Positions 1 to 64,000 of a DNA stretch of 64,000 bases are shown in pieces. How positions within the stretch are numbered: position 1 is the first letter of the stretch; each line of letters starts with the position of its first letter. The stretch is from Mesorhizobium sp. ZC-5 (lineage in GTDB: Bacteria; Pseudomonadota; Alphaproteobacteria; Rhizobiales; Rhizobiaceae). Both the position numbers and the translations under genes were made by a program. The stretch is taken from assembly GCF_025753855.1 (NCBI RefSeq), contig NZ_JAOWPT010000002.1, forward strand, positions 372,001-436,000, in the 5' to 3' direction. Below the pieces are notes generated by a model. The model did no database searches and was not told the origin of the DNA. It saw only the letters and a program-made list of their open reading frames with translations.

Positions 1-422
1 ACAAGACGGCGAACGTCGCCAACATGCGCTGGGTGCTGGAGGAATTCTGCAAGGCGTTCTTCGAGGTGCCGAGCCTGAAGATGCGCTTCCGGCCGAGCTA
101 TTTCCCGTTCACCGAGCCGAGCCTCGAGGTCGATATCCAGTGCGACCGTTCGCGACCGGGCGAAGTGCGCTTCGGCGAGGGCAATGACTGGTTGGAGATT
201 CTCGGCTGCGGCATGGTGCACCCCAACGTGCTGCGTTTCGGCGGGCTCGATCCCGACGAATACCAGGGCTTTGCCTGGGGCATGGGCATCGACCGCATCG
301 CCATGCTGAAATACGGCATGCCGGACCTGCGCGCCTTCTTTGATGCCGACGTGCGCTGGCTGCAGCATTACGGCTTCCGCCCGCTCGACCTGCCGACGCT
401 TTTCGGGGGGCTGAGCGCGTGA
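1..422 (+). CDS. pheS: Phenylalanine--tRNA ligase alpha subunit, C-terminal part (5' end outside window)
   Basis: This is the end of the catalytic subunit that attaches phenylalanine to tRNA-Phe in the cytoplasm. The reading frame is open from base 3. It carries the class II synthetase motif 2 region ([12 protein letters not shown]) and motif 3 ([13 protein letters not shown]), which bind ATP and phenylalanine. The stop codon at 420-422 overlaps the GTG start of the next gene, so translation is probably coupled through to pheT. Only the last 140 or so residues are present because the window begins inside the gene. Confidence 0.97.
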
Positions 423-841
423 CGACGGCTCACACCGGCGGCTGCCGCTGCGGCGCGGTGCGGTTCGAGGCTTCGGCTGAACCGAGCCACGTCAGCTATT
501 GCCATTGCGGCGATTGCCGGCGGGCAAGCGGTGCGCCGGTCTCGGCGTTTGTAGGCTTCCCAGCCGACAAGATGGCGATCGAAGGCAAGGCGCTGAAGAC
601 GTTTGAAAACGGCCCGGTCATACGCAGCTTCTGCGGTACCTGCGGTTCGCCTGTATCCTATGTCGACGCCCGTATCGGCGACCACGTCTATTTCATGCTC
701 GGCGTCATGGATACGCCGGCTTGTTACAAGCCGACCCTGCACGCCTATGTGAGCGAGCAACTCCCCTTCGTCCACATGCCGGACGATCTTCCGCGCCATC
801 CGAAGACCAGCGTACCGAGACCAGACGGAACCAATCCATGA
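419..841 (+). CDS. GFA/CENP-V family zinc protein between pheS and pheT
   Basis: A 140-residue protein of the glutathione-dependent formaldehyde-activating (GFA) fold. Family members bind zinc and some bind glutathione S-hydroxymethyl adducts, but most are of unknown function. Cysteines 9, 11, 28, 30, 33, 72 and 75 form the C-x-C, C-x-C-x-x-C and C-x-x-C groups expected for the zinc sites. The GTG start at 419 overlaps the pheS stop, and the TGA at 839-841 overlaps the pheT ATG at 838. It therefore sits translationally coupled inside the pheST operon. The family call is firm; the substrate is unknown. Confidence 0.85.
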
Positions 842-3246
842 AATTCACCCTCTCCTGGCTGAAGGACCATCTCGAGACTGAGGCAACGCTCGGCGAGATC
901 GTCGAGCGGCTGACCTCGATCGGCCTCGAAGTCGAATCCGTCGACGACAAGTCGAGCCTGAAGCCGTTCGTCATCGCCAGGGTGCTGACCGCCGTGCAGC
1001 ATCCCGACGCCGATCGGCTGCGCGTGCTGACCGTCGACACCGGCGACGGCCGCTCGCCCGTGCAGGTGGTGTGCGGAGCGCCGAATGCCCGCGCCGGCCT
1101 GGTTGGGGCCTTCGCGGCGCCCGGCACCTATGTTCCCGGCATCGACGTTACGCTGGCGGTCGGAAAGATCCGCGGCGTCGAGAGCCATGGCATGATGTGC
1201 TCGGAGCGCGAGCTGGAGTTGTCCGACGAGCATGACGGCATCATCGACCTGCCCGAAGACGCGCCGGTGGGCACCAGCTTCGCCAGTTACGCGCATCTCG
1301 ATGACCCGGTCATCGAGATCGGGCTAACCCCGAACCGCCCGGACGCCACCGGCGTTCACGGCATCGCGCGCGATCTCGCCGCTTCCGGACTCGGTAGGCT
1401 GAAGGACGGCAAGATTGAGCCGGTCGCCGGCACGGGCGCCTGCCCGGTGAAAGTGACGATCGAGGCGCCGGACCTCTGCCCCGGCTTCGCGTTGCGGCGG
1501 GTAGCGGGCGTCAACAACGGCCATTCGCCGAAATGGCTGCAGCAGCGGCTGATCGCCATCGGATTGCGCCCGATCAACGCGCTGGTCGACATCACCAACT
1601 ACGTGACTTTCGACCGTGGCCGGCCGCTGCATGTGTTCGACGCAAGGAAGGTTGCCGGCAATCTTGTCGTGCGGCGCGCGAAGGACGGCGAAAAGGTGCT
1701 GGCGCTCGACGGGCGCGAATACGCGCTGACGCCCGACATGTGTGCGATCGCCGACGACAATGGCGTCGAGTCGATCGCCGGCGTGATGGGCGGCGAGCAT
1801 TCGGGCTGCGACGAGACCACCACAGACGTGCTGATCGAATCGGCGCTCTGGGATCCGATCGTCACCGCCCGCACTGGCCGCGAACTCGGCATCATCACCG
1901 ACGCGCGCTATCGTTTCGAGCGTGGCGTCGACCCTGAATTCATGGTGCCCGGCCTGGAACTGGCGACAAGGCTCGTGATGGATTTCTGCGGCGGCACGCC
2001 GAGCGAAACCGAAGTCGTCGGTTATGCCAGCCACCAGCCGAAGATCGTTTCGTTCCCGGTGTCGGAAGTGAAGCGGCTGACCGGCCTCGACGTGCCGAAG
2101 GCGGAGAGCCTCGACATCCTGAAGCGGCTCGGCTTCGGGCCGAATGGCTCGGGCGACGTGGTGGATGTTTCGGTTCCCTCATGGCGACCGGATGTCGACG
2201 GCAAGGCCGACTTGGTCGAGGAGGTCATGCGCATCCACGGCGTCGACGAGATCGTGCCGCAGCCGCTGGCGAGCCACGGCACGGTCAACGGCAAGATCCT
2301 GACCACGCTGCAGATACGCAGCCGCGCGGCCAAGCGGGCGCTCGCCGTGCGCGGCATGATGGAAGCGGTGACCTGGTCGTTCATCCCGGCAAGGCACGCC
2401 GAAATTTTTGGCGGCGGCCAGTCCGGCTTGAAGCTCGCCAATCCGATCGCCGCCGACATGTCGGACATGCGGCCGTCGCTGCTGCCGGGGCTGATTGCCG
2501 CCGCGCAGCGCAACGCCGACCGTGGCTTTGGCGATGTCGCGCTGTTCGAAGTGTCGGGCACCTATGAGGGTGACACACCGGAGACGCAGCGCCGTGTCGC
2601 CGCGGGCATCCGCCGCGGTACCGCGAAACTCGAAGGCGCAGGCCGCAGCTGGGCCGGCAACGCGCAAAACGTCGGCGTATTCGACGCCAAGGCCGATGCG
2701 TTCGCCGTTCTGGAAGCCTGCGGGGCGCCCGTCGACAGATTGCAGGTCGAGGCCGGTGGCCCGGCCTGGTATCACCCCGGCCGGTCCGGCGTGATCAAGC
2801 TCGGCCCGAAGACGGTGCTCGGGCATTTCGGCGAGTTCCACCCGAAGACACTGGAGGTGCTGGATGTTTCGGGACCGCTGGCCGGTTTCGAAGTGTTCGT
2901 CGACGCCGTTCCCGAGCCGAAGGCGAAGCCGACGCGCACCAAGCCGAAGCTCGAACTCTCGGCCTTCCAGGCGGTGAAGCGCGATTTTGCCTTCGTGGTC
3001 GATAGGACGGTTGAGGCGGGAACGCTGACCCGTGCCGCACTCGCGGCCGACAAGAAGCTGATCACCGGCGTCTCGGTGTTCGATATCTTCGAGGGCGCGT
3101 CACTCGGCGACGGCAAAAAGTCGATCGCCATCGAGGTTTCGATCCAGCCGGTCGAGAAGACGCTGACCGACGAGGATTTCGAAGCGCTCGCTGGCCGCAT
3201 TGTCGAGAACGTCAAGAAGCAGACTGGTGGCGTGCTGCGCGGATAG
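838..3246 (+). CDS. pheT: Phenylalanine--tRNA ligase beta subunit
   Basis: The 802-residue beta subunit pairs with PheS in an (alpha-beta)2 enzyme. Visible domains in order are the N-terminal region beginning [11 protein letters not shown], an EMAP/OB tRNA-binding domain (about residues 40-150), B3/B4 editing and B5 domains in the middle, and a C-terminal FDX-ACB anticodon-binding domain ending near KKQTGGVL. The length is normal. The frame is open upstream to 721, but the ATG at 838 matches the family N-terminus and makes an ATGA overlap with the upstream GFA gene. Confidence 0.97.
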
Positions 3247-3327
3247 CGGCACGCCGGGCGCGCATCGGAAGCTGCCGTCCGTCCTGCGGACGTTGCAGCC
3301 GCGACGCGAATCACGCTCAAACGGCGC

Positions 3328-3930
3328 ATGGATCATCTGCGGTTTTCCGGGCTGGGTTTTGAAACGCAACATGCCGCGCTCATTGCGATCCTGAAGGCTG
3401 ATCCGCTGACCTGGCAGGCACTTCGGAGCGCCCGCAATCTCGACCTGCCGGACTGGATGATCGTCTCGGGCGCCATCTACAACACGGTCTGGAACAGCCT
3501 GACCGGCAAGCCTTCCGGCTACGGCATCAAGGACATCGATCTTTTCTATTTCGACGGTTCCGACCTGTCGTGGGAAGCGGAGGATGTCGTCATCGAGGCC
3601 GGCGAACGGCATTTCGCCGGCACGCCGCCGGCGGTCGAAATCCGCAATCAGGCAAGGGTGCACCTCTGGTATCCGGAGCGTTTCGGCAGATCGTGCCCGG
3701 CCTATCGGTCCTCGGCGGAGTCGCTTGGCTATTTCGCGTCGCGGACCCATGCGGTCGGCGTCCGGCTGCGGCATGACGACACCATGGAGGTCACCGCACC
3801 GTTCGGCCTCGACGACATCTTTTCGTTGCGGGTGACGCCGAACCGCATCATCGACAACCGGGCGACACACGAGGAGAAGGGCGCGCGGGCGCAACGGCAG
3901 TGGCCGGAAATTGCCGTGGTGCCCTGGTAG
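3328..3930 (+). CDS. Nucleotidyltransferase-like protein (NTP_transf_6/DUF925 type)
   Basis: A 200-residue protein resembling the NTP_transf_6 family of nucleotidyltransferase-fold proteins. The likely catalytic patch is KDIDLFYFD, where two acidic residues follow a glycine-rich lead-in (SGYGIKDID). A second acidic and aromatic block follows (DLSWEAEDVV). It lies 81 bases after pheT on the same strand and has no obvious partner. The ATG start is the first in frame after the pheT stop and no strong ribosome-binding site is visible. The substrate is unknown. Confidence 0.75.
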   Translation: MDHLRFSGLGFETQHAALIAILKADPLTWQALRSARNLDLPDWMIVSGAIYNTVWNSLTGKPSGYGIKDIDLFYFDGSDLSWEAEDVVIEAGERHFAGTPPAVEIRNQARVHLWYPERFGRSCPAYRSSAESLGYFASRTHAVGVRLRHDDTMEVTAPFGLDDIFSLRVTPNRIIDNRATHEEKGARAQRQWPEIAVVPW

Positions 3931-3996
3931 GGTTGATTGCAATCCGGCCGGCGCGCCATAGATGCTGGCACTTCTTGTCGAATGAAAGAACACGAA

Positions 3997-4842
3997 ATGT
4001 CTTCTTCGCTACCCACCACCCGGCTTCCCGCCGGCATCGACGTGCCGGTGCTTGGCCAGGGCACCTGGAACATGGGCGAGGATCGCCGCCGTCGTTCCGA
4101 CGAGGTTGTCGCGCTGAAGCTCGGCATCGATCTTGGCATGACGCTGATAGATACGGCTGAGATGTACGCTTCGGGCGGTGCCGAGGAGGTGACGGGCGAA
4201 GCGATCGAGGGGCGCCGCGAAGAAGTCTTCCTGGTCAGCAAGGTGCTGCCATCGAACGCATCGCGCAGCGGCGTGATGCGCGCCTGCGAGGCGAGCCTCA
4301 AGCGGTTGGGCACCGACCGTATCGACCTTTACCTGTTGCATTGGCGTGGCGGCACGCCGCTCGGCGAGACCGTCGCGGCTTTCGAAGCGCTGAAGCAGCA
4401 AGGCAAGATCCTGCACTGGGGCGTCAGCAATTTCGATACCGACGACATGGAAGAGCTGGCGGGTGTTGCCTCGGGAGAGGCGGTGCAGACCAATCAGGTG
4501 CTCTACAATCTGTCGAGCCGCGGCGTCGATTTCGACCTGCTGCCGTGGTCCAGGCAGCGCGGTATTCCGGTCATGGCTTATTCGCCGATCGGCCAGGGCG
4601 ACCTGACGCGCGATTCGAAACTGGCGCCGGTCGCCGAACGCCATGGAGCCACTGCGGCTCAGATTGCGCTTGCGTGGACGATGCGGCAGCCGGGCGTCAT
4701 CGCCATTCCCAAGGCGAGCAGGCCCGGGCACGTGCGTGACAACCGCGCTGCACTCGACATCGAGCTCACCGAGACCGATATTGCCGAACTCGACCGTGCC
4801 TTTCCGCCGCCGTCGCGCAAGCGCCCGCTCGAGATGATCTGA
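3997..4842 (+). CDS. Aldo/keto reductase
   Basis: A 281-residue NADPH-dependent reductase of the AKR superfamily, cytoplasmic. The catalytic tetrad is intact: Asp and Tyr in LIDTAEMY, Lys in [10 protein letters not shown] and His in LYLLHWRGG. The C-terminal cofactor region ([15 protein letters not shown]) is also typical. The frame is open upstream to 3937. The ATG at 3997 fits the family N-terminus and has a GAAAGA-like ribosome-binding site; the ATG at 3982 is an alternative. It stands alone between a nucleotidyltransferase-like gene and a Gfo/Idh/MocA gene, so its substrate cannot be named. Confidence 0.9.
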
Positions 4843-4927
4843 TCCGGGCCGGCAGGAATCGAGTGCGGCGGCTTCCCTTTTTAAGCCGCGATGGATAGCT
4901 TCCGCCGGTCAATCAGGAGGGAAGAAA

Positions 4928-5914
4928 ATGTTTCGATGGGGTGTCCTTTCGACCGCCAAGATCGCACGGGATCATCTGCTGCCGGCGATGCTCGATTCCG
5001 AAAACGGCACGGTGGCCGCCATCGCCAGTCGCGACATCGACAAGGCGCGCGCGCTGGCGACGCGTTTTGGCGCCGAGCATGCCTTTGGATCTTATGACGA
5101 GCTGCTCGCGTCAAAGGATGTCGATGGCGTCTACATCCCGCTGCCGACCTCGCAGCATGTCGAATGGACGCTGAAGGCAGCGGATGCCGGCAAGCATGTA
5201 CTCTGCGAGAAGCCGATCGCGCTCGACGCCAAGGACATCGCCCCGCTGATCGAGGCGCGGGACCGCAATCACGTGCTGGTCTGCGAAGCCTTCATGGTCT
5301 TCTACCACCCGCAATGGTCGAAGGTGCGCGAATTGATTGCCGAAGGCGCCATCGGCCGGCTGAGGCATGTGCAGGGCGCGTTTGCTTACCACAATGTCGA
5401 CCCTGCCAACATGCGCAACCAGCTTTCACTGGGCGGCGGCGCGCTGCCCGACATCGGAGTCTATCCGAGCGTCGTCACCCGTTTCGTCAGCGGCAAGGAG
5501 CCGGTGCGCATCCAGGCGACGATCGAGCGCGACGAGAAGTTCGGCACCGACATCTATTCCAGCATCAAGGCTGATTTCGGCGACTTCGACCTGTCGTTCT
5601 ACTGCTCGACGCAGATGGCGCTCAGGCAATTCATCGTCCTTCATGGCGAAAAGGGATTCATCGAGGTGCACGCGCCGTTCAACGCTGGCGACTACGAGCA
5701 CCATCGCGTCGAACTGCACAACCAGAAGCATGACCAGGCGACTGTGTTCCGCTTCCCTGGCACGCGCCAGTACCGGCTGGAAGTGGAGACGTTCGCGCGT
5801 GCGGCACAGGGCGGCAAGGACGCGGTGTTCGCGCTGGAGAATTCGGTGTCGAACCAGAAGATGATCGATGCGATCTTCCGTGCTGCCGAGCATGATGGCT
5901 GGGAGTATGTTTGA
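4928..5914 (+). CDS. Gfo/Idh/MocA family oxidoreductase
   Basis: A 328-residue NAD(P)-dependent dehydrogenase, likely acting on a sugar or polyol. The N-terminal Rossmann half begins [18 protein letters not shown] and contains the family motif CEKPIAL; the C-terminal half is the alpha/beta substrate domain. The start is well supported by an AGGAGGGAAG ribosome-binding site just before the ATG. It is probably monocistronic, because the next gene is on the opposite strand. Confidence 0.92.
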
Positions 5915-5935
5915 GGCTTTCGCTCCGGAAGGGGC

Positions 5936-6649
5936 CTAACTGATCCCGTGGGTCTCTTCGATGCGCCGGGCGACGAGTTCCTGCATCTGCCAGAGATGAC
6001 GGTCGTGGATGCCGAGTTCCTCCAGATGGGCGACCGTCGAAAACAGATACTCGGCCATCGAGCCGCGAAAGCCGCAGGCCGTTGCCAGGATATCCGCCAG
6101 CGCGTCGGCTGACAGGCCGTTGATGTAGCGGCCGCTGTTGCGGTTCATGGCGAAGGTCAGCGCCCGGACCGGGCCGCCCGCGGTGGTCGCATTGATCCAG
6201 CGCGGCGGAAAGGCGGTTGGCACCATGCTCATCTCGCGGCGGATGAGCTTGTCCATGTTGGGTTTCAGCGCGCCCGGCGGCAGCCGGTAGACGACACCCC
6301 GGCATTGGCCGCCGCGATCAAGCGCCAGCATCAGCCCCGGCTGCTCGGGATTGCCGCGGAAACGGCGGTCCCAGCCGAGGCAGAACGACCGGTGCCAGCC
6401 ATGCGCCACGGCGACATTGCTGTCGATGAAGTCAAAAGCGGGGTTCCAGATCAGCGACCCGTAGGCGAACACCCAGAGGCCGTCGTTGGGCGCAGCCGCG
6501 ATGATGTCGCCGACGATGGCGTCGTAGTCGGCGTCGGTCGCGGCCCTGAAACCCGGCAGCAAACTGAAACCCGGATCGGCAATCTCGCGCGCCAGCATGG
6601 CGATGTGCCGCTCGCTCAAACGCATTTTTCTGGAACGTGGCCCGTGCAT
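5936..6649 (-). CDS. ChaC-type gamma-glutamylcyclotransferase
   Basis: A 237-residue ChaC-family enzyme that releases 5-oxoproline from glutathione in the cytoplasm. The substrate-binding YGSL loop lies at residues 63-66 within FAYGSLIWNP, and the predicted catalytic glutamate is E139 in RREMS, as in bacterial ChaC proteins. The length is normal. It converges with the upstream dehydrogenase gene and precedes a terminal region shared with the M48 protease gene. Function in glutathione turnover is inferred from the family. Confidence 0.88.
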   Translation of the reverse strand: MHGPRSRKMRLSERHIAMLAREIADPGFSLLPGFRAATDADYDAIVGDIIAAAPNDGLWVFAYGSLIWNPAFDFIDSNVAVAHGWHRSFCLGWDRRFRGNPEQPGLMLALDRGGQCRGVVYRLPPGALKPNMDKLIRREMSMVPTAFPPRWINATTAGGPVRALTFAMNRNSGRYINGLSADALADILATACGFRGSMAEYLFSTVAHLEELGIHDRHLWQMQELVARRIEETHGIS

Positions 6650-6711
6650 GCCCGCCTAACACTACATTGCCGCGGCAAAATCACCCGGCAGGCCGGTTTG
6701 CGCAAGCGCCA

Positions 6712-7842
6712 TCACCACCAGACGCCGCCATGCTTCAGCCGGATGCGCGGATCTCCGTCTGGCGGGTAAAGCGACTTGCCGCAGGCCGGCAGGTGCATCG
6801 AAGGCTCTTCGGAAGGAAGGCCTGACGGGTGAGCAAAGAGCGAAGAGACGCCTGTGGGGCCGGTGAAATCGCCATGGCTGTCAGAGCGCCGGATTTTCGG
6901 GACGAGGGAAACGCGCGGCTCGCCGCGCTGCCGCGGTTCTTTTGCGACGACGGCGATGTCGCCCTCCTCGACCGCCTTTTTCAGCGCCAGCAGCCGCTTC
7001 ACCCGTTCGGCCGTGACCGGATGCGTGCGCAGAACCGAAGGATCGGGAATGCGGCCGCCGGGCAAGAACACGGTTTCCCAGCGCCGGCCTTGTGCCCGCT
7101 CCAGCTTCTGCAGTGCGGATGCCAGGCCATCGGGGTCGCCGGTCAGCGTCGCCGCGCCGAGATCGGCGTCGAATTCGCGGGTACGCGACAGCGCCATCTG
7201 CAGGAGCCCGCCGACTGTCGGCGCGGCGATCAGCACAAGCACGGCAATCCACGGCACCTGCTCGCGACCGCCGCCGGCAAAGCTGCCAAGGTTGAGCACC
7301 AACGACAGGATGCCGACCGTCGACATGACCGAGGTGAAGCGCGAGACCATGTCGGCAAGGGCCATCACCTTCATGTCGCCATGCGCGATGTGGCTCATCT
7401 CATGCGCCAGGACGCCGGCAAGTTCGCGCGCCGTCAGGTTTCGAGCGAGCGCATCGGTGATGGCAATGGCCGAATCCTCGCGGCGGCCGACGGCGAACGC
7501 GTTCATCAGCTTTGACGGCACGACAAACAGTTTCGGCGCGGCCGGCAAGCCGGCGCGGCTGGACAGTTCGTTGATGAGCCGGAAGCCGAGCGGAAATTCC
7601 GTCGGCGTCACCGGCCTTGCCTTGTACATCTTCAGCACCACCTGCGGGCTGACACGGCGCATTGCCCACATCGAGGCGCCGCCGAAGATGATGGCGTAGA
7701 GGATACCGGCGGTACCGCCGAACGCCCAGGCCGTGATGGCGAGAAGCGCAAGGCTGCCGAAGCCGAGCAGCCAGGTGTGAACCGTATTGAGGAGGCGATT
7801 GCGGCGGTGTTCGAGAAGATCGATCGGGGTTGCCTGGCTCAT
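6712..7842 (-). CDS. Membrane-bound M48 zinc metalloprotease, HtpX-like
   Basis: A 376-residue membrane protease. Two hydrophobic segments lie near residues 22-60, the zinc motif HEMSH at 147-151, another hydrophobic pair follows, and the third zinc ligand is the Glu in SRTREFDAD. HtpX-type enzymes degrade misfolded membrane proteins. The protein is longer than typical HtpX because of a polar C-terminal extension of about 60 residues. The gene is divergent from dnaK and shares a 316-base upstream region with it, which fits a heat-stress role. Confidence 0.88.
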   Translation of the reverse strand: MSQATPIDLLEHRRNRLLNTVHTWLLGFGSLALLAITAWAFGGTAGILYAIIFGGASMWAMRRVSPQVVLKMYKARPVTPTEFPLGFRLINELSSRAGLPAAPKLFVVPSKLMNAFAVGRREDSAIAITDALARNLTARELAGVLAHEMSHIAHGDMKVMALADMVSRFTSVMSTVGILSLVLNLGSFAGGGREQVPWIAVLVLIAAPTVGGLLQMALSRTREFDADLGAATLTGDPDGLASALQKLERAQGRRWETVFLPGGRIPDPSVLRTHPVTAERVKRLLALKKAVEEGDIAVVAKEPRQRGEPRVSLVPKIRRSDSHGDFTGPTGVSSLFAHPSGLPSEEPSMHLPACGKSLYPPDGDPRIRLKHGGVWW

Positions 7843-8008
7843 CCATGCAATATGGTACGCCCGATTCCGTTTGCCGAGTCCCGCCCGGTGGCCGTTTATA
7901 GCGAGGACTTCACCGCCGTCAGGGCGCCGATTGCCGAAAATCCCGTCAAAAAGCGTAAAAACCGCTGAAATAAGCCTCTCGACGCCGATTTCTCCGTGCG
8001 GGATATGT

Positions 8009-8038
8009 CTTGCGTGTCGGATAGGGTCTTCTTATATA
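8009..8038 (+). promoter_or_regulatory. RpoH-like heat-shock promoter for dnaK, in the 7843-8158 divergent region
   Basis: The 316-base gap between the M48 protease gene and dnaK holds a sequence resembling the alphaproteobacterial sigma-32 consensus. The -35 element is CTTGCG (8009-8014) and the -10 element is CTTATATA (8031-8038), with 16 bases between. It lies about 120 bases before the dnaK ATG. No CIRCE hairpin was seen. The rest of the gap shows no gene. Confidence 0.55.
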
Positions 8039-8158
8039 CGCCGCACAACTGCGGGGATGGCCTACAAGCCCTGAAACCTCGCGGAATTTCATGTGAACAG
8101 GGGCTGTCGCTGGAACGCCACATCGGGTCCTGACAGTCTGCTTAGTGGAGAGAATGAA

Positions 8159-10075
<1,917 letters not shown>

Positions 10076-10093
10076 TGCCTCCGATCGACAAGA

Positions 10094-10126
10094 AAGACCC
10101 GGCGCCACGCGCCGGGTCTTTTCTTT
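10094..10126 (+). terminator. Rho-independent terminator after dnaK
   Basis: A perfect 12-base-pair stem (AAGACCCGGCGC, loop CAC, GCGCCGGGTCTT) is followed by a T-rich run (TTCTTT). It starts 18 bases after the dnaK stop, a canonical intrinsic terminator separating dnaK from dnaJ. Confidence 0.9.
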
Positions 10127-10309
10127 GAGGCTGCTGCGGCTGATGAAAAAGCGCAAAGCTTACATTTCCGGCTTAAATCTGAAAAAAATCCCGGCCGTTG
10201 CATGGATGCTATGGCATCCGCTCGTGCGACTTACTAAATCGGTGGCTAATGGACACGCGCCAGCCGGCATGGGCGGCGTGGCGGCGGGAAGCTTGGTCAA
10301 CAGGGTGAC

Positions 10310-11440
10310 ATGAAAGCTGATTTCTACGAGACGCTGGGCGTCCAGAAAGGCGCCGACGAGAAAGAGCTCAAGGCGGCTTTCCGCAAGCTCGCCATGCAGT
10401 TCCACCCGGACCGCAATCCCGGCGACCAAGCCTGCGAGCACAAATTCAAGGAAATCGGCGAGGCCTACGAGACGCTGAAGGATCCGCAGAAGCGTGCGGC
10501 CTACGATCGTTTCGGTCACGCCGCCTTCGAGAATGGCGGGATGAACGGCGGCGGCCAGGGTTTTGGCGCAGGCGGCTTCGCCGACATCTTCGAGGATATT
10601 TTCGGCGACATGATGGGCGGCGGCCGCCAGCGCCGCTCCTCCGGCGGCCGCGAGCGCGGCGCCGATCTACGCTACAACATGGAGATCACGCTCGAAGAGG
10701 CGTATGCGGGCAAGACCGCGCAGATTCACGTGCCGGCTTCGATTTCCTGCACCGACTGCTCCGGTTCGGGAGCCAAGCCCGGCACCCAGCCGGTGACCTG
10801 CTCGATGTGCGGCGGCAATGGACGGGTACGCGCGGCGCAGGGCTTCTTCTCGATCGAGCGGACCTGCCCCACCTGTCATGGCCGCGGCCAGACCATAAAG
10901 GACCCTTGCTCGAAATGCGCTGGCCAGGGCCGCGTCACTGAGGAGCGCTCGCTTTCTGTCAATATTCCGGCCGGCATCGAAGACGGTACCCGCATTCGGC
11001 TTTCAAATGAGGGCGAAGCCGGCCTGCGCGGTGGCCCATCCGGCGATCTCTATATTTTCCTGTCGGTAAAACCTCACGAATTCTTCCAGCGCGACGGCGC
11101 CGACCTTTATTGCAAGGTGCCGATCTCGATGACGACGGCGGCATTGGGCGGGCAGTTCGAGGTGGCGACGCTAGACGGCACGCAAACGCGGGTGAAGGTG
11201 CCGGAAGGCACACAGAACGGCCGCCAGTTCCGGCTGAAGAGCAAGGGCATGCCGGTGCTTCGCCAGCCCAATATCGGTGATCTTTACATCCAGGTCGCTG
11301 TGGAGACGCCGCAGAACCTGTCGAAGCGCCAGCGTGAACTGCTCGAGGAATTCGAGCAGCTTTCATCGAAGGACAACAGCCCGCAATCGAGTGGGTTTTT
11401 CGCGCGTATGAAGGACTTCTTCGAATCGTTCGGAGAGTGA
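10310..11440 (+). CDS. dnaJ: Chaperone protein DnaJ (Hsp40)
   Basis: The 376-residue co-chaperone stimulates the DnaK ATPase and delivers unfolded substrates. The J domain carries the HPD motif in FHPDRNPG. A Gly/Phe-rich linker follows, then four CxxCxGxG zinc repeats ([32 protein letters not shown]) and the C-terminal substrate domains. The length is normal. The gene lies 234 bases after dnaK and beyond the dnaK terminator, so it may have some promoter activity of its own. Confidence 0.98.
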
Positions 11441-11552
11441 TGTCCGGCAATCTCGGCTGTTGGTATTGTAGCCGAAAACCGGTTTTGCCTTGCTAAGGCC
11501 GGACGGTTGCGTAAATAAGTTCCCTTGGGGCAGGGCGCAGAAGAGGATGTCC

Positions 11553-12161
11553 ATGACACGCGGCACTGGTTTGCGCAAATCCCTCGCCTCGAAGTTCGAC
11601 GACGAACTGCGTTTCTTCAAAGGCTGGATCGACAAGCCCAAGGCTGTCGGTTCGATTGTGCCCACAAGTTCAGTGACGGCGCGGCGCATGGCGTCGGTTG
11701 TCGATCCCGGTTCCGGACTGCCGGTTCTCGAGGTCGGTCCAGGAACGGGGGTCATCACCCGCGCCATCCTGGCCCGCGGCATCAAGCCGGAGAGCCTTTA
11801 CGCAGTCGAATATTCCGAAGACTTCGTCCGCCACCTGGAAGATCACTATCCAGGCGTCAATGTCATCCAGGGCGATGCTTTCGATCTCGACAAGACGCTC
11901 GGCGACAAGCGCGGCCTGCGGTTCGATTCGGTGATATCGGGCGTGCCGCTGCTCAATTTCCCGGTGGCGCAGCGCATTGCCTATCTGGAAGACCTGCTCA
12001 ACCGCATTCCCGTCGGGCGACCGGTGGTGCAGCTCACCTATGGCCCGCTCTCTCCCATTCCGGCCGGTCGCGGCAACTACACGGTCAAGCATTTCGACTT
12101 CGTGATCCGAAACATTCCGCCGACGCAGCTCTGGATCTATCGCCGCCCGGCAAGCGCCTGA
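11553..12161 (+). CDS. pmtA: Phosphatidylethanolamine N-methyltransferase
   Basis: A 202-residue SAM-dependent methyltransferase that converts phosphatidylethanolamine to phosphatidylcholine, a major lipid of rhizobial membranes. The SAM-binding motif is LEVGPGTGVITRAIL, and the lead-in FFKGWIDKPKAVGSIVPTS is typical of the rhizobial PmtA family. The AGAAGAGG ribosome-binding site fits the ATG at 11553; the ATG at 11547 lies too close to it. The length matches the Sinorhizobium type. It could also act on a related lipid, but this assignment is by far the most likely. Confidence 0.88.
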   Translation: MTRGTGLRKSLASKFDDELRFFKGWIDKPKAVGSIVPTSSVTARRMASVVDPGSGLPVLEVGPGTGVITRAILARGIKPESLYAVEYSEDFVRHLEDHYPGVNVIQGDAFDLDKTLGDKRGLRFDSVISGVPLLNFPVAQRIAYLEDLLNRIPVGRPVVQLTYGPLSPIPAGRGNYTVKHFDFVIRNIPPTQLWIYRRPASA

Positions 12162-12227
12162 GTATTTCGCGGGCCTGCCCGGTCGTTGGTCCGGCCCGAC
12201 CCATGGCGCATACCGGGAGACGCAACG

Positions 12228-12818
12228 ATGGCAGCTAGGATACTGGTATTCGCGGGCTCGATCCGGACCGGCGCCTACAGCGGCAAGACCGCCGACGCGG
12301 CGATGAAGGAACTTGCCGAGCAAGGCGCCGAGGTGACGCGCATCTCGCTTGGCGATTATCCGCTGCCGATCATGGACCAGGATCTCGAGAAGGAAGAAGG
12401 CGTTCCCGAAAACGCCTACAGGTTGGGCCGCCTGATCGCCGCCCACGACGGCATGCTGATCTGCAGCCCGGAATACAACGCGTCGATCCCGCCGCTGCTG
12501 AAGAACGCCCTCGACTGGGTCAGCCGCATCCGCAAGGATGGCGGGCGGCCATTCAAGCCCTTCGAGGGCAAGGTCGCCGGGTTGTGTTCTTCGTCGGACG
12601 GGGCTTTCGCTGGCGCCCGAGGTCTCTATCATCTGCGCGCGGTGCTGATGCATTGCCAGGTAGAAATCATCACGCCGCAATGTTCGATCGCGCGAGCCAG
12701 CGAAGCGTTCGACCAAGATGGCGAGCTCAAGGAAGAGCATTCGAAAAAATCGATGGCGACGGTGTGCCGGACGCTGATCGAACGCGCAAGCATGCTGTCG
12801 ACGAGGATCGAAGGGTGA
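12228..12818 (+). CDS. NADPH-dependent FMN reductase
   Basis: A 196-residue flavodoxin-fold reductase using FMN or a quinone. The FMN phosphate loop is FAGSIRTGAYSGK near the N-terminus, and the signature SPEYNASIPPLLKNALDWVSR is characteristic of the FMN_red family. The ATG at 12228 follows a GGGAGA ribosome-binding site. Its TGA overlaps the GTG start of the following phosphatase gene, so the two are translationally coupled and lead into pyrF. Confidence 0.9.
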   Translation: MAARILVFAGSIRTGAYSGKTADAAMKELAEQGAEVTRISLGDYPLPIMDQDLEKEEGVPENAYRLGRLIAAHDGMLICSPEYNASIPPLLKNALDWVSRIRKDGGRPFKPFEGKVAGLCSSSDGAFAGARGLYHLRAVLMHCQVEIITPQCSIARASEAFDQDGELKEEHSKKSMATVCRTLIERASMLSTRIEG

Positions 12819-13402
12819 TCGGCTACTATCTCACCCATCCGCAGGTGGTGATCGATCCCCAGGTTCCGGTCCCCGATTGGGGGCTCTCCGATGTCGGGCG
12901 GGCCAGGCTGACGGCGATCGCCGGGCGCGACTGGGTCCGCTCGCTCGGCCACGTTTTCGCCAGCACCGAAAAGAAGGCGATCGAAGGAGCGAAGATCATC
13001 GCCACCGCGGCTAGCTGCCGGGTCGAGACCGTGGAAGAAATGGGCGAGAACGACCGCTCCGCGACGGGCTTCCTGCCGCCGCCCGAATTCGAAAAGGCCG
13101 CCGACTGGTTCTTCGCCAACCCGTCGCAAAGTTTTCACGGCTGGGAAACCGCCGATGCGGCGCAGGCACGCATCGCTTCAGCGGTGGAAGCCGCGATCGC
13201 CCGAAGCTCCCGCGACAGGCCCGTCGCCTTCGTCGGGCATGGCGGTGTCGGCACGCTGCTGAAATGCCATCTCGGCGGGCTGCCGATCTCTCGCATTCGC
13301 GATCAGCCGGGCGGCGGTGGCAACGTTTTCGCGTTTGGGCTTTCGGATCGGCGCCTGCTGTGCGATTGGACGCCTGTCGAAATCTTCGAGGGGAAATTCT
13401 GA
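12815..13402 (+). CDS. Histidine phosphatase family protein
   Basis: A 195-residue protein of the phosphoglycerate mutase-like superfamily. The fold is recognisable ([51 protein letters not shown]). The usual N-terminal RHG motif is replaced by LTHPQ, so the histidine is present but without the preceding arginine. The late His in VGHGG is kept. GTG at 12815 overlaps the previous stop and its own TGA overlaps the pyrF ATG. Activity is therefore uncertain. Confidence 0.8.
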
Positions 13403-14100
13403 TGGCTGGAGACACCATGCGCGACCGCCTGATCGTCGGTCTCGACGTGCCGACACTGGCCGAGGCCGAAAAGGTGGTCCGCGAACTCGACGGCACGGTT
13501 TCGTTCTACAAGATTGGCTACCAGCTTGCCTTCGCCGGAGGCCTCGATTTCGCCCGCGAGCTGGCGAGCGGCGGCACCAGGGTATTCCTCGACATGAAGT
13601 TGCTCGACATCGACAATACGGTGGGGAAAGGTGTCGAGAATATCGTCAAGATGGGCGTCACCATGCTGACCCTGCATGCCTATCCCAAGGCGATGAAGGC
13701 CGCTGTCGAGGCAGCGAAGGGCAGCAAATTATGCCTGCTGGGTGTTACCGTGCTGACGTCCATGGACGAGCAGGATCTCATCGAGACCGGTTACGAATAC
13801 GATCCGCATACGCTGGTGCTGCGGCGCTCCGAGCAGGCGCTTCACGCCGGCATGGGCGGTATCGTCTGCTCAGCGAGTGAGGCGGCGGCGGTGCGCAAGG
13901 TTGTCGGCGCCGATATGGCCGTCGTGACCCCTGGCATACGCCCGGCGGGCAGCGACCGTGGCGACCAGAAGCGCGTGGTTACCCCGACGGATGCGATCCG
14001 GGCCGGCGCCAGTCACCTGGTCGTCGCGCGGCCGATCGTGTCAGCAGCCGACCGGAAGGCGGCAGCGCAGGCCATTCTTGACGAAATGCAGGCTGCGTAG
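13402..14100 (+). CDS. pyrF: Orotidine-5'-phosphate decarboxylase
   Basis: A 232-residue TIM-barrel enzyme that converts OMP to UMP, the last step of de novo pyrimidine synthesis. Motifs are GLDVPT at the N-terminus, the catalytic D-x-K-x-x-D stretch [11 protein letters not shown], and the phosphate-binding end TPGIRPAGS and GRPI-like VARPIV. The ATG overlaps the stop of the phosphatase gene (TGATG). The frame is open further upstream, but only this ATG gives the family N-terminus. Confidence 0.96.
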
Positions 14101-14137
14101 AGCGGCAACAGCTTTCGGAAGTTCCACGGAGAGAGAA

Positions 14138-14425
14138 ATGCCAAAAGGATACTGGATCGCCCGCGTCGATGTGCGCGACCCCGAAGGCTACAAGGACTAT
14201 GTCGCCACGGCCAAGCCTGCTTTCGAGCGGTTCGGTGCAAATTTCCTTGCCCGCGGCGGCGCCCACGAAAAGGTCGAGGGACCCGGACGTGCCCGCAACG
14301 TGATCATCGAATTTCCGTCATTCGACGCTGCGCGCGATTGCTACAACTCGAAAGAGTATCAAGCGGCGAAGGCAATCCGCCAGCAATTCGCCGACGGCGA
14401 GATTGTGCTGGTCGAAGGCGCTTGA
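14138..14425 (+). CDS. DUF1330 domain protein
   Basis: A 95-residue protein of the dimeric ferredoxin-like DUF1330 family, which has no assigned reaction. The recognisable parts are YWIARVDVRDPEGYKDYV near the N-terminus, FLARGGAHEKVEG in the middle, and IIEFPSFDAARDCYNS followed by YQAAKAIR. A GGAGAGAGAA ribosome-binding site precedes the ATG. It lies between pyrF and an acetyltransferase gene with small gaps, suggesting a shared transcript. Confidence 0.9.
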   Translation: MPKGYWIARVDVRDPEGYKDYVATAKPAFERFGANFLARGGAHEKVEGPGRARNVIIEFPSFDAARDCYNSKEYQAAKAIRQQFADGEIVLVEGA

Positions 14426-14429
14426 GCCA

Positions 14430-14954
14430 GTGATCCGAACGCTGCCTGGCTATCTCATCCGCATGCGCGTTGCGGCGGACGATCCGGCGCTGGTGGGGGT
14501 GGAAAACCGGGCATCGGAGTTGTTCCGCGATCACGGACTTCCCGATGTCGTCGACGCGTCGATCCCCGACGTTGCTGTCTTGCGCGCCATGATGGCCGGG
14601 CAAAAGGTCTGGGTAGCGACCGATAAAGCCGGCCATCCGGCGGGCTTTGCGGTTGCCGGCGCGATCGATGGATATCTTCATCTCAGGGAACTGTCCGTTG
14701 ACCCTGCTCATGGCCGCAAGGGGGTTGGTACGGCGCTGGTCGAAACCGTTGTCGCCGAAGCGCGGGCCGGAAACTTCGCGGGAACGAGCCTGACGACATT
14801 TCGCGACGTTCCCTTCAACGCGCCATTTTATGCCCGGCTCGGGTTTGCCGTGCTGCCGCTCGATGCCGCGCCGGCTGCCCTGAAAGCCCAGTTTTCGTCC
14901 GAAATGCCGCCCGGCATCGATCCGGAATCTCGCGTTCTCATGCTTCGCCAGTGA
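14430..14954 (+). CDS. GNAT family N-acetyltransferase
   Basis: A 174-residue acetyl-CoA-dependent acyltransferase. The acetyl-CoA binding motif A is visible as LRELSVDPAHGRKGVGTALVETVV, followed by the motif B region FNAPFYARLGFAVL. The GTG at 14430 comes five bases after the previous stop; an ATG at 14463 would shorten the protein by 11 residues. The acceptor substrate cannot be told from sequence. Confidence 0.87.
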   Translation: MIRTLPGYLIRMRVAADDPALVGVENRASELFRDHGLPDVVDASIPDVAVLRAMMAGQKVWVATDKAGHPAGFAVAGAIDGYLHLRELSVDPAHGRKGVGTALVETVVAEARAGNFAGTSLTTFRDVPFNAPFYARLGFAVLPLDAAPAALKAQFSSEMPPGIDPESRVLMLRQ

Positions 14955-14968
14955 AGGGTGGTGAGATC

Positions 14969-14994
14969 GACCGTTAACGGTCTTTGGACCAAAG
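14969..14994. promoter_or_regulatory. Two adjacent perfect palindromes after the GNAT gene
   Basis: GACCGTTAACGGTC (14969-14982) is a perfect 14-base palindrome. It shares its last base with CTTTGGACCAAAG (14982-14994), which has two 6-base arms around a single A. They begin 15 bases after the GNAT stop and about 125 bases before phaZ. They could be operators or an RNA structure; there is no T-run for a terminator. Confidence 0.4.
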
Positions 14995-15020
14995 CATGAG
15001 ATGACAGTTACGTGACGGCA

Positions 15021-15062
15021 GTATTGCATCGCAGCAAATCGATGTTAGCTTTGTTGCAATAC
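15021..15062. promoter_or_regulatory. TTGC/GCAA-rich inverted repeat upstream of phaZ
   Basis: GTATTGCA at 15021-15028 is matched in inverted form by TGCAATAC at 15055-15062. Extra TTGC and GCAA half-sites lie between them. The element ends 56 bases before the phaZ ATG. PhaR-type regulators of PHB metabolism bind TGC/GCA-rich palindromes, so this is a reasonable candidate operator, but the identity of the binder is inference. Confidence 0.4.
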
Positions 15063-15117
15063 AACATGGTCTCGGACGGATTCGATCCTCGAAACCGCCG
15101 CCGGCCGCGGAGTTCGG

Positions 15118-16395
15118 ATGTTTTATCAGCTGTATGAACTCAACCATGCGTCGCTGCAGCCCGTACGGGCTTATGCCGACTCGGTGAGGCTGCTCTACAC
15201 CAACCCGCTCAATCCTTTTTCGCACACCGCCTGGGGGCGCTCAGTGGCGGCCATGGCGGAACTGTTCGAGCGAACCACGCGGCGTTACGGCAAACCGCGC
15301 TTCGACCTGCCGAAAACCACCGTCGACTGGAAATCCGTCGATGTGAAGGAAAGGATCGCCTGGTCGCGGCCCTTCTGCAATCTGATTAATTTCGAGCGGG
15401 CGCTGCCCGCCAGCCGCCGGCGCGATCCGAAGCTGTTGATCGTTGCGCCGATGTCGGGCCACTACGCTACGCTGCTGCGCGGCACGGTCGAGGCCATGCT
15501 GCCGCATGCCGACGTGTATATCACCGACTGGACGGACGCCCGGATGGTGCCGTTATCGGACGGCAAGTTCGATCTCGACGACTATATCGACTACGTCATC
15601 GACATGCTCCACGCGCTGGGGCCCGACACGCATGTGATGGCCGTGTGTCAGCCGTCGGTTCCGGTTCTGGCGGCGGCTGCCGTCATGGAAGCGCGCGGCG
15701 ACCGCTGTGCCCCTTCCACCATGACCCTGATGGGCGGACCCATCGACACGCGGCGCAATCCGACCGCAGTCAACACGCTTGCCGAAGAGAAGGGGATCGA
15801 CTGGTTCCGCGACAACGCCATCATGCAGGTGCCGTGGCCGAACCCCGGCTTCATGCGCGACGTCTATCCGGGCTTCCTGCAGCTCTCGGGCTTCATGAGC
15901 ATGAATCTCGACCGCCATATCATCGCCCACAAGGATTTCTTCATGCACCTTGTGAAGCACGACGGCGACAATGCCGAGAAGCACCGTGATTTCTACGACG
16001 AATATCTCGCCGTGATGGACCTGACCGCCGAGTTCTACCTGCAGACCGTCGATACCGTATTCGTTCGCCATGCCTTGCCGAAGGGCGAGATGAAGCACCG
16101 CGGCGAGCCGGTCGACCCCTCCGTCATCCGGAACGTGGCGCTGTTCACGGTCGAAGGCGAGAACGACGACATTTCCGGCGTCGGCCAGACCCAGGCGGCG
16201 CACACGCTGTGCACCAACATTCCGGCCGACATGCGCGCGCATTACCTGCAGCCGGCGGTCGGCCACTATGGTGTCTTCAACGGCTCGCGCTTCAGGTCTG
16301 AGATTGTGCCGCGCATCGTCGACTTCATGACAAGCTACGGCCGCGAAAACCGCGTTCCGGTCAAGCCACGCATCGTTCACTCTGCCCGGGCGTGA
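15118..16395 (+). CDS. phaZ: Intracellular polyhydroxyalkanoate depolymerase
   Basis: A 425-residue depolymerase that mobilises stored poly-3-hydroxybutyrate granules. It starts MFYQLYELNHASLQP, as intracellular PhaZ proteins do, and carries the nucleophile motif VCQPSVPVLAA with Cys177 in place of a lipase serine. A PHB depolymerase C-terminal domain covers roughly the second half, with the likely catalytic His in VGHYGVFNG. No signal peptide is present, so it acts in the cytoplasm. It appears monocistronic with a 163-base upstream region rich in palindromes. Confidence 0.92.
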   Translation: MFYQLYELNHASLQPVRAYADSVRLLYTNPLNPFSHTAWGRSVAAMAELFERTTRRYGKPRFDLPKTTVDWKSVDVKERIAWSRPFCNLINFERALPASRRRDPKLLIVAPMSGHYATLLRGTVEAMLPHADVYITDWTDARMVPLSDGKFDLDDYIDYVIDMLHALGPDTHVMAVCQPSVPVLAAAAVMEARGDRCAPSTMTLMGGPIDTRRNPTAVNTLAEEKGIDWFRDNAIMQVPWPNPGFMRDVYPGFLQLSGFMSMNLDRHIIAHKDFFMHLVKHDGDNAEKHRDFYDEYLAVMDLTAEFYLQTVDTVFVRHALPKGEMKHRGEPVDPSVIRNVALFTVEGENDDISGVGQTQAAHTLCTNIPADMRAHYLQPAVGHYGVFNGSRFRSEIVPRIVDFMTSYGRENRVPVKPRIVHSARA

Positions 16396-16495
16396 TCGCA
16401 CGCCAATGTGTGGCTGCAGCGCAACGCGTGCCGCGGAAGTAACCATTCCAATAGATCGTTGCCTCCCTTGAATTGACAGGACCGGCAGCTCGACC

Positions 16496-16511
16496 TTAAC
16501 CTTTTGTTAAC
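16496..16511 (+). promoter_or_regulatory. Perfect CtrA box, overlapping a 16-base palindrome
   Basis: TTAACCTTTTGTTAAC matches the full CtrA consensus TTAA-N7-TTAAC. It ends 26 bases before the ATG of the cysteine peptidase gene. The overlapping stretch 16501-16516, CTTTTGTTAACAAAAG, is also a perfect palindrome. The box suggests cell-cycle control by CtrA. Confidence 0.6.
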
Positions 16512-16537
16512 AAAAGCGGGTGGTCGGGACAGGCGGA

Positions 16538-17146
16538 ATGATTTCCACACCGGGACAGCGATTTGCACGGGGCGTCGGAATGGCGATCGCCCTGCTTTTT
16601 GCAATTCCCGCAGTCCAAGCCTCGGAGCTGATGCACACCGGCGGCCTGACATCGCAGCCGATAGGCCACTTCGAATTCTGCAAATCCAATCCGGGCGAGT
16701 GCGCGGTCCGCTCAGCAGACGGCGGCCCGGAGCACATGACCGGAAAACTCTGGCGGCAGCTGGCCAGCGTAAACCTGTCGGTCAACGACAGCATCAAGCC
16801 GATGAACGATTTCGATATTTACGGCAAGGACGAGGTCTGGGCCTATCCTGACGGTTTCGGCGACTGCGAAGACTACGTGCTGGAGAAGCGCCGTATCCTG
16901 ATGAACAGCGGCATTTCACTTTCCAACCTGCTGATCACCGTCGTGCGCAAGCCCGACGGTGAGGGGCATGCCGTGCTGACGGTGCGTACCGATAAGGGTG
17001 ATTTTGTTCTCGACAACCTCGCCGCCGCTGTAAAGCTCTGGGACGAAACCGGCTACCGCTATCTGAAGCGGCAGGCCAGCGACCACACAGGGCGCTGGGT
17101 TTCGATCCGCGACGGCGAAAACACCATGGTCGGTGCCGTTCGGTAA
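16538..17146 (+). CDS. Bacterial transglutaminase-like cysteine peptidase (BTLCP)
   Basis: A 202-residue exported protein of the BTLCP family. An N-terminal signal peptide (MAIALLFAIPAVQASE) indicates export to the periplasm. The catalytic triad is visible: Cys in FGDCEDYVLEKR, His in GEGHAVLTV and Asp in DFVLDNL. Relatives such as LapG cleave surface adhesins under c-di-GMP control, but no LapD partner lies next to it. The start at 16538 follows an AGGCGGA ribosome-binding site; a GTG at 16520 is an alternative. A CtrA box lies directly upstream. Confidence 0.88.
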   Translation: MISTPGQRFARGVGMAIALLFAIPAVQASELMHTGGLTSQPIGHFEFCKSNPGECAVRSADGGPEHMTGKLWRQLASVNLSVNDSIKPMNDFDIYGKDEVWAYPDGFGDCEDYVLEKRRILMNSGISLSNLLITVVRKPDGEGHAVLTVRTDKGDFVLDNLAAAVKLWDETGYRYLKRQASDHTGRWVSIRDGENTMVGAVR

Positions 17147-17198
17147 CGGCCGATAGTTCTTCTCCTATCGTTGAAAACGCCCGCCAACGCTGTTCGCG

Positions 17199-18731
17199 CT
17201 ATGCCGCCTGCTGTGCCAGTCTTTCGCCCGACATGCGGTAGGAAATCGCTTCCGCGAGATGAATGCGGCCGACCGTCTCGACACCGTCGAGGTCGGCAAG
17301 CGTACGTGCCACCTTGAGCACGCGGTGATAGGCGCGCGCCGAAAAGCCCATCTTCTCGCTGGCGTCGCGCAGCAGCGACATGCCCGCGGCGTCGGGTGAC
17401 GCGATCTCCTCGACAAGCGCCGTGGCGCAATGCGCGTTTGTGGTCGACGCGCAGCCGAGCCGTTCGTAACGTTCGCGCTGGATCGACCGGGCGCGGGCAA
17501 CACGCAGTGCGACGGTAGCGCTGGTTTCGGATTTCGCCGGGCGGATCAGGTCGACAGCGGAAACGGCGGGCACCTCGATCCTGAGATCGATGCGGTCGAG
17601 CAGCGGTCCCGAAATCCGCGCCTGATAGTCGGAGAGGCAGCGCGGACCGCGCGCGCAGCGGTAGCCAGGCTCGCCCGCCATGCCGCAGCGGCACGGGTTC
17701 ATCGCCGCGACGAGCTGGATGCGGGCCGGATAGGTGACGCGATGGTTCGCTCGCGCGATCATGCATTCGCCAGCCTCGAGCGGCTGGCGGAGTGAATCGA
17801 GCACCGCCGGCGAGAATTCCGGAAACTCGTCGAGGAAAAGTACGCCGTGATGGGCGAGCGACACCTCGCCGGGGCGTATGCGCAGGCCGCCGCCAACCAT
17901 CGCCGCCATCGATGCCGAATGATGCGGCGCCCGGAACGGCCGTCGGTCGGTCAGCTTGCCGCCGGCCAGTTCGCCGGCGATCGAGGCGACCATCGAGACT
18001 TCCAGCAATTCCCTGGGCGCGAGCGGCGGCAGGATCGACGGCAGCCGCTGCGCCAGCATCGATTTGCCGGAACCGGGCGGACCGACCATCAGCAGATTGT
18101 GGCCGCCCGCCGCCGCCACTTCCAGTGCCCGCTTGGCGCTCTCCTGGCCCTTGATGTCGGCGAGATCCGGCAGGTCCCGCGCCGGTGCATGGATACTTGC
18201 TTCCGGCCTCGAAAGGACCTGCGTGCCGCGAAAATGATTGGCGACGGCGATCAGGCTGCGCGGCGCCAGTATGTCGAATTCGGGACCTGCCCAGGCCGCC
18301 TCCGGTCCCGATCCATGCGGGCAGATCAGCCCCTTGCCGAGTGCGTTGGCGCCGATCGCGGCTGGCAGCGCGCCGGCAACAGGGGCGATTGTTCCGTCCA
18401 GCGACAGTTCTCCGAGCACCACATAGTCGCCCAGGGCGTCGCCGGGAATCGCGCCAAGCCCGGCCATCAGGCAGAGCGCGATCGGGAGATCGTAGTGGCT
18501 GCCTTCCTTGGGAAGGTCGGCGGGCGCGAGGTTGACGGTTACCTTCTTGGCCGGCATCGACAGGCCCGACGCATGCAGCGCGGCCTGCACTCGCTCACGG
18601 CTCTCGGCGACCGCTTTGTCGGGAAGCCCGACGATCTGCATGCCGGCCTTGCCGGGTGCGATCATCACCTGCACATCGACGGGTACGGCCTCGATGCCCT
18701 GAAACGCGACAGTCCGCACCCGCGAAACCAT
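17199..18731 (-). CDS. comM: YifB/ComM-family Mg-chelatase-like AAA+ ATPase
   Basis: A 510-residue AAA+ ATPase. Domains are an N-terminal Lon-like ChlI fold (VAFQGIEAVPVDVQVMIAPG, SRERVQAAL), the ATPase with Walker A GPPGSGKSML and Walker B LFLDEFPEF, and a C-terminal Mg-chelatase helical domain. ComM is a helicase that promotes branch migration during natural transformation. The start at 18731 is fixed by a GGAGGGGG ribosome-binding site four bases upstream. gshB lies upstream on the same strand. Confidence 0.93.
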   Translation of the reverse strand: MVSRVRTVAFQGIEAVPVDVQVMIAPGKAGMQIVGLPDKAVAESRERVQAALHASGLSMPAKKVTVNLAPADLPKEGSHYDLPIALCLMAGLGAIPGDALGDYVVLGELSLDGTIAPVAGALPAAIGANALGKGLICPHGSGPEAAWAGPEFDILAPRSLIAVANHFRGTQVLSRPEASIHAPARDLPDLADIKGQESAKRALEVAAAGGHNLLMVGPPGSGKSMLAQRLPSILPPLAPRELLEVSMVASIAGELAGGKLTDRRPFRAPHHSASMAAMVGGGLRIRPGEVSLAHHGVLFLDEFPEFSPAVLDSLRQPLEAGECMIARANHRVTYPARIQLVAAMNPCRCGMAGEPGYRCARGPRCLSDYQARISGPLLDRIDLRIEVPAVSAVDLIRPAKSETSATVALRVARARSIQRERYERLGCASTTNAHCATALVEEIASPDAAGMSLLRDASEKMGFSARAYHRVLKVARTLADLDGVETVGRIHLAEAISYRMSGERLAQQAA

Positions 18732-18913
18732 GCTGCCCCCTCCATCCCGAATGCGCCCGCCACGCGGAAGGGCGCCCCTCGGGTCAGAGACAAGCACAAT
18801 TCTCGATAACGTTCAAGAACAATACAGGAACAAATTATCGAATTCAGTGCAGGCGGATTGCAGGAGCCGATAGGCAAGAACAGCCAGGGAATTGAACCGT
18901 AGAGCGACGGACT

Positions 18914-19855
18914 TTACGCGCGCTTTGCTTCCACGGCGTCCCAGAACAGCGCCGCGATGTCGGCGCCGCCGAATTTCCTCACCTCGCGCACGCCGGTCGG
19001 CGAGGTCACGTTGATTTCGGTCATGTAGTCGCCGATGACGTCTATGCCGACGAGGATGAAGCCCCGTTCTTTGAGCGAGGGGCCGATGCGGGCGCAGATC
19101 TCGCGTTCGCGGTCGGTGAGCTCGGTCTTCTCGGCGCGGCCGCCGACATGCATGTTGGAACGTGAATCGTGCTCGGCCGGAACCCGGTTGATGGCGCCGA
19201 CGGGTTCGCCGTCGACCAGGATGATGCGCTTGTCGCCCTTGCGCACGTCTTTCAGATAGCGCTGCACGATGTAGGGCTCGCGGAACATCTGGCCGAACAT
19301 CTCCAGCAGCGAGGCCAGATTGCGGTCGGCTTCGTGCAGATGGAAGATGCCGGCGCCGCCATTGCCGTAGAGCGGCTTGACGATGATGTCGCCATGCTGT
19401 TTGCGGAACGCCGCGACCTCTTGCGAATCCTTGGTAATCAGGGTTTCCGGCATCAGGTCGGGAAACTCGGTGACGAAGATCTTCTCCGGGCTGTTGCGCA
19501 CCCAATTGGGATCGTTGACCACCAGCGTCTTTGGGTGAATGCGCTCCAGTATGTGGGTGGTCGTGATGTAGTTCATGTCGAAAGGCGGGTCCTGCCTGAG
19601 CAGGATCACGTCCATTTCGGAAAGGTCGGTGCGGATCGGCTCGCCGAGCGTGTAGTGGTCGCCCTTCACGTCACGCACCTGCATTTCCTCGATCCTGGCA
19701 AAGACCTTGCCGTCGACGAGCGAGAGCCGGTCGGGCGTATAGTGGAACAGCTTGTGACCACGCCGCTGCGCTTCCAGCGACAGGGCGAAGCTGGTGTCGC
19801 CGGCAATTGAAACGGTCGATATGTGGTCCATCTGCACGGCGACTTTGAGCGGCAT
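18914..19855 (-). CDS. gshB: Glutathione synthetase
   Basis: A 313-residue ATP-grasp enzyme that joins gamma-glutamylcysteine and glycine to make glutathione. The N-terminal domain ([22 protein letters not shown]) matches the GshB family, and the ATP-grasp core includes [13 protein letters not shown] and the ligand region [23 protein letters not shown]. The ATG at 19855 has a GGAGAA ribosome-binding site, and the extra ten upstream codons are unlikely to be translated. It lies upstream of comM on the same strand. Confidence 0.95.
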
Positions 19856-20068
19856 GGGGTTCTCCGATTCTGCGCGAACAAGCATGTAGTGGTTTTGATC
19901 GCCTCACGCCATTGGTTGCGCGGATCGGCGGCCCAATTCCACGCATGCGCCCTGCCCTTGGGGCAGCATGAATAACTCTTTCGCCGGCGAATTGGGACAT
20001 AAAACGATACGTTTCATAAACGCTTGCCTGTCATGGTCACAGCGACACGCTTACCTAAGACAGGGTTT

Positions 20069-21421
20069 ATGATGCAGATGTTGTTTGGCACCGGCCAAAA
20101 CAGCAGGGAAGGTTCGGATCTAGCCTATACGGATCCATTGACCGGCCTCGGCAACCAAAGGCGGTTTGTCGACAAGGTCGACCGCCTGATCAGCGACCGT
20201 TCCGAGGATCCGGCGCCCTTCACCGTTGGCATCCTCGATCTCGACGGATTCAAGCCCATCAACGATCTGTTCGGTCACACGGCGGGCGATGACATCCTGA
20301 TCCAGGTCGCCATGCGCCTGCGGGCCGCGATGGACGGGCATTCCGCGGTGACCCGCATCGGCGCCGACGAGTTCGCCTTTCTATATCCGATGGTCTTCAG
20401 CGAGGAGGCCGCCAGCGAGAAGGCAAAGATGCTGATCGAAATTCTTTCAGCGCCTTATGATGTCGGCGAACGCACCGCGCGCCTGTCCGCCTCGGTCGGC
20501 TGCTCGTTGTTCTATTCCGGCGACGAGACAACCGAGATCCTGCTGCACAAGGCCGAGACGGCGCTCTACCAGGCGAAGCGCTCGGGCCGTGGCAAGGTCG
20601 TCGTCTACACGCGCGAAATGGAAGAGGCCGCCAAGCGCGTGACACGCATCGAGCAGGCGTTGCGCCGTGCGGTCTCGGCCGGCGAGGTCGAGCCGCATTT
20701 CCAGCCGATCGTCGACCTGAAGAACCGCCGTGTGGTCGGTTTCGAAGCGCTGGCGCGCTGGACCGATCGTGATCTCGGCTTCGTTTCGCCGGTAACCTTC
20801 ATTCCGATTGCCGAGGAGCGCGGCATCATCGGCCCGCTGTCGCAACTGGTGCTTCGCAAGGCGACGGAAGCGGCGCGCAACTGGCCGTCGGACCTGTTCC
20901 TGTCCTTCAACCTGTCGCCGTCCCAACTGGTCGACCAGAACACCGGCCTGCATATACTGGCGATCCTCGACCGCACCGGCTTCGATCCGCGGCGGCTGGA
21001 GATCGAGATCACCGAGACCGGCCTCATGACCGATCCTGCTTCGGCCGAAAAGATCGTCAACGACCTTCGCCGCGTCGGCATCAGGGTCTCGCTGGACGAT
21101 TTCGGCACCGGCCAGTCGTCCCTCGGACGCCTGCGCGAGTTCCACTTCGACAAGCTGAAGATCGACCGTGCCTTCGTATCGTCGATCCTCGACGACAGGC
21201 CCTCCGAGCACATCATCCGCGCCATCCTGGCAATGTGCGAAGGTCTCGGCATGGACGTCGTGGCGGAGGGCATCGAGGAAGAAGCGCAGGCCGACCGGCT
21301 GGTGCAGTTCGGCTGCGCCGGCGGGCAGGGTTATCTGTTCGGCAAGCCGGTCGATGCCGACGCTACGCTCGGCTATCTGCGGGACGCTTTCCGCGGCGCT
21401 TCACGCGCCAAGGCCATTTAG
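20069..21421 (+). CDS. Cytoplasmic GGDEF/EAL domain protein (c-di-GMP turnover)
   Basis: A 450-residue protein with a GGDEF domain (about 20-180) and an EAL domain (about 190-445), and no membrane or sensory domain. The diguanylate cyclase signature is GADEF (98-102), so its second glycine is alanine and activity is doubtful. The EAL phosphodiesterase is intact: EAL at 226-228, FNLSPSQL, ITETG, LDDFGTG, KIDRAF and VAEGIE. It is probably a phosphodiesterase with a regulatory GGDEF domain. The ATG at 20069 is one of three close starts, with ACAGGG as a weak ribosome-binding site. Confidence 0.9.
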   Translation: MMQMLFGTGQNSREGSDLAYTDPLTGLGNQRRFVDKVDRLISDRSEDPAPFTVGILDLDGFKPINDLFGHTAGDDILIQVAMRLRAAMDGHSAVTRIGADEFAFLYPMVFSEEAASEKAKMLIEILSAPYDVGERTARLSASVGCSLFYSGDETTEILLHKAETALYQAKRSGRGKVVVYTREMEEAAKRVTRIEQALRRAVSAGEVEPHFQPIVDLKNRRVVGFEALARWTDRDLGFVSPVTFIPIAEERGIIGPLSQLVLRKATEAARNWPSDLFLSFNLSPSQLVDQNTGLHILAILDRTGFDPRRLEIEITETGLMTDPASAEKIVNDLRRVGIRVSLDDFGTGQSSLGRLREFHFDKLKIDRAFVSSILDDRPSEHIIRAILAMCEGLGMDVVAEGIEEEAQADRLVQFGCAGGQGYLFGKPVDADATLGYLRDAFRGASRAKAI

Positions 21422-21577
21422 CCCTAACGAACTTAGCGTCGTCTCGCCGGCCATTTTTCCTTGTGATTTTGGCTCGGCCGGGTCGCCACGCCACGCTTGG
21501 TCTTGATGCTGGCTCTGCCGCGTGTCATGCACACCGCCGTTGATCTTCCATCACCGCGAACGAGACGAGATCCCGCC

Positions 21578-22345
21578 ATGATGCCTTCCGCCAGATTTCC
21601 GGACCTCGACGGCGCCTCGGTGCTGATCACCGGCGGCGGGTCCGGCATAGGTGCTGCGCTAACCGAGGGTTTCGCCCTGCAAGGCTGCAAGGTCGCCTTC
21701 ATCGACATTGCCGAGGCGCAGAGCCTTGCTCTGTGCGACCGTGTCGAGAAGGCTGCCGGAAAGCGCCCGCTTTTCCTCAGCGCCGACCTCCGCGACGTCG
21801 AAGCCCTACGCGACGCAGCAGCCAAGGCTGCAGCCGCACATGGACCGGTGACGGTGCTCGTCAACAATGCCGCGCTTGACACGCGGCATGCGGCGGAGGA
21901 GGTGACAGTCGAGTTCTGGGACGACAACCAGTCGATCAACCTCAGGCCGCATTTCTTCACCGCACAGGCCGTTGCTGCGGGGATGAAAGACGCCGGCGGC
22001 GGTTCGATCATCAATTTCACCTCGACCTCCTTCCTCATCAATCATCCCGACATGCCGTCCTATACGGCGGCGAAGGCCGGCATCATCGGCCTGACCAAGG
22101 GGCTCGCCGGACGGCTCGGCAAGGACGGCATCAGGGTCAATGCGGTGGCGCCCGGATGGGTCATCACCGAGAGGCAGCGGGAGCTGTGGGTAACGGACGA
22201 GGCGCTTGCCGCCCATGTCGCCAAGCAGTGCATCAAGGAGGTGATGCAGCCGGACGACATGGTCGGCACCTGCCTGTTCCTAGCTTCGGATGCTTCGCGC
22301 ATGCTGACCGCGCAGACCCTGATCGTCGATGGAGGTTATCTGTGA
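21578..22345 (+). CDS. SDR family dehydrogenase, probable galactose dehydrogenase of the Doudoroff pathway
   Basis: A 255-residue short-chain dehydrogenase. The cofactor motif is TGGGSGIGAAL, the NNAA motif is VLVNNAALD, and the catalytic Ser and Tyr-Lys are in NFTSTSF and SYTAAKAG. It is the first gene of a coupled run with dgoK, dgoA and an SMP-30 lactonase. In that setting it most plausibly oxidises D-galactose to galactonolactone. The assignment is from context, since SDR sequence alone does not define the sugar. The ATG at 21578 or 21581 fits the family length. Confidence 0.8.
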   Translation: MMPSARFPDLDGASVLITGGGSGIGAALTEGFALQGCKVAFIDIAEAQSLALCDRVEKAAGKRPLFLSADLRDVEALRDAAAKAAAAHGPVTVLVNNAALDTRHAAEEVTVEFWDDNQSINLRPHFFTAQAVAAGMKDAGGGSIINFTSTSFLINHPDMPSYTAAKAGIIGLTKGLAGRLGKDGIRVNAVAPGWVITERQRELWVTDEALAAHVAKQCIKEVMQPDDMVGTCLFLASDASRMLTAQTLIVDGGYL

Positions 22346-23280
22346 GCGCACCGGCCTTCGCAGCCGCCGATTGGGGTACGTCGAGTTTTCGCATCTGGTT
22401 GCTTGACGGCATCGGGACCGTGCTGGCAGAGCGGCGCAGCGACGAAGGCATGGTCAGCGCCGGGACGGCCGGTTTCGCGACGATCCTCGACAAGCATCTC
22501 GGCGAAATGGGCGCGGCGGGCGACCTGCCCGTCATCATCTGCGGTATGGCCGGCGCGCGGCAGGGTTGGGTCGAAGCGCCCTATGTGACGCTGCCGGCGC
22601 GGCTCGACGACATGATTGCGGGAGCGGTTGCGGTGCCGGGCTTGGCGCGCGACGTCCGCATCCTGCCGGGGCTGGCGCAGCGCGATGCCGATGCGCCCGA
22701 CGTGATGCGTGGTGAGGAAACGCAGCTGGCCGGGATCGCGCCGCTGTTTGCCTCCGGCCATCAGCTGGTCTGCATGCCCGGCACGCACTCGAAATGGGTG
22801 GAGGCACGAGACGGCGCGGTGACCGGCTTCCGCACCTGGCTCACCGGCGAACTGTTTTCCATCCTGTCCAAGCAATCGATCCTGCGTCATTCGCTGGGCG
22901 ATGCTCCCGCCGCGGCAATGCCCGGCGATGCTGTTTTCCGCGACGCCTGCAGCCAGGCGCTGGCCGAGGGTGGCGATGTCGGCAATGGCCTGTTCCGCAT
23001 CCGTGCGGCGACGCTGCTGCAAAACCTCAAATCCGACGACGCGGCGGCGAAACTTTCCGGCCTGCTGATCGGCGGTGAGATCGCATCGGCGCGGCGCACC
23101 TTCAAGGCAGTGGACGGCAAGGCCATCCTCGTGGCTTCCGGAGGGCTCGGCTTGCTGTACAGGGCGGCACTCGACCTCGCCGGTTTGACGGTGCTGTCGG
23201 CAGATGCCGACGAGGCCGTGCGCGCCGGCCTGTTCGAAGCGGCCAGGCGTCTTGGCTGGACAACAAGGAGCGCCACATGA
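22342..23280 (+). CDS. dgoK: 2-dehydro-3-deoxygalactonokinase
   Basis: A 312-residue kinase that phosphorylates 2-keto-3-deoxygalactonate in D-galactose catabolism. The N-terminus FAAADWGTSSFRIWLLDG is the ASKHA-fold phosphate loop typical of DgoK, and CMPGTHSKWVE is a family signature. It starts with GTG at 22342, overlapping the SDR stop and preceded by GGAGG. Its stop overlaps the dgoA ATG, so all three genes are coupled. Confidence 0.92.
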   Translation: MSAPAFAAADWGTSSFRIWLLDGIGTVLAERRSDEGMVSAGTAGFATILDKHLGEMGAAGDLPVIICGMAGARQGWVEAPYVTLPARLDDMIAGAVAVPGLARDVRILPGLAQRDADAPDVMRGEETQLAGIAPLFASGHQLVCMPGTHSKWVEARDGAVTGFRTWLTGELFSILSKQSILRHSLGDAPAAAMPGDAVFRDACSQALAEGGDVGNGLFRIRAATLLQNLKSDDAAAKLSGLLIGGEIASARRTFKAVDGKAILVASGGLGLLYRAALDLAGLTVLSADADEAVRAGLFEAARRLGWTTRSAT

Positions 23281-23909
23281 GCACGCCCTTCCCGACGCTG
23301 AAGCGCGGGCTCGTCGCCATCCTGCGCGGTATCCGGCCGGAAGAGGCGCAGCACATCGCTGAAGCCGTGTTCGAGGCGGGCATCGAGGCGATCGAGGTGC
23401 CGCTCAATTCGCCGGATCCTTTCAAATCGATCGAAGGGATTGCGGCTCTGCTGCCGGATTCGGCATTGATCGGCGCCGGCACCGTGCTGACGCCGCAACA
23501 GGTGGGCGATCTCGATGGCGCCGGCGGGCGGCTGCTGGTCAGCCCCAACATAGATGCGGCCGTGATGGCGCGCGCCGCCGAGTTGGGCATGGTCACGATG
23601 CCCGGCGTTTTCACGCCGACCGAGGCTTTCCTGGCGCTGAAGCTCGGGGCCTCGGCGCTGAAATTCTTTCCGGCCAGCGCACTCGGCCCGCAAGGCATCG
23701 CGGCGATCCGCGCCGTGCTTCCGGCGGATACCGTCGTCGGTGCGGTCGGCGGCGTTTCGGAAAACGACTTCGAGGCTTTCGGCAAGATCGGCGTCCGCAC
23801 CTTCGGGCTCGGATCGAGCCTCTACAAACCCGGCATGGACGCCGCCGATGTCGGCAGCCGATCCCGGGCAGCCGTCGCTGCCTGGGACCGCATATTCGGC
23901 GGGGAGTGA
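23277..23909 (+). CDS. dgoA: 2-dehydro-3-deoxy-6-phosphogalactonate aldolase
   Basis: A 210-residue class I aldolase of the KDPG/KDPGal family that cleaves KDPGal to pyruvate and glyceraldehyde-3-phosphate. The catalytic Glu lies in IEVPLNSP, the phosphate-binding region in GAGTVLT, and the Schiff-base Lys in LKFFPASALGP. The ATG overlaps the dgoK stop (ATGA). Its position between the kinase and an SMP-30 lactonase supports galactose rather than glucose use. Confidence 0.93.
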   Translation: MSTPFPTLKRGLVAILRGIRPEEAQHIAEAVFEAGIEAIEVPLNSPDPFKSIEGIAALLPDSALIGAGTVLTPQQVGDLDGAGGRLLVSPNIDAAVMARAAELGMVTMPGVFTPTEAFLALKLGASALKFFPASALGPQGIAAIRAVLPADTVVGAVGGVSENDFEAFGKIGVRTFGLGSSLYKPGMDAADVGSRSRAAVAAWDRIFGGE

Positions 23910-24790
23910 GCATGGGCAGCGAAGGCGCAAGCATCTTTTCCGGCGAGGTCTGCGAACTCGGTGAAGGCCCGGCCTACGATCCAGGGTCTGAAACCCTGTT
24001 CTGGTTCGACATTACCGGCAGGAAGCTGCTCGAGAAGAAGTTCCCGGACGGGCGTACCGTCGTCCACGACCTGCCCTTCATGGGCAGCGCGATCGCCACG
24101 GTCGACGCCGGGCGCCAACTGGTCGTCGCCGAGGATGGTCTTTATGTCCGCGACACAAGGACCGGCGCACTGGCATTGCACACCGCGCTCGAGGCCGACA
24201 ATGCCGCGACACGCGCCAACGATTCTCGCGTCCATCCCTCAGGTTCGTTCTGGATCGGCACGATGGCCAAGGACGAGGCATTGAAGGCCGGCGCCATCTA
24301 CTGGTTTTACAAGGGCGAGATCCGCCGTCTTTATGAACGGATCACGGTGCCGAATTCGATCTGCTTTTCCGCCGAAGGCACGGTCGCCTACTTCACCGGC
24401 AAGGTGGGCAATCTCATTCATCGCGTCGATTGCGATGCCGCCACGGGTCTCCCGATCGGCGAGCCGCAGCTCTTCGTCGACACCAGGGGCATTGAGGGAT
24501 GGACGGACGGTTCGGTGGTCGATGCCGATGGTGTTCTGTGGAACGCCCGCTGGGATGGCGGGCGCCTCGACGCCTATGCTCCCGACGGCCGGCTGCTGCG
24601 CTCGATAGCCGTGCCGGCGCGCCTGTCGACCTGCCCGGCCTTTGTCGGGCCGGATGCGTCGCGCATCGTCGTCACCTCCGCATGGAAGGGCATGGACGCC
24701 GCCGCTCGCGCCGCCGATCCCGAGGCCGGCAAGACCTTCCTGCTCGACATTGAGGTCAATGGCCGGTTCGAGCCCAATGTCCTGCTTTAG
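23906..24790 (+). CDS. SMP-30/gluconolaconase-type sugar lactonase
   Basis: A 294-residue six-bladed beta-propeller lactonase, likely opening galactonolactone to galactonate in this operon. The N-terminal metal-ligand Glu lies in CELGEGPAYDP, and later ligands are in NDSRVHPSGSFWIGTM and the D-x-D-like EGWTDGSVVDADG. The possible GTG start at 23906 overlaps dgoA; the ATG at 23912, with GGGGAG before it, may be used instead. The lactone substrate is inferred from the neighbours. Confidence 0.88.
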   Translation: MSMGSEGASIFSGEVCELGEGPAYDPGSETLFWFDITGRKLLEKKFPDGRTVVHDLPFMGSAIATVDAGRQLVVAEDGLYVRDTRTGALALHTALEADNAATRANDSRVHPSGSFWIGTMAKDEALKAGAIYWFYKGEIRRLYERITVPNSICFSAEGTVAYFTGKVGNLIHRVDCDAATGLPIGEPQLFVDTRGIEGWTDGSVVDADGVLWNARWDGGRLDAYAPDGRLLRSIAVPARLSTCPAFVGPDASRIVVTSAWKGMDAAARAADPEAGKTFLLDIEVNGRFEPNVLL

Positions 24791-24806
24791 CATCGATTGA
24801 GGAAAC

Positions 24807-25865
24807 ATGCCGCTTCCGCCGCATGAACTCGTGCTGATCTACGAGCCGGAGGCGGCTTGCCGCAGGCTTCTGCTTGCCGACGGCCATGGCGATCGCCAGG
24901 CCCTCGAGATTTCCTCCTATCTGGCGCAATCGACCGACCTTGCGCTGGAGTTCGACGAGATCGCCGCTGCCTGTGCCCAACGCGGCATTTCCTTCAGGCC
25001 TGTCATGCTGGACGATGCTTCGGCGTACCTGTCCACGGTGGATACCGCGCGGTGCCTCGTCTGGACACTGACCGATGGCATCGCCTATTTCCGTGGCGGT
25101 GCCGCGCCGGCATTGGCCCGGCTGCGTGGAATCCCGACCATAGGTTCAGACGACACGCTGTTTGCGCTCTGCCAGGACAAGTTCCGCGCGGGCGCCGTAT
25201 TGAAAGCGCTCGGCCTGCCGGTGCCGGAAGCGGGCCTTGCCCGCGACGGCGACTGGATCGCCCCGCCGCCGGAATCTACTTCCGGCTACTTCGTCAAGCC
25301 GAACCGGCTCGGAGCCAAGATCGGTATCTGGGTAGATTCGCGCTGCGATTCGGCCGACAAGGCGCTTGAACTTAGCCGGCGTATTTTTGCCGATTACCGC
25401 GATGACGCGGTGGTGCAGTCCTATGTCGCCGGGCGCAATGTGCGGGCGAGTTTCCTGGCCGTGTCGCCGGCTGCCGGAAATCAGGAACTGGGCGTGTTTT
25501 TCGTCGACTCCGGGGCCGATTTCCAGACCATGTCCGACAGTATGGCGCTCTATGGCGATACCGGCGCAGGGGCCAGGGCCGAGGGCTTTTATGCGGAGCC
25601 CGAGTTGCGGCCGGTCCTTGCCGCCCAGCCTGAAGCCGATCGTCGCATCCGCGAGATCGGCGCCGCTCTGATGCGAAAGCTCGGGCTGCGCGACGTGTTC
25701 TCGTTCGACCTGAGGGTGGAGGCGGACAACACCGTCCACCTCATCGAATTCGAAGTCTGCCCCGGCCTGCCTTGCTTCGATTTCCGCGCCTATTGCCGGT
25801 CGCAATGGGGGATGAGCCTCGCCGCCGCGATCGCCGAGACAGCGGCAAACAGGCTCCTGGTCTAG
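24807..25865 (+). CDS. ATP-grasp ligase, D-alanine--D-alanine ligase-like
   Basis: A 352-residue ATP-grasp protein resembling D-Ala-D-Ala ligases. It has the central ATP-binding region ([22 protein letters not shown], then [15 protein letters not shown]) and a magnesium-binding end ([14 protein letters not shown], where the usual E-x-N is less clear). It lacks the standard Ddl N-terminus, so it probably joins other substrates. It lies 16 bases after the SMP-30 gene, in the same run as the galactose genes, without an obvious metabolic link. The substrate is unknown. Confidence 0.8.
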
Positions 25866-26218
25866 AGCCTGGCCATGCAGACGGAAGTGTGGCCAGCGCC
25901 GATGAAGCCGAGTTGGCGGGCGGCTGCCTTGGAAAGATCGATGACGCGGCCCTTGATGAACGGCCCGCGATCGTTGATGCGGACGACGACCGCCTTGCCG
26001 TTGCGCTTGTTGGTGACCTTGAGCTTGGTGCCGAATGGAAGGCTGCGATGCGCCGCCGTCATGGCCGCCGGGTTCATGCGTTCGCCGGAGGCGGTCTTGG
26101 AGGTGAGCGCATACCACGAGGCGCGGCCGCACTGAGCCGACGCGGTTTGTGCCGAAGCGGCCAGCATCAAGCCAGACACTGTCACGACCGCGGCCAGCGC
26201 GGCGAGCTTATTCTGCAT
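25862..26218 (-). CDS. Small RlpA-like double-psi beta-barrel protein
   Basis: A 118-residue exported protein. A signal peptide runs to about ASAQTASAQ, and the double-psi beta-barrel of RlpA follows ([62 protein letters not shown]). RlpA proteins are septal peptidoglycan lytic transglycosylases. There is no lipobox and no SPOR domain, so this is a minimal periplasmic form and septum targeting is uncertain. It converges with the ATP-grasp gene, sharing four bases with its end. Confidence 0.88.
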
Positions 26219-26459
26219 TCGGAGAGTCCCTACCTGTTACGTTCCCCGGCGCGTAGGGATGAAATGAGGCAGCAAATGTGGCCTTGATCGGTCGGTTCCA
26301 AGGCAACGAAACACGTTTGGAGTCGTCCGGAAACACTTGGTCAGCCAAGCCGAAAGCATATCCGCTACGGAAGCCGAAGCATTGCTTGGTCCTATCACAG
26401 CTGTTTCAGTTGTCGTGGAGGGCGGATCCTTGCGACGTCCACGGCTTGAATCCGGATGT

Positions 26460-27326
26460 TCAGCCGGACGGAAATGCCGCCGACACGAATGCGTCGATAA
26501 GCTTCTGTCGCGGCGACATCCGAACATAGAACAATCCGATCCGGCGACCCTGCGCGGGTGGCGGCAGTTCGAACTTGGCGATGTCCAGTCCCGCCGGCCA
26601 GGGCGGTGCCCAATCCGGCACCAGCGAGACGCCGATGCCGCGGCTTACCATCACGGCGATCGCCTCGAGCGAATCCACCTCGAGCCGGTCGCGCGGCCTG
26701 ATCCGCATCTGCTTCAGGTATTCGTCGGCGATGTGCCCGCCCCAGTGGCTGCGGTCGTAGCGGATGAAAGGCTCGTTTTCGAGCAATGTGACCGCATCGC
26801 CACCCGCAAGAGCCGAAGGTGCGATCAGGACCAGTGGCTCATCGCGCAAGCTCCTGAAAACGTGGGTCTTTGGCAGGGCGAGGCGCGGCTCCACGATGGC
26901 GCAGGCATCGAGATTGCCCGCGACCACTTCGGCGTAAAGATCCTTCGATGAACCCGGCTTGATGAACAGATCGATGGATGGATGTGTCGCAAAAAGGTGC
27001 CGCATGACGTCCGGCAGGATGCCGGTCAGTGCACTGCTGACGGAACCGATCCGCAATTCGCCGGACATCGATCCCGAGCCGGCGATGCTGACCAGGTCGC
27101 GAGCCTCGCGAAGCAGGTCCCGCCCTTTCTGGATCACCGCCAGGCCCGCTTCTGTCGGTGCGACTTCACGCCCGGATCGGGTCAGCAGTTTCACTCCGAA
27201 TTCGCCTTCGAGCGCGCGGATACGCTGCGCCACGGCGGCCGGAGAAATGTTCAGGCGCCTTGCCGCGGCCATCAGCGACCCTTGTTCGGCGACCGCCAGA
27301 AACGTCTCGAGGAAACGCGTGTCCAT
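26460..27326 (-). CDS. LysR family transcriptional regulator
   Basis: A 288-residue LysR-type regulator with an N-terminal winged helix-turn-helix (FLETFLAVAEQGSLMAAARRLNISPAAVAQRIRALE) and a periplasmic-binding-like effector domain. It is divergent from an SDR and a DapA-family gene and probably activates them. The start MDTRFLETFL at 27326 is the family start; the open frame upstream is not expected to be translated. The effector is unknown. Confidence 0.9.
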   Translation of the reverse strand: MDTRFLETFLAVAEQGSLMAAARRLNISPAAVAQRIRALEGEFGVKLLTRSGREVAPTEAGLAVIQKGRDLLREARDLVSIAGSGSMSGELRIGSVSSALTGILPDVMRHLFATHPSIDLFIKPGSSKDLYAEVVAGNLDACAIVEPRLALPKTHVFRSLRDEPLVLIAPSALAGGDAVTLLENEPFIRYDRSHWGGHIADEYLKQMRIRPRDRLEVDSLEAIAVMVSRGIGVSLVPDWAPPWPAGLDIAKFELPPPAQGRRIGLFYVRMSPRQKLIDAFVSAAFPSG

Positions 27327-27332
27327 ACGCAC

Positions 27333-27372
27333 ATTTTGTAAAAGATGAAGAAACGGAAAGCCATATTTTATG
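27333..27372. promoter_or_regulatory. Candidate LysR operator region between divergent genes
   Basis: The 89 bases between the LysR gene and the SDR gene contain ATTTTGTAAAAGAT (27333-27346), a near palindrome, and CATATTTTATG (27362-27372), with arms CATA/TATG. They are AT-rich against a GC-rich background, as LysR boxes and promoters often are. Binding is inferred from position only. Confidence 0.35.
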
Positions 27373-27415
27373 CGATCCAGAAAACCATCATTGTCCGGCT
27401 TTTCGAGAGGTGATC

Positions 27416-28183
27416 GTGGATCTGGGATTGAACGGCCGAACGGCTTTGGTTTTCGGCGCCGGCGGAGGTCTCGGTGGAGCGATTGCACGCACGCTCGCCG
27501 CCGAGGGCATGAACGTCGCGGCAGCGGTCCATCGCGAAGAGTCGGCCTCCGAATTCGAGGGGGACAACTTCCTGCCGCTGGTCTGGGATCTCGCCGAGCC
27601 GGCCGTGATCGAGGGCAACATCGCCGCGATCGGGAAGAGGTTCGGTGCCGTCGATGTGCTGGTCAACAACACCGGCGGACCGCCTCCCACTCCGGCTCTG
27701 GGTCAAGATCCCGAACTTTGGGAGAGATCGTTCAATTCCATGGTGCTTTCGGTCATTCGCATCACCGACCGCCTTGTGCCGGCAATGCGCGAGCGCAAGT
27801 TCGGCCGGGTCATCACATCGACCTCTTCGGGTGTCGTCGCACCGATCTCGAACCTCGGCATCTCCAACGCCTTGCGCTCATCGCTCGTCGGCTGGTCGAA
27901 GACGCTGGCTCGGGAGGTCGCAAGCGACGGGGTCACGGTCAATGTGGTGCTGCCGGGACGCATAGCCACGAAGCGCATCACCTTCCTCGACGAGCAGCGC
28001 GCCAAGCGCGAAGGCCGGCCGGTGCAGGAGATCGTGGCCGGAAGCGCGGCGAGCATTCCCGTTGGGCGTTACGGAACGCCGCAGGAATATGCCGATGTCG
28101 TTGCGTTCCTCGCCAGCCTGCGGGCTTCATACGTCACCGGCTCGATCCTGCGCGTCGACGGCGGCATGATCCCGAGCATCTGA
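27416..28183 (+). CDS. SDR-like protein lacking the catalytic Tyr and Lys
   Basis: A 255-residue short-chain dehydrogenase-fold protein with a cofactor loop FGAGGGLGGAIA and VNNTGGPPP. Where the classical Tyr-x-x-x-Lys should lie, the sequence reads ISNALRSSLVGWSKTLA, so both catalytic residues are missing. This matches a known subgroup of atypical ketoacyl-reductase-like SDRs. It may use another mechanism or bind a cofactor only. The GTG at 27416 has a GAGAGG ribosome-binding site. It is divergent from the LysR gene and 23 bases before the DapA-family gene. Confidence 0.85.
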   Translation: MDLGLNGRTALVFGAGGGLGGAIARTLAAEGMNVAAAVHREESASEFEGDNFLPLVWDLAEPAVIEGNIAAIGKRFGAVDVLVNNTGGPPPTPALGQDPELWERSFNSMVLSVIRITDRLVPAMRERKFGRVITSTSSGVVAPISNLGISNALRSSLVGWSKTLAREVASDGVTVNVVLPGRIATKRITFLDEQRAKREGRPVQEIVAGSAASIPVGRYGTPQEYADVVAFLASLRASYVTGSILRVDGGMIPSI

Positions 28184-28206
28184 GCCATTCCAAAGAGAAG
28201 CTGCCA

Positions 28207-29145
28207 ATGACCATCTCCGCAGACACCAAAGGCGTCTATGCAATTGCGCCGACGCCGTTTCACCCTGACGGCCGCGTCGACGTCGGCTCCATCGACACGA
28301 TGGTCGATTTTTACGAGCGCTGCGGCGTCGATGGGCTGACCATCCTCGGCATCATGGGTGAAGCGCCCAAGCTCGAGGCGCAGGAATCGATCGAAATCGT
28401 CAAGCGCGTCGTCGGTTGCTTTTCCAAGCCGGTCATCGTCGGTGTGTCTGCACCGGGTTTTGCGGCCATGCGGGGGCTGGCGCGCGCCTCGATGGAGGCC
28501 GGTGCGAAAGCCGTGATGATCGCGCCGCCGCCGGCTTTGCGCACCGACGACCAGATCATTGGCTATTTCAAGCAGGCCGTCGAGGCGATTGGCGAAGACA
28601 TTCCATGGGTGCTGCAGGACTATCCGCTCACCTTGACGGTGGTGATGACGCCGAACGTCATCAAGCGCATCGTCACCGACAACCCGTCCTGCGTGATGCT
28701 GAAGCACGAGGACTGGCCGGGACTCGAAAAGATCTCCGCCCTGCGCGGCTTCCAGAAGGACGGCTCGCTGCGTCCGCTGTCGATCCTTTGCGGCAATGGC
28801 GGCCTGTTCCTCGATTTCGAAATGTCGCGCGGCGCTGATGGCGCGATGACCGGCTATGCCTTTCCCGACATGTTGGTCGACGTGGTGCGGCTCGCGGCTT
28901 CTGGCCGCCGCGACGAGGCACACGACCTGTTCGACGCGCATCTCCCCTATCTGCGCTACGAGCATCAGCAGGGCGTCGGCCTCGCGGTGCGCAAATACGT
29001 GATGATGAAGCGCGGCGCCATTGCCTCCGATGCGCAACGCAAGCCGGGCAGCGGCCTGACCGCCACGGCGCGGCAGGAAATCGACTTCCTGCTTTCGCGC
29101 CTTGCACTGAAGGATGGCCGCGCCGATTTTGGCGGTGCGGGCTAG
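28207..29145 (+). CDS. DapA-family aldolase or dehydratase
   Basis: A 312-residue TIM-barrel lyase of the dihydrodipicolinate synthase/N-acetylneuraminate lyase family. Conserved features are the binding loop GIMGEAPKL, the tyrosine in QDYPLTL, and the Schiff-base Lys in CVMLKHEDWPGL. Housekeeping DapA would not sit in a sugar-uptake locus; here it probably cleaves or dehydrates a 2-oxo-3-deoxy sugar acid. The ATG at 28207 is chosen because the longer open frame upstream overlaps the SDR gene. Confidence 0.85.
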   Translation: MTISADTKGVYAIAPTPFHPDGRVDVGSIDTMVDFYERCGVDGLTILGIMGEAPKLEAQESIEIVKRVVGCFSKPVIVGVSAPGFAAMRGLARASMEAGAKAVMIAPPPALRTDDQIIGYFKQAVEAIGEDIPWVLQDYPLTLTVVMTPNVIKRIVTDNPSCVMLKHEDWPGLEKISALRGFQKDGSLRPLSILCGNGGLFLDFEMSRGADGAMTGYAFPDMLVDVVRLAASGRRDEAHDLFDAHLPYLRYEHQQGVGLAVRKYVMMKRGAIASDAQRKPGSGLTATARQEIDFLLSRLALKDGRADFGGAG

Positions 29146-29169
29146 GCCAGTACAGCGGGCGACCGGATG

Positions 29170-30066
29170 TCAGGCTGTACTTTTCGCTGAACTCTTCTTG
29201 AAGTCGGACGGCGACATGCCGGCAAGCTTGCGGAACGCCTTGTTGAAGGCGCTGAGGGAGCCGAAGCCGCTTTCCATGGCGACCCTCAGCACATTGGCAT
29301 CCTGATCCATCAGGAGTGCTTGCGCGTAGCTCAATCTCAGCAGATTGACGTATTCGTTGAGCGTCATGCCAGTCGATTTCCGGAACAGGCTCATGGCGTA
29401 TTTTGGGTGGATGTCGGCCGCCGCCGCGATGTCGACGGAATCGATCTCGTAGAGGAAGTTCTCGGCGATGAAATCGCACATGCGCCCGACGTTTCGCGAG
29501 GACTGCTGGTCGAAGGGGCTGGCAGCGGCGTCGAGTGTCTGGACTTCGGGCACGAGGCGGTAAGGTTCGAAACGCACCCGCTCAAGCCGAAGGACGAGTT
29601 CGTCGACGGCGTGCTGGGCCTTGGCGGGATCGCCCGAACGGCCGTAGCGAAACCAGCGCTCGAAATTGTGCCGGTCGGAATCGTCGGTGGCGCTGGTCAC
29701 CAGCGTGGCGCCCGTCATCAGGCGATGGCGGACGTCGGCTGGCAGGTGAAGACGGAAAAAGTGCACGAGCGGCAGGTGGGCGCCGGCGTAGAACACAGTG
29801 TCCGAAGCGTCGACCAGCTGATGCGGCAGGCCGCCCCAGAACAGGCACATGTCGCCGGCTGAGAGGGAGATGTCGTGGTCGTTCATGCGGTAGTGCACAT
29901 GTCCGTCGACGATGAAATTGACCTCGACCTGCGCGTGCCAATGCGGCTTGAGCATGACCAGCGGCCGGTTGTGGAACATCTGAAGCGCGAGCGGCAGGCC
30001 TTCCACGCTGCTCGCACCGGGCTGATAGAACGCTCTTTCCGCGACCTTACTTTCCGCCAAGTTCAT
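29170..30066 (-). CDS. AraC family transcriptional regulator
   Basis: A 298-residue regulator with an N-terminal cupin (HWHAQVEVNFIVDGHVHYRMN, GGLPHQLVD) and two C-terminal helix-turn-helix motifs (DIHPKYAMSLFRKSTGMTLNEYVNLLRL and VAMESGFGSLSAFNKAFRKLAGMSPSDFK). It is divergent from the sugar ABC transporter operon, 92 bases away, and likely controls it in response to the imported sugar. No operator was recognisable in the short gap. Confidence 0.92.
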   Translation of the reverse strand: MNLAESKVAERAFYQPGASSVEGLPLALQMFHNRPLVMLKPHWHAQVEVNFIVDGHVHYRMNDHDISLSAGDMCLFWGGLPHQLVDASDTVFYAGAHLPLVHFFRLHLPADVRHRLMTGATLVTSATDDSDRHNFERWFRYGRSGDPAKAQHAVDELVLRLERVRFEPYRLVPEVQTLDAAASPFDQQSSRNVGRMCDFIAENFLYEIDSVDIAAAADIHPKYAMSLFRKSTGMTLNEYVNLLRLSYAQALLMDQDANVLRVAMESGFGSLSAFNKAFRKLAGMSPSDFKKSSAKSTA

Positions 30067-30158
30067 CTTCCCTTTGTCGGGGACAGCCTCACCTGCGGGC
30101 CTAGTCTAACCCTGCTCACAACGAACGCAACGAGCGGATAAATTCTGGGAGGAATTTC

Positions 30159-31424
30159 ATGCGTATCAAACTGGCGTGCGCCGCGCTTGTGCTGTTCTCC
30201 GGTCCTGCCTTCGCGCAATCCGGCGAAATCACGGCCTGGAGCTGGAATATCGCGGCCTCGTCGCTCAAGGCGACGGTGGCTGGCTTCAATAAGCAATTCC
30301 CCGATATCAAGGTCACGGTCGAGGATCTCGGCAACCAGCAGACGTTCGACAAGATGCTGGCCGGTTGCGCGGCCGGCGGGGTCGGGTTGCCAGACATCAT
30401 TTCCGTCGAGAACCACGAATCCGAGATTTTCTGGAGCCAGTTCCCCGATTGCTTCGTCGATCTGAAGACGCTTGGCTACACCGACGAGATCGCCGCCAAG
30501 TTCCCGGACTTCAAGCGCACGGAACTGGAGGTGGAAGGCAAGGCATATGCGATGCCCTGGGATTCCGGCCCGGTCGCTATGTTCTTCCGCCGCGATTTCT
30601 ACGAGAAGGCGGGTATCGATCCGGCGTCGATCAAGACGTGGGACGATTTCATTGCCGCCGGCAAGAAAATCCAGGAAGCCAACCCAGGCGTTTCGATGAC
30701 GCAAGCCGACATCAACGGCGATACCGAGTTCTTCCGCATGATTTCCAACGAACAGGGCTGCGGATACTTCGCCAGCGACGGACAGTCGATCACCGTCAAC
30801 CAGCCGGCCTGCGTCGCCGCGCTGGAGGTCGTGAAGAAGCTGAAGGACAACGGCCTGCTGATTGCCGGGACCTGGGACGAGAAGATCCAGGCCAACACCG
30901 GCGGCAAGGTCGCTACGCAGATGTATGGCGGCTGGTACGAGGGCACGATCCGCTCCACCTCGCCGGACCTCGCCGGCAAATGGGGCGTCTACATGATGCC
31001 CGGCGTCACCGCCGACGGCCCGCGCGCCGCCAATCTTGGCGGTTCCTCGCTCGCCATCTCGGCCAGCTCCAAGAACAAGGAAGCCGCATGGGCGTATGTG
31101 AACTACACCCTTGGTACCAATGAGGGCCAGGTCACCATGCTGAAGGAGTTCGGCCTGGTACCCTCGCTGCTCGGCGCCCTCGATGACGACTACGTCAAGG
31201 CCGAACAGCCGTTCTGGAATGGCCAGAAGGTGTGGGTCGATATCCTGTCCACGCTGCCCAAGATCAAGCCGAGCCGCGGCACGCCGTTCTTCCAGGACGC
31301 GAACGCCATCATGGTCGCCACCCAGCTCAAATATCTCAACGGCGAATATCCCGACGCCAAAGCGGCGCTGGACGACGTGGCCAATCAGGTCGCGGGTGCA
31401 ACCGGCCTGCCGGTCGCCGAATAG
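30159..31424 (+). CDS. Sugar ABC transporter substrate-binding protein (family 1)
   Basis: A 421-residue periplasmic binding protein with a signal peptide ending near GPAFAQ. The mature protein has the typical family 1 layout (ITAWSWNIAASSLKATVAGFNKQFPDIKVTVED; later AMPWDSGPVAMFFRRDFYEKAGI). A GGGAGGAAT ribosome-binding site precedes the ATG. It is first of a four-gene CUT1 operon with two permeases and an ATPase. The ligand is unknown but is probably an oligosaccharide, polyol or glycoside. Confidence 0.92.
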   Translation: MRIKLACAALVLFSGPAFAQSGEITAWSWNIAASSLKATVAGFNKQFPDIKVTVEDLGNQQTFDKMLAGCAAGGVGLPDIISVENHESEIFWSQFPDCFVDLKTLGYTDEIAAKFPDFKRTELEVEGKAYAMPWDSGPVAMFFRRDFYEKAGIDPASIKTWDDFIAAGKKIQEANPGVSMTQADINGDTEFFRMISNEQGCGYFASDGQSITVNQPACVAALEVVKKLKDNGLLIAGTWDEKIQANTGGKVATQMYGGWYEGTIRSTSPDLAGKWGVYMMPGVTADGPRAANLGGSSLAISASSKNKEAAWAYVNYTLGTNEGQVTMLKEFGLVPSLLGALDDDYVKAEQPFWNGQKVWVDILSTLPKIKPSRGTPFFQDANAIMVATQLKYLNGEYPDAKAALDDVANQVAGATGLPVAE

Positions 31425-31490
31425 ACAAGATGGCGAAACCGGGCAGGCAGCCTGCCTGCCCGGCATTCCAACGGCTTCGCAGGATCGGAC

Positions 31491-32348
31491 ATGCGGCAGC
31501 GTACACAGACGGCGTATGCCTTTCTGACGCCCTATCTGCTTATCTTCCTGGCGTTCTGGATCTGGCCGATCATCAACTCGTTCTGGCTGTCGTTCCTGAA
31601 CACGAGGAGCGCCAACTGGACGTTCAATCCCCGCATGACGTGGGGACGGCTCCTCGTCGATCCGGCTTTCGCCAATGCGCTCCAGAACACGCTGGTCATC
31701 CTCGTGATCCAGGTGCCGATCATGATCGCGCTGGCGACAGTGCTCGCCACGCTGCTGAACTCGCCCGCGCTCAAGGTCAGGGGCCTCTTCCGCTTTGCCT
31801 TCTTCGCGCCCGTGGTCGTCGGCGAGGTCGCGTACGCCGCGATGTTCCGCCTGCTGTTCAACGAGTTCGGCATCATCAACAAGATGCTCGCCGGCATCGG
31901 GCTGACCACCATTCCGTGGCTTTCGGACCCGAACGCCGCGATGGCAGTGATCATCATAGCGCTGACCTGGCGCTGGGCGGGCTACAACGCCATCATCATC
32001 CTTGCCGGGCTGCAGTCCATACCGGAGGACGTCTACGAGGCGGCGACCCTGGACGGCGTCTCGAAGGTTCGGCAGTTCTTCTTCATGACGCTGCCGCTGC
32101 TGAAGCCCGTCATCCTGCTGTGCGTCGTGCTTTCCGTGATCGGCACCATGCAGCTTTTCTCCGAGCCGTTCCTGATCACCAACCGGGGCGGCCCCGGCCA
32201 GGCGACCGAGACACTCGGTCTGTTCCTCTATCGGCAGGGCTTCAACGCATTCAACTTCGGCTACGCGTCGGCGGTTGCGTACACGATCGCCGCGTTGGCG
32301 ATTGCGATCTCCCTGCTCAATCTCTGGCTCGGAAGGGAACGCGAATGA
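31491..32348 (+). CDS. Sugar ABC transporter permease, MalF/UgpA type
   Basis: A 285-residue inner-membrane protein with about six transmembrane segments, starting YAFLTPYLLIFLAFWIWPIINSFWLSFL. The conserved cytoplasmic EAA loop is EDVYEAATLDGVSKVRQFFFMTLPLLKPV. It pairs with the second permease immediately downstream, whose start overlaps its stop (ATGA). Confidence 0.93.
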   Translation: MRQRTQTAYAFLTPYLLIFLAFWIWPIINSFWLSFLNTRSANWTFNPRMTWGRLLVDPAFANALQNTLVILVIQVPIMIALATVLATLLNSPALKVRGLFRFAFFAPVVVGEVAYAAMFRLLFNEFGIINKMLAGIGLTTIPWLSDPNAAMAVIIIALTWRWAGYNAIIILAGLQSIPEDVYEAATLDGVSKVRQFFFMTLPLLKPVILLCVVLSVIGTMQLFSEPFLITNRGGPGQATETLGLFLYRQGFNAFNFGYASAVAYTIAALAIAISLLNLWLGRERE

Positions 32349-33181
32349 GCGGCAGATCCTCCGCCCAACGCAGGCGCAACATCCTGTTGCACGCGGCGCT
32401 TGCTCCGCTCGCGCTGATCTGGCTGTTCCCGCTGTGGATGATGTTCATCTTCTCGACCATGGACGACAACGGCATCTTCAGCCCTCACGTCGTGCTGACG
32501 CCGTCGACGCATTTCCTCGAGAATTTCAACGCGCTAGAGGCCGACACCGGTTTCATCCGCGCGACCACGATCTCGATCCTCGTGGCCACCGCCTATACGC
32601 TGCTTTCGGTCACGCTGACTTCGATGGCCGGGTGGGCACTCGCCTCCTACCGCTTCGTCGGCAAAGGCGTGGTGCTGGCGACCATACTCGGCACGCTGAC
32701 GCTGCCTTATTTCGTCGTCGTGATACCCCAGTTCATCATGGTGGCGCGCGATTTCCATCTCGACAACACGTGGTTCGCGCTGATCGTGCCGCCGCTCTTC
32801 AATTCGCTCGGCGTCCTCTTCATGCGCCAGTCCTTCGCGATGATGCCTTCCGAACTCTTCGACGCGGCGCGTGTCGAGGGCGTGAAGGAATGGCGCATCT
32901 TCCTTTATGTCGCCGTCCCGCTGGCGCGGCCCACGCTTGCGGCGCTGTCGATCATCCTCTTCCTGCACAGCTGGAACAACTATCTTTGGCCGCTGCTCAT
33001 CAACAGCCAGCCCGCGATGATGACGGCGCCGGTTGCGCTCGGCAGTTTGATCGGACTCACCAAGGTTTCGTGGGGCGGCATCATGACCGGTGCCGTTATC
33101 CTGACGGCGCCGATGCTCGTCCTGTTCGTGACGCTGCAGCGCCATTTCATCGCCGGCATCTCGGCCGGCGCGGTCAAGTGA
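32345..33181 (+). CDS. Sugar ABC transporter permease, MalG/UgpE type
   Basis: A 278-residue inner-membrane permease. The N-terminal segment (LHAALAPLALIWLFPLWMMFIF) and the EAA loop (SELFDAARVEGVKEWRIFLYVAVPLARPT) are typical of the second CUT1 permease. The ATG at 32345 overlaps the stop of the first permease, so synthesis is coupled. The frame is open far upstream in the other gene, which is only a shadow. Confidence 0.93.
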   Translation: MSGRSSAQRRRNILLHAALAPLALIWLFPLWMMFIFSTMDDNGIFSPHVVLTPSTHFLENFNALEADTGFIRATTISILVATAYTLLSVTLTSMAGWALASYRFVGKGVVLATILGTLTLPYFVVVIPQFIMVARDFHLDNTWFALIVPPLFNSLGVLFMRQSFAMMPSELFDAARVEGVKEWRIFLYVAVPLARPTLAALSIILFLHSWNNYLWPLLINSQPAMMTAPVALGSLIGLTKVSWGGIMTGAVILTAPMLVLFVTLQRHFIAGISAGAVK

Positions 33182-33194
33182 TCGAGAGGTGAAC

Positions 33195-34277
33195 GTGGCA
33201 GGTGTTACGCTCAGCAAAGTCGTCAAGCGCTTCGGCTCCTACGAGATCATTCACGGAGCGAGCCTGGAGGTCGCCGATGGCGAGTTCGTGGTTTTCGTCG
33301 GTCCCTCGGGCTGCGGGAAGTCCACGCTGCTCAGAATGATCGCGGGCCTCGAGAGCGTGACCGAGGGTGACGTGTCGATCGGCGGCAGGGTGGTCAACGA
33401 TGTCGAGCCGGCCGAGCGCGGCGTCGCCATGGTGTTCCAGTCCTATGCGCTCTACCCGCACATGACGGTGGAGCAGAATTTGAGCTTCGGGCTCAGGATG
33501 ACCGGCCACGACAAGGCCGACATCGCAAGACGGGTCGAGCGCACGGCGGGCATCCTGCGCATCGCCGAGCTTCTGAAACGCAAGCCGCGCCAGCTTTCCG
33601 GCGGCCAACGGCAGCGCGTCGCGATCGGCCGAGCCATCATGCGCGAGCCGCAACTCTTCCTCTTCGACGAGCCGCTGTCGAACCTCGACGCGGAGCTGCG
33701 CGTGCAGATGCGGGTGGAACTGGCCCGCCTGCACAAGGAACTTGGCGTGACCATGATCTATGTGACCCATGACCAGACCGAGGCGATGACACTGGCCGAC
33801 AGGATTGTGGTCCTGCGCGACGGCACGATCGAACAGGTCGGCAGGCCGCTGGACCTTTATAACGATCCCGACAATCAGTTCGTCGCCGGTTTCGTGGGCT
33901 CGCCAAAAATGAACTTCATCCCGGCGCTCGTCGTCGAAGGCGACGGGAGAGGTGTGACGGTCGAACTCGCTGGCCAGGAGAGGACTACCCGCCTCACGCA
34001 ACCACTCGCCGGGCCGGCGCCGGAACCGGGAAGCCGCGTCGTGGTCGGCGTGCGGCCGGAGCATTTCGGCGACGCCGGAAAGGGCGACGCGGACCTTCTC
34101 GTCAACGTCGACATCGTCGAGCACCTGGGCGGTACGAGCTTCATCTATGCCAGCACCGCGGGGGACTACGGACTTGTCATCCAGCGCGATGCCGACGGGG
34201 TCGCCGATGCTGCCGAGATCACCGTTTCGATACGCAAGTCCTACCTGTTCGACGAAAACGGGAAACGCCTTCGCTGA
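33195..34277 (+). CDS. Sugar ABC transporter ATP-binding protein, UgpC/MsmK type
   Basis: A 360-residue ATPase that energises the two permeases. Motifs are Walker A GPSGCGKSTL, signature LSGGQRQRV, Walker B LFLFDEPLSNLDAELR and the switch His in VTHDQTEAM. A C-terminal TOBE-type regulatory domain runs from about residue 230. The GTG at 33195 follows GAGAGG with a five-base gap, matching the start seen at 27416; an upstream GTG at 33189 is less likely. The enzyme fusion follows it. Confidence 0.94.
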   Translation: MAGVTLSKVVKRFGSYEIIHGASLEVADGEFVVFVGPSGCGKSTLLRMIAGLESVTEGDVSIGGRVVNDVEPAERGVAMVFQSYALYPHMTVEQNLSFGLRMTGHDKADIARRVERTAGILRIAELLKRKPRQLSGGQRQRVAIGRAIMREPQLFLFDEPLSNLDAELRVQMRVELARLHKELGVTMIYVTHDQTEAMTLADRIVVLRDGTIEQVGRPLDLYNDPDNQFVAGFVGSPKMNFIPALVVEGDGRGVTVELAGQERTTRLTQPLAGPAPEPGSRVVVGVRPEHFGDAGKGDADLLVNVDIVEHLGGTSFIYASTAGDYGLVIQRDADGVADAAEITVSIRKSYLFDENGKRLR

Positions 34278-34311
34278 TCGAATTTCACCCGACATCAAAG
34301 ACAAGGTGGTC

Positions 34312-34327
34312 GGAGACTATAGTCTCC
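34312..34327. promoter_or_regulatory. Perfect 16-base palindrome before the fusion gene
   Basis: GGAGACTATAGTCTCC reads identically on both strands. It lies 20 bases before the ATG of the MocA/AKR fusion and just upstream of its ribosome-binding site. It is not followed by a T-run. It could be an operator, or an RNA hairpin affecting expression relative to the ABC genes. Confidence 0.5.
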
Positions 34328-34346
34328 CAGCCTCAAGGAGAATGAA

Positions 34347-36365
34347 ATGAGTGCCAACAAAGCTGTCCGCTGGGGCATACTCGGGCCGGGCGGCATCGCC
34401 AAGGCGTTTGCAGGCGGCATCGCGAATTCCAGGACGGGGGTACTCGCCGCCATCGGTACGCGCGATCCGGGCAAGGCCGGGCTCGCCGAGAGCTTTCCGG
34501 GTGCCCGCATCGTTGCCGGCTACGAGGCGCTACTCGCCGACCCGGCGGTCGATGCCATCTACATCGCGACACCGCATCCGTACCATGCGGAATGGGCGAT
34601 CAAGGCGGCCGAGGCAGGCAAACATGTGCTCTGCGAGAAGCCCCTTGCACTGACTGCATTCGAAGCTGCCGCGATGATGCACGCTGCGCGCCAGGCCGGC
34701 ACATTCCTCGGCGAGGCCTTCATGTATCGGCTGCACCCGCAAACCGGCAAGCTGGTCGAACTGGTGAAATCCGGCGCCATCGGCGACGTGCGCATGATCA
34801 AGTCGAGCTTCGGCTTCGCCATGCCAGGCTTCATGCCTGAGCACCGGCTCTATGCCAACGATCTCGCCGGCGGCGGCATTCTCGACGTTGGCGGCTATCC
34901 CGTCTCCATGGCGCGCCTGATTGCGGGAGCGGCGACAGGCGAACCGTTCGCCGAGCCGGACAAGGTTGTGGGCGTCGCGCATCTCGGAAAATCCGGCGTC
35001 GACGAGTGGGCGTCGGCTCTGCTGCATTTCCCCGGCGGCATCGTCGCCGAGGTTTCCTGCTCCATCTCCGTGAACCAGGACAATGTACTGCGCATCTTCG
35101 GCACGAAAGGTCGGATCGAGGTTCCCGACTTCTGGTTCGCCGGCGGCAGCCGCGACGTCGGGCCGGGCAGGATCGACGTGATCCAGCCGGATGGCGGGCG
35201 GGAGACGATCAGCCTCAACGAGACGCGGCATCTCTATTCCTTCGAGGTGGACGCGGCCGGCGAGGCCATCCTCGAAGGGAAGCAGGAGTTTGCCTGGCCG
35301 GGAATGAGCTGGGCCGACAGCCGCGGCACCTTGCGGGTGCTGGACAAGTGGCGTGCCGCCGTCGGGCTCGAATATGCGATCGAAAAGGCCGAGAAGCGCG
35401 TCAACACGATTTCCGGCAGACCGTTGCGTCCCGGTGGCACCGCAATCGGTAAGCGCGCCATTCCGGGGTTGTCCAAGCCGGTGTCGGTCCTTGCCCTCGG
35501 CTTCGAGGATTTCCGCACCTTCTCTTCGGGCGCGATCCTGCTCGACGCTTTTTTCGAGGCCGGCGGCAATTTGTTCGACACGGCTTACATCTATGGCTCG
35601 GGCTATACGGAGAAGCTGCTCGGAGAATGGCTTGCCAGCCGCGGTGTGCGCCAGCAGTCGGTCGTCATCGGCAAGGGCGCGCACTCGCCGCTCTGCTATC
35701 CCGACATGATAGGAAAGCAGCTCGCGCAGTCGCTCGATCGGCTCGGTACCGACCATGTCGATGTCTATTTCATGCATCGCGACAATCCCGACGTGCCGGT
35801 CGGCGAATTCATCGACGCGATGGATCGCGAGGCCAAGGCGGGACGCATTCGCGGGCCGTTCGGCGGCTCGAACTGGACGATGGAACGCATGGACGAGGCG
35901 ATCGCCTATGCCGAACGGACCGGCAAGCAGAAGCCCGGCGCGCTCTCCAACAATTTCTCGCTGGCCGAGATGCTGGAACCCATCTGGGCGGGCTGCGTGA
36001 CCTCATCGACCGACGCATGGAGGGCCTGGCTGACGGCCCGGCAGATGCCCAACTTCGCCTGGTCGAGCCAGGGCCGCGGCTTTTTCACCGACTTGGCGGG
36101 GCGGGACAAGCGGGACAATGAGGAACTGGTGCGGGTCTGGTACTCGGAGAAGAATTTCCGCCGCCGCGACCGCGCGGTGGAACTCGCCGCCAAGCTCGGC
36201 AAGAGCCCGATCCATGTCGCGCTGGCCTACGTTCTTGCACAGCCCTTCCCGTCGATCCCCCTGATCGGGCCACGCACGCTTGCCGAACTCGCGGACAGCC
36301 TCGAGGCGCTGGATATCGAGCTGTCGCCGGATGACCTCGATTGGCTGAGGGATTCGGTGGTCTAG
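34347..36365 (+). CDS. Fusion of Gfo/Idh/MocA dehydrogenase and aldo/keto reductase
   Basis: A 672-residue two-domain enzyme. Residues about 1-335 form a Gfo/Idh/MocA dehydrogenase (WGILGPGGIAKAF, CEKPLAL). Residues about 345-672 form an aldo/keto reductase with the tetrad intact: Asp and Tyr in FDTAYIYG, Lys in VVIGKGAH and His in YFMHRDN. The two halves could perform consecutive or opposing redox steps on the imported sugar. The open frame is continuous and no internal start is needed. A GGAG ribosome-binding site precedes the ATG. It is the last gene of the transporter transcript. Confidence 0.92.
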   Translation: MSANKAVRWGILGPGGIAKAFAGGIANSRTGVLAAIGTRDPGKAGLAESFPGARIVAGYEALLADPAVDAIYIATPHPYHAEWAIKAAEAGKHVLCEKPLALTAFEAAAMMHAARQAGTFLGEAFMYRLHPQTGKLVELVKSGAIGDVRMIKSSFGFAMPGFMPEHRLYANDLAGGGILDVGGYPVSMARLIAGAATGEPFAEPDKVVGVAHLGKSGVDEWASALLHFPGGIVAEVSCSISVNQDNVLRIFGTKGRIEVPDFWFAGGSRDVGPGRIDVIQPDGGRETISLNETRHLYSFEVDAAGEAILEGKQEFAWPGMSWADSRGTLRVLDKWRAAVGLEYAIEKAEKRVNTISGRPLRPGGTAIGKRAIPGLSKPVSVLALGFEDFRTFSSGAILLDAFFEAGGNLFDTAYIYGSGYTEKLLGEWLASRGVRQQSVVIGKGAHSPLCYPDMIGKQLAQSLDRLGTDHVDVYFMHRDNPDVPVGEFIDAMDREAKAGRIRGPFGGSNWTMERMDEAIAYAERTGKQKPGALSNNFSLAEMLEPIWAGCVTSSTDAWRAWLTARQMPNFAWSSQGRGFFTDLAGRDKRDNEELVRVWYSEKNFRRRDRAVELAAKLGKSPIHVALAYVLAQPFPSIPLIGPRTLAELADSLEALDIELSPDDLDWLRDSVV

Positions 36366-36425
36366 ACTAGGAAGTCCACCGTCGACCTGAGGCCACTCCG
36401 GCGGTCTCGCGCGAAGGGGATGAGC

Positions 36426-36441
36426 ACCCAGCTCGCTGGGT
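36426..36441. other. Short perfect hairpin after the fusion gene
   Basis: ACCCAGC, a TC loop and GCTGGGT form a perfect 7-base-pair stem 61 bases after the fusion stop. No T-run follows, so it is a weak terminator candidate. It lies just outside the left end of the islet. Confidence 0.4.
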
Positions 36442-36466
36442 CGCAAAAGCGTTTTCGGGGAATTTT

Positions 36467-36485
36467 TGGTGCCTAGAAGAGGATT
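36467..36485 (+). repeat. Left attachment-site-like repeat of the islet
   Basis: TGGTGCCTAGAAGAGGATT copies 17 of 19 bases of the tRNA-Leu 3' end found at 39040-39058. The two differences are both transitions. The copy sits in the same orientation and marks the end of the islet away from the tRNA. Confidence 0.7.
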
Positions 36486-36534
36486 GACATTAGCAACGTT
36501 GATTTCCTTACGAAATCTCTCTCGACTGTCTGCT

Positions 36535-36554
36535 ATGTACCCGAGCTTGTACCC
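36535..36554 (+). repeat. Arm-type direct repeat, left copy
   Basis: ATGTACCCGAGCTTGTACCC matches the right copy (38956-38975) at 18 of 20 positions, with the first 12 identical. It contains TGTACCC twice. It lies about 50 bases inside the left attachment repeat, where tyrosine recombinase arm sites are expected. Confidence 0.55.
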
Positions 36555-36584
36555 GCCTGGCAACTCATATCGAAGAAGGCGAGG

Positions 36585-37130
36585 TCAATCGACTAAGGGC
36601 GCCCACCCCAGTTCAGCTTCTATCCTGCGTCGGTAGGCCGTGTCGATCTGGCGTGGTGTGAGGCGAATGTATCGCTCCGCATTCTCACGTTTGTTTCCTA
36701 CTAAGCCTGCTAGATGCGCAAGAACCTCATCGATGGTCGGTATACGGTTTTCTGTGCCGTCAAACTTCGGCGGCAGGGCTGTCCAGATCACCGCGCGAAT
36801 ACCGTGAGCGGCAGCCCATTCTCCCAAATTGGGGATAGCTGCCGGTGACGCATCTCCGGTCTGCCAATGAGCAATGTGATCCCGGATTGGCTTGCCTTCG
36901 CGCTGTCGCAGTGCTTCCTTCGCGACGTTCAAATCTGTGGTATCCATCACGGCCCAAAGTGTTCTTATGGGGACGGCGGCATCAGAAATAACCAGAGTGA
37001 TCCTGTCGTCGTTCGATTGGCGCGCGAACTCAATTCGCATGAACGGACCATCCTCGAACCACAGACGTTGAATTGGCAATTCCCTCGGGTCCCAAACTAA
37101 CGATCCCCAGCCGAGACAAGCAATTGTCAT
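36585..37130 (-). CDS. Gamma-glutamylcyclotransferase-fold protein (islet gene 3)
   Basis: A 181-residue protein. The N-terminus ACLGWGSLVWDPREL fits the substrate loop of the GGCT/ChaC fold (usually YGSN or YGSL), and QREG at 76-79 supplies E78 where human GGCT has its catalytic glutamate in EQEG. These suggest an active cyclotransferase acting on a gamma-glutamyl compound, but sequence alone does not show which. The ATG at 37130 overlaps the stop of the middle gene. It differs clearly from the housekeeping ChaC at 5936-6649. It is the last cargo gene. Confidence 0.65.
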   Translation of the reverse strand: MTIACLGWGSLVWDPRELPIQRLWFEDGPFMRIEFARQSNDDRITLVISDAAVPIRTLWAVMDTTDLNVAKEALRQREGKPIRDHIAHWQTGDASPAAIPNLGEWAAAHGIRAVIWTALPPKFDGTENRIPTIDEVLAHLAGLVGNKRENAERYIRLTPRQIDTAYRRRIEAELGWAPLVD

Positions 37131-37708
37131 CTCCCACCCCCAGATCGCCGGTCACCCTTGACCGATTTACTCGGCCAATTTTCTACTTGCGAGCCTTTGT
37201 CATCCTCACGACTTGTAGAGCCCGCAACCTCTGTCGATCGCATGGCGTCGTTGGTTGACCTGATCGCATCCGAGATGGGGCCTAACTGGGATGGACCGGA
37301 TCGCAACCCCTCCTGCACAATCTTGTCAAGCCGGTCGTGAGGAGTCTCCAGCAAGACTTCCAAAACCCGGCGAAAGGCTTCCGGTCGCTGCTTGAACTGG
37401 CCGGTTCGCGCGCCTCGTATTTCGAGGAAATTTCGTACATCTGCGATCGTCGGCAGAAATCGCTTCGCCTCGTACTGGCCAGCAACGCTAAGGAGCAAAT
37501 CTTTAGTTGCTTTCGGGAGTTTCTGTCGCAACACCATGCCTGTTGGCGTCGGCCGCTCGCTCGGCACACTCTCACGTCGGACATTCTGTCGCTCGGATCG
37601 GTTCATCCCCTCAAGCGCGCGCGTCACCGAGTCGTACCCCCATTCGTCGATGAGAAGCGTTAGCAGCTTGGTCAGAATCTTATTGGAAGACGGCTTCATA
37701 GAACTCAC
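37127..37708 (-). CDS. Unknown protein between ParA and GGCT-like genes (islet gene 2)
   Basis: A 193-residue protein that I do not recognise. The N-terminus is predicted helical (KILTKLLTLLIDEWGYDSVTRALEGM), and the central part has helix-rich segments (KATKDLLLSVAGQYEAKRFLP, DVRNFLEIRG, AFRRVLEVLLETPHDRLDKIVQEGL). The tail is polar and low-complexity, probably disordered. No signal peptide or membrane segment is present. The GTG at 37708 overlaps the parA stop, and its own stop overlaps the GGCT-like start. An ATG at 37699 is a possible start. It may be an adaptor between its neighbours, but that is a guess. Confidence 0.6.
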   Translation of the reverse strand: MSSMKPSSNKILTKLLTLLIDEWGYDSVTRALEGMNRSERQNVRRESVPSERPTPTGMVLRQKLPKATKDLLLSVAGQYEAKRFLPTIADVRNFLEIRGARTGQFKQRPEAFRRVLEVLLETPHDRLDKIVQEGLRSGPSQLGPISDAIRSTNDAMRSTEVAGSTSREDDKGSQVENWPSKSVKGDRRSGGGR

Positions 37709-38553
37709 ATTCCGATCGATTTGAAAAACTCGTTGGCAAAGTAGGAAAACATATCGGAGTTTCCGGAGTAGCTAAAATCACCACGCATCTTCTTGGGGAA
37801 TCCTCGGGAAAATGGTATCTCATGCTTAAACATATGCCAGTTGTTCTTAGCAGCGTCCGCGCGAATATCTGCCATCGCCTGCGTTTTCTCAGGCCCTCCA
37901 TTATTGCCGCCGTGGTAAAAGCCGTTGTTGATAACGATACCCGCGACCTCTATTTTGTGGCCTCGATTTTGCCTCCTGAAGTTGGTCAAGGATTGCGCGA
38001 GCAACGGGAACCCAATTGTCGCAAAATACTCAGGCTTCACGGGTACGAGTAAAAGTCTGCTCGCATGGTAAGCAGCATGAGTAAGTATGGACTCAGTGGG
38101 TGCGCAGTCGATTATGATAAGGTCTTTGTCCTTAAAATTAGCAGCAATGAAGCGAGCTAATGCTTTTGCGTCCGGTCGGATTGCATTTGTCAGGTTATCG
38201 GAGAAATCGAATCGTGCTGGTATTAGGTCCAGAGAGCGATCCTCCCACTCGAAAATCCCTTCTACAGCGTCATCTGGCCCTAGCGGGCTAGGCCCTGACG
38301 AGGACGGGCTCGGTGGCAAATATCCATTGAAAACCTCAACAATGGATGCACGTTGATCGGTGAGAAACTGGCCGTAGCTGTTGTGCATCAATGCTTGGCT
38401 CAGGTTTGCTTGAGGGTCCAAGTCGATGGCGAGAACGTCCAGATTTCTTCTTATGGCTCCATGCCGGGCGAGAAGCGCCGAGATTGTAGATTTTCCAACG
38501 CCACCCTTCATATTGATGACACTGATTACGAGTGGTCCATCTTTCCGAGCCAT
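37705..38553 (-). CDS. ParA-type ATPase (islet gene 1)
   Basis: A 282-residue deviant Walker ATPase. Walker A is KGGVGKS (16-22), Walker A' contains D44 and D46 in IDLDPQANL, and Walker B ends at D149 in LIIIDCAP. It resembles Soj/ParA proteins that form nucleotide-dependent dimers on DNA. There is no N-terminal helix-turn-helix and no parB or parS is nearby, so plasmid partitioning is unlikely. A GGGGGGAG ribosome-binding site precedes the ATG. Its stop overlaps the start of the middle gene. Confidence 0.85.
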   Translation of the reverse strand: MARKDGPLVISVINMKGGVGKSTISALLARHGAIRRNLDVLAIDLDPQANLSQALMHNSYGQFLTDQRASIVEVFNGYLPPSPSSSGPSPLGPDDAVEGIFEWEDRSLDLIPARFDFSDNLTNAIRPDAKALARFIAANFKDKDLIIIDCAPTESILTHAAYHASRLLLVPVKPEYFATIGFPLLAQSLTNFRRQNRGHKIEVAGIVINNGFYHGGNNGGPEKTQAMADIRADAAKNNWHMFKHEIPFSRGFPKKMRGDFSYSGNSDMFSYFANEFFKSIGM

Positions 38554-38573
38554 CTTATCTCCCCCCAGATGGT

Positions 38574-38939
38574 TTAAACGTAGAACACCACGGACGCAGC
38601 GGCAACTTCCTCATAGAGATCGGCGCGGATCGTCAATGCTTGTTCGGCGATGTCGCGGCTACGCTGCCGTCCAAGTTCAGCGAAGGACTGCGGAGTTGGT
38701 GTCGGCTTGGGCACTTCGGCCGCGACGGTCTGCGCGATCAAGGTGGCGCGGTATCCTTCGAACTTCTGCTTGATCCCGGCGACAACACCATGGAGCTTTC
38801 GACATGCCTCGGCGTGGTCCTTTGTCCGCAGCGACTTCTTGTGCTGCTTCCGGCCGTAGCTCTCGACGATGTCGGAGGGCACGCGGACCTATGCGTAGTA
38901 GGTGCCGTTGATGTTGATCAGATAGCTTGGCGCTTGCAT
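38574..38939 (-). pseudogene. Broken phage-type integrase, N-terminal remnant
   Basis: Reading down from ATG at 38939 gives QAPSYLINI..GTYYA, then a TAG stop at codon 17 (38889-38891). The same frame continues VRVPSDIVESYGRKQHKKSLRTKDHAEACRKL, which is the N-terminal arm-binding region of DUF6538-type integrases, and ends at 38574. The catalytic C-terminal domain is absent. It sits beside tRNA-Leu in the orientation typical of the integrase at a tRNA target. A ParA gene follows 20 bases later. Confidence 0.8.
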
Positions 38940-38955
38940 GTCTTCCATCCCTCGA

Positions 38956-38975
38956 ATGTACCCGAGCCTGAACCC
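38956..38975 (+). repeat. Arm-type direct repeat, right copy
   Basis: ATGTACCCGAGCCTGAACCC repeats 18 of 20 bases of the left copy at 36535-36554. It lies 16 bases upstream of the broken integrase start and about 65 bases inside the tRNA end, consistent with an arm site or integrase operator. Confidence 0.55.
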
Positions 38976-39039
38976 AAGTCGAGGGAGAAAACCGTTTGAG
39001 AACCAACGCTTGCAGCCAAATCAAAGACTTGGGTGCAAA

Positions 39040-39124
39040 TGGTGCCCAGAAGAGGACTCGAACCTCCACTCCTTGCGGAACACGGACCTGAACCGTGCGC
39101 GTCTACCAATTCCGCCATCTGGGC
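39040..39124 (-). tRNA. tRNA-Leu (anticodon CAG)
   Basis: On the minus strand the acceptor arm GCCCAGA pairs with TCTGGGC, followed by A and encoded CCA. The D-loop carries GGAATTGGTAGACGC, the anticodon loop reads TTCAGGT with anticodon CAG, a long class II variable arm follows, and the T-loop is GGTTCGAGTCC. These are the hallmarks of tRNA-Leu. Its 3' end is the attachment site of the islet and remains intact. Confidence 0.95.
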
Positions 39125-39199
39125 AGCGCCGCTCATGTAAGCGGGCGGGAAAGCAGTGTCAACGCGCTTTTTGCTCAGTCGTGCTGGAACGCTGGGCCG

Positions 39200-39820
39200 T
39201 CAGCCTTCGAGGATCTCTTTCGAGGCGACGGTGGAATCGGCATTGAGCCTGTAGATCATCGGCACGCCTGTGCCGAGTTCCAGGCTGACGATGTCCGGTC
39301 CGGAAATTCCTTCCAGCGCCATGATCAGCGCGCGCAAGGAATTGCCGTGCGCGGCAACCAGCACGGTTTCGCCGCGCAGCACGTGCGGCTGCATGTCGTG
39401 CATGTAGTACGGCCAGACGCGGGCGCCGGTGTCCTTGAGGCTTTCTCCACCGGGCGGCGGCGTATCGTAGGAGCGGCGCCAGATGTGCACCTGCTCCTCG
39501 CCCCACTTCTTGCGGGCGTCGTCCTTGTTCAACCCGTTGAGATCGCCGTAATCGCGCTCGTTGAGTCTTTCGTCGCGAATGGTCCGCAGATCGCTCTGGC
39601 CGGTAGCATCGAGAATGAACTGGCAGGTGCGCTGTGCGCGAACGAGCGCCGACGTGAAGGCAATGTCGAATTTCAGGCCGCGAGCCGCGAGTTTCTGTCC
39701 AGCTGCCTTCGCCTCGTCGACGCCCTTTTCGCTGAGATCGACGTCGCGCCATCCAGTGAACAGGTTCTTCAGGTTCCATTCGCTCTGGCCGTGGCGGACG
39801 AGGACGAGAGTTCCAGACAT
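39200..39820 (-). CDS. gpmA: 2,3-bisphosphoglycerate-dependent phosphoglycerate mutase
   Basis: A 206-residue cofactor-dependent mutase that interconverts 3- and 2-phosphoglycerate in glycolysis. The phosphohistidine motif is RHGQSEWN near the N-terminus, the second His is in [11 protein letters not shown], and [11 protein letters not shown] is a family signature. It is shorter than the 250-residue enterobacterial GpmA but normal for rhizobia. It is downstream of dapB and an ABC exporter on the same strand, and next to tRNA-Leu. Confidence 0.95.
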
Positions 39821-39865
39821 GGTGTTCCTTTCCAGTTGCCGATTGGTGGGGATACGGTTTGCGGA

Positions 39866-40678
39866 CTAGCTCAATCCCAGCACGTCGCGCATCGAATAGA
39901 GGCCGGGTTTCTTGCCGTGCGCCCACAGAGCCGCCTTGACGGCGCCGCGCGCGAAGATCGCCCGGTCGCCGGCGTGATGGGAAAGCGTGATGGTTTCGCC
40001 GGTCCCGGCGAGCATGACCGAATGATCACCAACGACCGAGCCGCCGCGCAGCGTGGCAAAACCGATGGTTCCGGCGGGTCTCGCACCGGTGTGGCCGTCG
40101 CGCACGCGCACCTCGTTGCCGGCAAGCGGGATGCCGCGTCCGGTTGCGGCCGCCTCGCCGAGCAGCAGTGCCGTGCCTGATGGCGCGTCGACCTTGTGCT
40201 TGTGATGCATTTCGAGGATCTCGACGTCGAAATCCGCGGCATCCAGCGCGCGCGCCGCCTGCTCGACCAGTACGGCCAGAAGATTGACGCCGAGGCTCAT
40301 ATTGCCGGATTTGACGATTGTCGCATGGCGGGCCGCCGCGGCGATCTTCGCGTCATCCGCCTCGGTGCAGCCGGTGGTGCCGATCACATGCACGATGCGC
40401 GCCTGCGCGGCGTAGCCGGCGAATTCCACCGATGCGGCGGGCACGGTGAAATCCAGCACCCCGTCAGCCTTGGCAAAGACGGGCAACGGGTCGTCGGAGA
40501 TGGCGACGCCGATTGCGCCGACGCCCGCCAGTTCACCGGCATCCTTGCCCAGGAATGGTGAACCCGGCCGTTCGATCGCGCCGGCAAGGCGGGCACCTTC
40601 GATCGAATGGATCGCGCGGATGAGCGCCTGTCCCATGCGCCCTGCAGCACCAACGACGACCAGCCCCATTTCGCTCAT
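39866..40678 (-). CDS. dapB: 4-hydroxy-tetrahydrodipicolinate reductase
   Basis: A 270-residue NAD(P)H-dependent reductase in lysine and diaminopimelate synthesis. The Rossmann motif is [12 protein letters not shown] and the signature [13 protein letters not shown] holds the catalytic His and substrate-binding Lys. The start at 40678 overlaps the stop of the upstream ABC transporter (ATGA). Confidence 0.96.
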
Positions 40679-42537
40679 GATGTGCCCCCTGCTGCTATCT
40701 TCACCGCCTTCGCCCGCTTCGGCTTGACCGGCGTTGCCTTGATGTCGTCGACGATGCCCAGGCCCTTTTCGTTCTGCAAGCGATGGAAGCGTGCGTAAAC
40801 GCCGTGCGGCCTGGCGAGCAGCGCCCGGTGGGTGCCTTGCTCGACCAGCCGGCCTTCTTCGAGGACAATGATCTGGTCGGCGCTGACGACCGTCGAGAGC
40901 CGGTGGGCGATGACGATCGTGGTGCGGTTCTTCATCACCTCGGCGAGCGCTTCCTGAACGCGCGCCTCGGACTCATTGTCGAGTGCCGAGGTCGCTTCGT
41001 CGAGCAGCAGGATCGGCGCGTTGCGCACGATGGCGCGCGCAATCGACAGGCGCTGCCGCTGGCCACCGGAGAGAGTGACGCCGTTCTCGCCGACCAGCGT
41101 GTCGTAGCCGTTGGCCTGCTGGCGGATGAAGTCGTCGGCCTGCGCCAGCTTCGCCGCCGTCTCGATCTCGGCGTCGGTGGCGTCGGCACGGCCGTAGCGG
41201 ATGTTGTCGCGGATAGTGCCCTCGAAAAGATAGGGCTGCTGCGAGACATAGGCGATCGAATTGCGCAGCGACTTCTTGGTCACCTTCGCGATGTCCTGGC
41301 CGTCGATCGAGATGGTGCCGCTGTCGAGGTCGTAGAAGCGCTGCAGCAGTGCCGTCAGCGTCGACTTGCCGGCGCCCGAGCCGCCGACGATCGCCGTCGT
41401 CTTGCCCGCGGCGGCACCGAAGCTCACATCGTGCAGCACCGGCGATGCTTCGGCATAGGAGAATGAGACGTGGTCGAACATGATGTCGCCGCTCGTGATC
41501 CGCAGTGCCGGCGCATCCGGCGCGTCGCCCTGGCGAGGCTCGAGGTCGAGGATCTCGTAGATCATCCGTGCATTCACCAGCGACCGTTCCAGGTTGACCT
41601 GGACGCGGGCCAGACGCCGCGCCGGATCATAGGCGAGCAGCAATGCGGTGATGAACGAGAATACCGAGCCGGGCGGTTGCACGCCGGCAGCGCTGCGATG
41701 GCTGGCATAGGCGATGACGCCGGCGATGGCGAAGCCGGCGAGGATTTCGGCGATCGGCGTTACCCGCTCGGACACCCGCGCGATCTTGTTGGCGCGCGCC
41801 TCTGCGTTGCTGACCAGCTCGGAAATCTTCTTCGACAGTTGCTCTTCCATCGTGAAGGCCTTCACGATGGCGATGCCTTGCGTCGCCTCCTGCATGGCGC
41901 CGATCAGCCGCGAGTTGATCTCGACGGATTCGCGGGTGATGCGCCGCAGCCGCCGCATCAGGTAGTTGACCGTGTAGACGAGCGGCGGGCCGATGAGCAG
42001 CGCCATCGCCGACAGCACCGGCTCCTGGATGAACATCACCGTGACCAGCGCGATCAGCGACACTGCGTCGCCTGCCACCGACTTCAGGGTCATGCCGAGC
42101 AGATCGCGGATGCCGTTGACGTTTTCGTTGATGCGCGCGGCCAGCTGACCGGAGCGCGTATCGTTGAAGAAGTTCACGCCGAGCTTCATCAGGTGGTCGA
42201 AAATGCGGCGCTGGTAGCGGGCGACGAGGTTATTGCCGACCTTGGCGAGTATCACCGACTGGCCGTAGGTGGCGAAGCCGCGAATGACGAAGGCAAGCGC
42301 GATCGAGCCGGCGACCAGCAGGATCAGGTCCTGGCGTCGTTCATAGAACAGTTCGTCGATGACGTCCTTCATGATCCAGGCGCTGAAGGCGGTGGTGGCC
42401 GCGACGGCGAGCAGGCAAAGCGTGGCAAGGACATAGTGCCAGCGGTAGTCGCGGCCGTTTTCCGCGAGGATGCGCCGGATGACGGCGACGACCTCGCCCG
42501 GATCCGCGCGCTTCTTCGTTGTTTCTGGCAGTGTCAA
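40675..42537 (-). CDS. ABC transporter with fused membrane and ATPase domains (MsbA-like)
   Basis: A 620-residue half-transporter. Transmembrane segments run about residues 45-330 (for example [24 protein letters not shown]), followed by an ATPase with Walker [11 protein letters not shown], signature LSGGQRQRL and Walker [13 protein letters not shown]. Lipid A or multidrug export are the usual roles for such exporters; MsbA-like function is possible but not proven. It is translationally coupled to dapB. A large stem-loop precedes its start. Confidence 0.92.
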
Positions 42538-42601
42538 ATTCCGGGCCCGTTCACGTCCGCTGCGACAGAACGCCTATTGCGGCGTCGGCGCCTCTCTTAA
42601 C

Positions 42602-42633
42602 CGCATCGGCCGGGCTTGCCTATGGCCGATGCG
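42602..42633. other. Perfect 10-bp stem-loop between glk and the ABC exporter
   Basis: CGCATCGGCC (42602-42611) and GGCCGATGCG (42624-42633) are perfect inverted repeats around a 12-base loop. The element lies 33 bases after the glk stop on the minus strand. No T-run follows, so it could be a transcript-stabilising or factor-dependent terminator structure. Confidence 0.55.
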
Positions 42634-42666
42634 CAACGGCTTCCGGCAAATACCGCGTGACCCGGT

Positions 42667-43692
42667 TCAGGCTTTCCAGCGGCGCCCGGATGTCTCGACG
42701 CCGAAACGGACCGGCGTGCGGGCATAGGCAGCGAGACCCGCAAGCGCCGCCAGCGGATGCGTAATCACATAGACCGGCATGTCGCGCATCAACTCCTTGT
42801 GTGGAGCCTTGTCTTCAAAAGCGGCGCGGAATTCGCCCGTTTGCAGTGCCGGCACGATCTTCTGCGCGATGCCGCCGGTCAGGTACACGCCGCCGCGGCT
42901 CATGAACACGAGTGCCAGGTCGCCGGCGGTGCGGCCGAGGCATGTCACGAAGATTGACAGCGCTTCCTCGGCGATCCTGTAGGACTTCTCCAGGGCAGCG
43001 CCTGTGATTTCCGCCGGTGTGGTGAACCGCGGAGCGGCACCGTCTGCCTTGGCGACGGCGCGATAGATGTTGACGAGGCCGCGTCCGCACAGAAGCTGCT
43101 CGCCGGAAATGCGGCCCTCGATCGGCTCCAGATGCGGGAACACCTGAAAGTCACGCGGGGTGCGCGGGCCGATGTCCATGTGGCCGCCTTCGCCGGGAAC
43201 CGGGATCCAGCGGTTGCAGGCGTGGATAAGACCGGCGACGCCGAGGCCGGTACCCGGGCCGAGCACGACACGGCCGGCGGTCGGCTCGGGCGTCCCGGGT
43301 CCGATTTTTTCCATGTGCTCTTCACCGAGCGCCACGACGGCGAGAGCCTGGGCTTCGAAATCGTTGAGGACCACCACATCGCGCAGGCCGAGATTCTCGA
43401 TCATCACCCGCGGCCGTACCACCCAGGGGCAATTGGTAAGCTCGATCTCGTCGCCATCGACAGGACCGGCGACGGCGAGTACCGCCGAACGCGGCTGGAC
43501 GGAGGTGCGGTCCAGGATAGCGGTCTGGATTGCATCGTCGATCGTGGCGAAATCCGCGGTCTGCACGATCGGGAACTGTTTTGGCTCCGCATAGGAATCG
43601 AGCAGAATGGCGAAGCGGGCATTGGTGCCGCCGATATCGCCGATCAGGATCGGAAACTGCAGGACGCTCTCGTCGCCGTTCTGGTTTGCCAT
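42667..43692 (-). CDS. glk: Glucokinase
   Basis: A 341-residue glucokinase that makes glucose-6-phosphate from glucose and ATP. The ATP-binding loop is [14 protein letters not shown], a second motif is [14 protein letters not shown], and EGGHMDIGP is the Glk family signature. The start at 43692 (MANQNGD) is used here; an ATG at 43704 with GAGGGGA three bases away is also possible. It is followed by the ABC exporter and preceded by mgsA, all on the same strand. Confidence 0.94.
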
Positions 43693-43722
43693 GCTCGTTT
43701 CCATTCCCCTCACAGGCGGCGT

Positions 43723-44106
43723 TCAGCCGTTCTTCTTGTTGTCGACGACGATCCTGGCGGTGGCGAGGTTGAGCGCCATCGGGATGTCATAGACGATCGC
43801 CAGCCGCATCAGCGCCTTGACATCCACGTCATGCGGCATCGGCGTCAGCGGATCAACGAAGAAAATCACCGCGTCGATCGCCTCCTCGGCGATCAGCGCG
43901 CCGATTTGCTGGTCGCCGCCGAGCGGACCGCTTTTCAGGCGGCGAACGGCAAGTTGCGGGCATGCTTCAAGCACCCGCTGGCCGGTGGTTCCGGTTGCGA
44001 CGATATCGCAGCCGGCGAGAAAGTCGGCATGAGCGGCGGCAAACGCCACCATGTCGTCCTTCTTTTCGTCATGTGCGATCAGGGCGAGGCGCAGTTTCGA
44101 AGCCAT
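43723..44106 (-). CDS. mgsA: Methylglyoxal synthase
   Basis: A 127-residue enzyme that converts dihydroxyacetone phosphate to methylglyoxal, a phosphate-releasing bypass of glycolysis. It starts [19 protein letters not shown] and has [17 protein letters not shown] and the catalytic Asp region [20 protein letters not shown]. The length is normal. It lies 31 bases before glk and probably shares its transcript. Confidence 0.95.
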
Positions 44107-44189
44107 CTGGGCTCTTGGGCAAGCGGATTAAATCGGTTGAAGTCGTGTGACCGATCCGTTGCCAGAAAAGCGCCCGTCGCGCAACACCG

Positions 44190-45269
44190 TTAGTTCTGCG
44201 GCCGCGGCCGCGGCATCGGAATACCGATCTTCGGCGTCGGCGCAAACGAGTTGGCGGTGACCGGCATCGAAGCCGATGGATCGACCATCGCCGGAGGCTC
44301 AGGCGCTGCTACTGCGGCCACGGCTGTTCCGTTGCCGCCGATGGTCACCGCCATTTCCGATTCCGGTTCAGGCGCGGCAAGCACGGCACGGCATTCCTTG
44401 GGCAGGCTCGCCATCGTCATCAGGTCGCGCGCCTTGGGCGCATCCGGGTTCTTGTTGGGGCGCCAGGGTTCCTCGGTGAACCACCAGGCGAGCGACTCGT
44501 CGCAGCCGTCGCTCCTCGGTGTAGCCTGCTGCCGCTTGCAACCTGTCGAACCCGGCTGGCAGCCGATGCGGACGTGGAAGTGATAGTCGTGCCCCCAGAA
44601 CGGCCGCACCTTGCGCAGCCAGCTGCGGTCGCCCCTCACGGTATCGCAGAGCTTCTTCTTGATGCCAGGGTTGACCAGGATGCGTTCGACCTCGGGATAA
44701 CTTGCGGCACGCTTCAACAGGCGTGCATGCTCCGGCCGCCAGAGCTTATCCTTCACCAGATGGGTTTTCTCGTTGACCAGCGAAACCGCGCTCATGTTTT
44801 CGCGCTCTCGGGACGACAGCCGGCGATCCGGCATCGGCATGAACCAGATGTCGGCATCGAGACCGATCTGGTGCGAGGCGTGGCCGGTGAGCATCGGGCC
44901 ACCGCGTGGCTGCGAGATATCGCCGAGCAGCAGTCCCGGCCAGCCGTCGGCGGTTGCGTCGCGGGACAGCTTTTCGATCAGGCTGATCATCGCGGGATGA
45001 CCCCAGCGGCGGTTGCGAGAGAGGCGCATCGCCTGCCAGGTCGGACCGTCGGTGGCGATGGCGACGCCGCCGGAAAAACAGCCCTTGCTGTAGAAACCGA
45101 AGGATTTCGGCGTGGTCGCAGCCGGCAGCCTCTGGGAGCCGAACAGGTTTTTGGCCAGTTGCTCGGCATTGCCGTCAACGGCGGCTCCAGCCATCATCGC
45201 GGAGGTCGCAATCACAATCGCGGCCAAGCGGCGTGCAGCCTGAAGGAACGATTTCATCGGCGTTTCCAT
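44190..45269 (-). CDS. mepA: Penicillin-insensitive murein endopeptidase
   Basis: A 359-residue secreted zinc peptidase that cleaves D-Ala-mDAP crosslinks in peptidoglycan. A signal peptide (AAIVIATSAMMAGAAVDGNA) is present. The zinc region is visible as HASHQIGLDADIWF, with later His residues in GHDYHFHVRIG. A Pro-rich tail with no recognised domain follows, making it longer than E. coli MepA. An ATG at 45257 is an alternative start. Confidence 0.9.
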   Translation of the reverse strand: METPMKSFLQAARRLAAIVIATSAMMAGAAVDGNAEQLAKNLFGSQRLPAATTPKSFGFYSKGCFSGGVAIATDGPTWQAMRLSRNRRWGHPAMISLIEKLSRDATADGWPGLLLGDISQPRGGPMLTGHASHQIGLDADIWFMPMPDRRLSSRERENMSAVSLVNEKTHLVKDKLWRPEHARLLKRAASYPEVERILVNPGIKKKLCDTVRGDRSWLRKVRPFWGHDYHFHVRIGCQPGSTGCKRQQATPRSDGCDESLAWWFTEEPWRPNKNPDAPKARDLMTMASLPKECRAVLAAPEPESEMAVTIGGNGTAVAAVAAPEPPAMVDPSASMPVTANSFAPTPKIGIPMPRPRPQN

Positions 45270-45358
45270 GAGAATAAATCCACCCCCAAGCCTGGGCCAC
45301 GATGGTTACGCGAAGGTAAACGCCCGAGCATCATAACACGCTTCGCGTCGGGCGTGGA

Positions 45359-46273
45359 CTAATCAGCGCGGATTGCACTCCTCGCATCGGCGTCGCCTGC
45401 ACCGTTCCAGGTGTCGGTTGCCCACATGTGGTCGAAGGCGGAACGGTAATCCGGAAACTGGAAATCATAGCCCGCCGCCTTGATCGCCGCATTGGAAACC
45501 CGCTTGTTCTCCCCATAGAAGGACCGCGCCATTGGCGAAAGTTGGGCGGACGCGAAGGGAATCTCCGGCGGCGGTTCGACGCCCATCAGCTTCGCGGCAT
45601 AGCTCACCACGTCCTGCGGCGGCGCCGGCTCATTATCCGTCACGTTGAAGACGCCGCCGAGATTGCGTGCGGCGAGATGCCAAAGCGCCCCGGCGATGTC
45701 GTCGCAGTGGATGCGGTTGAATACCTGGTTCGGCTTGATCAGCCGCTTGGCGGTGCCGTTCGCCAGGTTGACGAAAGCGTTGCGTCCGGGACCGTAGATG
45801 CCTGAGAGCCGCAGGATGGCGACCGGCAGGCCGGTCTCCTGTCCGAGTGCCAGCCATTCATTTTCGGCGGCGAGCCGCTGGATCGAGCGCTTCGACACCG
45901 GCCGGCAATCGCCTTCTTCGTCGACCCAGGCACCTTGATGATCGCCATAGACGCCGACGGTGGAGAGATAGCCGATCCAGCGGAGGCGCGGCGTCTGTTT
46001 GGTGATGACCTCGCGGGCGAGCGCAAGCACTGGATCGCCCGTGTCGCCCGGGGCGATGGAAACGATGAGGTGCGTGGTTTCGCGCAAGACGTGGGCAGTC
46101 TCCCGGGGAAGGTCGGCCCCGTCGAAAAGCAGGGGTTCGATGCCAATTTGGCGCAGTTGATCGAATTTTTCGGCTGAGCGCGTCGTGCCGGCGATGGCGG
46201 CATCGCCGCGATTGGCGCGAGCGAATGCCTTGCCGGAATAGCCTGCGCCGAAGATGAAGAAGCGATCCGTCAT
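45359..46273 (-). CDS. NAD-dependent epimerase/dehydratase-like protein (YeeZ type)
   Basis: A 304-residue extended SDR-fold protein. The Rossmann loop is [13 protein letters not shown] and the serine and tyrosine regions are [13 protein letters not shown]. Substrate is unknown; relatives are annotated YeeZ or nucleoside-diphosphate-sugar epimerase-like. The ATG at 46273 overlaps the queG stop, so these genes are coupled. Confidence 0.85.
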
Positions 46274-47454
46274 GCATGAATTCCATGGTTCGTGCGATTA
46301 GCGCTACCCGCTGGGCGAGCGGCACTCCACTCCGCAAGCACGTCATCATCTATTTCTTCGCTTGCAAGGTGGGTCGCGATTTCGGCGAAAGCCGGCGACG
46401 GCATCAGCCGGTACAGGGCCCAAACGGCAGCCCCCCGCACCAGCGGCGAGAGATCATGCGCGAGGTCGCGGCACTGGCCGATCAGCGAAAAATCACCGGA
46501 ATTGCCGGCGGCGATAAGCACGTTGCGGACGAAACGGTCGCGGCCGATGCGCTTGACCGGAGAACCGGAAAACAGCGCGCGGAAGGCGGAATCGTCGAGT
46601 GCAAGGAGTTCGGCCAGCCGTGGTTCGCGCAAATCGTCACGTGGCGCAAGCTTCATTTCGGAAGCGGAACGCGCGAACTTGTTCCACGGGCAGGCGGCGA
46701 GGCAATCGTCGCAGCCATAGATGCGGTTGCCGATCGCTTCGCGGAACTCGCGCGGAATCGGACCCTTGTTCTCGATGGTAAGGTAAGAAATACAGCGCCG
46801 CGCATCGAGCCGGTAGGGTGCTGGAAAGGCATTTGTCGGGCAAATGTCGAGACAAGCGCGGCAGGAACCGCAATGGTCGTCCTCGGGCATGTCGGGCGTC
46901 AGTTCGGCCGTTGTGAAGATCGAGGCCAGGAAAAGCCACGAGCCGAATTCGCGGCTGACGAGATTGGTGTGCTTGCCCTGCCAGCCAATGCCGGCGGCTT
47001 CCGCCAGCGGCTTTTCCATCACCGGCGCGGTATCGACGAAGACTTTGACGTCAGCGCCGCCGCGCGCCGCGAGCTTGCCGGCAATCTCCTTCAGCCGACC
47101 CTTGATGACGTCGTGATAGTCGCGGTTTTGCGCATAGACGGAGATCGCGCCACGGTCGCGTTTTTCCAGAATGCCGAGCGGATTGGCATCCGGCCCGTAG
47201 TTCATCGCGAGCACGACGACCGAGCGGACATCCGGCCACAACGTTTTTGGGTCGCCGCGCCGGGAAGCGGTTTCGGCCAGCCACTCCATCGAACCGTGCA
47301 GACCTTCTGCGACGAATTGACCGAGGCGCTCCGGAGCGAGGGGAATGGCGTCGGGCGTGGTGACGGCGACAATATCGAAACCGGCCTTTTTCGCCTCGCG
47401 GTCGATGAGGTCCCGGAGGCGCGCCGGATCGGCGATGGCCCCGGCGGCGCGCAT
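46270..47454 (-). CDS. queG: Epoxyqueuosine reductase
   Basis: A 394-residue B12-dependent iron-sulfur enzyme that completes queuosine in tRNA. Two [4Fe-4S] clusters are visible as [16 protein letters not shown] and [14 protein letters not shown], with the QueG N-terminal domain before and HEAT-like helices after. The start at 47454 overlaps the GST stop (ATGA); the longer open frame upstream reads through the GST gene in another frame and is not used. Confidence 0.95.
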
Positions 47455-48146
47455 CAGAAGTCCAGATCCCCGTAGTGGGACGCCGGCGACAGGCCGCGTA
47501 CCCGATCGCCGAGCAGCGGCCGGAACGATGGCCGCGACTTCAGCCGCGTGTACCAGTCCTTGGCCGACGGATAGTCGGTCCAGTCGATCTCGCCGAGATA
47601 ATCGAGCACCGACAGCGTGCCGGCGGCGGCGAGGTCGGCATAGGACAGCCGCGGACCGGAGAGCCAGTTGCGGGTGCCGGCCAGCCAGTTGGTGTATTTC
47701 ATATGCTGCTTGATGTTGGAACGGGCGGCGCGGATGGCGCCCGAATCCGGCGAGCCGCCGCCATCGGTACTCGGCATCAGCGGCTTCAGCACGCGTTCGC
47801 GCACCAGGTGGCGGGTGACCTCGCCTTCGGTCTTCTGCAGGTACCAATCGATCAGTCGGCGGATTTCGGCGCGTTCCATTGGATCTTCGGCGAAAAGCCG
47901 GCGCTCGCGCTTCAACACGCCGCGCGTCTCGTCGAGATATTCGGCGATGACGGTGCCGCCGACGATCGGCACGTCGCCTTCCGCCAGAAGCACCGGCAGG
48001 GTTCCGGCCGGGTTCAACGCCAGGAATTCCTTGCGCCGTGTCCACGGCTTTTCCTCGATGAGTGCCAGTTCCTCCCCGTATTCACCGAAGGACAGGCGGA
48101 CAAAGCGGCTTGTGGCAAAGAGGGGGTGGTGGAAAAGGGTCAGCAT
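47454..48146 (-). CDS. Glutathione S-transferase family protein
   Basis: A 230-residue GST-fold protein. The thioredoxin-like N-terminal domain includes [22 protein letters not shown] and the cis-Pro region GTLPVLL; the helical C-terminal domain follows. The ATG at 48146 fits the family start. It overlaps queG downstream. Substrate cannot be inferred. Confidence 0.9.
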
Positions 48147-48303
48147 GATACCGCGATTATCGATCGGCTCTGGCCAATTCAAGGCAGCGCCAGTAAGTCT
48201 TGGCCCGCCCGATTCTGAGGGCTGATGAGGCGACCCGAGCTATACGGGCAGACGGACGCCGTGACAAGCAAGCGACGGCCGCGGCGGCCGGCCGAGGGTC
48301 CCG

Positions 48304-49110
48304 ATGGAAAACCAGACAATTGTTGACGCGCTTTTGCTCGGCCTGCTGGAGGGGCTGACCGAGTTCATTCCGGTATCCTCCACCGGCCATATCCTGCTTG
48401 CCGGCCATTTTCTCGGCTTCAAATCGACAGGCAAGTCTTTCGAGGTGCTGATCCAGCTTGGCGCGATCCTGGCCATCCTGAGTGTTTACGCGGCACGGCT
48501 GCTGCGGCTGGCCGCCGACCTGCCGTCCAGCGGACGGGCGCGGCGTTTCGTGCTCGGCATCCTGATTGCCTTCCTGCCGGCGGCCGTGATCGGCGCTTTG
48601 GCGCATGATTTTATCAAGACGGTGCTGTTTGAAACACCGATGCTGATCTGCATCATGCTGATTCTCGGCGGCATCGTGCTTTTGGGGGTCGATCGCTGGG
48701 CGCTGCAGCCGAAGTATCACGACGTCATGGATTTTCCGCTGCGGGTCTATTTCGGCATCGGGCTGATCCAGTGCCTTGCCATGATCCCCGGCACCTCGCG
48801 TTCCGGCTCGACCATCGTCGGCGGGCTGCTGATGGGCGCCGACAAGCGTTCGGCGGCGGAGTTTTCCTTCTTCCTCGCGATGCCGACCATGGCCGGCGCC
48901 TTCGCCTACGATCTGTTCAAGAACCGCGATATCCTTTCGGCGGCCGACCTGCCGATCATCGTCGTCGGCTTCATCGCCGCCTTCGTGATGGCGGTGATCG
49001 TCGTGCGCTACCTGCTCGATTACGTATCGCGGCACGGCTATTCGATGTTCGGCTGGTGGCGGCTGATCGTCGGCGGCGCCGGCCTGGCGGCGCTGCTGAT
49101 CTGGGGCTGA
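48304..49110 (+). CDS. uppP: Undecaprenyl-diphosphatase
   Basis: A 268-residue inner-membrane phosphatase that recycles undecaprenyl pyrophosphate for cell-wall synthesis and gives bacitracin tolerance. The two active-site motifs are [14 protein letters not shown] near the N-terminus and [10 protein letters not shown] in the middle, with about seven hydrophobic segments. It is a normal-length BacA/UppP protein and probably monocistronic. Confidence 0.96.
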
Positions 49111-49115
49111 AGGCC

Positions 49116-49883
49116 TCAGAGATAATCCATCACCCCGCGGCGCAGCAGGTCGAGCGCCAGGATGGTGATGCCGATGCGGAACCATTTGCGGAACGTGTCT
49201 TCCGGAATCCTGTCCAGCCAGCTGGTGCCGAAAACCGTGCCGAGGAAGCCGGAAACCACCATCACGGCGATCAGCGGCAGCCACTGCCAGAAGGCAAAGC
49301 CGGCGATCCCGAAGACGAGGATCTTCAGCCCGTGCTGGACAGTCATCGCGGCGCCGTGCGTGGCAACCAGCGCCTTGCGGTCGTTGGGCAGGATCTGCGC
49401 CAGGATCGGCGACATCAACGGCCCGGTGGCGCCGACGAACATGGTGGTGAGAGCAAGCACCGCACTGGCGGCCGCCATGCCGATGCGCCCGAGCGTGGCG
49501 AGGCCAGGGATCTTCACCCAGGTGATGGCGATGATGAAGGCGCCGAGCATGATCTTCAGCGCCGAATCAGGCAACTGCACGACCAGGAAGACGCCGGCAA
49601 TGGCGCCGACGACGCTGCCGGCGATGAACGGCATGGCGACGTCCATGCGCACATTGGCGCGCTGATGCCAGGTGCGGCCGGTGTTGGAGCCCAACTGCAC
49701 TGCGCCATGCACGGGAATCAGGGCTGCGACCGGCACGAACAGGCCCATCAGCGCCAGCATGGCGAGGCCGCCGCCGACGCCGAAGGCGGCAGTCAGCGCC
49801 GAGGTGAAGAAACTGGCAACGACAAGCAGCGCGGCAGGCGCTGTGGCAAGACCTTCAGGCAGCCAACCGGCGATTGCTTCCAA
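49116..49883 (-). CDS. TSUP family (TauE/SafE) membrane permease
   Basis: A 255-residue membrane protein with eight or so hydrophobic segments. It has the TSUP repeats, beginning AALLVVASFFTSALTAAFGVGGGLAML, and a matching later segment (LTTMFVGATGPLMSPILAQ). Family members export sulfite, sulfoacetate or other organosulfur ions. The TTG at 49883 is chosen because the frame upstream is polar, overlaps the NDUFA9-like gene and lacks membrane character. GGAG lies nine bases before it. Confidence 0.8.
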   Translation of the reverse strand: MEAIAGWLPEGLATAPAALLVVASFFTSALTAAFGVGGGLAMLALMGLFVPVAALIPVHGAVQLGSNTGRTWHQRANVRMDVAMPFIAGSVVGAIAGVFLVVQLPDSALKIMLGAFIIAITWVKIPGLATLGRIGMAAASAVLALTTMFVGATGPLMSPILAQILPNDRKALVATHGAAMTVQHGLKILVFGIAGFAFWQWLPLIAVMVVSGFLGTVFGTSWLDRIPEDTFRKWFRIGITILALDLLRRGVMDYL

Positions 49884-49899
49884 GCTTGATCGGCTCCAC

Positions 49900-50874
49900 T
49901 CAGGCCAGCGTCTTGCGGGTGAACTGGCCGGCCGGCCGGTAGCGCCACAGATAGGAGGGCAGGATCGCGGCGGACGCCTGGGGCTGAATGCCGAGCGCCG
50001 TGATGGTGCGTCCCTGTCTCTCGGCATCCGCGGAAACGACGTTGTCGTTCCTTAGCTGCGTCACCTGATCGGTGGTGAGCAGCGGGCTCGGCAGCATGCC
50101 AAGGATCGACCCCTGCAATTCAGCCAGCCACCACGGAACGGTCACCAACTGCCGCTTGCGGTCGATGATTTCCAGCATCTCCTCCATGCATTCACGGAAC
50201 GTCATCACTTCCGGGCCGCCGAGTTCGTAGATCGTGCCGCCCTTGACCGTACCGTCGACCGAACGAGCGATCGCTTCGGCGACGTCGCCGACGAAAACCG
50301 GCTGGAACCGCGTGTTGCCGCCGCCGAGCAGCGGCAGGAATGGCGAATAGCGCGCCATGTCGGCGAAGCGGTTGTAGAACTGGTCTTCCGGACCGAAGAC
50401 GATCGATGGACGGAAGATGACGGCATTCTTGTTGGCCTCGAGCACGGCCATTTCACCGCGCGCCTTGCTCCGCGCATAAAGCGAAGCCGAATCGACGCTG
50501 GCCCCGATGGCGGAATTGTGGGTCAGGCCGGCACCGGCGGCGGCTGCTGCCTGCGCGACGGCGCGGGCGCCCTCATCATGCACCGCCGAGAACTTCTGCT
50601 TGCCGCCTTCGTAAAGGATGCCGACCAGGTTGACGACATGATCGGCGCCTTCGACGGCGCGGTCGATCGACCAGCGGACGCGAATATTGGCCTGTACCGG
50701 CTGGATCTGGCCGACATTGCCGAGCGGCTGAACAAAGTTGGCGAGATCGGGGCGACGGCAGGCGACGCGCACCCGGTAGCCGCGCCGTGCCAGCGCGCGC
50801 ACCACATGCCGTCCAACAAAACCGGATCCGCCAAAAACAGTGACCAGTTTCGGGATTTCGGTGATTGTCGTCAT
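49900..50874 (-). CDS. NDUFA9-like NAD(P)-binding protein
   Basis: A 324-residue extended SDR-fold protein related to the complex I accessory subunit NDUFA9. The Rossmann motif is VFGGSGFVGRHVVRAL, followed by VNLVGILYEGG and the typical SALYARSKARGE region (here SASLYARSKARGE). Alphaproteobacterial members are often linked to complex I stability or ubiquinone biology, which is inference here. It precedes the TSUP gene on the same strand. Confidence 0.88.
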   Translation of the reverse strand: MTTITEIPKLVTVFGGSGFVGRHVVRALARRGYRVRVACRRPDLANFVQPLGNVGQIQPVQANIRVRWSIDRAVEGADHVVNLVGILYEGGKQKFSAVHDEGARAVAQAAAAAGAGLTHNSAIGASVDSASLYARSKARGEMAVLEANKNAVIFRPSIVFGPEDQFYNRFADMARYSPFLPLLGGGNTRFQPVFVGDVAEAIARSVDGTVKGGTIYELGGPEVMTFRECMEEMLEIIDRKRQLVTVPWWLAELQGSILGMLPSPLLTTDQVTQLRNDNVVSADAERQGRTITALGIQPQASAAILPSYLWRYRPAGQFTRKTLA

Positions 50875-51050
50875 GGCGCGCTCCGCTCGGCTTGCTGGCC
50901 TGTCTGTCGTGGCTTCTTAATCGCTTTTATCGGGAAGGCAATACTTGATGCGGAAATGGTATAACAAACGGCTGTTTTCGAGAGAAAACAACCGTGCACC
51001 GCACAAGCATCTCCGTTGCCACGCTGCGGAAATCCGCCCTGGCCATTGAG

Positions 51051-51074
51051 CCCTTCGACAGGCTCAGGATGAGG
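51051..51074. repeat. Short dispersed repeat (CCCTTCGACAGGCTCAGG type)
   Basis: The 24 bases at 51051-51074 start CCCTTCGACAGGCTCAGG and resemble a dispersed motif common in rhizobial genomes. It lies in the gap between the NDUFA9-like gene and the hypothetical gene at 51094. Only one copy was seen in the window. Confidence 0.45.
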
Positions 51075-51093
51075 AGACGGGGACGCCGTCGCG

Positions 51094-51843
51094 TCATGAC
51101 GTGTCGAAGCGCACCAGGGCGTCCCGTGCGAGCGCGTGGGTTTCGGACAAAAGGTCGTGCTCTTCGCGGCGCTCCCGTTTCGGAGCCCGGCGCGGCAAGG
51201 AGCCCGGCGGAATTCCGGGCCTGAGCGGCGACAGGGCTCTGGCTTTGCCCGCCGCGCGGGCAGCCATGCGCCGGAGCCGCCAGCGCACCAGACGATCGGC
51301 CTGTGCCGGCAAATCGTCGAGCGCCCGCGCCAACGCTGCGATGCGGCGCAGGATGCCGGCGGCGTCGAGTTCGTCGTCGCCGGGCAGGGCTGGCGACGGA
51401 CCTTTCCAGCCCGCGCCATGCGGTTTTCCCGAGAAGAACCACTCGTAACGCTTGGGTCGGTCGGCCAGCGCGAAAAGCGGCGGACGTGCATCGGAAGTTT
51501 TGCCGTCGCCGGACGGAGCGGCTATGGAACTACCCCCACCCCTAACCCCTCCCCACAAGGGGGAGGGGGACCGGGTCGGCGCCGGCTGCGTCGCCGGGTG
51601 TTCGGAGCCCGCGGCGCGCGGGTTCAGGATGGGCAGGCCGCTCGCCAGAACGACGATCAGGCGGCGCGTCGCGGCCTCGACGGGCCTCAGCAGCAGAAGC
51701 AGCCTGCGGCAGGCCCGGCGCGACAATGTCCAGGCCTCGCGGCTGGCCTCAAAAGCGCGGCCGGCGCGGCCGGTGTCCGAGGCGGCGGAGCCGGTGTCGT
51801 CGGCAAGCCCGGCATAGACGAAGATGAAGGCGAGAAGGCGCAT
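51094..51843 (-). CDS. Conserved-looking hypothetical protein with repeat-derived insert
   Basis: A protein of about 249 residues that I do not recognise. It is Arg- and Ala-rich, with a helical N-terminus (MRLLAFIFVYAGL) and helical segments in the second half (ILRRIAALARALDDLPAQADRLVRWRLRRM). The stretch PSPLWGGVRGGG near the middle is the translation of a dispersed DNA repeat (51531-51570). The ATG at 51843 is chosen by the N-terminal hydrophobic pattern; another at 51900 is possible. Function unknown. Confidence 0.6.
   Translation of the reverse strand: MRLLAFIFVYAGLADDTGSAASDTGRAGRAFEASREAWTLSRRACRRLLLLLRPVEAATRRLIVVLASGLPILNPRAAGSEHPATQPAPTRSPSPLWGGVRGGGSSIAAPSGDGKTSDARPPLFALADRPKRYEWFFSGKPHGAGWKGPSPALPGDDELDAAGILRRIAALARALDDLPAQADRLVRWRLRRMAARAAGKARALSPLRPGIPPGSLPRRAPKRERREEHDLLSETHALARDALVRFDTS
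51531..51570 (+). repeat. C-rich dispersed repeat, copy A (inside a gene)
   Basis: A 40-base C-rich element, beginning TACCCCCACCCCTAACCCC and ending GGGGGAGGGGGA, is identical base for base to copy B at 53796-53835. Here it lies within the hypothetical gene at 51094-51843 and is translated on the minus strand. Confidence 0.8.
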
Positions 51844-52168
51844 CAGCGTTGTGCGATGGCGCTCCGTCTCCCTGTCCTGCCGATCCTGCCTTTCCACCAC
51901 GCCTCGCCTCGAAAATGAGAACAGGCAAAAGGTTAAAGCGGGGCCGCAGGGGCGTGGAAAAGACGAAAGCGGAAATATTTTCAGGAATCGTGCAAGCGAT
52001 TGAAATCACTCGAAAGAATCTTCACCGAAGAGCGAAAAGCCGTCGAAGCGGGCGGATTCATTCACGCTTGGGCGCCGAACTTCCAAGCCTCGCGCTTCAT
52101 CACCGTTCAGGCATGGTGGCTCCGCCAATCGCCGGCGGTTTGCGGAAGCAGCAAAAACACAAGCCGCC

Positions 52169-53743
52169 TCACGCCACCATAATCTCGATCAGGCAGGACT
52201 TGCCAAGGCTGCGGGCGCGCGCCAGCGCGGCGGGCAGGCTTTCGGTGGACATCAGGCGCTCGGCCGGCATGTGATAGGCATCGGCGATGCGGCAGAAATC
52301 CGGCGGGGCCGGCGAGACGCCGACCGGCTCGACACCGGCATCCAGCATCGAGGTCTCGATCTCGCGGTAGCCGCGGTTGTTCCAGACGACGAAAATGACG
52401 GCCGCGCCGGCGTCGAGCGCGGCGCCCATTTCCGGGAACGTGAACTGGAAGCCGCCATCGCCGGAGAGACAGACGACGGGCGCTGATGGATCGGCCAGGG
52501 CCGCACCGACGGCGGCCGGCGGGCCGTAACCCAGCGCGCCGAAACCTGTGGCGGCGTTGAACCAGCCGCCGGGCCGGTCGTGATCGTAGAACAGGTTGCC
52601 GGCATAGACCGGCTGGGTGGAATCGCCGACAATGATCGCGCCAGGGAGCGCGTCGCGGATTGTTTCGATCACCTTGACCTGGTCCTGCATGGCCGGGCCG
52701 ATTTCCTGCCAGGCCGCGTCGCGCGCGGCGACGGCGCGGGCAGCGCCTCCGCTTTTCTTTCCGGTGGGCAGGACTGCCAGCAGAGCCTCGATCGCGGTGG
52801 AGGCGTCTGCCTCGATCGCAACGGCCGCCGGCCAGCGGGCGAGTTGGGTGGCGTCGATGTCGATGCGGACAAGGTTGGCCGGTGCCGCAAAGCCGCCGTC
52901 GGCATACATGTCGTAATCTGTCGGGCCGAATTCGGTGCCGGCGGCGATGATGAAATCGGCTTGGGCCATCAAGGCGCGGACGGACTTCAGGCTCGGGCTG
53001 GCATGCACGCCGAGCGGATGGCCGTGCAGGAGCCCGCGCGCATTCGCCGTGGTGACGACCGGCGCGTCGAGCAGTTCGGCGAGCCGGTGCAATGCAGCCT
53101 CGGCGCGCTTGGCGCCACCGCCGGCCAAGATCACGGGGCTTTTGGCGGCGGCGGCAAGTTTCGCTGCCCTGGCGATGCCTGCGCTGTCGGGCGTAGCGGG
53201 ACGATCGCGAACCGGAGCGAAGGTGACATCGCCGGCGGGCAGCCCCATTACGTCGGTGGGGATTTCGATATGCACAGGCCCGGGCCGGCCGGACGACAGC
53301 AGCGCGAAGGCGCGCGCCATTGCGCCGGCGAGCGCCGCCGGCTCATCGATCCTCTCCGACGACAGTGCCACCTTCTCCATCATGCCGCGCTGGTCGGGAA
53401 GCTCATGCAGGAAGCCGAGACCCTTGCCGAGCGAATCGCGCTTGTTGACGCCGGAAATCACCAGCATCGGGATGGAATCGGCGCGCGCCTGCGCCATTGC
53501 GGTGATGGTGTTGGTCAGGCCCGGACCGGTGATGACGAAGGCGACGCCGGGCTTGCCCGACACGCGGGCGTAACCGTCGGCCATGAAGCCCGCGCCCTGT
53601 TCGTGGCGCGGCGTGACGTGGCGGATCTTCGACCGCGCCAGACCGCGATAGAGCTCGATGGTGTGGACGCCGGGAATGCCGAAAACGGTGTCGACGCCAT
53701 GCGCCTCGAGCAGGGAAATCAGGGCTTCGCCGGTGGTGGTCAT
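52169..53743 (-). CDS. ThDP-dependent 2-oxoacid decarboxylase, 5-guanidino-2-oxopentanoate decarboxylase-like
   Basis: A 524-residue enzyme of the acetolactate-synthase-like ThDP family. The N-terminal catalytic Glu lies in RHEQGAGFMADGYAR, and the ThDP motif is GDGGFQFTFPEM, followed by WNNRGYRE, together the GDG-to-NN signature. AruI-type 5-guanidino-2-oxopentanoate decarboxylases resemble it closely, and the arginine-deiminase-like and polar amino acid transport genes nearby support a guanidino substrate. It ends with a helical C-terminus. No aminotransferase partner is in the window. Confidence 0.78.
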   Translation of the reverse strand: MTTTGEALISLLEAHGVDTVFGIPGVHTIELYRGLARSKIRHVTPRHEQGAGFMADGYARVSGKPGVAFVITGPGLTNTITAMAQARADSIPMLVISGVNKRDSLGKGLGFLHELPDQRGMMEKVALSSERIDEPAALAGAMARAFALLSSGRPGPVHIEIPTDVMGLPAGDVTFAPVRDRPATPDSAGIARAAKLAAAAKSPVILAGGGAKRAEAALHRLAELLDAPVVTTANARGLLHGHPLGVHASPSLKSVRALMAQADFIIAAGTEFGPTDYDMYADGGFAAPANLVRIDIDATQLARWPAAVAIEADASTAIEALLAVLPTGKKSGGAARAVAARDAAWQEIGPAMQDQVKVIETIRDALPGAIIVGDSTQPVYAGNLFYDHDRPGGWFNAATGFGALGYGPPAAVGAALADPSAPVVCLSGDGGFQFTFPEMGAALDAGAAVIFVVWNNRGYREIETSMLDAGVEPVGVSPAPPDFCRIADAYHMPAERLMSTESLPAALARARSLGKSCLIEIMVA

Positions 53744-53795
53744 GGGTGATGCTCCTGGCGGGCTGACCGAAATGAAGTGCGATCGGTGATAAAAT

Positions 53796-53835
53796 TACCC
53801 CCACCCCTAACCCCTCCCCACAAGGGGGAGGGGGA
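53796..53835 (+). repeat. C-rich dispersed repeat, copy B
   Basis: Identical over 40 bases to copy A at 51531-51570. It lies 53 bases upstream of the ThDP enzyme start and faces copy C in the opposite orientation. Together they form a long inverted repeat with 61 bases between. Confidence 0.85.
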
Positions 53836-53896
53836 TACTCTCGTGCCTCCGCTCAAGCGAAAAGCCGAGAAGCTTGCGGAATAGGTTGCGACGGCG

Positions 53897-53936
53897 TCTC
53901 CCTCCCCCTTGTGGGGAGGGGTTAGGGGTGGGGGTA
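53897..53936 (-). repeat. C-rich dispersed repeat, copy C (inverted)
   Basis: The reverse complement matches copies A and B at 39 of 40 positions. It closes an inverted repeat with copy B and ends 40 bases before the stop codon of the TetR gene. The B-C pair could form a stem-loop between the TetR gene and the ThDP enzyme gene. Confidence 0.85.
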
Positions 53937-53975
53937 ACCGCCGCGACAAGTAACCCAAAAGTTTCATAGAGGTCC

Positions 53976-54626
53976 CTATTCCTTCGCCGAACAAACCGGC
54001 TCCCGCAACCTCAGCCCGAGCATTTCCTCCACCGAACCGATACCGATTTCGGCCAGTTCGCGCGTCTCGAAAAAATCGCCGGCAAGGCAGCCTTCGATCC
54101 ACAGCCCGTCGATGATGGCGTTGATGGCGATGGCGTAGCGGCGTAGTTCAGGCTTGGCGGCAGTACGGCCGGCCGCCACCAGCACTTCGGCGACCAGCGC
54201 CTCCACCTCGTCGCGAAAGCCGAGATAGCCGGCACGGTGGGCCGCAGCGAGCGCGGGGTCCGAACTGGCGCGGCCGATGAAACTTGCCCATTGCGAGAAT
54301 ACCCGCGCGTCGATGACCGGCGGCAGCAGGCTGGCCTCGACGAAGGCTGAAAGGCGCTGCCGCGGATCCTGAGCGACCGTGGCAAGCGCCGTTTTTGCCT
54401 GCTCCGTCATTCTGCCCATGATCGTGGCATACGCGGCCTGCAGCAATTCCTCCTTGCCGGGAAAATAGTGACGGATGAGGCCGGCGGTAACGCCCGCCCG
54501 CAGCGCGATGGCCCGCACGGTGGCGCCTTGCAGTCCGCGCTCGGCGACACAGTCCAGCGTCGCCTCGATCAGATCCTGCCGTCGCCGCTCCTCGCCTTCG
54601 CGGCGGAATTTGCGCCGGCCTTGCAT
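53976..54626 (-). CDS. TetR/BetI family transcriptional regulator
   Basis: A 216-residue regulator. The helix-turn-helix region is RRRQDLIEATLDCVAERGLQGATVRAIALRAGVTAGLIRHYFPGKEELL, and the C-terminal ligand domain resembles BetI. The name BetI is only a family label: no choline genes are present. It probably represses the guanidino catabolic genes and responds to a substrate or product. The ATG at 54626 lies two bases after the arginine-deiminase-like gene ends. Confidence 0.9.
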   Translation of the reverse strand: MQGRRKFRREGEERRRQDLIEATLDCVAERGLQGATVRAIALRAGVTAGLIRHYFPGKEELLQAAYATIMGRMTEQAKTALATVAQDPRQRLSAFVEASLLPPVIDARVFSQWASFIGRASSDPALAAAHRAGYLGFRDEVEALVAEVLVAAGRTAAKPELRRYAIAINAIIDGLWIEGCLAGDFFETRELAEIGIGSVEEMLGLRLREPVCSAKE

Positions 54627-54628
54627 GG

Positions 54629-55501
54629 TCACCGGCGCAGGATCGGCCGGGTCAGGCAGGTGGGGCCGCCCTCGCAGGCGATGCAGAGCGCATCGGCTTC
54701 GAAGGTTTTTACCACGCAGCCGGCCGCTTCCATGGCGGCTTTGGTTTTCGGGAAGCCGGCGACCGCGATGATTTCGCGGGGCGCCGTCGGCAAGACGTTG
54801 AGGCTGAGCCCGTTCGAGGCGAAGAATTCGTCGGCGTCGCCTTCGACCAGCCGGATGCCGCGCGCCCGGAGCAATTGGTAGAAGGCAGCCGGCAGCAGCG
54901 GCGCGTAGACCAGCGCGAGGTCGTCGGCGAGCGGCGAAATGACCGACATCAGATGCAGGCAGGCCTCCTCGCCGTGCCAGAGAGGCAGGTCGTAGCCGAG
55001 GACATCGATGCCATGCGGGCCGAGCAGGTTGGCCATCTGCTGGATGCCAGCCTGGTTGGTGCGGACGCCGCGTCCGATGGCAAGCGTTTTGGCATCGACC
55101 CAGACGCAATCGCCGCCCTCGACCTGGCCCGGTGCCTCGATGCGGCCAAGGACCGGCACGCCCAGTCGTTTGTAGGTTTCTTCATGCAGGGACGGCTCGG
55201 GATGGCGCAGCGTCTTGCCCATCGAGAGGATGATGGCGCCGTGATCCGACATCAGCGACGGGTCGTGCGTGAAAACGGAATCCGACAGGCCGTCCTCGCG
55301 GTCGTCGATCCAGGCGATCTCGGCACCGGAAGCCGCGACGAGCTCGGCAAGCGCTGCATGCTGGCGGGCTGCCCTGGCGGCGTCGAAGCCCGGCCCGTAG
55401 TGCCATTCCTTCCGGTCGGCGCCGCGCATGGCGTTGGCCGCGGAGCGCATCAGGACGCGCCGGAGCGGCGCCGCCATGGACTGTGAGCCGTAAGCGTTCA
55501 C
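54629..55501 (-). CDS. Arginine deiminase / dimethylargininase-like hydrolase
   Basis: A 290-residue guanidino-modifying enzyme. The substrate-binding Asp region is DDREDGLSDSVFTHDPSLM, an acidic loop is GQVEGGDCVW, the catalytic His lies in HGEEACLHLMSVI, and the nucleophile Cys is in EGGPTCLTRP. Members deiminate arginine, methylated arginine or related compounds; sequence does not choose among them. The GTG start at 55501 fits the length; an ATG at 55477 is possible. It is followed by the TetR gene and diverges from the ABC transporter genes. Confidence 0.85.
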   Translation of the reverse strand: MNAYGSQSMAAPLRRVLMRSAANAMRGADRKEWHYGPGFDAARAARQHAALAELVAASGAEIAWIDDREDGLSDSVFTHDPSLMSDHGAIILSMGKTLRHPEPSLHEETYKRLGVPVLGRIEAPGQVEGGDCVWVDAKTLAIGRGVRTNQAGIQQMANLLGPHGIDVLGYDLPLWHGEEACLHLMSVISPLADDLALVYAPLLPAAFYQLLRARGIRLVEGDADEFFASNGLSLNVLPTAPREIIAVAGFPKTKAAMEAAGCVVKTFEADALCIACEGGPTCLTRPILRR

Positions 55502-55554
55502 GTGAGGTTTCTTCCCGGAAAATTGGCTGAGTGACGACGAGGAGAATATTTATA

Positions 55555-55579
55555 CACTTGCATAACAACGCCGCAAGTG
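55555..55579. promoter_or_regulatory. Inverted repeat in the divergent control region
   Basis: CACTTGC (55555-55561) and GCAAGTG (55573-55579) are perfect 7-base inverted repeats around 11 bases. They lie in the 229-base gap between the arginine-deiminase-like gene and the ABC transporter genes. The TetR-family regulator encoded next door is the natural candidate binder, but this is inference. Confidence 0.45.
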
Positions 55580-55730
55580 CCGTAATGGGGAAAGACAAGA
55601 GCGGACGGTGGCCCGGTTGACGCGACAAGGCGCACGGGTCCATCCTCACCGCCAGGGGAACCGATGACAGGGCGATGACCGGCCGATTGCACGCTGACGG
55701 GAAGACGATGCCGCGCGGGAGCAAGCGCCG

Positions 55731-56543
55731 ATGACGGCGGCAACCGCCGTTCCAGCCATCCGGGCCGCGGTGGAAGACGCCGCCGAGGCGATCCACATCG
55801 AGGACCTGCACAAGAAGTTCGGCCAGCTGCACGTGCTGAAGGGCGTGTCGCTGTCGGCGCGCGACGGCGACGTGGTGGCGATCATCGGCGGCAGCGGCTC
55901 CGGCAAGTCGACGTTGCTCCGATGCATCAACTGCCTGGAAAATCCAACCAGCGGCATCATCCGCGTCAATGGCGAGGAGATCAGGCTGAAGGGCGACAGC
56001 CACGGCAACACCGTGCCGGCCGACCGCCGCCAGATCGAGCGCATCCGTTCAAAACTCGGCATGGTGTTCCAGAACTTCAATCTGTGGAGCCACATGACGC
56101 TGCTCGACAATGTCATCGAGGTTCCGGTGCATGTGCTTGGCGTCAAGCGCGACGAGGCGATCGCTTATGGCGAGCAGCTGCTGGCGCGCGTCGGCCTCGC
56201 CGAAAAGCGCGACGTCTATCCGGCCTTCCTGTCCGGCGGCCAGCAGCAGCGCGGCGCCATCGCCCGCGCGCTGGCCATCCAGCCGCGCGTCATGCTGTTC
56301 GACGAGCCGACCTCGGCGCTCGACCCCGAACTGGTCGGCGAGGTGCTGAAGGTGATCGGCGACCTGGCGCGCGAGGGGCGCACCATGATCCTCGTCACCC
56401 ACGAGATGAAGTTCGCCCGCGAAGTGGCGAGCCATGTCGTCTACCTGCACAACGGCAAGGTGGAGGAGGAAGGACCGCCGGCGGAAGTTTTCGGTGCGCC
56501 GAAATCCGACCGGCTGAAACAGTTTCTGCGCAACGTCGGATGA
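55731..56543 (+). CDS. Polar amino acid ABC transporter ATP-binding protein
   Basis: A 270-residue ATPase of the HisP/ArtP type. Walker A is GGSGSGKSTLL, the signature is LSGGQQQRGAIARAL, Walker B is VMLFDEPTSALD and the switch His is in VTHEMKFAREV. It starts the transporter operon for a basic or guanidino amino acid. The binding protein follows 49 bases later. Confidence 0.93.
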   Translation: MTAATAVPAIRAAVEDAAEAIHIEDLHKKFGQLHVLKGVSLSARDGDVVAIIGGSGSGKSTLLRCINCLENPTSGIIRVNGEEIRLKGDSHGNTVPADRRQIERIRSKLGMVFQNFNLWSHMTLLDNVIEVPVHVLGVKRDEAIAYGEQLLARVGLAEKRDVYPAFLSGGQQQRGAIARALAIQPRVMLFDEPTSALDPELVGEVLKVIGDLAREGRTMILVTHEMKFAREVASHVVYLHNGKVEEEGPPAEVFGAPKSDRLKQFLRNVG

Positions 56544-56592
56544 ACGATTGCGGGAAAACCGGGAACAACAAAAGGGAAATGGGAGAACTGAA

Positions 56593-57387
56593 ATGAAAAC
56601 TTTCTTCAAGACCGCGGCCGCGGCGGCGCTGATCGCGCTGGCTGGCGTCGCCTCGGCGAGCGCCCAGCAGACCAAGGTCGGCTTTTCGCCCGAAGCCTAT
56701 CCGCCGTTCTATTCGCAGGATGCGTCCGGCGCCTGGGGCGGCTGGGAAGTCGAGATCGTCAATGCGATCTGCGCCGAAGCCAAGCTCGACTGCGTGCTGA
56801 CCCCGATCCCGTGGGACGGCCTCATCCCCGGCCTGAATTCCAAGAAGATCGACGCCATCATGAATTCGATGTCGATCACCGCCGATCGCATGAAGGAGAT
56901 CGACTTCTCCGACAAGTATTACAACACGCCGACCGGAGTCGCCGGCGCCAAGGACCAGACCTTCGACGCGTCGCCGGCGGGGCTGAAAGGCAAGATCATC
57001 GGCGTGCAGGTTTCCACCGTGCACGCGGCCTATGCCAAGAAGCACTTCACCGAGGCCGCCGAGATCAAGGAATACCAGACGCAGGACGAAGCCAACCAGG
57101 ACCTCGCCGCCGGCCGCATCGACGCCACGCAGGCCGATTCCATCGCGCTCGACGCCTTCCTGAAATCGGACCAGGGCAAGGGCTGCTGCGACATGAAGGG
57201 TATCGTCGCACCGGATGACGAAGTGCTTGGCCCCGGCGTCGGCGCCGGCGTGCGCAAGGACGATGCCGAGCTCAAGGGCAAGATCAACGCCGCGATCAAG
57301 GCGATCCGCGACAACGGCAAATATGCCGAGATCACCAAGAAGTACTTCGACTTCGACGTCTACGGCGAAGCCGCCCAGTCGAACTGA
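56593..57387 (+). CDS. Polar amino acid ABC transporter substrate-binding protein
   Basis: A 264-residue periplasmic binding protein with a signal peptide (TAAAAALIALAGVASASAQQ). The mature protein has the family 3 pattern (KVGFSPEAYPPFYSQDASGAWGGWEVEIVNAICAEAKLDC, IDAIMNSMSITADRMKEIDFSDKYYNTPT). A GGGAGAA ribosome-binding site sits before the ATG. Lysine/arginine/ornithine-type ligands are likely; the exact guanidino compound is unknown. Confidence 0.93.
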   Translation: MKTFFKTAAAAALIALAGVASASAQQTKVGFSPEAYPPFYSQDASGAWGGWEVEIVNAICAEAKLDCVLTPIPWDGLIPGLNSKKIDAIMNSMSITADRMKEIDFSDKYYNTPTGVAGAKDQTFDASPAGLKGKIIGVQVSTVHAAYAKKHFTEAAEIKEYQTQDEANQDLAAGRIDATQADSIALDAFLKSDQGKGCCDMKGIVAPDDEVLGPGVGAGVRKDDAELKGKINAAIKAIRDNGKYAEITKKYFDFDVYGEAAQSN

Positions 57388-57421
57388 TCGAGGCACGTTT
57401 CCCGGCCGCCCGTTTTGAAGC

Positions 57422-58222
57422 GTGGCGGCCGGACACTTCCGGATTCGCCCGCAATCTCAGACGCGAGGATACAAGCTGGACGTACTCGTCAGTCTTTTCG
57501 GAGCCAGCACGCTGGAACTCCTGTCGTTCGAGCCGCCCGGCTGGGGCGCCAACCTGCTGCGCGGCCTTGCCGCCTCGATCCAGATCGCCTGCGGCGCCTT
57601 CGGCCTCGGCCTTTTGATCGGCATCGGAGGCGCCTATGGCAAGCTCTATGGCGGGCCGGTGGTGCGCGACCTGCTTGAGACCTACACGACGGTCGTGCGG
57701 GCGGTGCCTGAACTGGTGCTGATCCTGATCCTGTATTTCGCCGGCACCGACCTCATCAACCAGCTCATGACCGCGCTCGGCTATCCGCCGGTCGACATCA
57801 ACGGACTGATCGCCGGCATCGGCGTGCTGGCAGTCGTGCAAGGCGCCTATTCCACCGAAGTGCTGCGCGGCGCCATCCTGGCGATCCCGCAGGGCCAGAT
57901 CGAGGCGGCGCGCGCCTACGGCATGCCGCCGGGGTTGCTGCTTCGGCGCATCACCTTGCCGGCGATGCTGCCGTTCGCCATTCCCGGCCTCGCCAACCTC
58001 TGGCTCATCGCCACCAAGGACACCGCGCTGCTGGCCGTGGTCGGCTTCAGCGAACTGACGCAGACGACGCGCCAGGCGGCCGGCGCCACCAAGGCCTACT
58101 TCACCTTCTTCATGGCGGCGGGCGTGCTCTATCTGTCGCTGACGCTGTTCTCGGAGGTCATCATCAAGCGTGTCGAGCGCTGGTCGCGGCGCGGCATGCC
58201 CTCGGTCTCGGGACCGCACTGA
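57422..58222 (+). CDS. Polar amino acid ABC transporter permease 1
   Basis: A 266-residue inner-membrane permease of the HisQ/ArtQ type. The membrane core starts with LVSLFGASTLELLSF and the EAA loop is IEAARAYGMPPGLLLRRITLPAML. The start is uncertain: GTG at 57422 is used, but the first 18 residues are polar and a later start is possible. Its TGA overlaps the next permease ATG. Confidence 0.88.
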   Translation: MAAGHFRIRPQSQTRGYKLDVLVSLFGASTLELLSFEPPGWGANLLRGLAASIQIACGAFGLGLLIGIGGAYGKLYGGPVVRDLLETYTTVVRAVPELVLILILYFAGTDLINQLMTALGYPPVDINGLIAGIGVLAVVQGAYSTEVLRGAILAIPQGQIEAARAYGMPPGLLLRRITLPAMLPFAIPGLANLWLIATKDTALLAVVGFSELTQTTRQAAGATKAYFTFFMAAGVLYLSLTLFSEVIIKRVERWSRRGMPSVSGPH

Positions 58223-59028
58223 TGAGCGAGGCGCTGGCCATCCCGCTCCGGCGGCGCGTGATGGGCTGGCTGCAGCCGCACCGGATCGTGCTCATCCTGA
58301 TCGCGCTGGCGATCGTTATGGCAGCGGCGATCTTCATGCGCTGGGACTGGCTGCCGCAGTACATGCCGCTGGCGCTGCAGGGCATCTGGCGCACCATCTG
58401 GCTGCTCGTGGTGACGTCGGCGCTGGGGCTTGCCATCGCGCTTCCGCTCGGCCTCGTGCAGGTCACCGGGCCGATCTGGCTCGCCGTCCCGGCGAAGGCG
58501 TTCTGCACGATCATCCGTGGAACGCCGCTGCTTCTGCAGCTCTGGCTCCTGTATTATGGGCTCGGCTCGCTGTTCCCGCAATTTCCGTGGATACGGGAAT
58601 CGTTCCTGTGGCCGTATCTGCGGCAGGCCTGGCCATACGGCGTGATGGCGCTGACCATTTCCTACGCGGGCTACGAGGGCGAAGTGATGCGCGGCGCCTT
58701 CGCCGGCGTGCCGCGCGGGCAATTGGAAGCCGCCCGCGCCTTCGGCATGAGCCGCTGGAAGGTTTTCCGGCGCATCTGGCTGCCGCAGGCGATCCATCGC
58801 GCTCTGCCGACGCTGGCCGGAGAGACGGTCTTGCAATTGAAGGCAACGCCTCTCGTCGCCACCATCACTATGGTCGACATCTACAGCGTTGCCTCGCGGG
58901 TGCGGCAGGAAACGTTCATCACCTACGAACCGCTGCTGCTGCTCGCGCTGGTCTACATGGCGATCACCGGCGTGCTGGTCTTCCTCTTCCGCAAACTCGA
59001 AGCCCGGATACCATCTCGCCTTGGATGA
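58222..59028 (+). CDS. Polar amino acid ABC transporter permease 2
   Basis: A 268-residue inner-membrane permease of the HisM/ArtM type, with several hydrophobic segments (IVLILIALAIVMAAAIFMRW first) and the EAA loop LEAARAFGMSRWKVFRRIWLPQAI. The ATG overlaps the stop of permease 1. The Ldh-family gene begins five bases after its stop. Confidence 0.92.
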   Translation: MSEALAIPLRRRVMGWLQPHRIVLILIALAIVMAAAIFMRWDWLPQYMPLALQGIWRTIWLLVVTSALGLAIALPLGLVQVTGPIWLAVPAKAFCTIIRGTPLLLQLWLLYYGLGSLFPQFPWIRESFLWPYLRQAWPYGVMALTISYAGYEGEVMRGAFAGVPRGQLEAARAFGMSRWKVFRRIWLPQAIHRALPTLAGETVLQLKATPLVATITMVDIYSVASRVRQETFITYEPLLLLALVYMAITGVLVFLFRKLEARIPSRLG

Positions 59029-59032
59029 TGCG

Positions 59033-60040
59033 ATGACGATGAAAACCCTCAGTCTCGACGAGGCGCGGACGCTTTGCGAACGGGCAGCCATGGCGGCCGG
59101 GTCTAGCCCGAAGACAGCGTCCTCGCTGGCGAAGGCCATGGTGGCTGCGGGAGCCGATGGACAGGCCTCGGTCGGACTGGCGCATTTCATCGACTATCTG
59201 GAGGATCTGCGGACTGGGCGCATCGACGGGCAGGCAGTGCCGGAGATCACCAGGCTGGCACCGGCGATCGTGACGTCGGATGCACGTGGCGGCGCGGCGC
59301 ATCCAGGTTTCGACCTGGCTTTCGACGAACTGGTTTCGGCTGCGACGGTTTGCGGGGTCGCGATTTTCAGCCAGAAGAATTCCTACACCTGCGGTTCGCT
59401 AGGATATTTCACCGGGCGGCTGGCCGAAGCCGGCTTCGTGTCGCTGGCGACCACCAACGGGCCGCCGATCGTGGCGGGGTCAGGCGGCACAAAGGCCGTC
59501 TATTGCACCAACCCGATGTCTTTCGCGGCGCCGCAGGCCGGCGGGCCGCCGCTGCTGATCGACCAGTCGTCGAGCGCTACGGCTTTCGTCAATGTGCGCA
59601 AGGCGGCGCAGGACGGCCAGCCGATTCCGGCCGGCTGGGCGCTGGACAGTGAGGGCAATCCCACCACCGACGCCAACGAGGCGATGAAGGGCGTGCTGCT
59701 TGCATTCGGCGGCGCGCGTGGCGCCAACATCGCGCTGATGGTCGAAGTCCTGTCGGCCGGACTGTCGGGTGCCAACTGGTCGGTGGATGCGCCACCCTTT
59801 GGCAGCGGGGCGGAAGGTCCGGGAACCGGCATGTTCGTCTTGGCAATCGACCCAAGGGTCTTCGGTCCGGGCTTCGAGGAACGGATGCACGCGCAGATCG
59901 AGAGGCTCGGCGGCGACTATGGCGTCCATATCCCGGGTCTCGCCAAAGCCGAGGCGCGCCGCAAGTCGGCCGAGCAGGGGATTTCCGTTCCGGAGGAAGT
60001 CTACCAGCGTATCGCCGAGTGGCCCGGCGTATCGAGCTGA
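59033..60040 (+). CDS. Ldh-family (malate/L-lactate dehydrogenase-like) imine reductase
   Basis: A 335-residue NAD(P)H-dependent enzyme of the type II malate/lactate dehydrogenase family, which includes delta1-piperideine-2-carboxylate and pyrroline-2-carboxylate reductases. Recognisable parts are the N-terminal helical region (LSLDEARTLCERAAMAAGSS), GLAHFIDYLEDL, TTNGPPIVAGSGG and DQSSSATAFVNV. It is the last gene of the transporter operon and fits reduction of cyclised 2-oxo acids from basic amino acids. The ATG at 59033 is chosen; one six bases later is possible. Confidence 0.88.
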   Translation: MTMKTLSLDEARTLCERAAMAAGSSPKTASSLAKAMVAAGADGQASVGLAHFIDYLEDLRTGRIDGQAVPEITRLAPAIVTSDARGGAAHPGFDLAFDELVSAATVCGVAIFSQKNSYTCGSLGYFTGRLAEAGFVSLATTNGPPIVAGSGGTKAVYCTNPMSFAAPQAGGPPLLIDQSSSATAFVNVRKAAQDGQPIPAGWALDSEGNPTTDANEAMKGVLLAFGGARGANIALMVEVLSAGLSGANWSVDAPPFGSGAEGPGTGMFVLAIDPRVFGPGFEERMHAQIERLGGDYGVHIPGLAKAEARRKSAEQGISVPEEVYQRIAEWPGVSS

Positions 60041-60112
60041 GCCGAAATCCTGTGCGGTTTGCGGAATTCCGGGCCGCATCGTATCGTCCTCCGGCATGAA
60101 CGGTGGATGGGC

Positions 60113-60700
60113 ATGAAGACGTTGAAAAAATCCGCGTTGGCAGTGGCGTTCACGGCGGCGGCTGCGACCGCCGTTTTCGCCGATCCGCTGAGCGACCTTT
60201 TGGCGAAGGGCGACGGCGGCGCCTGCTACGGCCGTATGTACGATGAGGCGCATCTTGCCAAAAACAAGCAACAGGCGACGCGCTCGGTGCGGCTGTCGCT
60301 GATGGAATACGAGGAAATCGAGGGAACCGCGATCCGCATCCAGTTCGTCACGAAGAGCGGGCAGTTCTTCGTCGCTGGAAGTTGTGCCTGGGCCGATCCG
60401 GCCAACCAGGACATCCAGGACAAACCGCTCATCGAGGCTTTCAAGGCGAAAGGCGGACTGGACTGCCATGCCACCACCAGCGAGGACGGCTCGTCGGCGG
60501 AAGAGGGAGGCGATTTTCCCGTTGACCTGCGCGACGGCAGGAGCATCGTTCTCTACATGCCCGACGCGATTGCCGGATGGCCATCGTTCGACCTGAGCAA
60601 TCCGGCCGATTTCTTTTCGTTCGGCACCGAAGACCGGATATTCCGCCTCGACAAGACCGACCCCGCCCTGTGCAGCGAGCTGGACGAAAAACTGCCGTAG
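60113..60700 (+). CDS. Exported hypothetical protein
   Basis: A 195-residue protein with a signal peptide (ALAVAFTAAAATAVFADP), so it is periplasmic or secreted. It has four cysteines after the signal (near GGACYGRM, GSCAWAD, GLDCHA and ALCSEL) that could form two disulfides. No known domain is recognised. It ends at a strong terminator and is probably monocistronic. It may also be the last gene of the transporter region, but no functional link is visible. Confidence 0.75.
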   Translation: MKTLKKSALAVAFTAAAATAVFADPLSDLLAKGDGGACYGRMYDEAHLAKNKQQATRSVRLSLMEYEEIEGTAIRIQFVTKSGQFFVAGSCAWADPANQDIQDKPLIEAFKAKGGLDCHATTSEDGSSAEEGGDFPVDLRDGRSIVLYMPDAIAGWPSFDLSNPADFFSFGTEDRIFRLDKTDPALCSELDEKLP

Positions 60701-60723
60701 CCAGCTCGACAGTTTTCTACGAA

Positions 60724-60748
60724 AAAGCCCCGCTCGAGGCGGGGCTTT
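60724..60748. terminator. Bidirectional terminator between converging genes
   Basis: AAAGCCCCGC and GCGGGGCTTT form a perfect 10-base-pair stem with a five-base loop. It lies 24 bases after the exported protein gene and 17 bases from the end of csbD-like gene on the opposite strand. The T-run is stronger on the minus strand (GCTTTTTC), so it probably serves both genes. Confidence 0.88.
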
Positions 60749-60764
60749 GCCTGAGACGGTTCGG

Positions 60765-60962
60765 TCAGTGGCGTGACAGCCAGCTGTCGATCTCGCGTTC
60801 GGCGTCGTCCTCGGCCTTGCCGTAGCGCTCCTGGAGACGGCCGGCGAGCTGCCGCCGGTTGCCCTTGATGACATCGAGATCATCGTCGGTGAGCTTGCCC
60901 CACTGGGTCTGCACCTTGCCCTTGAACTGCTCCCAATTGCCTTCGATCTGGTTCCAATTCAT
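60765..60962 (-). CDS. CsbD family stress protein
   Basis: A 65-residue CsbD-like protein (MNWNQIEGNWEQFKGKVQTQWGKLTDDDLDVI..). CsbD family proteins are small, helical and often induced by general stress, but have no known enzyme activity. The whole domain is present. Converges with the exported hypothetical gene at the shared terminator. Confidence 0.95.
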   Translation of the reverse strand: MNWNQIEGNWEQFKGKVQTQWGKLTDDDLDVIKGNRRQLAGRLQERYGKAEDDAEREIDSWLSRH

Positions 60963-61166
60963 CGGTTTCTCCTTTCGTGATTTTCAGGCGGCTGAACCGC
61001 CGTGTGTTTTGGAAACGCCCTTTCGGCGGATGGGTTCCGCACTTTGGCTTCCGACCGCGGAACCATGCGCGGGCAATCGACGATCACGCCGTTCTCAAAA
61101 CCTGTTTACTTGACCGTGAATGCGCCACTGCCGAGTGCGTGAAGCATATCTTCAGGAGATCGGATT

Positions 61167-61619
61167 TTGAGCGACATCACGCAGACCACCAGCCGCCGCC
61201 TTATCGTTCCCGCGCTCAAGGGCATCTATGCCGCCGCGCATGACGGCGTCGAAACCATCCTGCGGGTCGTCGCCGGCCTGGCGCTCGTCACGCATGGCCT
61301 CGGCAAGATCGGCGATCCGTTCGGCGCCGCGGGCATGGTCGAAAGCCTCGGCTTCTATCCCGGCGTGTTCTGGTCGCCCCTGCTATCGTTCACCGAATTC
61401 TTCGGCGGCATCTTGATCGCTGTCGGTTTCCTGACCCGCCCGGCGTCGTTCGCCGCGCTGTTCGTGCTTCTGGTCACCGTCTGGTTCCACTGGGTCACCA
61501 TGGACCAGGGTTACGGCGGCGCCGAAAAGTCGATCCTGTGGGCTGCGATCTTCCTGTTCTTCGTCATCCGCGGCGGCAACCGGCATTCGGTCGACGCGCG
61601 CATCGGCCGCGAGTTCTAG
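61167..61619 (+). CDS. DoxX family membrane protein
   Basis: A 150-residue membrane protein with four hydrophobic segments typical of DoxX (TILRVVAGLALVTHGLGKIGDPFG, LLSFTEFFGGILIAVGFL, ASFAALFVLLVTVWFHW and ILWAAIFLFFVIRGG). The TTG start at 61167 is supported by an AGGAG ribosome-binding site eight bases upstream. DoxX proteins are linked to quinone or thiol redox in some species; no specific role is claimed. Confidence 0.92.
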   Translation: MSDITQTTSRRLIVPALKGIYAAAHDGVETILRVVAGLALVTHGLGKIGDPFGAAGMVESLGFYPGVFWSPLLSFTEFFGGILIAVGFLTRPASFAALFVLLVTVWFHWVTMDQGYGGAEKSILWAAIFLFFVIRGGNRHSVDARIGREF

Positions 61620-61660
61620 GCGGTTTCCTTGTGAGGATCGGTGCGTTTTGCCGGGCAGGA

Positions 61661-62065
61661 TTAAGCATCGGCAAACTGATGTTCCATGGCGCGCTTCATC
61701 GCCGTCATGCCGTGTTCCATCATGGCGCCGATCGGCCTGGCGAGTTCGTTGGGCAGGAGGTCGGCGATCCAGACGACGCGGCTGCCCTCGCCTTCCTCAA
61801 ACACCTGCAGCGCGCCGTTGTGATGCGTCGGCTGGCCGTCGACGACCGACCAGACGAGCCGGCGGCCTTCATCGTTCACATCGACGATGCGTTCGCGGGC
61901 GACCAGCCCGGAGGCGAAGGTGACGATGCGGACGTCGCCATCGAGCCGCGTATCAGTGACGAAGCCCGGCACGAGACGCGTGTGCAGGGCGCCGACATCG
62001 CGGGCGGCATCCCAGATGAATTGGGGCGGCGCCTCGATGAATATCTCGACGCGGATGGAAGCCAT
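61661..62065 (-). CDS. SRPBCC family protein
   Basis: A 134-residue START/Bet v1-fold protein, with the typical opening IRVEIFIEAPPQFIWDAARDVGALHTRLVPGF and a C-terminal helix (GAMMEHGMTAMKRAMEHQF). It probably binds a hydrophobic ligand. The ATG at 62065 is fixed by a GGGGAGG ribosome-binding site. It follows the VOC gene with 14 bases between and is likely co-transcribed. Confidence 0.9.
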   Translation of the reverse strand: MASIRVEIFIEAPPQFIWDAARDVGALHTRLVPGFVTDTRLDGDVRIVTFASGLVARERIVDVNDEGRRLVWSVVDGQPTHHNGALQVFEEGEGSRVVWIADLLPNELARPIGAMMEHGMTAMKRAMEHQFADA

Positions 62066-62079
62066 GATCGCCTCCCCGC

Positions 62080-62457
62080 TCAGCTTGCGTTGCCGCAATA
62101 GGCCTCGATGCGATAGCCGTCGGGATCGACGACGAACGCGGCGTAATAGTTCGGGCCGTAATTGTCGCGCAGGCCGGGGCCGCCATTGTCGCTGCCGCCG
62201 GCCTTGAGCGCAGCCGCATGGAAAGCGTCGACGCTGCCACGGTTCGGCGCATCGAAGCAGAAATGCAGATGCGAGCCGGCGTCGGCTTCGACGGGACGTT
62301 CGGCCTTATCGATCAGGAAGACGGAAACATCGCCGCCATAACCAAGCGATGTTCCGCTGGCATCGAGGCAACGGTAGCCGAGCGGCTGCAGCGCCGCATC
62401 GTAAAACCGCTTGGCGCGGTTGATATCGCGCACGCCGATGGAAACATGGTTGAGCAT
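62080..62457 (-). CDS. VOC (glyoxalase) family protein
   Basis: A 125-residue vicinal oxygen chelate protein. It begins LNHVSIGVRDINRAKRFYDAAL, with a central VSVFLIDKAE strand and ends VVDPDGYRIEAYCG, the standard two beta-alpha-beta modules. Likely metal ligands are in LNHVS, HLHF and IEAY. The ATG at 62457 has a GGAGGA ribosome-binding site. It is divergent from the CGNR regulator gene. Confidence 0.93.
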   Translation of the reverse strand: MLNHVSIGVRDINRAKRFYDAALQPLGYRCLDASGTSLGYGGDVSVFLIDKAERPVEADAGSHLHFCFDAPNRGSVDAFHAAALKAGGSDNGGPGLRDNYGPNYYAAFVVDPDGYRIEAYCGNAS

Positions 62458-62548
62458 TTTCTCCTCCATATGCAGATAACCAGCTTGGGGGTTAAACAAC
62501 CACGCGCCGGACTTGTCAACCGGCATGGGGGTTAGCTATAGCTCGCTC

Positions 62549-63172
62549 ATGACAGTCTCCCGACACCAGGCCGTCACCACGGTGATCGTAGCGCCCCCCG
62601 AAGGGCTCTGCCTCGACTTCGTCAACACGCGCTACTGGCGGGGGAGCCCTGTTCCGACGGACGAGCTGACGAGCTTTCCGCCGCTGCTCGGCTGGCTGAA
62701 GGCAAAAAGCGGCGTCGATGAAACATTGCTGAAGTCGGCCGATGCGCAGTCGAAAACAGAACCGGCGAAAGCTGAAGATCTGCTGAGCGAAGCGATCAGC
62801 CTGCGCGAGGCGCTGCATCGCCTGTTCGCCGCCGCGGCGACGGACAGGCCTTTGCTGGCGGCGGATTTCATCGTCGTGAACAGCGCGCTCGCGGAAGCCC
62901 CGCCGCGCCGCAAGCTGGCCTCGGCCGATGGCGGTTGGGAAGTCTCCTGGTCGAGCGTGTCGATGCCGGCGCTGCTCGCCTCGGTGCTGTGGTCCGCCGC
63001 CGATCTGCTTTTGGCGCGCAACGACAGGCGAATCCGCCAATGCGCCAACGAAAAGTGCCGTTTCCTGTTCATCGACGAGAGCAAGAACGGCACCAGGCGC
63101 TGGTGCGACATGTCCTCCTGCGGCAACCGCGCCAAGGCGCGCCGGCATCTCCTGAAGAAGAAGCAGGCCTAA
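62549..63172 (+). CDS. CGNR zinc-finger transcriptional regulator
   Basis: A 207-residue protein with an N-terminal ABATE-type domain (LCLDFVNTRYWR) and a C-terminal CGNR zinc finger. The zinc Cys residues are in CANEKCRFLFIDESKN, and MSSCGNRAKARRHLLKK contains the CGNR motif and its basic helix. The gene is divergent from the VOC/SRPBCC pair and may control it. A frame extends upstream, but the ATG at 62549 fits the family start. Confidence 0.92.
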   Translation: MTVSRHQAVTTVIVAPPEGLCLDFVNTRYWRGSPVPTDELTSFPPLLGWLKAKSGVDETLLKSADAQSKTEPAKAEDLLSEAISLREALHRLFAAAATDRPLLAADFIVVNSALAEAPPRRKLASADGGWEVSWSSVSMPALLASVLWSAADLLLARNDRRIRQCANEKCRFLFIDESKNGTRRWCDMSSCGNRAKARRHLLKKKQA

Positions 63173-63274
63173 ACCCCGGCGTTGAACGCACTGTCGCGGA
63201 ATGGACTGCTCGACGCGGGGCGCTTGGGCAATCAGTATGGCGCGATGAACCGCGCAGCGGCAGGGAGAACCGTG

Positions 63275-63982
63275 ATGGCAAACGAATTCGAGGGCAAGCA
63301 TGTCGTGGTGACCGGCGGCACCGGGGCGTTGGGCAACGCGGTGGTGGCGCGGCTGCTCGAGGCCGGAGCCATATGCCATGTGCCGGTGAACCATGATGCG
63401 GCGCCGTCCGGATTTGCCCTGTCCGGCCACGAACGGGTCCGCGTCGCGCCGAATGTCGATCTGACCGATGCCGGGGCAGTCGATGCGTTCTACACGGCGA
63501 TCCCCGGCCTTTGGGCGTCGGTCCATACCGCAGGCGGTTTTGCGATGGCGCCGATCGACAAAATGGAACCCGGAGATTTTGCCGCGATGATGAATATCAA
63601 TGCCACGACCGTCTTTCTGTGCAGCCGGGCGGCGGCAACGGCAATGCTCGTATCGGGGGCGGGCGGGCGTATCGTCAATGTCGCGGCGCGCGCCGCACTC
63701 GAGCCGCGCAAGGGTGCCGGCATGGTCGCCTACACGGCGAGCAAGGCGGCGGTGGCCGCGATGACCGTCGCACTGGCGGAAGAGTTGAAATCGGCAGGCA
63801 TCCTGGTCAATGCGGTGGCGCCCTCGACGCTGGATACGCCGGTGAACCGCGCCGCCATGCCCAAGGCGGATTTTTCGAAATGGGTGAGCCTCGAAGCGGC
63901 CGCGGAGGCAATCGTCCATCTCGCATCGCCCGCCAACCTGGTGGCGAGCGGCGCCGTCGTGCCGATCTACGGCAAAGCCTGA
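63275..63982 (+). CDS. SDR family oxidoreductase
   Basis: A 235-residue short-chain dehydrogenase with the cofactor loop TGGTGALGNAV, a VHTAGGF counterpart of NNAG, and the catalytic YTASKAAVAAM. In the serine region it reads NVAARAALEP, so the usual Ser of the tetrad is not at its normal place. The ATG at 63275 follows an AGGGAGAAC ribosome-binding site. Substrate is unknown; the gene ends 18 bases before the window ends. Confidence 0.88.
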   Translation: MANEFEGKHVVVTGGTGALGNAVVARLLEAGAICHVPVNHDAAPSGFALSGHERVRVAPNVDLTDAGAVDAFYTAIPGLWASVHTAGGFAMAPIDKMEPGDFAAMMNINATTVFLCSRAAATAMLVSGAGGRIVNVAARAALEPRKGAGMVAYTASKAAVAAMTVALAEELKSAGILVNAVAPSTLDTPVNRAAMPKADFSKWVSLEAAAEAIVHLASPANLVASGAVVPIYGKA

Positions 63983-64000
63983 GCGAGGACTGGAACGCCG

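Follow-up and report, generated by a model that had tools for sequence, protein, structure and literature searches.

ParA proteins are usually labelled partition proteins. The type of cassette treated here is best known from the Gifsy-1 prophage of S. Typhimurium 14028s where, in the excerpts of PMC9879122 used here, deletion of three genes (STM14_3218, 3219 and 3220) lowered the SOS-dependent activation of RtcR, which regulates RNA repair, 50-fold and raised Gifsy titres 2–4-fold, the signal for RtcR being thought to be cleaved tRNA. In the same excerpts the ParA-like protein is noted to stand without a ParB and no function is assignable to the other two genes, with the caveats that plasmid complementation failed and that the insertions in the ParA gene were possibly polar (PMC9879122). 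The nearest published idea is the prediction, in the excerpted part of the 2013 HEPN survey, that a rare HEPN(MAE_18760)-ParA/Soj pair is a toxin-antitoxin (PMC3710099). Literature searches in an open-licence library found no description of the cassette as a class.

The stretch of DNA analysed here (64,000 nucleotides of Mesorhizobium sp. ZC-5, contig NZ_JAOWPT010000002.1, positions 372,001 to 436,000; hereafter the window) contains a trio of overlapping minus-strand genes that is real and intact, encoding a ParA, a middle protein (MID) and a protein resembling gamma-glutamyl cyclotransferases (GGCT-like) (Table 1). A sequence-only reading had described this trio with its GTGA and ATGA junctions, deviant Walker motifs in the ATPase, a GWGSL loop with a candidate catalytic Glu in the third gene, no ParB or parS nearby, and a setting as cargo of a tRNA-linked islet, and on these points it was borne out, for parS as far as the canonical pattern goes. 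The coordinates were confirmed, with 4-nt overlaps at both ParA/MID (GTGA) and MID/GGCT-like (ATGA); because exactly 4-nt overlaps were counted in 5 of the 27 same-strand neighbour pairs of a crude ORF set of the window, these overlaps are ordinary and indicate an operon-like layout only. The ATPase retains K16, K21, D44, D46 and D149, and with them the deviant Walker A motif (KGGVGK[ST]) of type I ParABS ATPases. The ORF downstream of ParA is not ParB-like. Allowing up to 3 mismatches, no match was found anywhere in the window to the parS pattern that is canonical for chromosomes, outside of which other centromere types fall. Plasmid-type centromeres share no common pattern.

Table 1. Features of the cassette and of the islet that houses it, in window coordinates
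Feature	Position	Strand	Evidence
ParA-type deviant Walker ATPase, 282 aa; putative switch or hub of the cassette	38553-37705	-	ORF list, Pfam, PHROG, motifs, tree
MID (middle protein), 193 aa, GTG start; putative adaptor/partner	37708-37127	-	ORF list, profile links
GGCT/ChaC-like protein, 181 aa, GWGSL loop, R77-E78	37130-36585	-	ORF list, alignment, weak ChaC profile link
tRNA-Leu (CAG), islet attachment side	39040-39124	-	tRNA search; synteny with three relatives ends at its 3′ end
att-like repeat, tRNA copy, 17 bp	39040-39056	+	repeat search
att-like repeat, distal copy, 16/17 bp identical	36467-36483	+	repeat search
Right-hand copy (20 bp) of an inner direct repeat, possibly an arm site for the integrase	38956-38975	+	
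Left-hand copy of the inner direct repeat, with 90% identity to the right-hand one	36535-36554	+	
Integrase-type N-terminal remnant, DUF6538, 102 aa	38574-38882	-	ORF list, Pfam

The trio is housed in a low-GC islet of 2.6 kb at the 3′ end of tRNA-Leu, the GC content of the islet genes being 0.49–0.57 versus 0.64 for the window. The att-like repeat corresponds to the last 17 bases of the tRNA, and its distal copy is the single other match in the 64 kb with up to 2 mismatches; no chance copies were expected (100 shuffles). Between ParA and the tRNA, the remnant carrying DUF6538, a domain found at the N-terminus of integrases, belongs to a longer frame that is stop-interrupted, with the catalytic domain absent before ParA. 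DNA similarity on the gpmA side in three relatives (G147, G059 and G015) ends at 39038-39039, the 3′ end of the tRNA. Because of the tRNA-end repeats, the drop in GC, the broken integrase remnant and this stop in synteny, the islet looks like a small integrated element no longer able to move itself. A search for the empty att site found the left-flank gene elsewhere in G147 and absent or weakly matched in the other three genomes searched, and no att-like repeats were found around the loci of four relatives. A separate ORF of 672 residues at window 34347-36365 appears by eye to join an oxidoreductase to an aldo/keto reductase.

The window ParA matches Pfam AAA_31 (E 5e-25) and CbiA, as well as PHROG 164, annotated as 'ParA-like partition protein' (E 1e-35). 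Close relatives are rare at high stringency, being detected in 4 of 297 genomes of the order (E 1e-30) and 3 of 385 of the class (E 1e-45), the window's own genome included in both counts, and in 1 of 398 phylum-level draws, this being its own genome. Among viral contigs, where a search with a two-row ParA alignment returned distant ParAs only, a single one among the best 80 candidate loci of a wider search (L181, ParA 38% identical) belongs to the window clade, for which eight loci were found in all (the window, L022, L109, L110, L111, L124, L125 and L181). In a maximum-likelihood tree of 48 ParAs, built from a hand-picked row set that has several long branches and for which 27 loci were selected by hand out of the 49 prophage loci with three genes, these eight rows form a clade with support of 99/99, which L182 joins at 100/95, and they fall within a 37-row cassette side (99/95). 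A separate partition clade (100/98) unites three ParB-partnered ParAs with the genome's own two other ParAs, the partners of the latter two being unchecked. By this tree, the window ParA appears to belong with the ParAs of prophage and defence-island cassettes, apart from the ParB-partnered ParAs. At L125 (6542-8169), the ParA gene ahead of MID seems, by eye, to be extended at its N-terminus by an HTH-like stretch, and a C5 DNA methylase lies nearby.

All eight clade loci have a MID-like ORF of 156–193 aa directly after ParA, with a 4-nt overlap in five of them (window, L109, L110, L111 and L124) and a gap of 1–3 nt in the other three (L022, L125 and L181). MID itself had no match in Pfam, NCBIfam or PHROG, and next to ParA no recognisable ParB or centromere-binding protein was found. 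It was matched in 1 of 395 genomes of the family, the window's own, and in one plasmid record, and a search of viral contigs with a MID alignment gave no match. The MID sequences diverge fast, and links between them were examined with hhalign, for which controls with reversed sequences gave 0.1–0.5%. The MID pair of the window and S. meliloti gave 78% (E 2e-5) against five relatives, or 35% (E 7e-5) with another alignment, 63% against the long prophage MIDs, and 95% (E 1e-8) against the relatives and long prophage MIDs together. All seven alpha MIDs against the long prophage MIDs gave 97% (E 3e-10), and the long against the short prophage MIDs gave 86% (E 5e-7). Compared directly, the window pair was undetected against the short prophage MIDs (1.4%) and against all prophage MIDs (0.4%), as were the small gamma MID alignments against the alpha sets (0.3% and 0.1%). 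The putative homology of the window MID to the short prophage MIDs rests on the long prophage MIDs as intermediates, and it is through these long MIDs, too, that the gamma and alpha sets become linked.

The wider cassette family was surveyed via a search of viral contigs with a ParA alignment, of which the best 80 of 336 candidate loci, comprising 61 non-identical ParAs, were considered. Among these best 80 loci, 60 of the 61 ParAs are followed by an ORF of 110–200 aa, and 53 of the 61 have a profile-linked MID (49 build the profile, and L181, L199, L223 and L233 match it); at L204, L208, L210, L213, L232, L239 and L257 the second gene is a different one and was not counted as MID, and at L196 there is none. 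A third ORF of 210–262 aa is found in 49 of the 61 loci, and in 46 of these 49 it belongs to one family, in which R-x3-E and Y-x7-H are conserved (43 members build the profile, which also picks up L190, L198 and L207). In a left-out profile test, the third genes of L182, L184 and L235 showed no detectable relation to that main family; an initial count of 49/49 for conservation of its R and H was discarded because it included these three unsupported members. A HEPN identity for the relatives' third gene, assumed from a look at the motifs, was likewise dropped: no HEPN Pfam match was obtained and, by eye, the alignment has no Arg 4–6 residues before the His, as an Rx4-6H HEPN motif would require. 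The second gene corresponds to PHROG families 6264/12497 and the third to 7540/12265, all of unknown function. In the 20 prophage loci that were read, cassettes often lie beside repressor or integrase genes or after lysis genes, positions typical of accessory prophage genes.

In six other prophage pairs (L204, L210, L213, L232, L239 and L257), a ParA some 350 aa long precedes a protein of 126–138 aa that is unrelated to MID by profile and has an LxLxQLKDxVAxxGM motif, SAP/Rho_N-like by eye; the ParAs of the SAP-like prophage pairs fall near the ParB-partnered clade of the 48-ParA tree. On the Plesiomonas plasmid p11184 (L132), the replication gene is directly followed by a ParA-like gene, which is broken, and then by a MID-like and a third-gene-like ORF, both of them intact.

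A profile search did not find the R-x3-E/Y-x7-H family among the window ORFs or at the seven other clade loci. Seven of the eight loci of the window clade have no recognised third gene, so that ParA and MID would have to do something by themselves there, a point against the switch reading set out below. The simplest history would be that of an ancestral cassette with a variable third gene, suggested by the distinct kind of third gene at L182, followed by loss of that gene in the window clade and gain of the GGCT-like gene in the window.

The GGCT-like protein of the window had no match in a Pfam search. R77 and E78 are invariant in 13 of the 13 aligned members of its family, and the glycine loop is nearly so. 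An hhalign comparison of the family with the genome's two ChaC proteins gave a weak link (31%, E 5e-4; reversed control 1%), the alignment spanning exactly the region of the GWGSL.WDP loop and the RE motif. Those two genuine ChaC genes, over the Pfam cut-off, lie separate from the islet, at window 5966-6478 (minus strand) and at L261. GGCT-like genes were matched in 14 of 395 genomes of the bacterial family (own included, four partial).

The trio had also been taken for one conserved module, an idea that the comparison led us to reject, as the full trio did not turn up at any other locus: the GGCT-like gene is absent from 91 other ParA loci (some near-duplicates and some short contigs among them), and ParA and MID are absent from 15 other GGCT-like loci. 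ParA plus MID is a conserved unit; the trio is not. Judged by the refuting condition that the sequence-only reading had set, half of its idea falls: MID was never seen without the ATPase, but it was seen without the GGCT-like gene everywhere but in the window.

The GGCT-like protein is either the effector of the cassette or a hitch-hiker. In the latter case, ParA-MID would switch as proposed below and the GGCT-like gene would be an independent passenger, placed in the same direction at the islet end, and ParA-MID would act alone, as it seemingly does in the other seven clade loci. We regard this as quite possible, at somewhat less than an even chance. It is consistent with the varied contexts of the 15 loci, with the 20 plasmid records of the GGCT-like family, none of which is the one record with ParA-MID, with the commonness of 4-nt overlaps in the window, and with the company of GGCT-like genes in other islands, where they stand beside HipA (L115 and L119, the copy at L119 lying 16 nt behind HipA but containing a stop) or a Fic-domain gene (L116). 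Other neighbours include an integrase (L004, by eye) and restriction genes (L020). A mere passenger is harder to reconcile with the translational coupling of the GGCT-like gene to MID, and with its location in the very slot that holds a third gene in 49 of the 61 prophage cassettes among the best 80 of 336 loci.

Our best reading, for which we judge the chances to be about even, is that of an ATPase switch (ParA) and an adaptor (MID) with a variable third slot, taken in the window by the GGCT-like protein as a candidate effector. It builds on what was observed of the anatomy and intactness of the genes, the linkage of ParA with MID, the clade to which they belong and the variability of the third slot, and would add to these a switch mechanism, a trigger, and an effector role and chemistry for the GGCT-like protein. 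ATP-bound ParA, held by MID, would monitor the state of the DNA or of infection, which in the Gifsy-1 relative would be the SOS/RecA state. A change in that state would lead to ATP turnover and thereby to release or activation of the third-gene product, which would damage or slow the cell and so limit phage output. In Gifsy-1, the third gene would on this reading be connected with RNA damage and lower phage output. In the window, a GGCT/ChaC-like effector would have a gamma-glutamyl compound as its substrate, most obviously glutathione, and because of the conserved Glu its chemistry, if it is the output, would be that of a gamma-glutamyl cyclotransferase. More speculative, and in our opinion unlikely, is a broader version in which ParA-MID would be a general, effector-agnostic sensor of mobile elements, through which an exchangeable effector in the third slot responds to DNA damage or to the state of a phage; the window lineage would have lost the usual effector and captured a ChaC-like gamma-glutamyl cyclotransferase, whose destruction of glutathione, or of some other gamma-glutamyl compound, would stop the cell.

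If its role were partition, the cassette would be a small module that once served the partition or copy maintenance of a plasmid or integrative element, and MID would be a centromere-binding protein that has escaped recognition. The fold and motifs of ParA would suit such a role, as would the HTH-like extension seen by eye in the L125 ParA and the related set following the replication gene of the Plesiomonas plasmid. However, a ParA of the window clade was found in just 1 of 72,556 plasmid records (E 1e-20), on a 1.4-Mb megaplasmid and beside an integrase, and most relatives reside in integrated prophages or chromosomal islands. With the absence of ParB and of a canonical parS from the window, and the tree setting the window ParA apart from the ParB-partnered ParAs, plasmid partition is disfavoured and we consider it improbable. 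The probable role of the ParA-MID cassettes of phages and mobile islands is that of a stress or anti-virus switch and not of DNA partition.

McdAB-like systems combine an orphan ParA with an adaptor partner. A positioning system of this type, with the GGCT-like protein as localised cargo or as an enzyme, is the least probable of the alternatives and very doubtful, for although orphan ParAs with adaptors are known (they are mentioned in the excerpts of PMC9879122) and MID is basic (net +9) with a low-complexity linker and tail by eye, the patchy spread over islands and prophages and the variable third gene are unlike a housekeeping role.

For the switch that we prefer, a place in defence or stress response, considered plausible by the sequence-only reading, remains so given the relatives in prophages and defence islands and the link to Gifsy-1-type cassettes. 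An E. coli cassette (L131), which 133 of the 5,426 genomes of this species carry, adjoins type I R-M genes with an embedded DarTG. In the L237 and L243 cassettes, the ParA gene measures 840 bp, the second gene 309 bp when read from an in-frame GTG, and the third gene 663 bp, with a repressor gene upstream, and the sizes and setting of STM14_3218, 3219 and 3220, as given in the excerpts of PMC9879122, are the same. L237/L243 match the Gifsy-1 cassette by architecture and gene lengths, not by sequence comparison. A phage-record search with the E. coli third gene gave no match. In PADLOC 2023, no known defence family was matched by the trio; the weak partial matches, to GajA (E 0.04, with MID) and to PDC-M28B (over 39 residues of ParA), were set aside as chance or generic P-loop similarity.

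The trio had been called a combination that could not be named. This can now be narrowed: the cassette is of a kind already known but unexplained, best known from Gifsy-1, the GGCT-like gene comes from a separate gene family, and as third gene it is a new variant, in which an enzyme-like protein occupies the slot of the usual third protein. Across prophages, defence islands and tRNA islets, a clade of ParAs, proteins otherwise labelled for partition, is here connected with a single partner family and with a third gene that varies. This points to a class of stress or anti-phage modules gated by an ATPase, one that is unlisted in PADLOC 2023. The Gifsy-1 genes that control the RNA-repair operon, so far unexplained, would thereby gain a name and a mechanism open to testing.

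Among known systems, the pair closest to the window is that of S. meliloti T073 pSymA (L022, 7929-11379), with aligned identities of 60% for ParA and 31% for MID; it differs in having no GGCT gene and, about 480 nt on, SIR2, HerA and FRG genes. An integrase also lies near this ParA-MID pair. The E. coli cassette, whose second and third genes are of PHROG 12497/12265, shares the gene order, the 4-nt ParA/MID overlap, a long MID (168 aa) and an island setting, whereas its ParA is about 33% identical and its third gene is of the R-x3-E/Y-x7-H family that is absent from the window. The HEPN-ParA/Soj pair likewise joins a ParA/Soj ATPase, proposed as regulator, to a putative effector, but in the excerpted survey it is described without MID, and neither the window genes nor the relatives' third genes have a HEPN match (PMC3710099). 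With the ChaC/gamma-glutamylcyclotransferase fold, the window protein shares a YGSL-like loop (GWGSL.WDP) and a conserved Glu, while this putative member has no Pfam match. STM14_3218-3220 of Gifsy-1 resemble the window trio, as far as the excerpts of PMC9879122 describe them, in a ParA-like first gene without ParB, a small second gene, a third gene and a mobile element as setting, and in the tree the larger clade of cassette ParAs takes in that of the window. The window cassette differs from that of Gifsy-1, in the same excerpts, by its long MID (193 aa), by a GGCT-like third gene instead of a 220-aa protein, and by its location in a 2.6-kb islet instead of a prophage.
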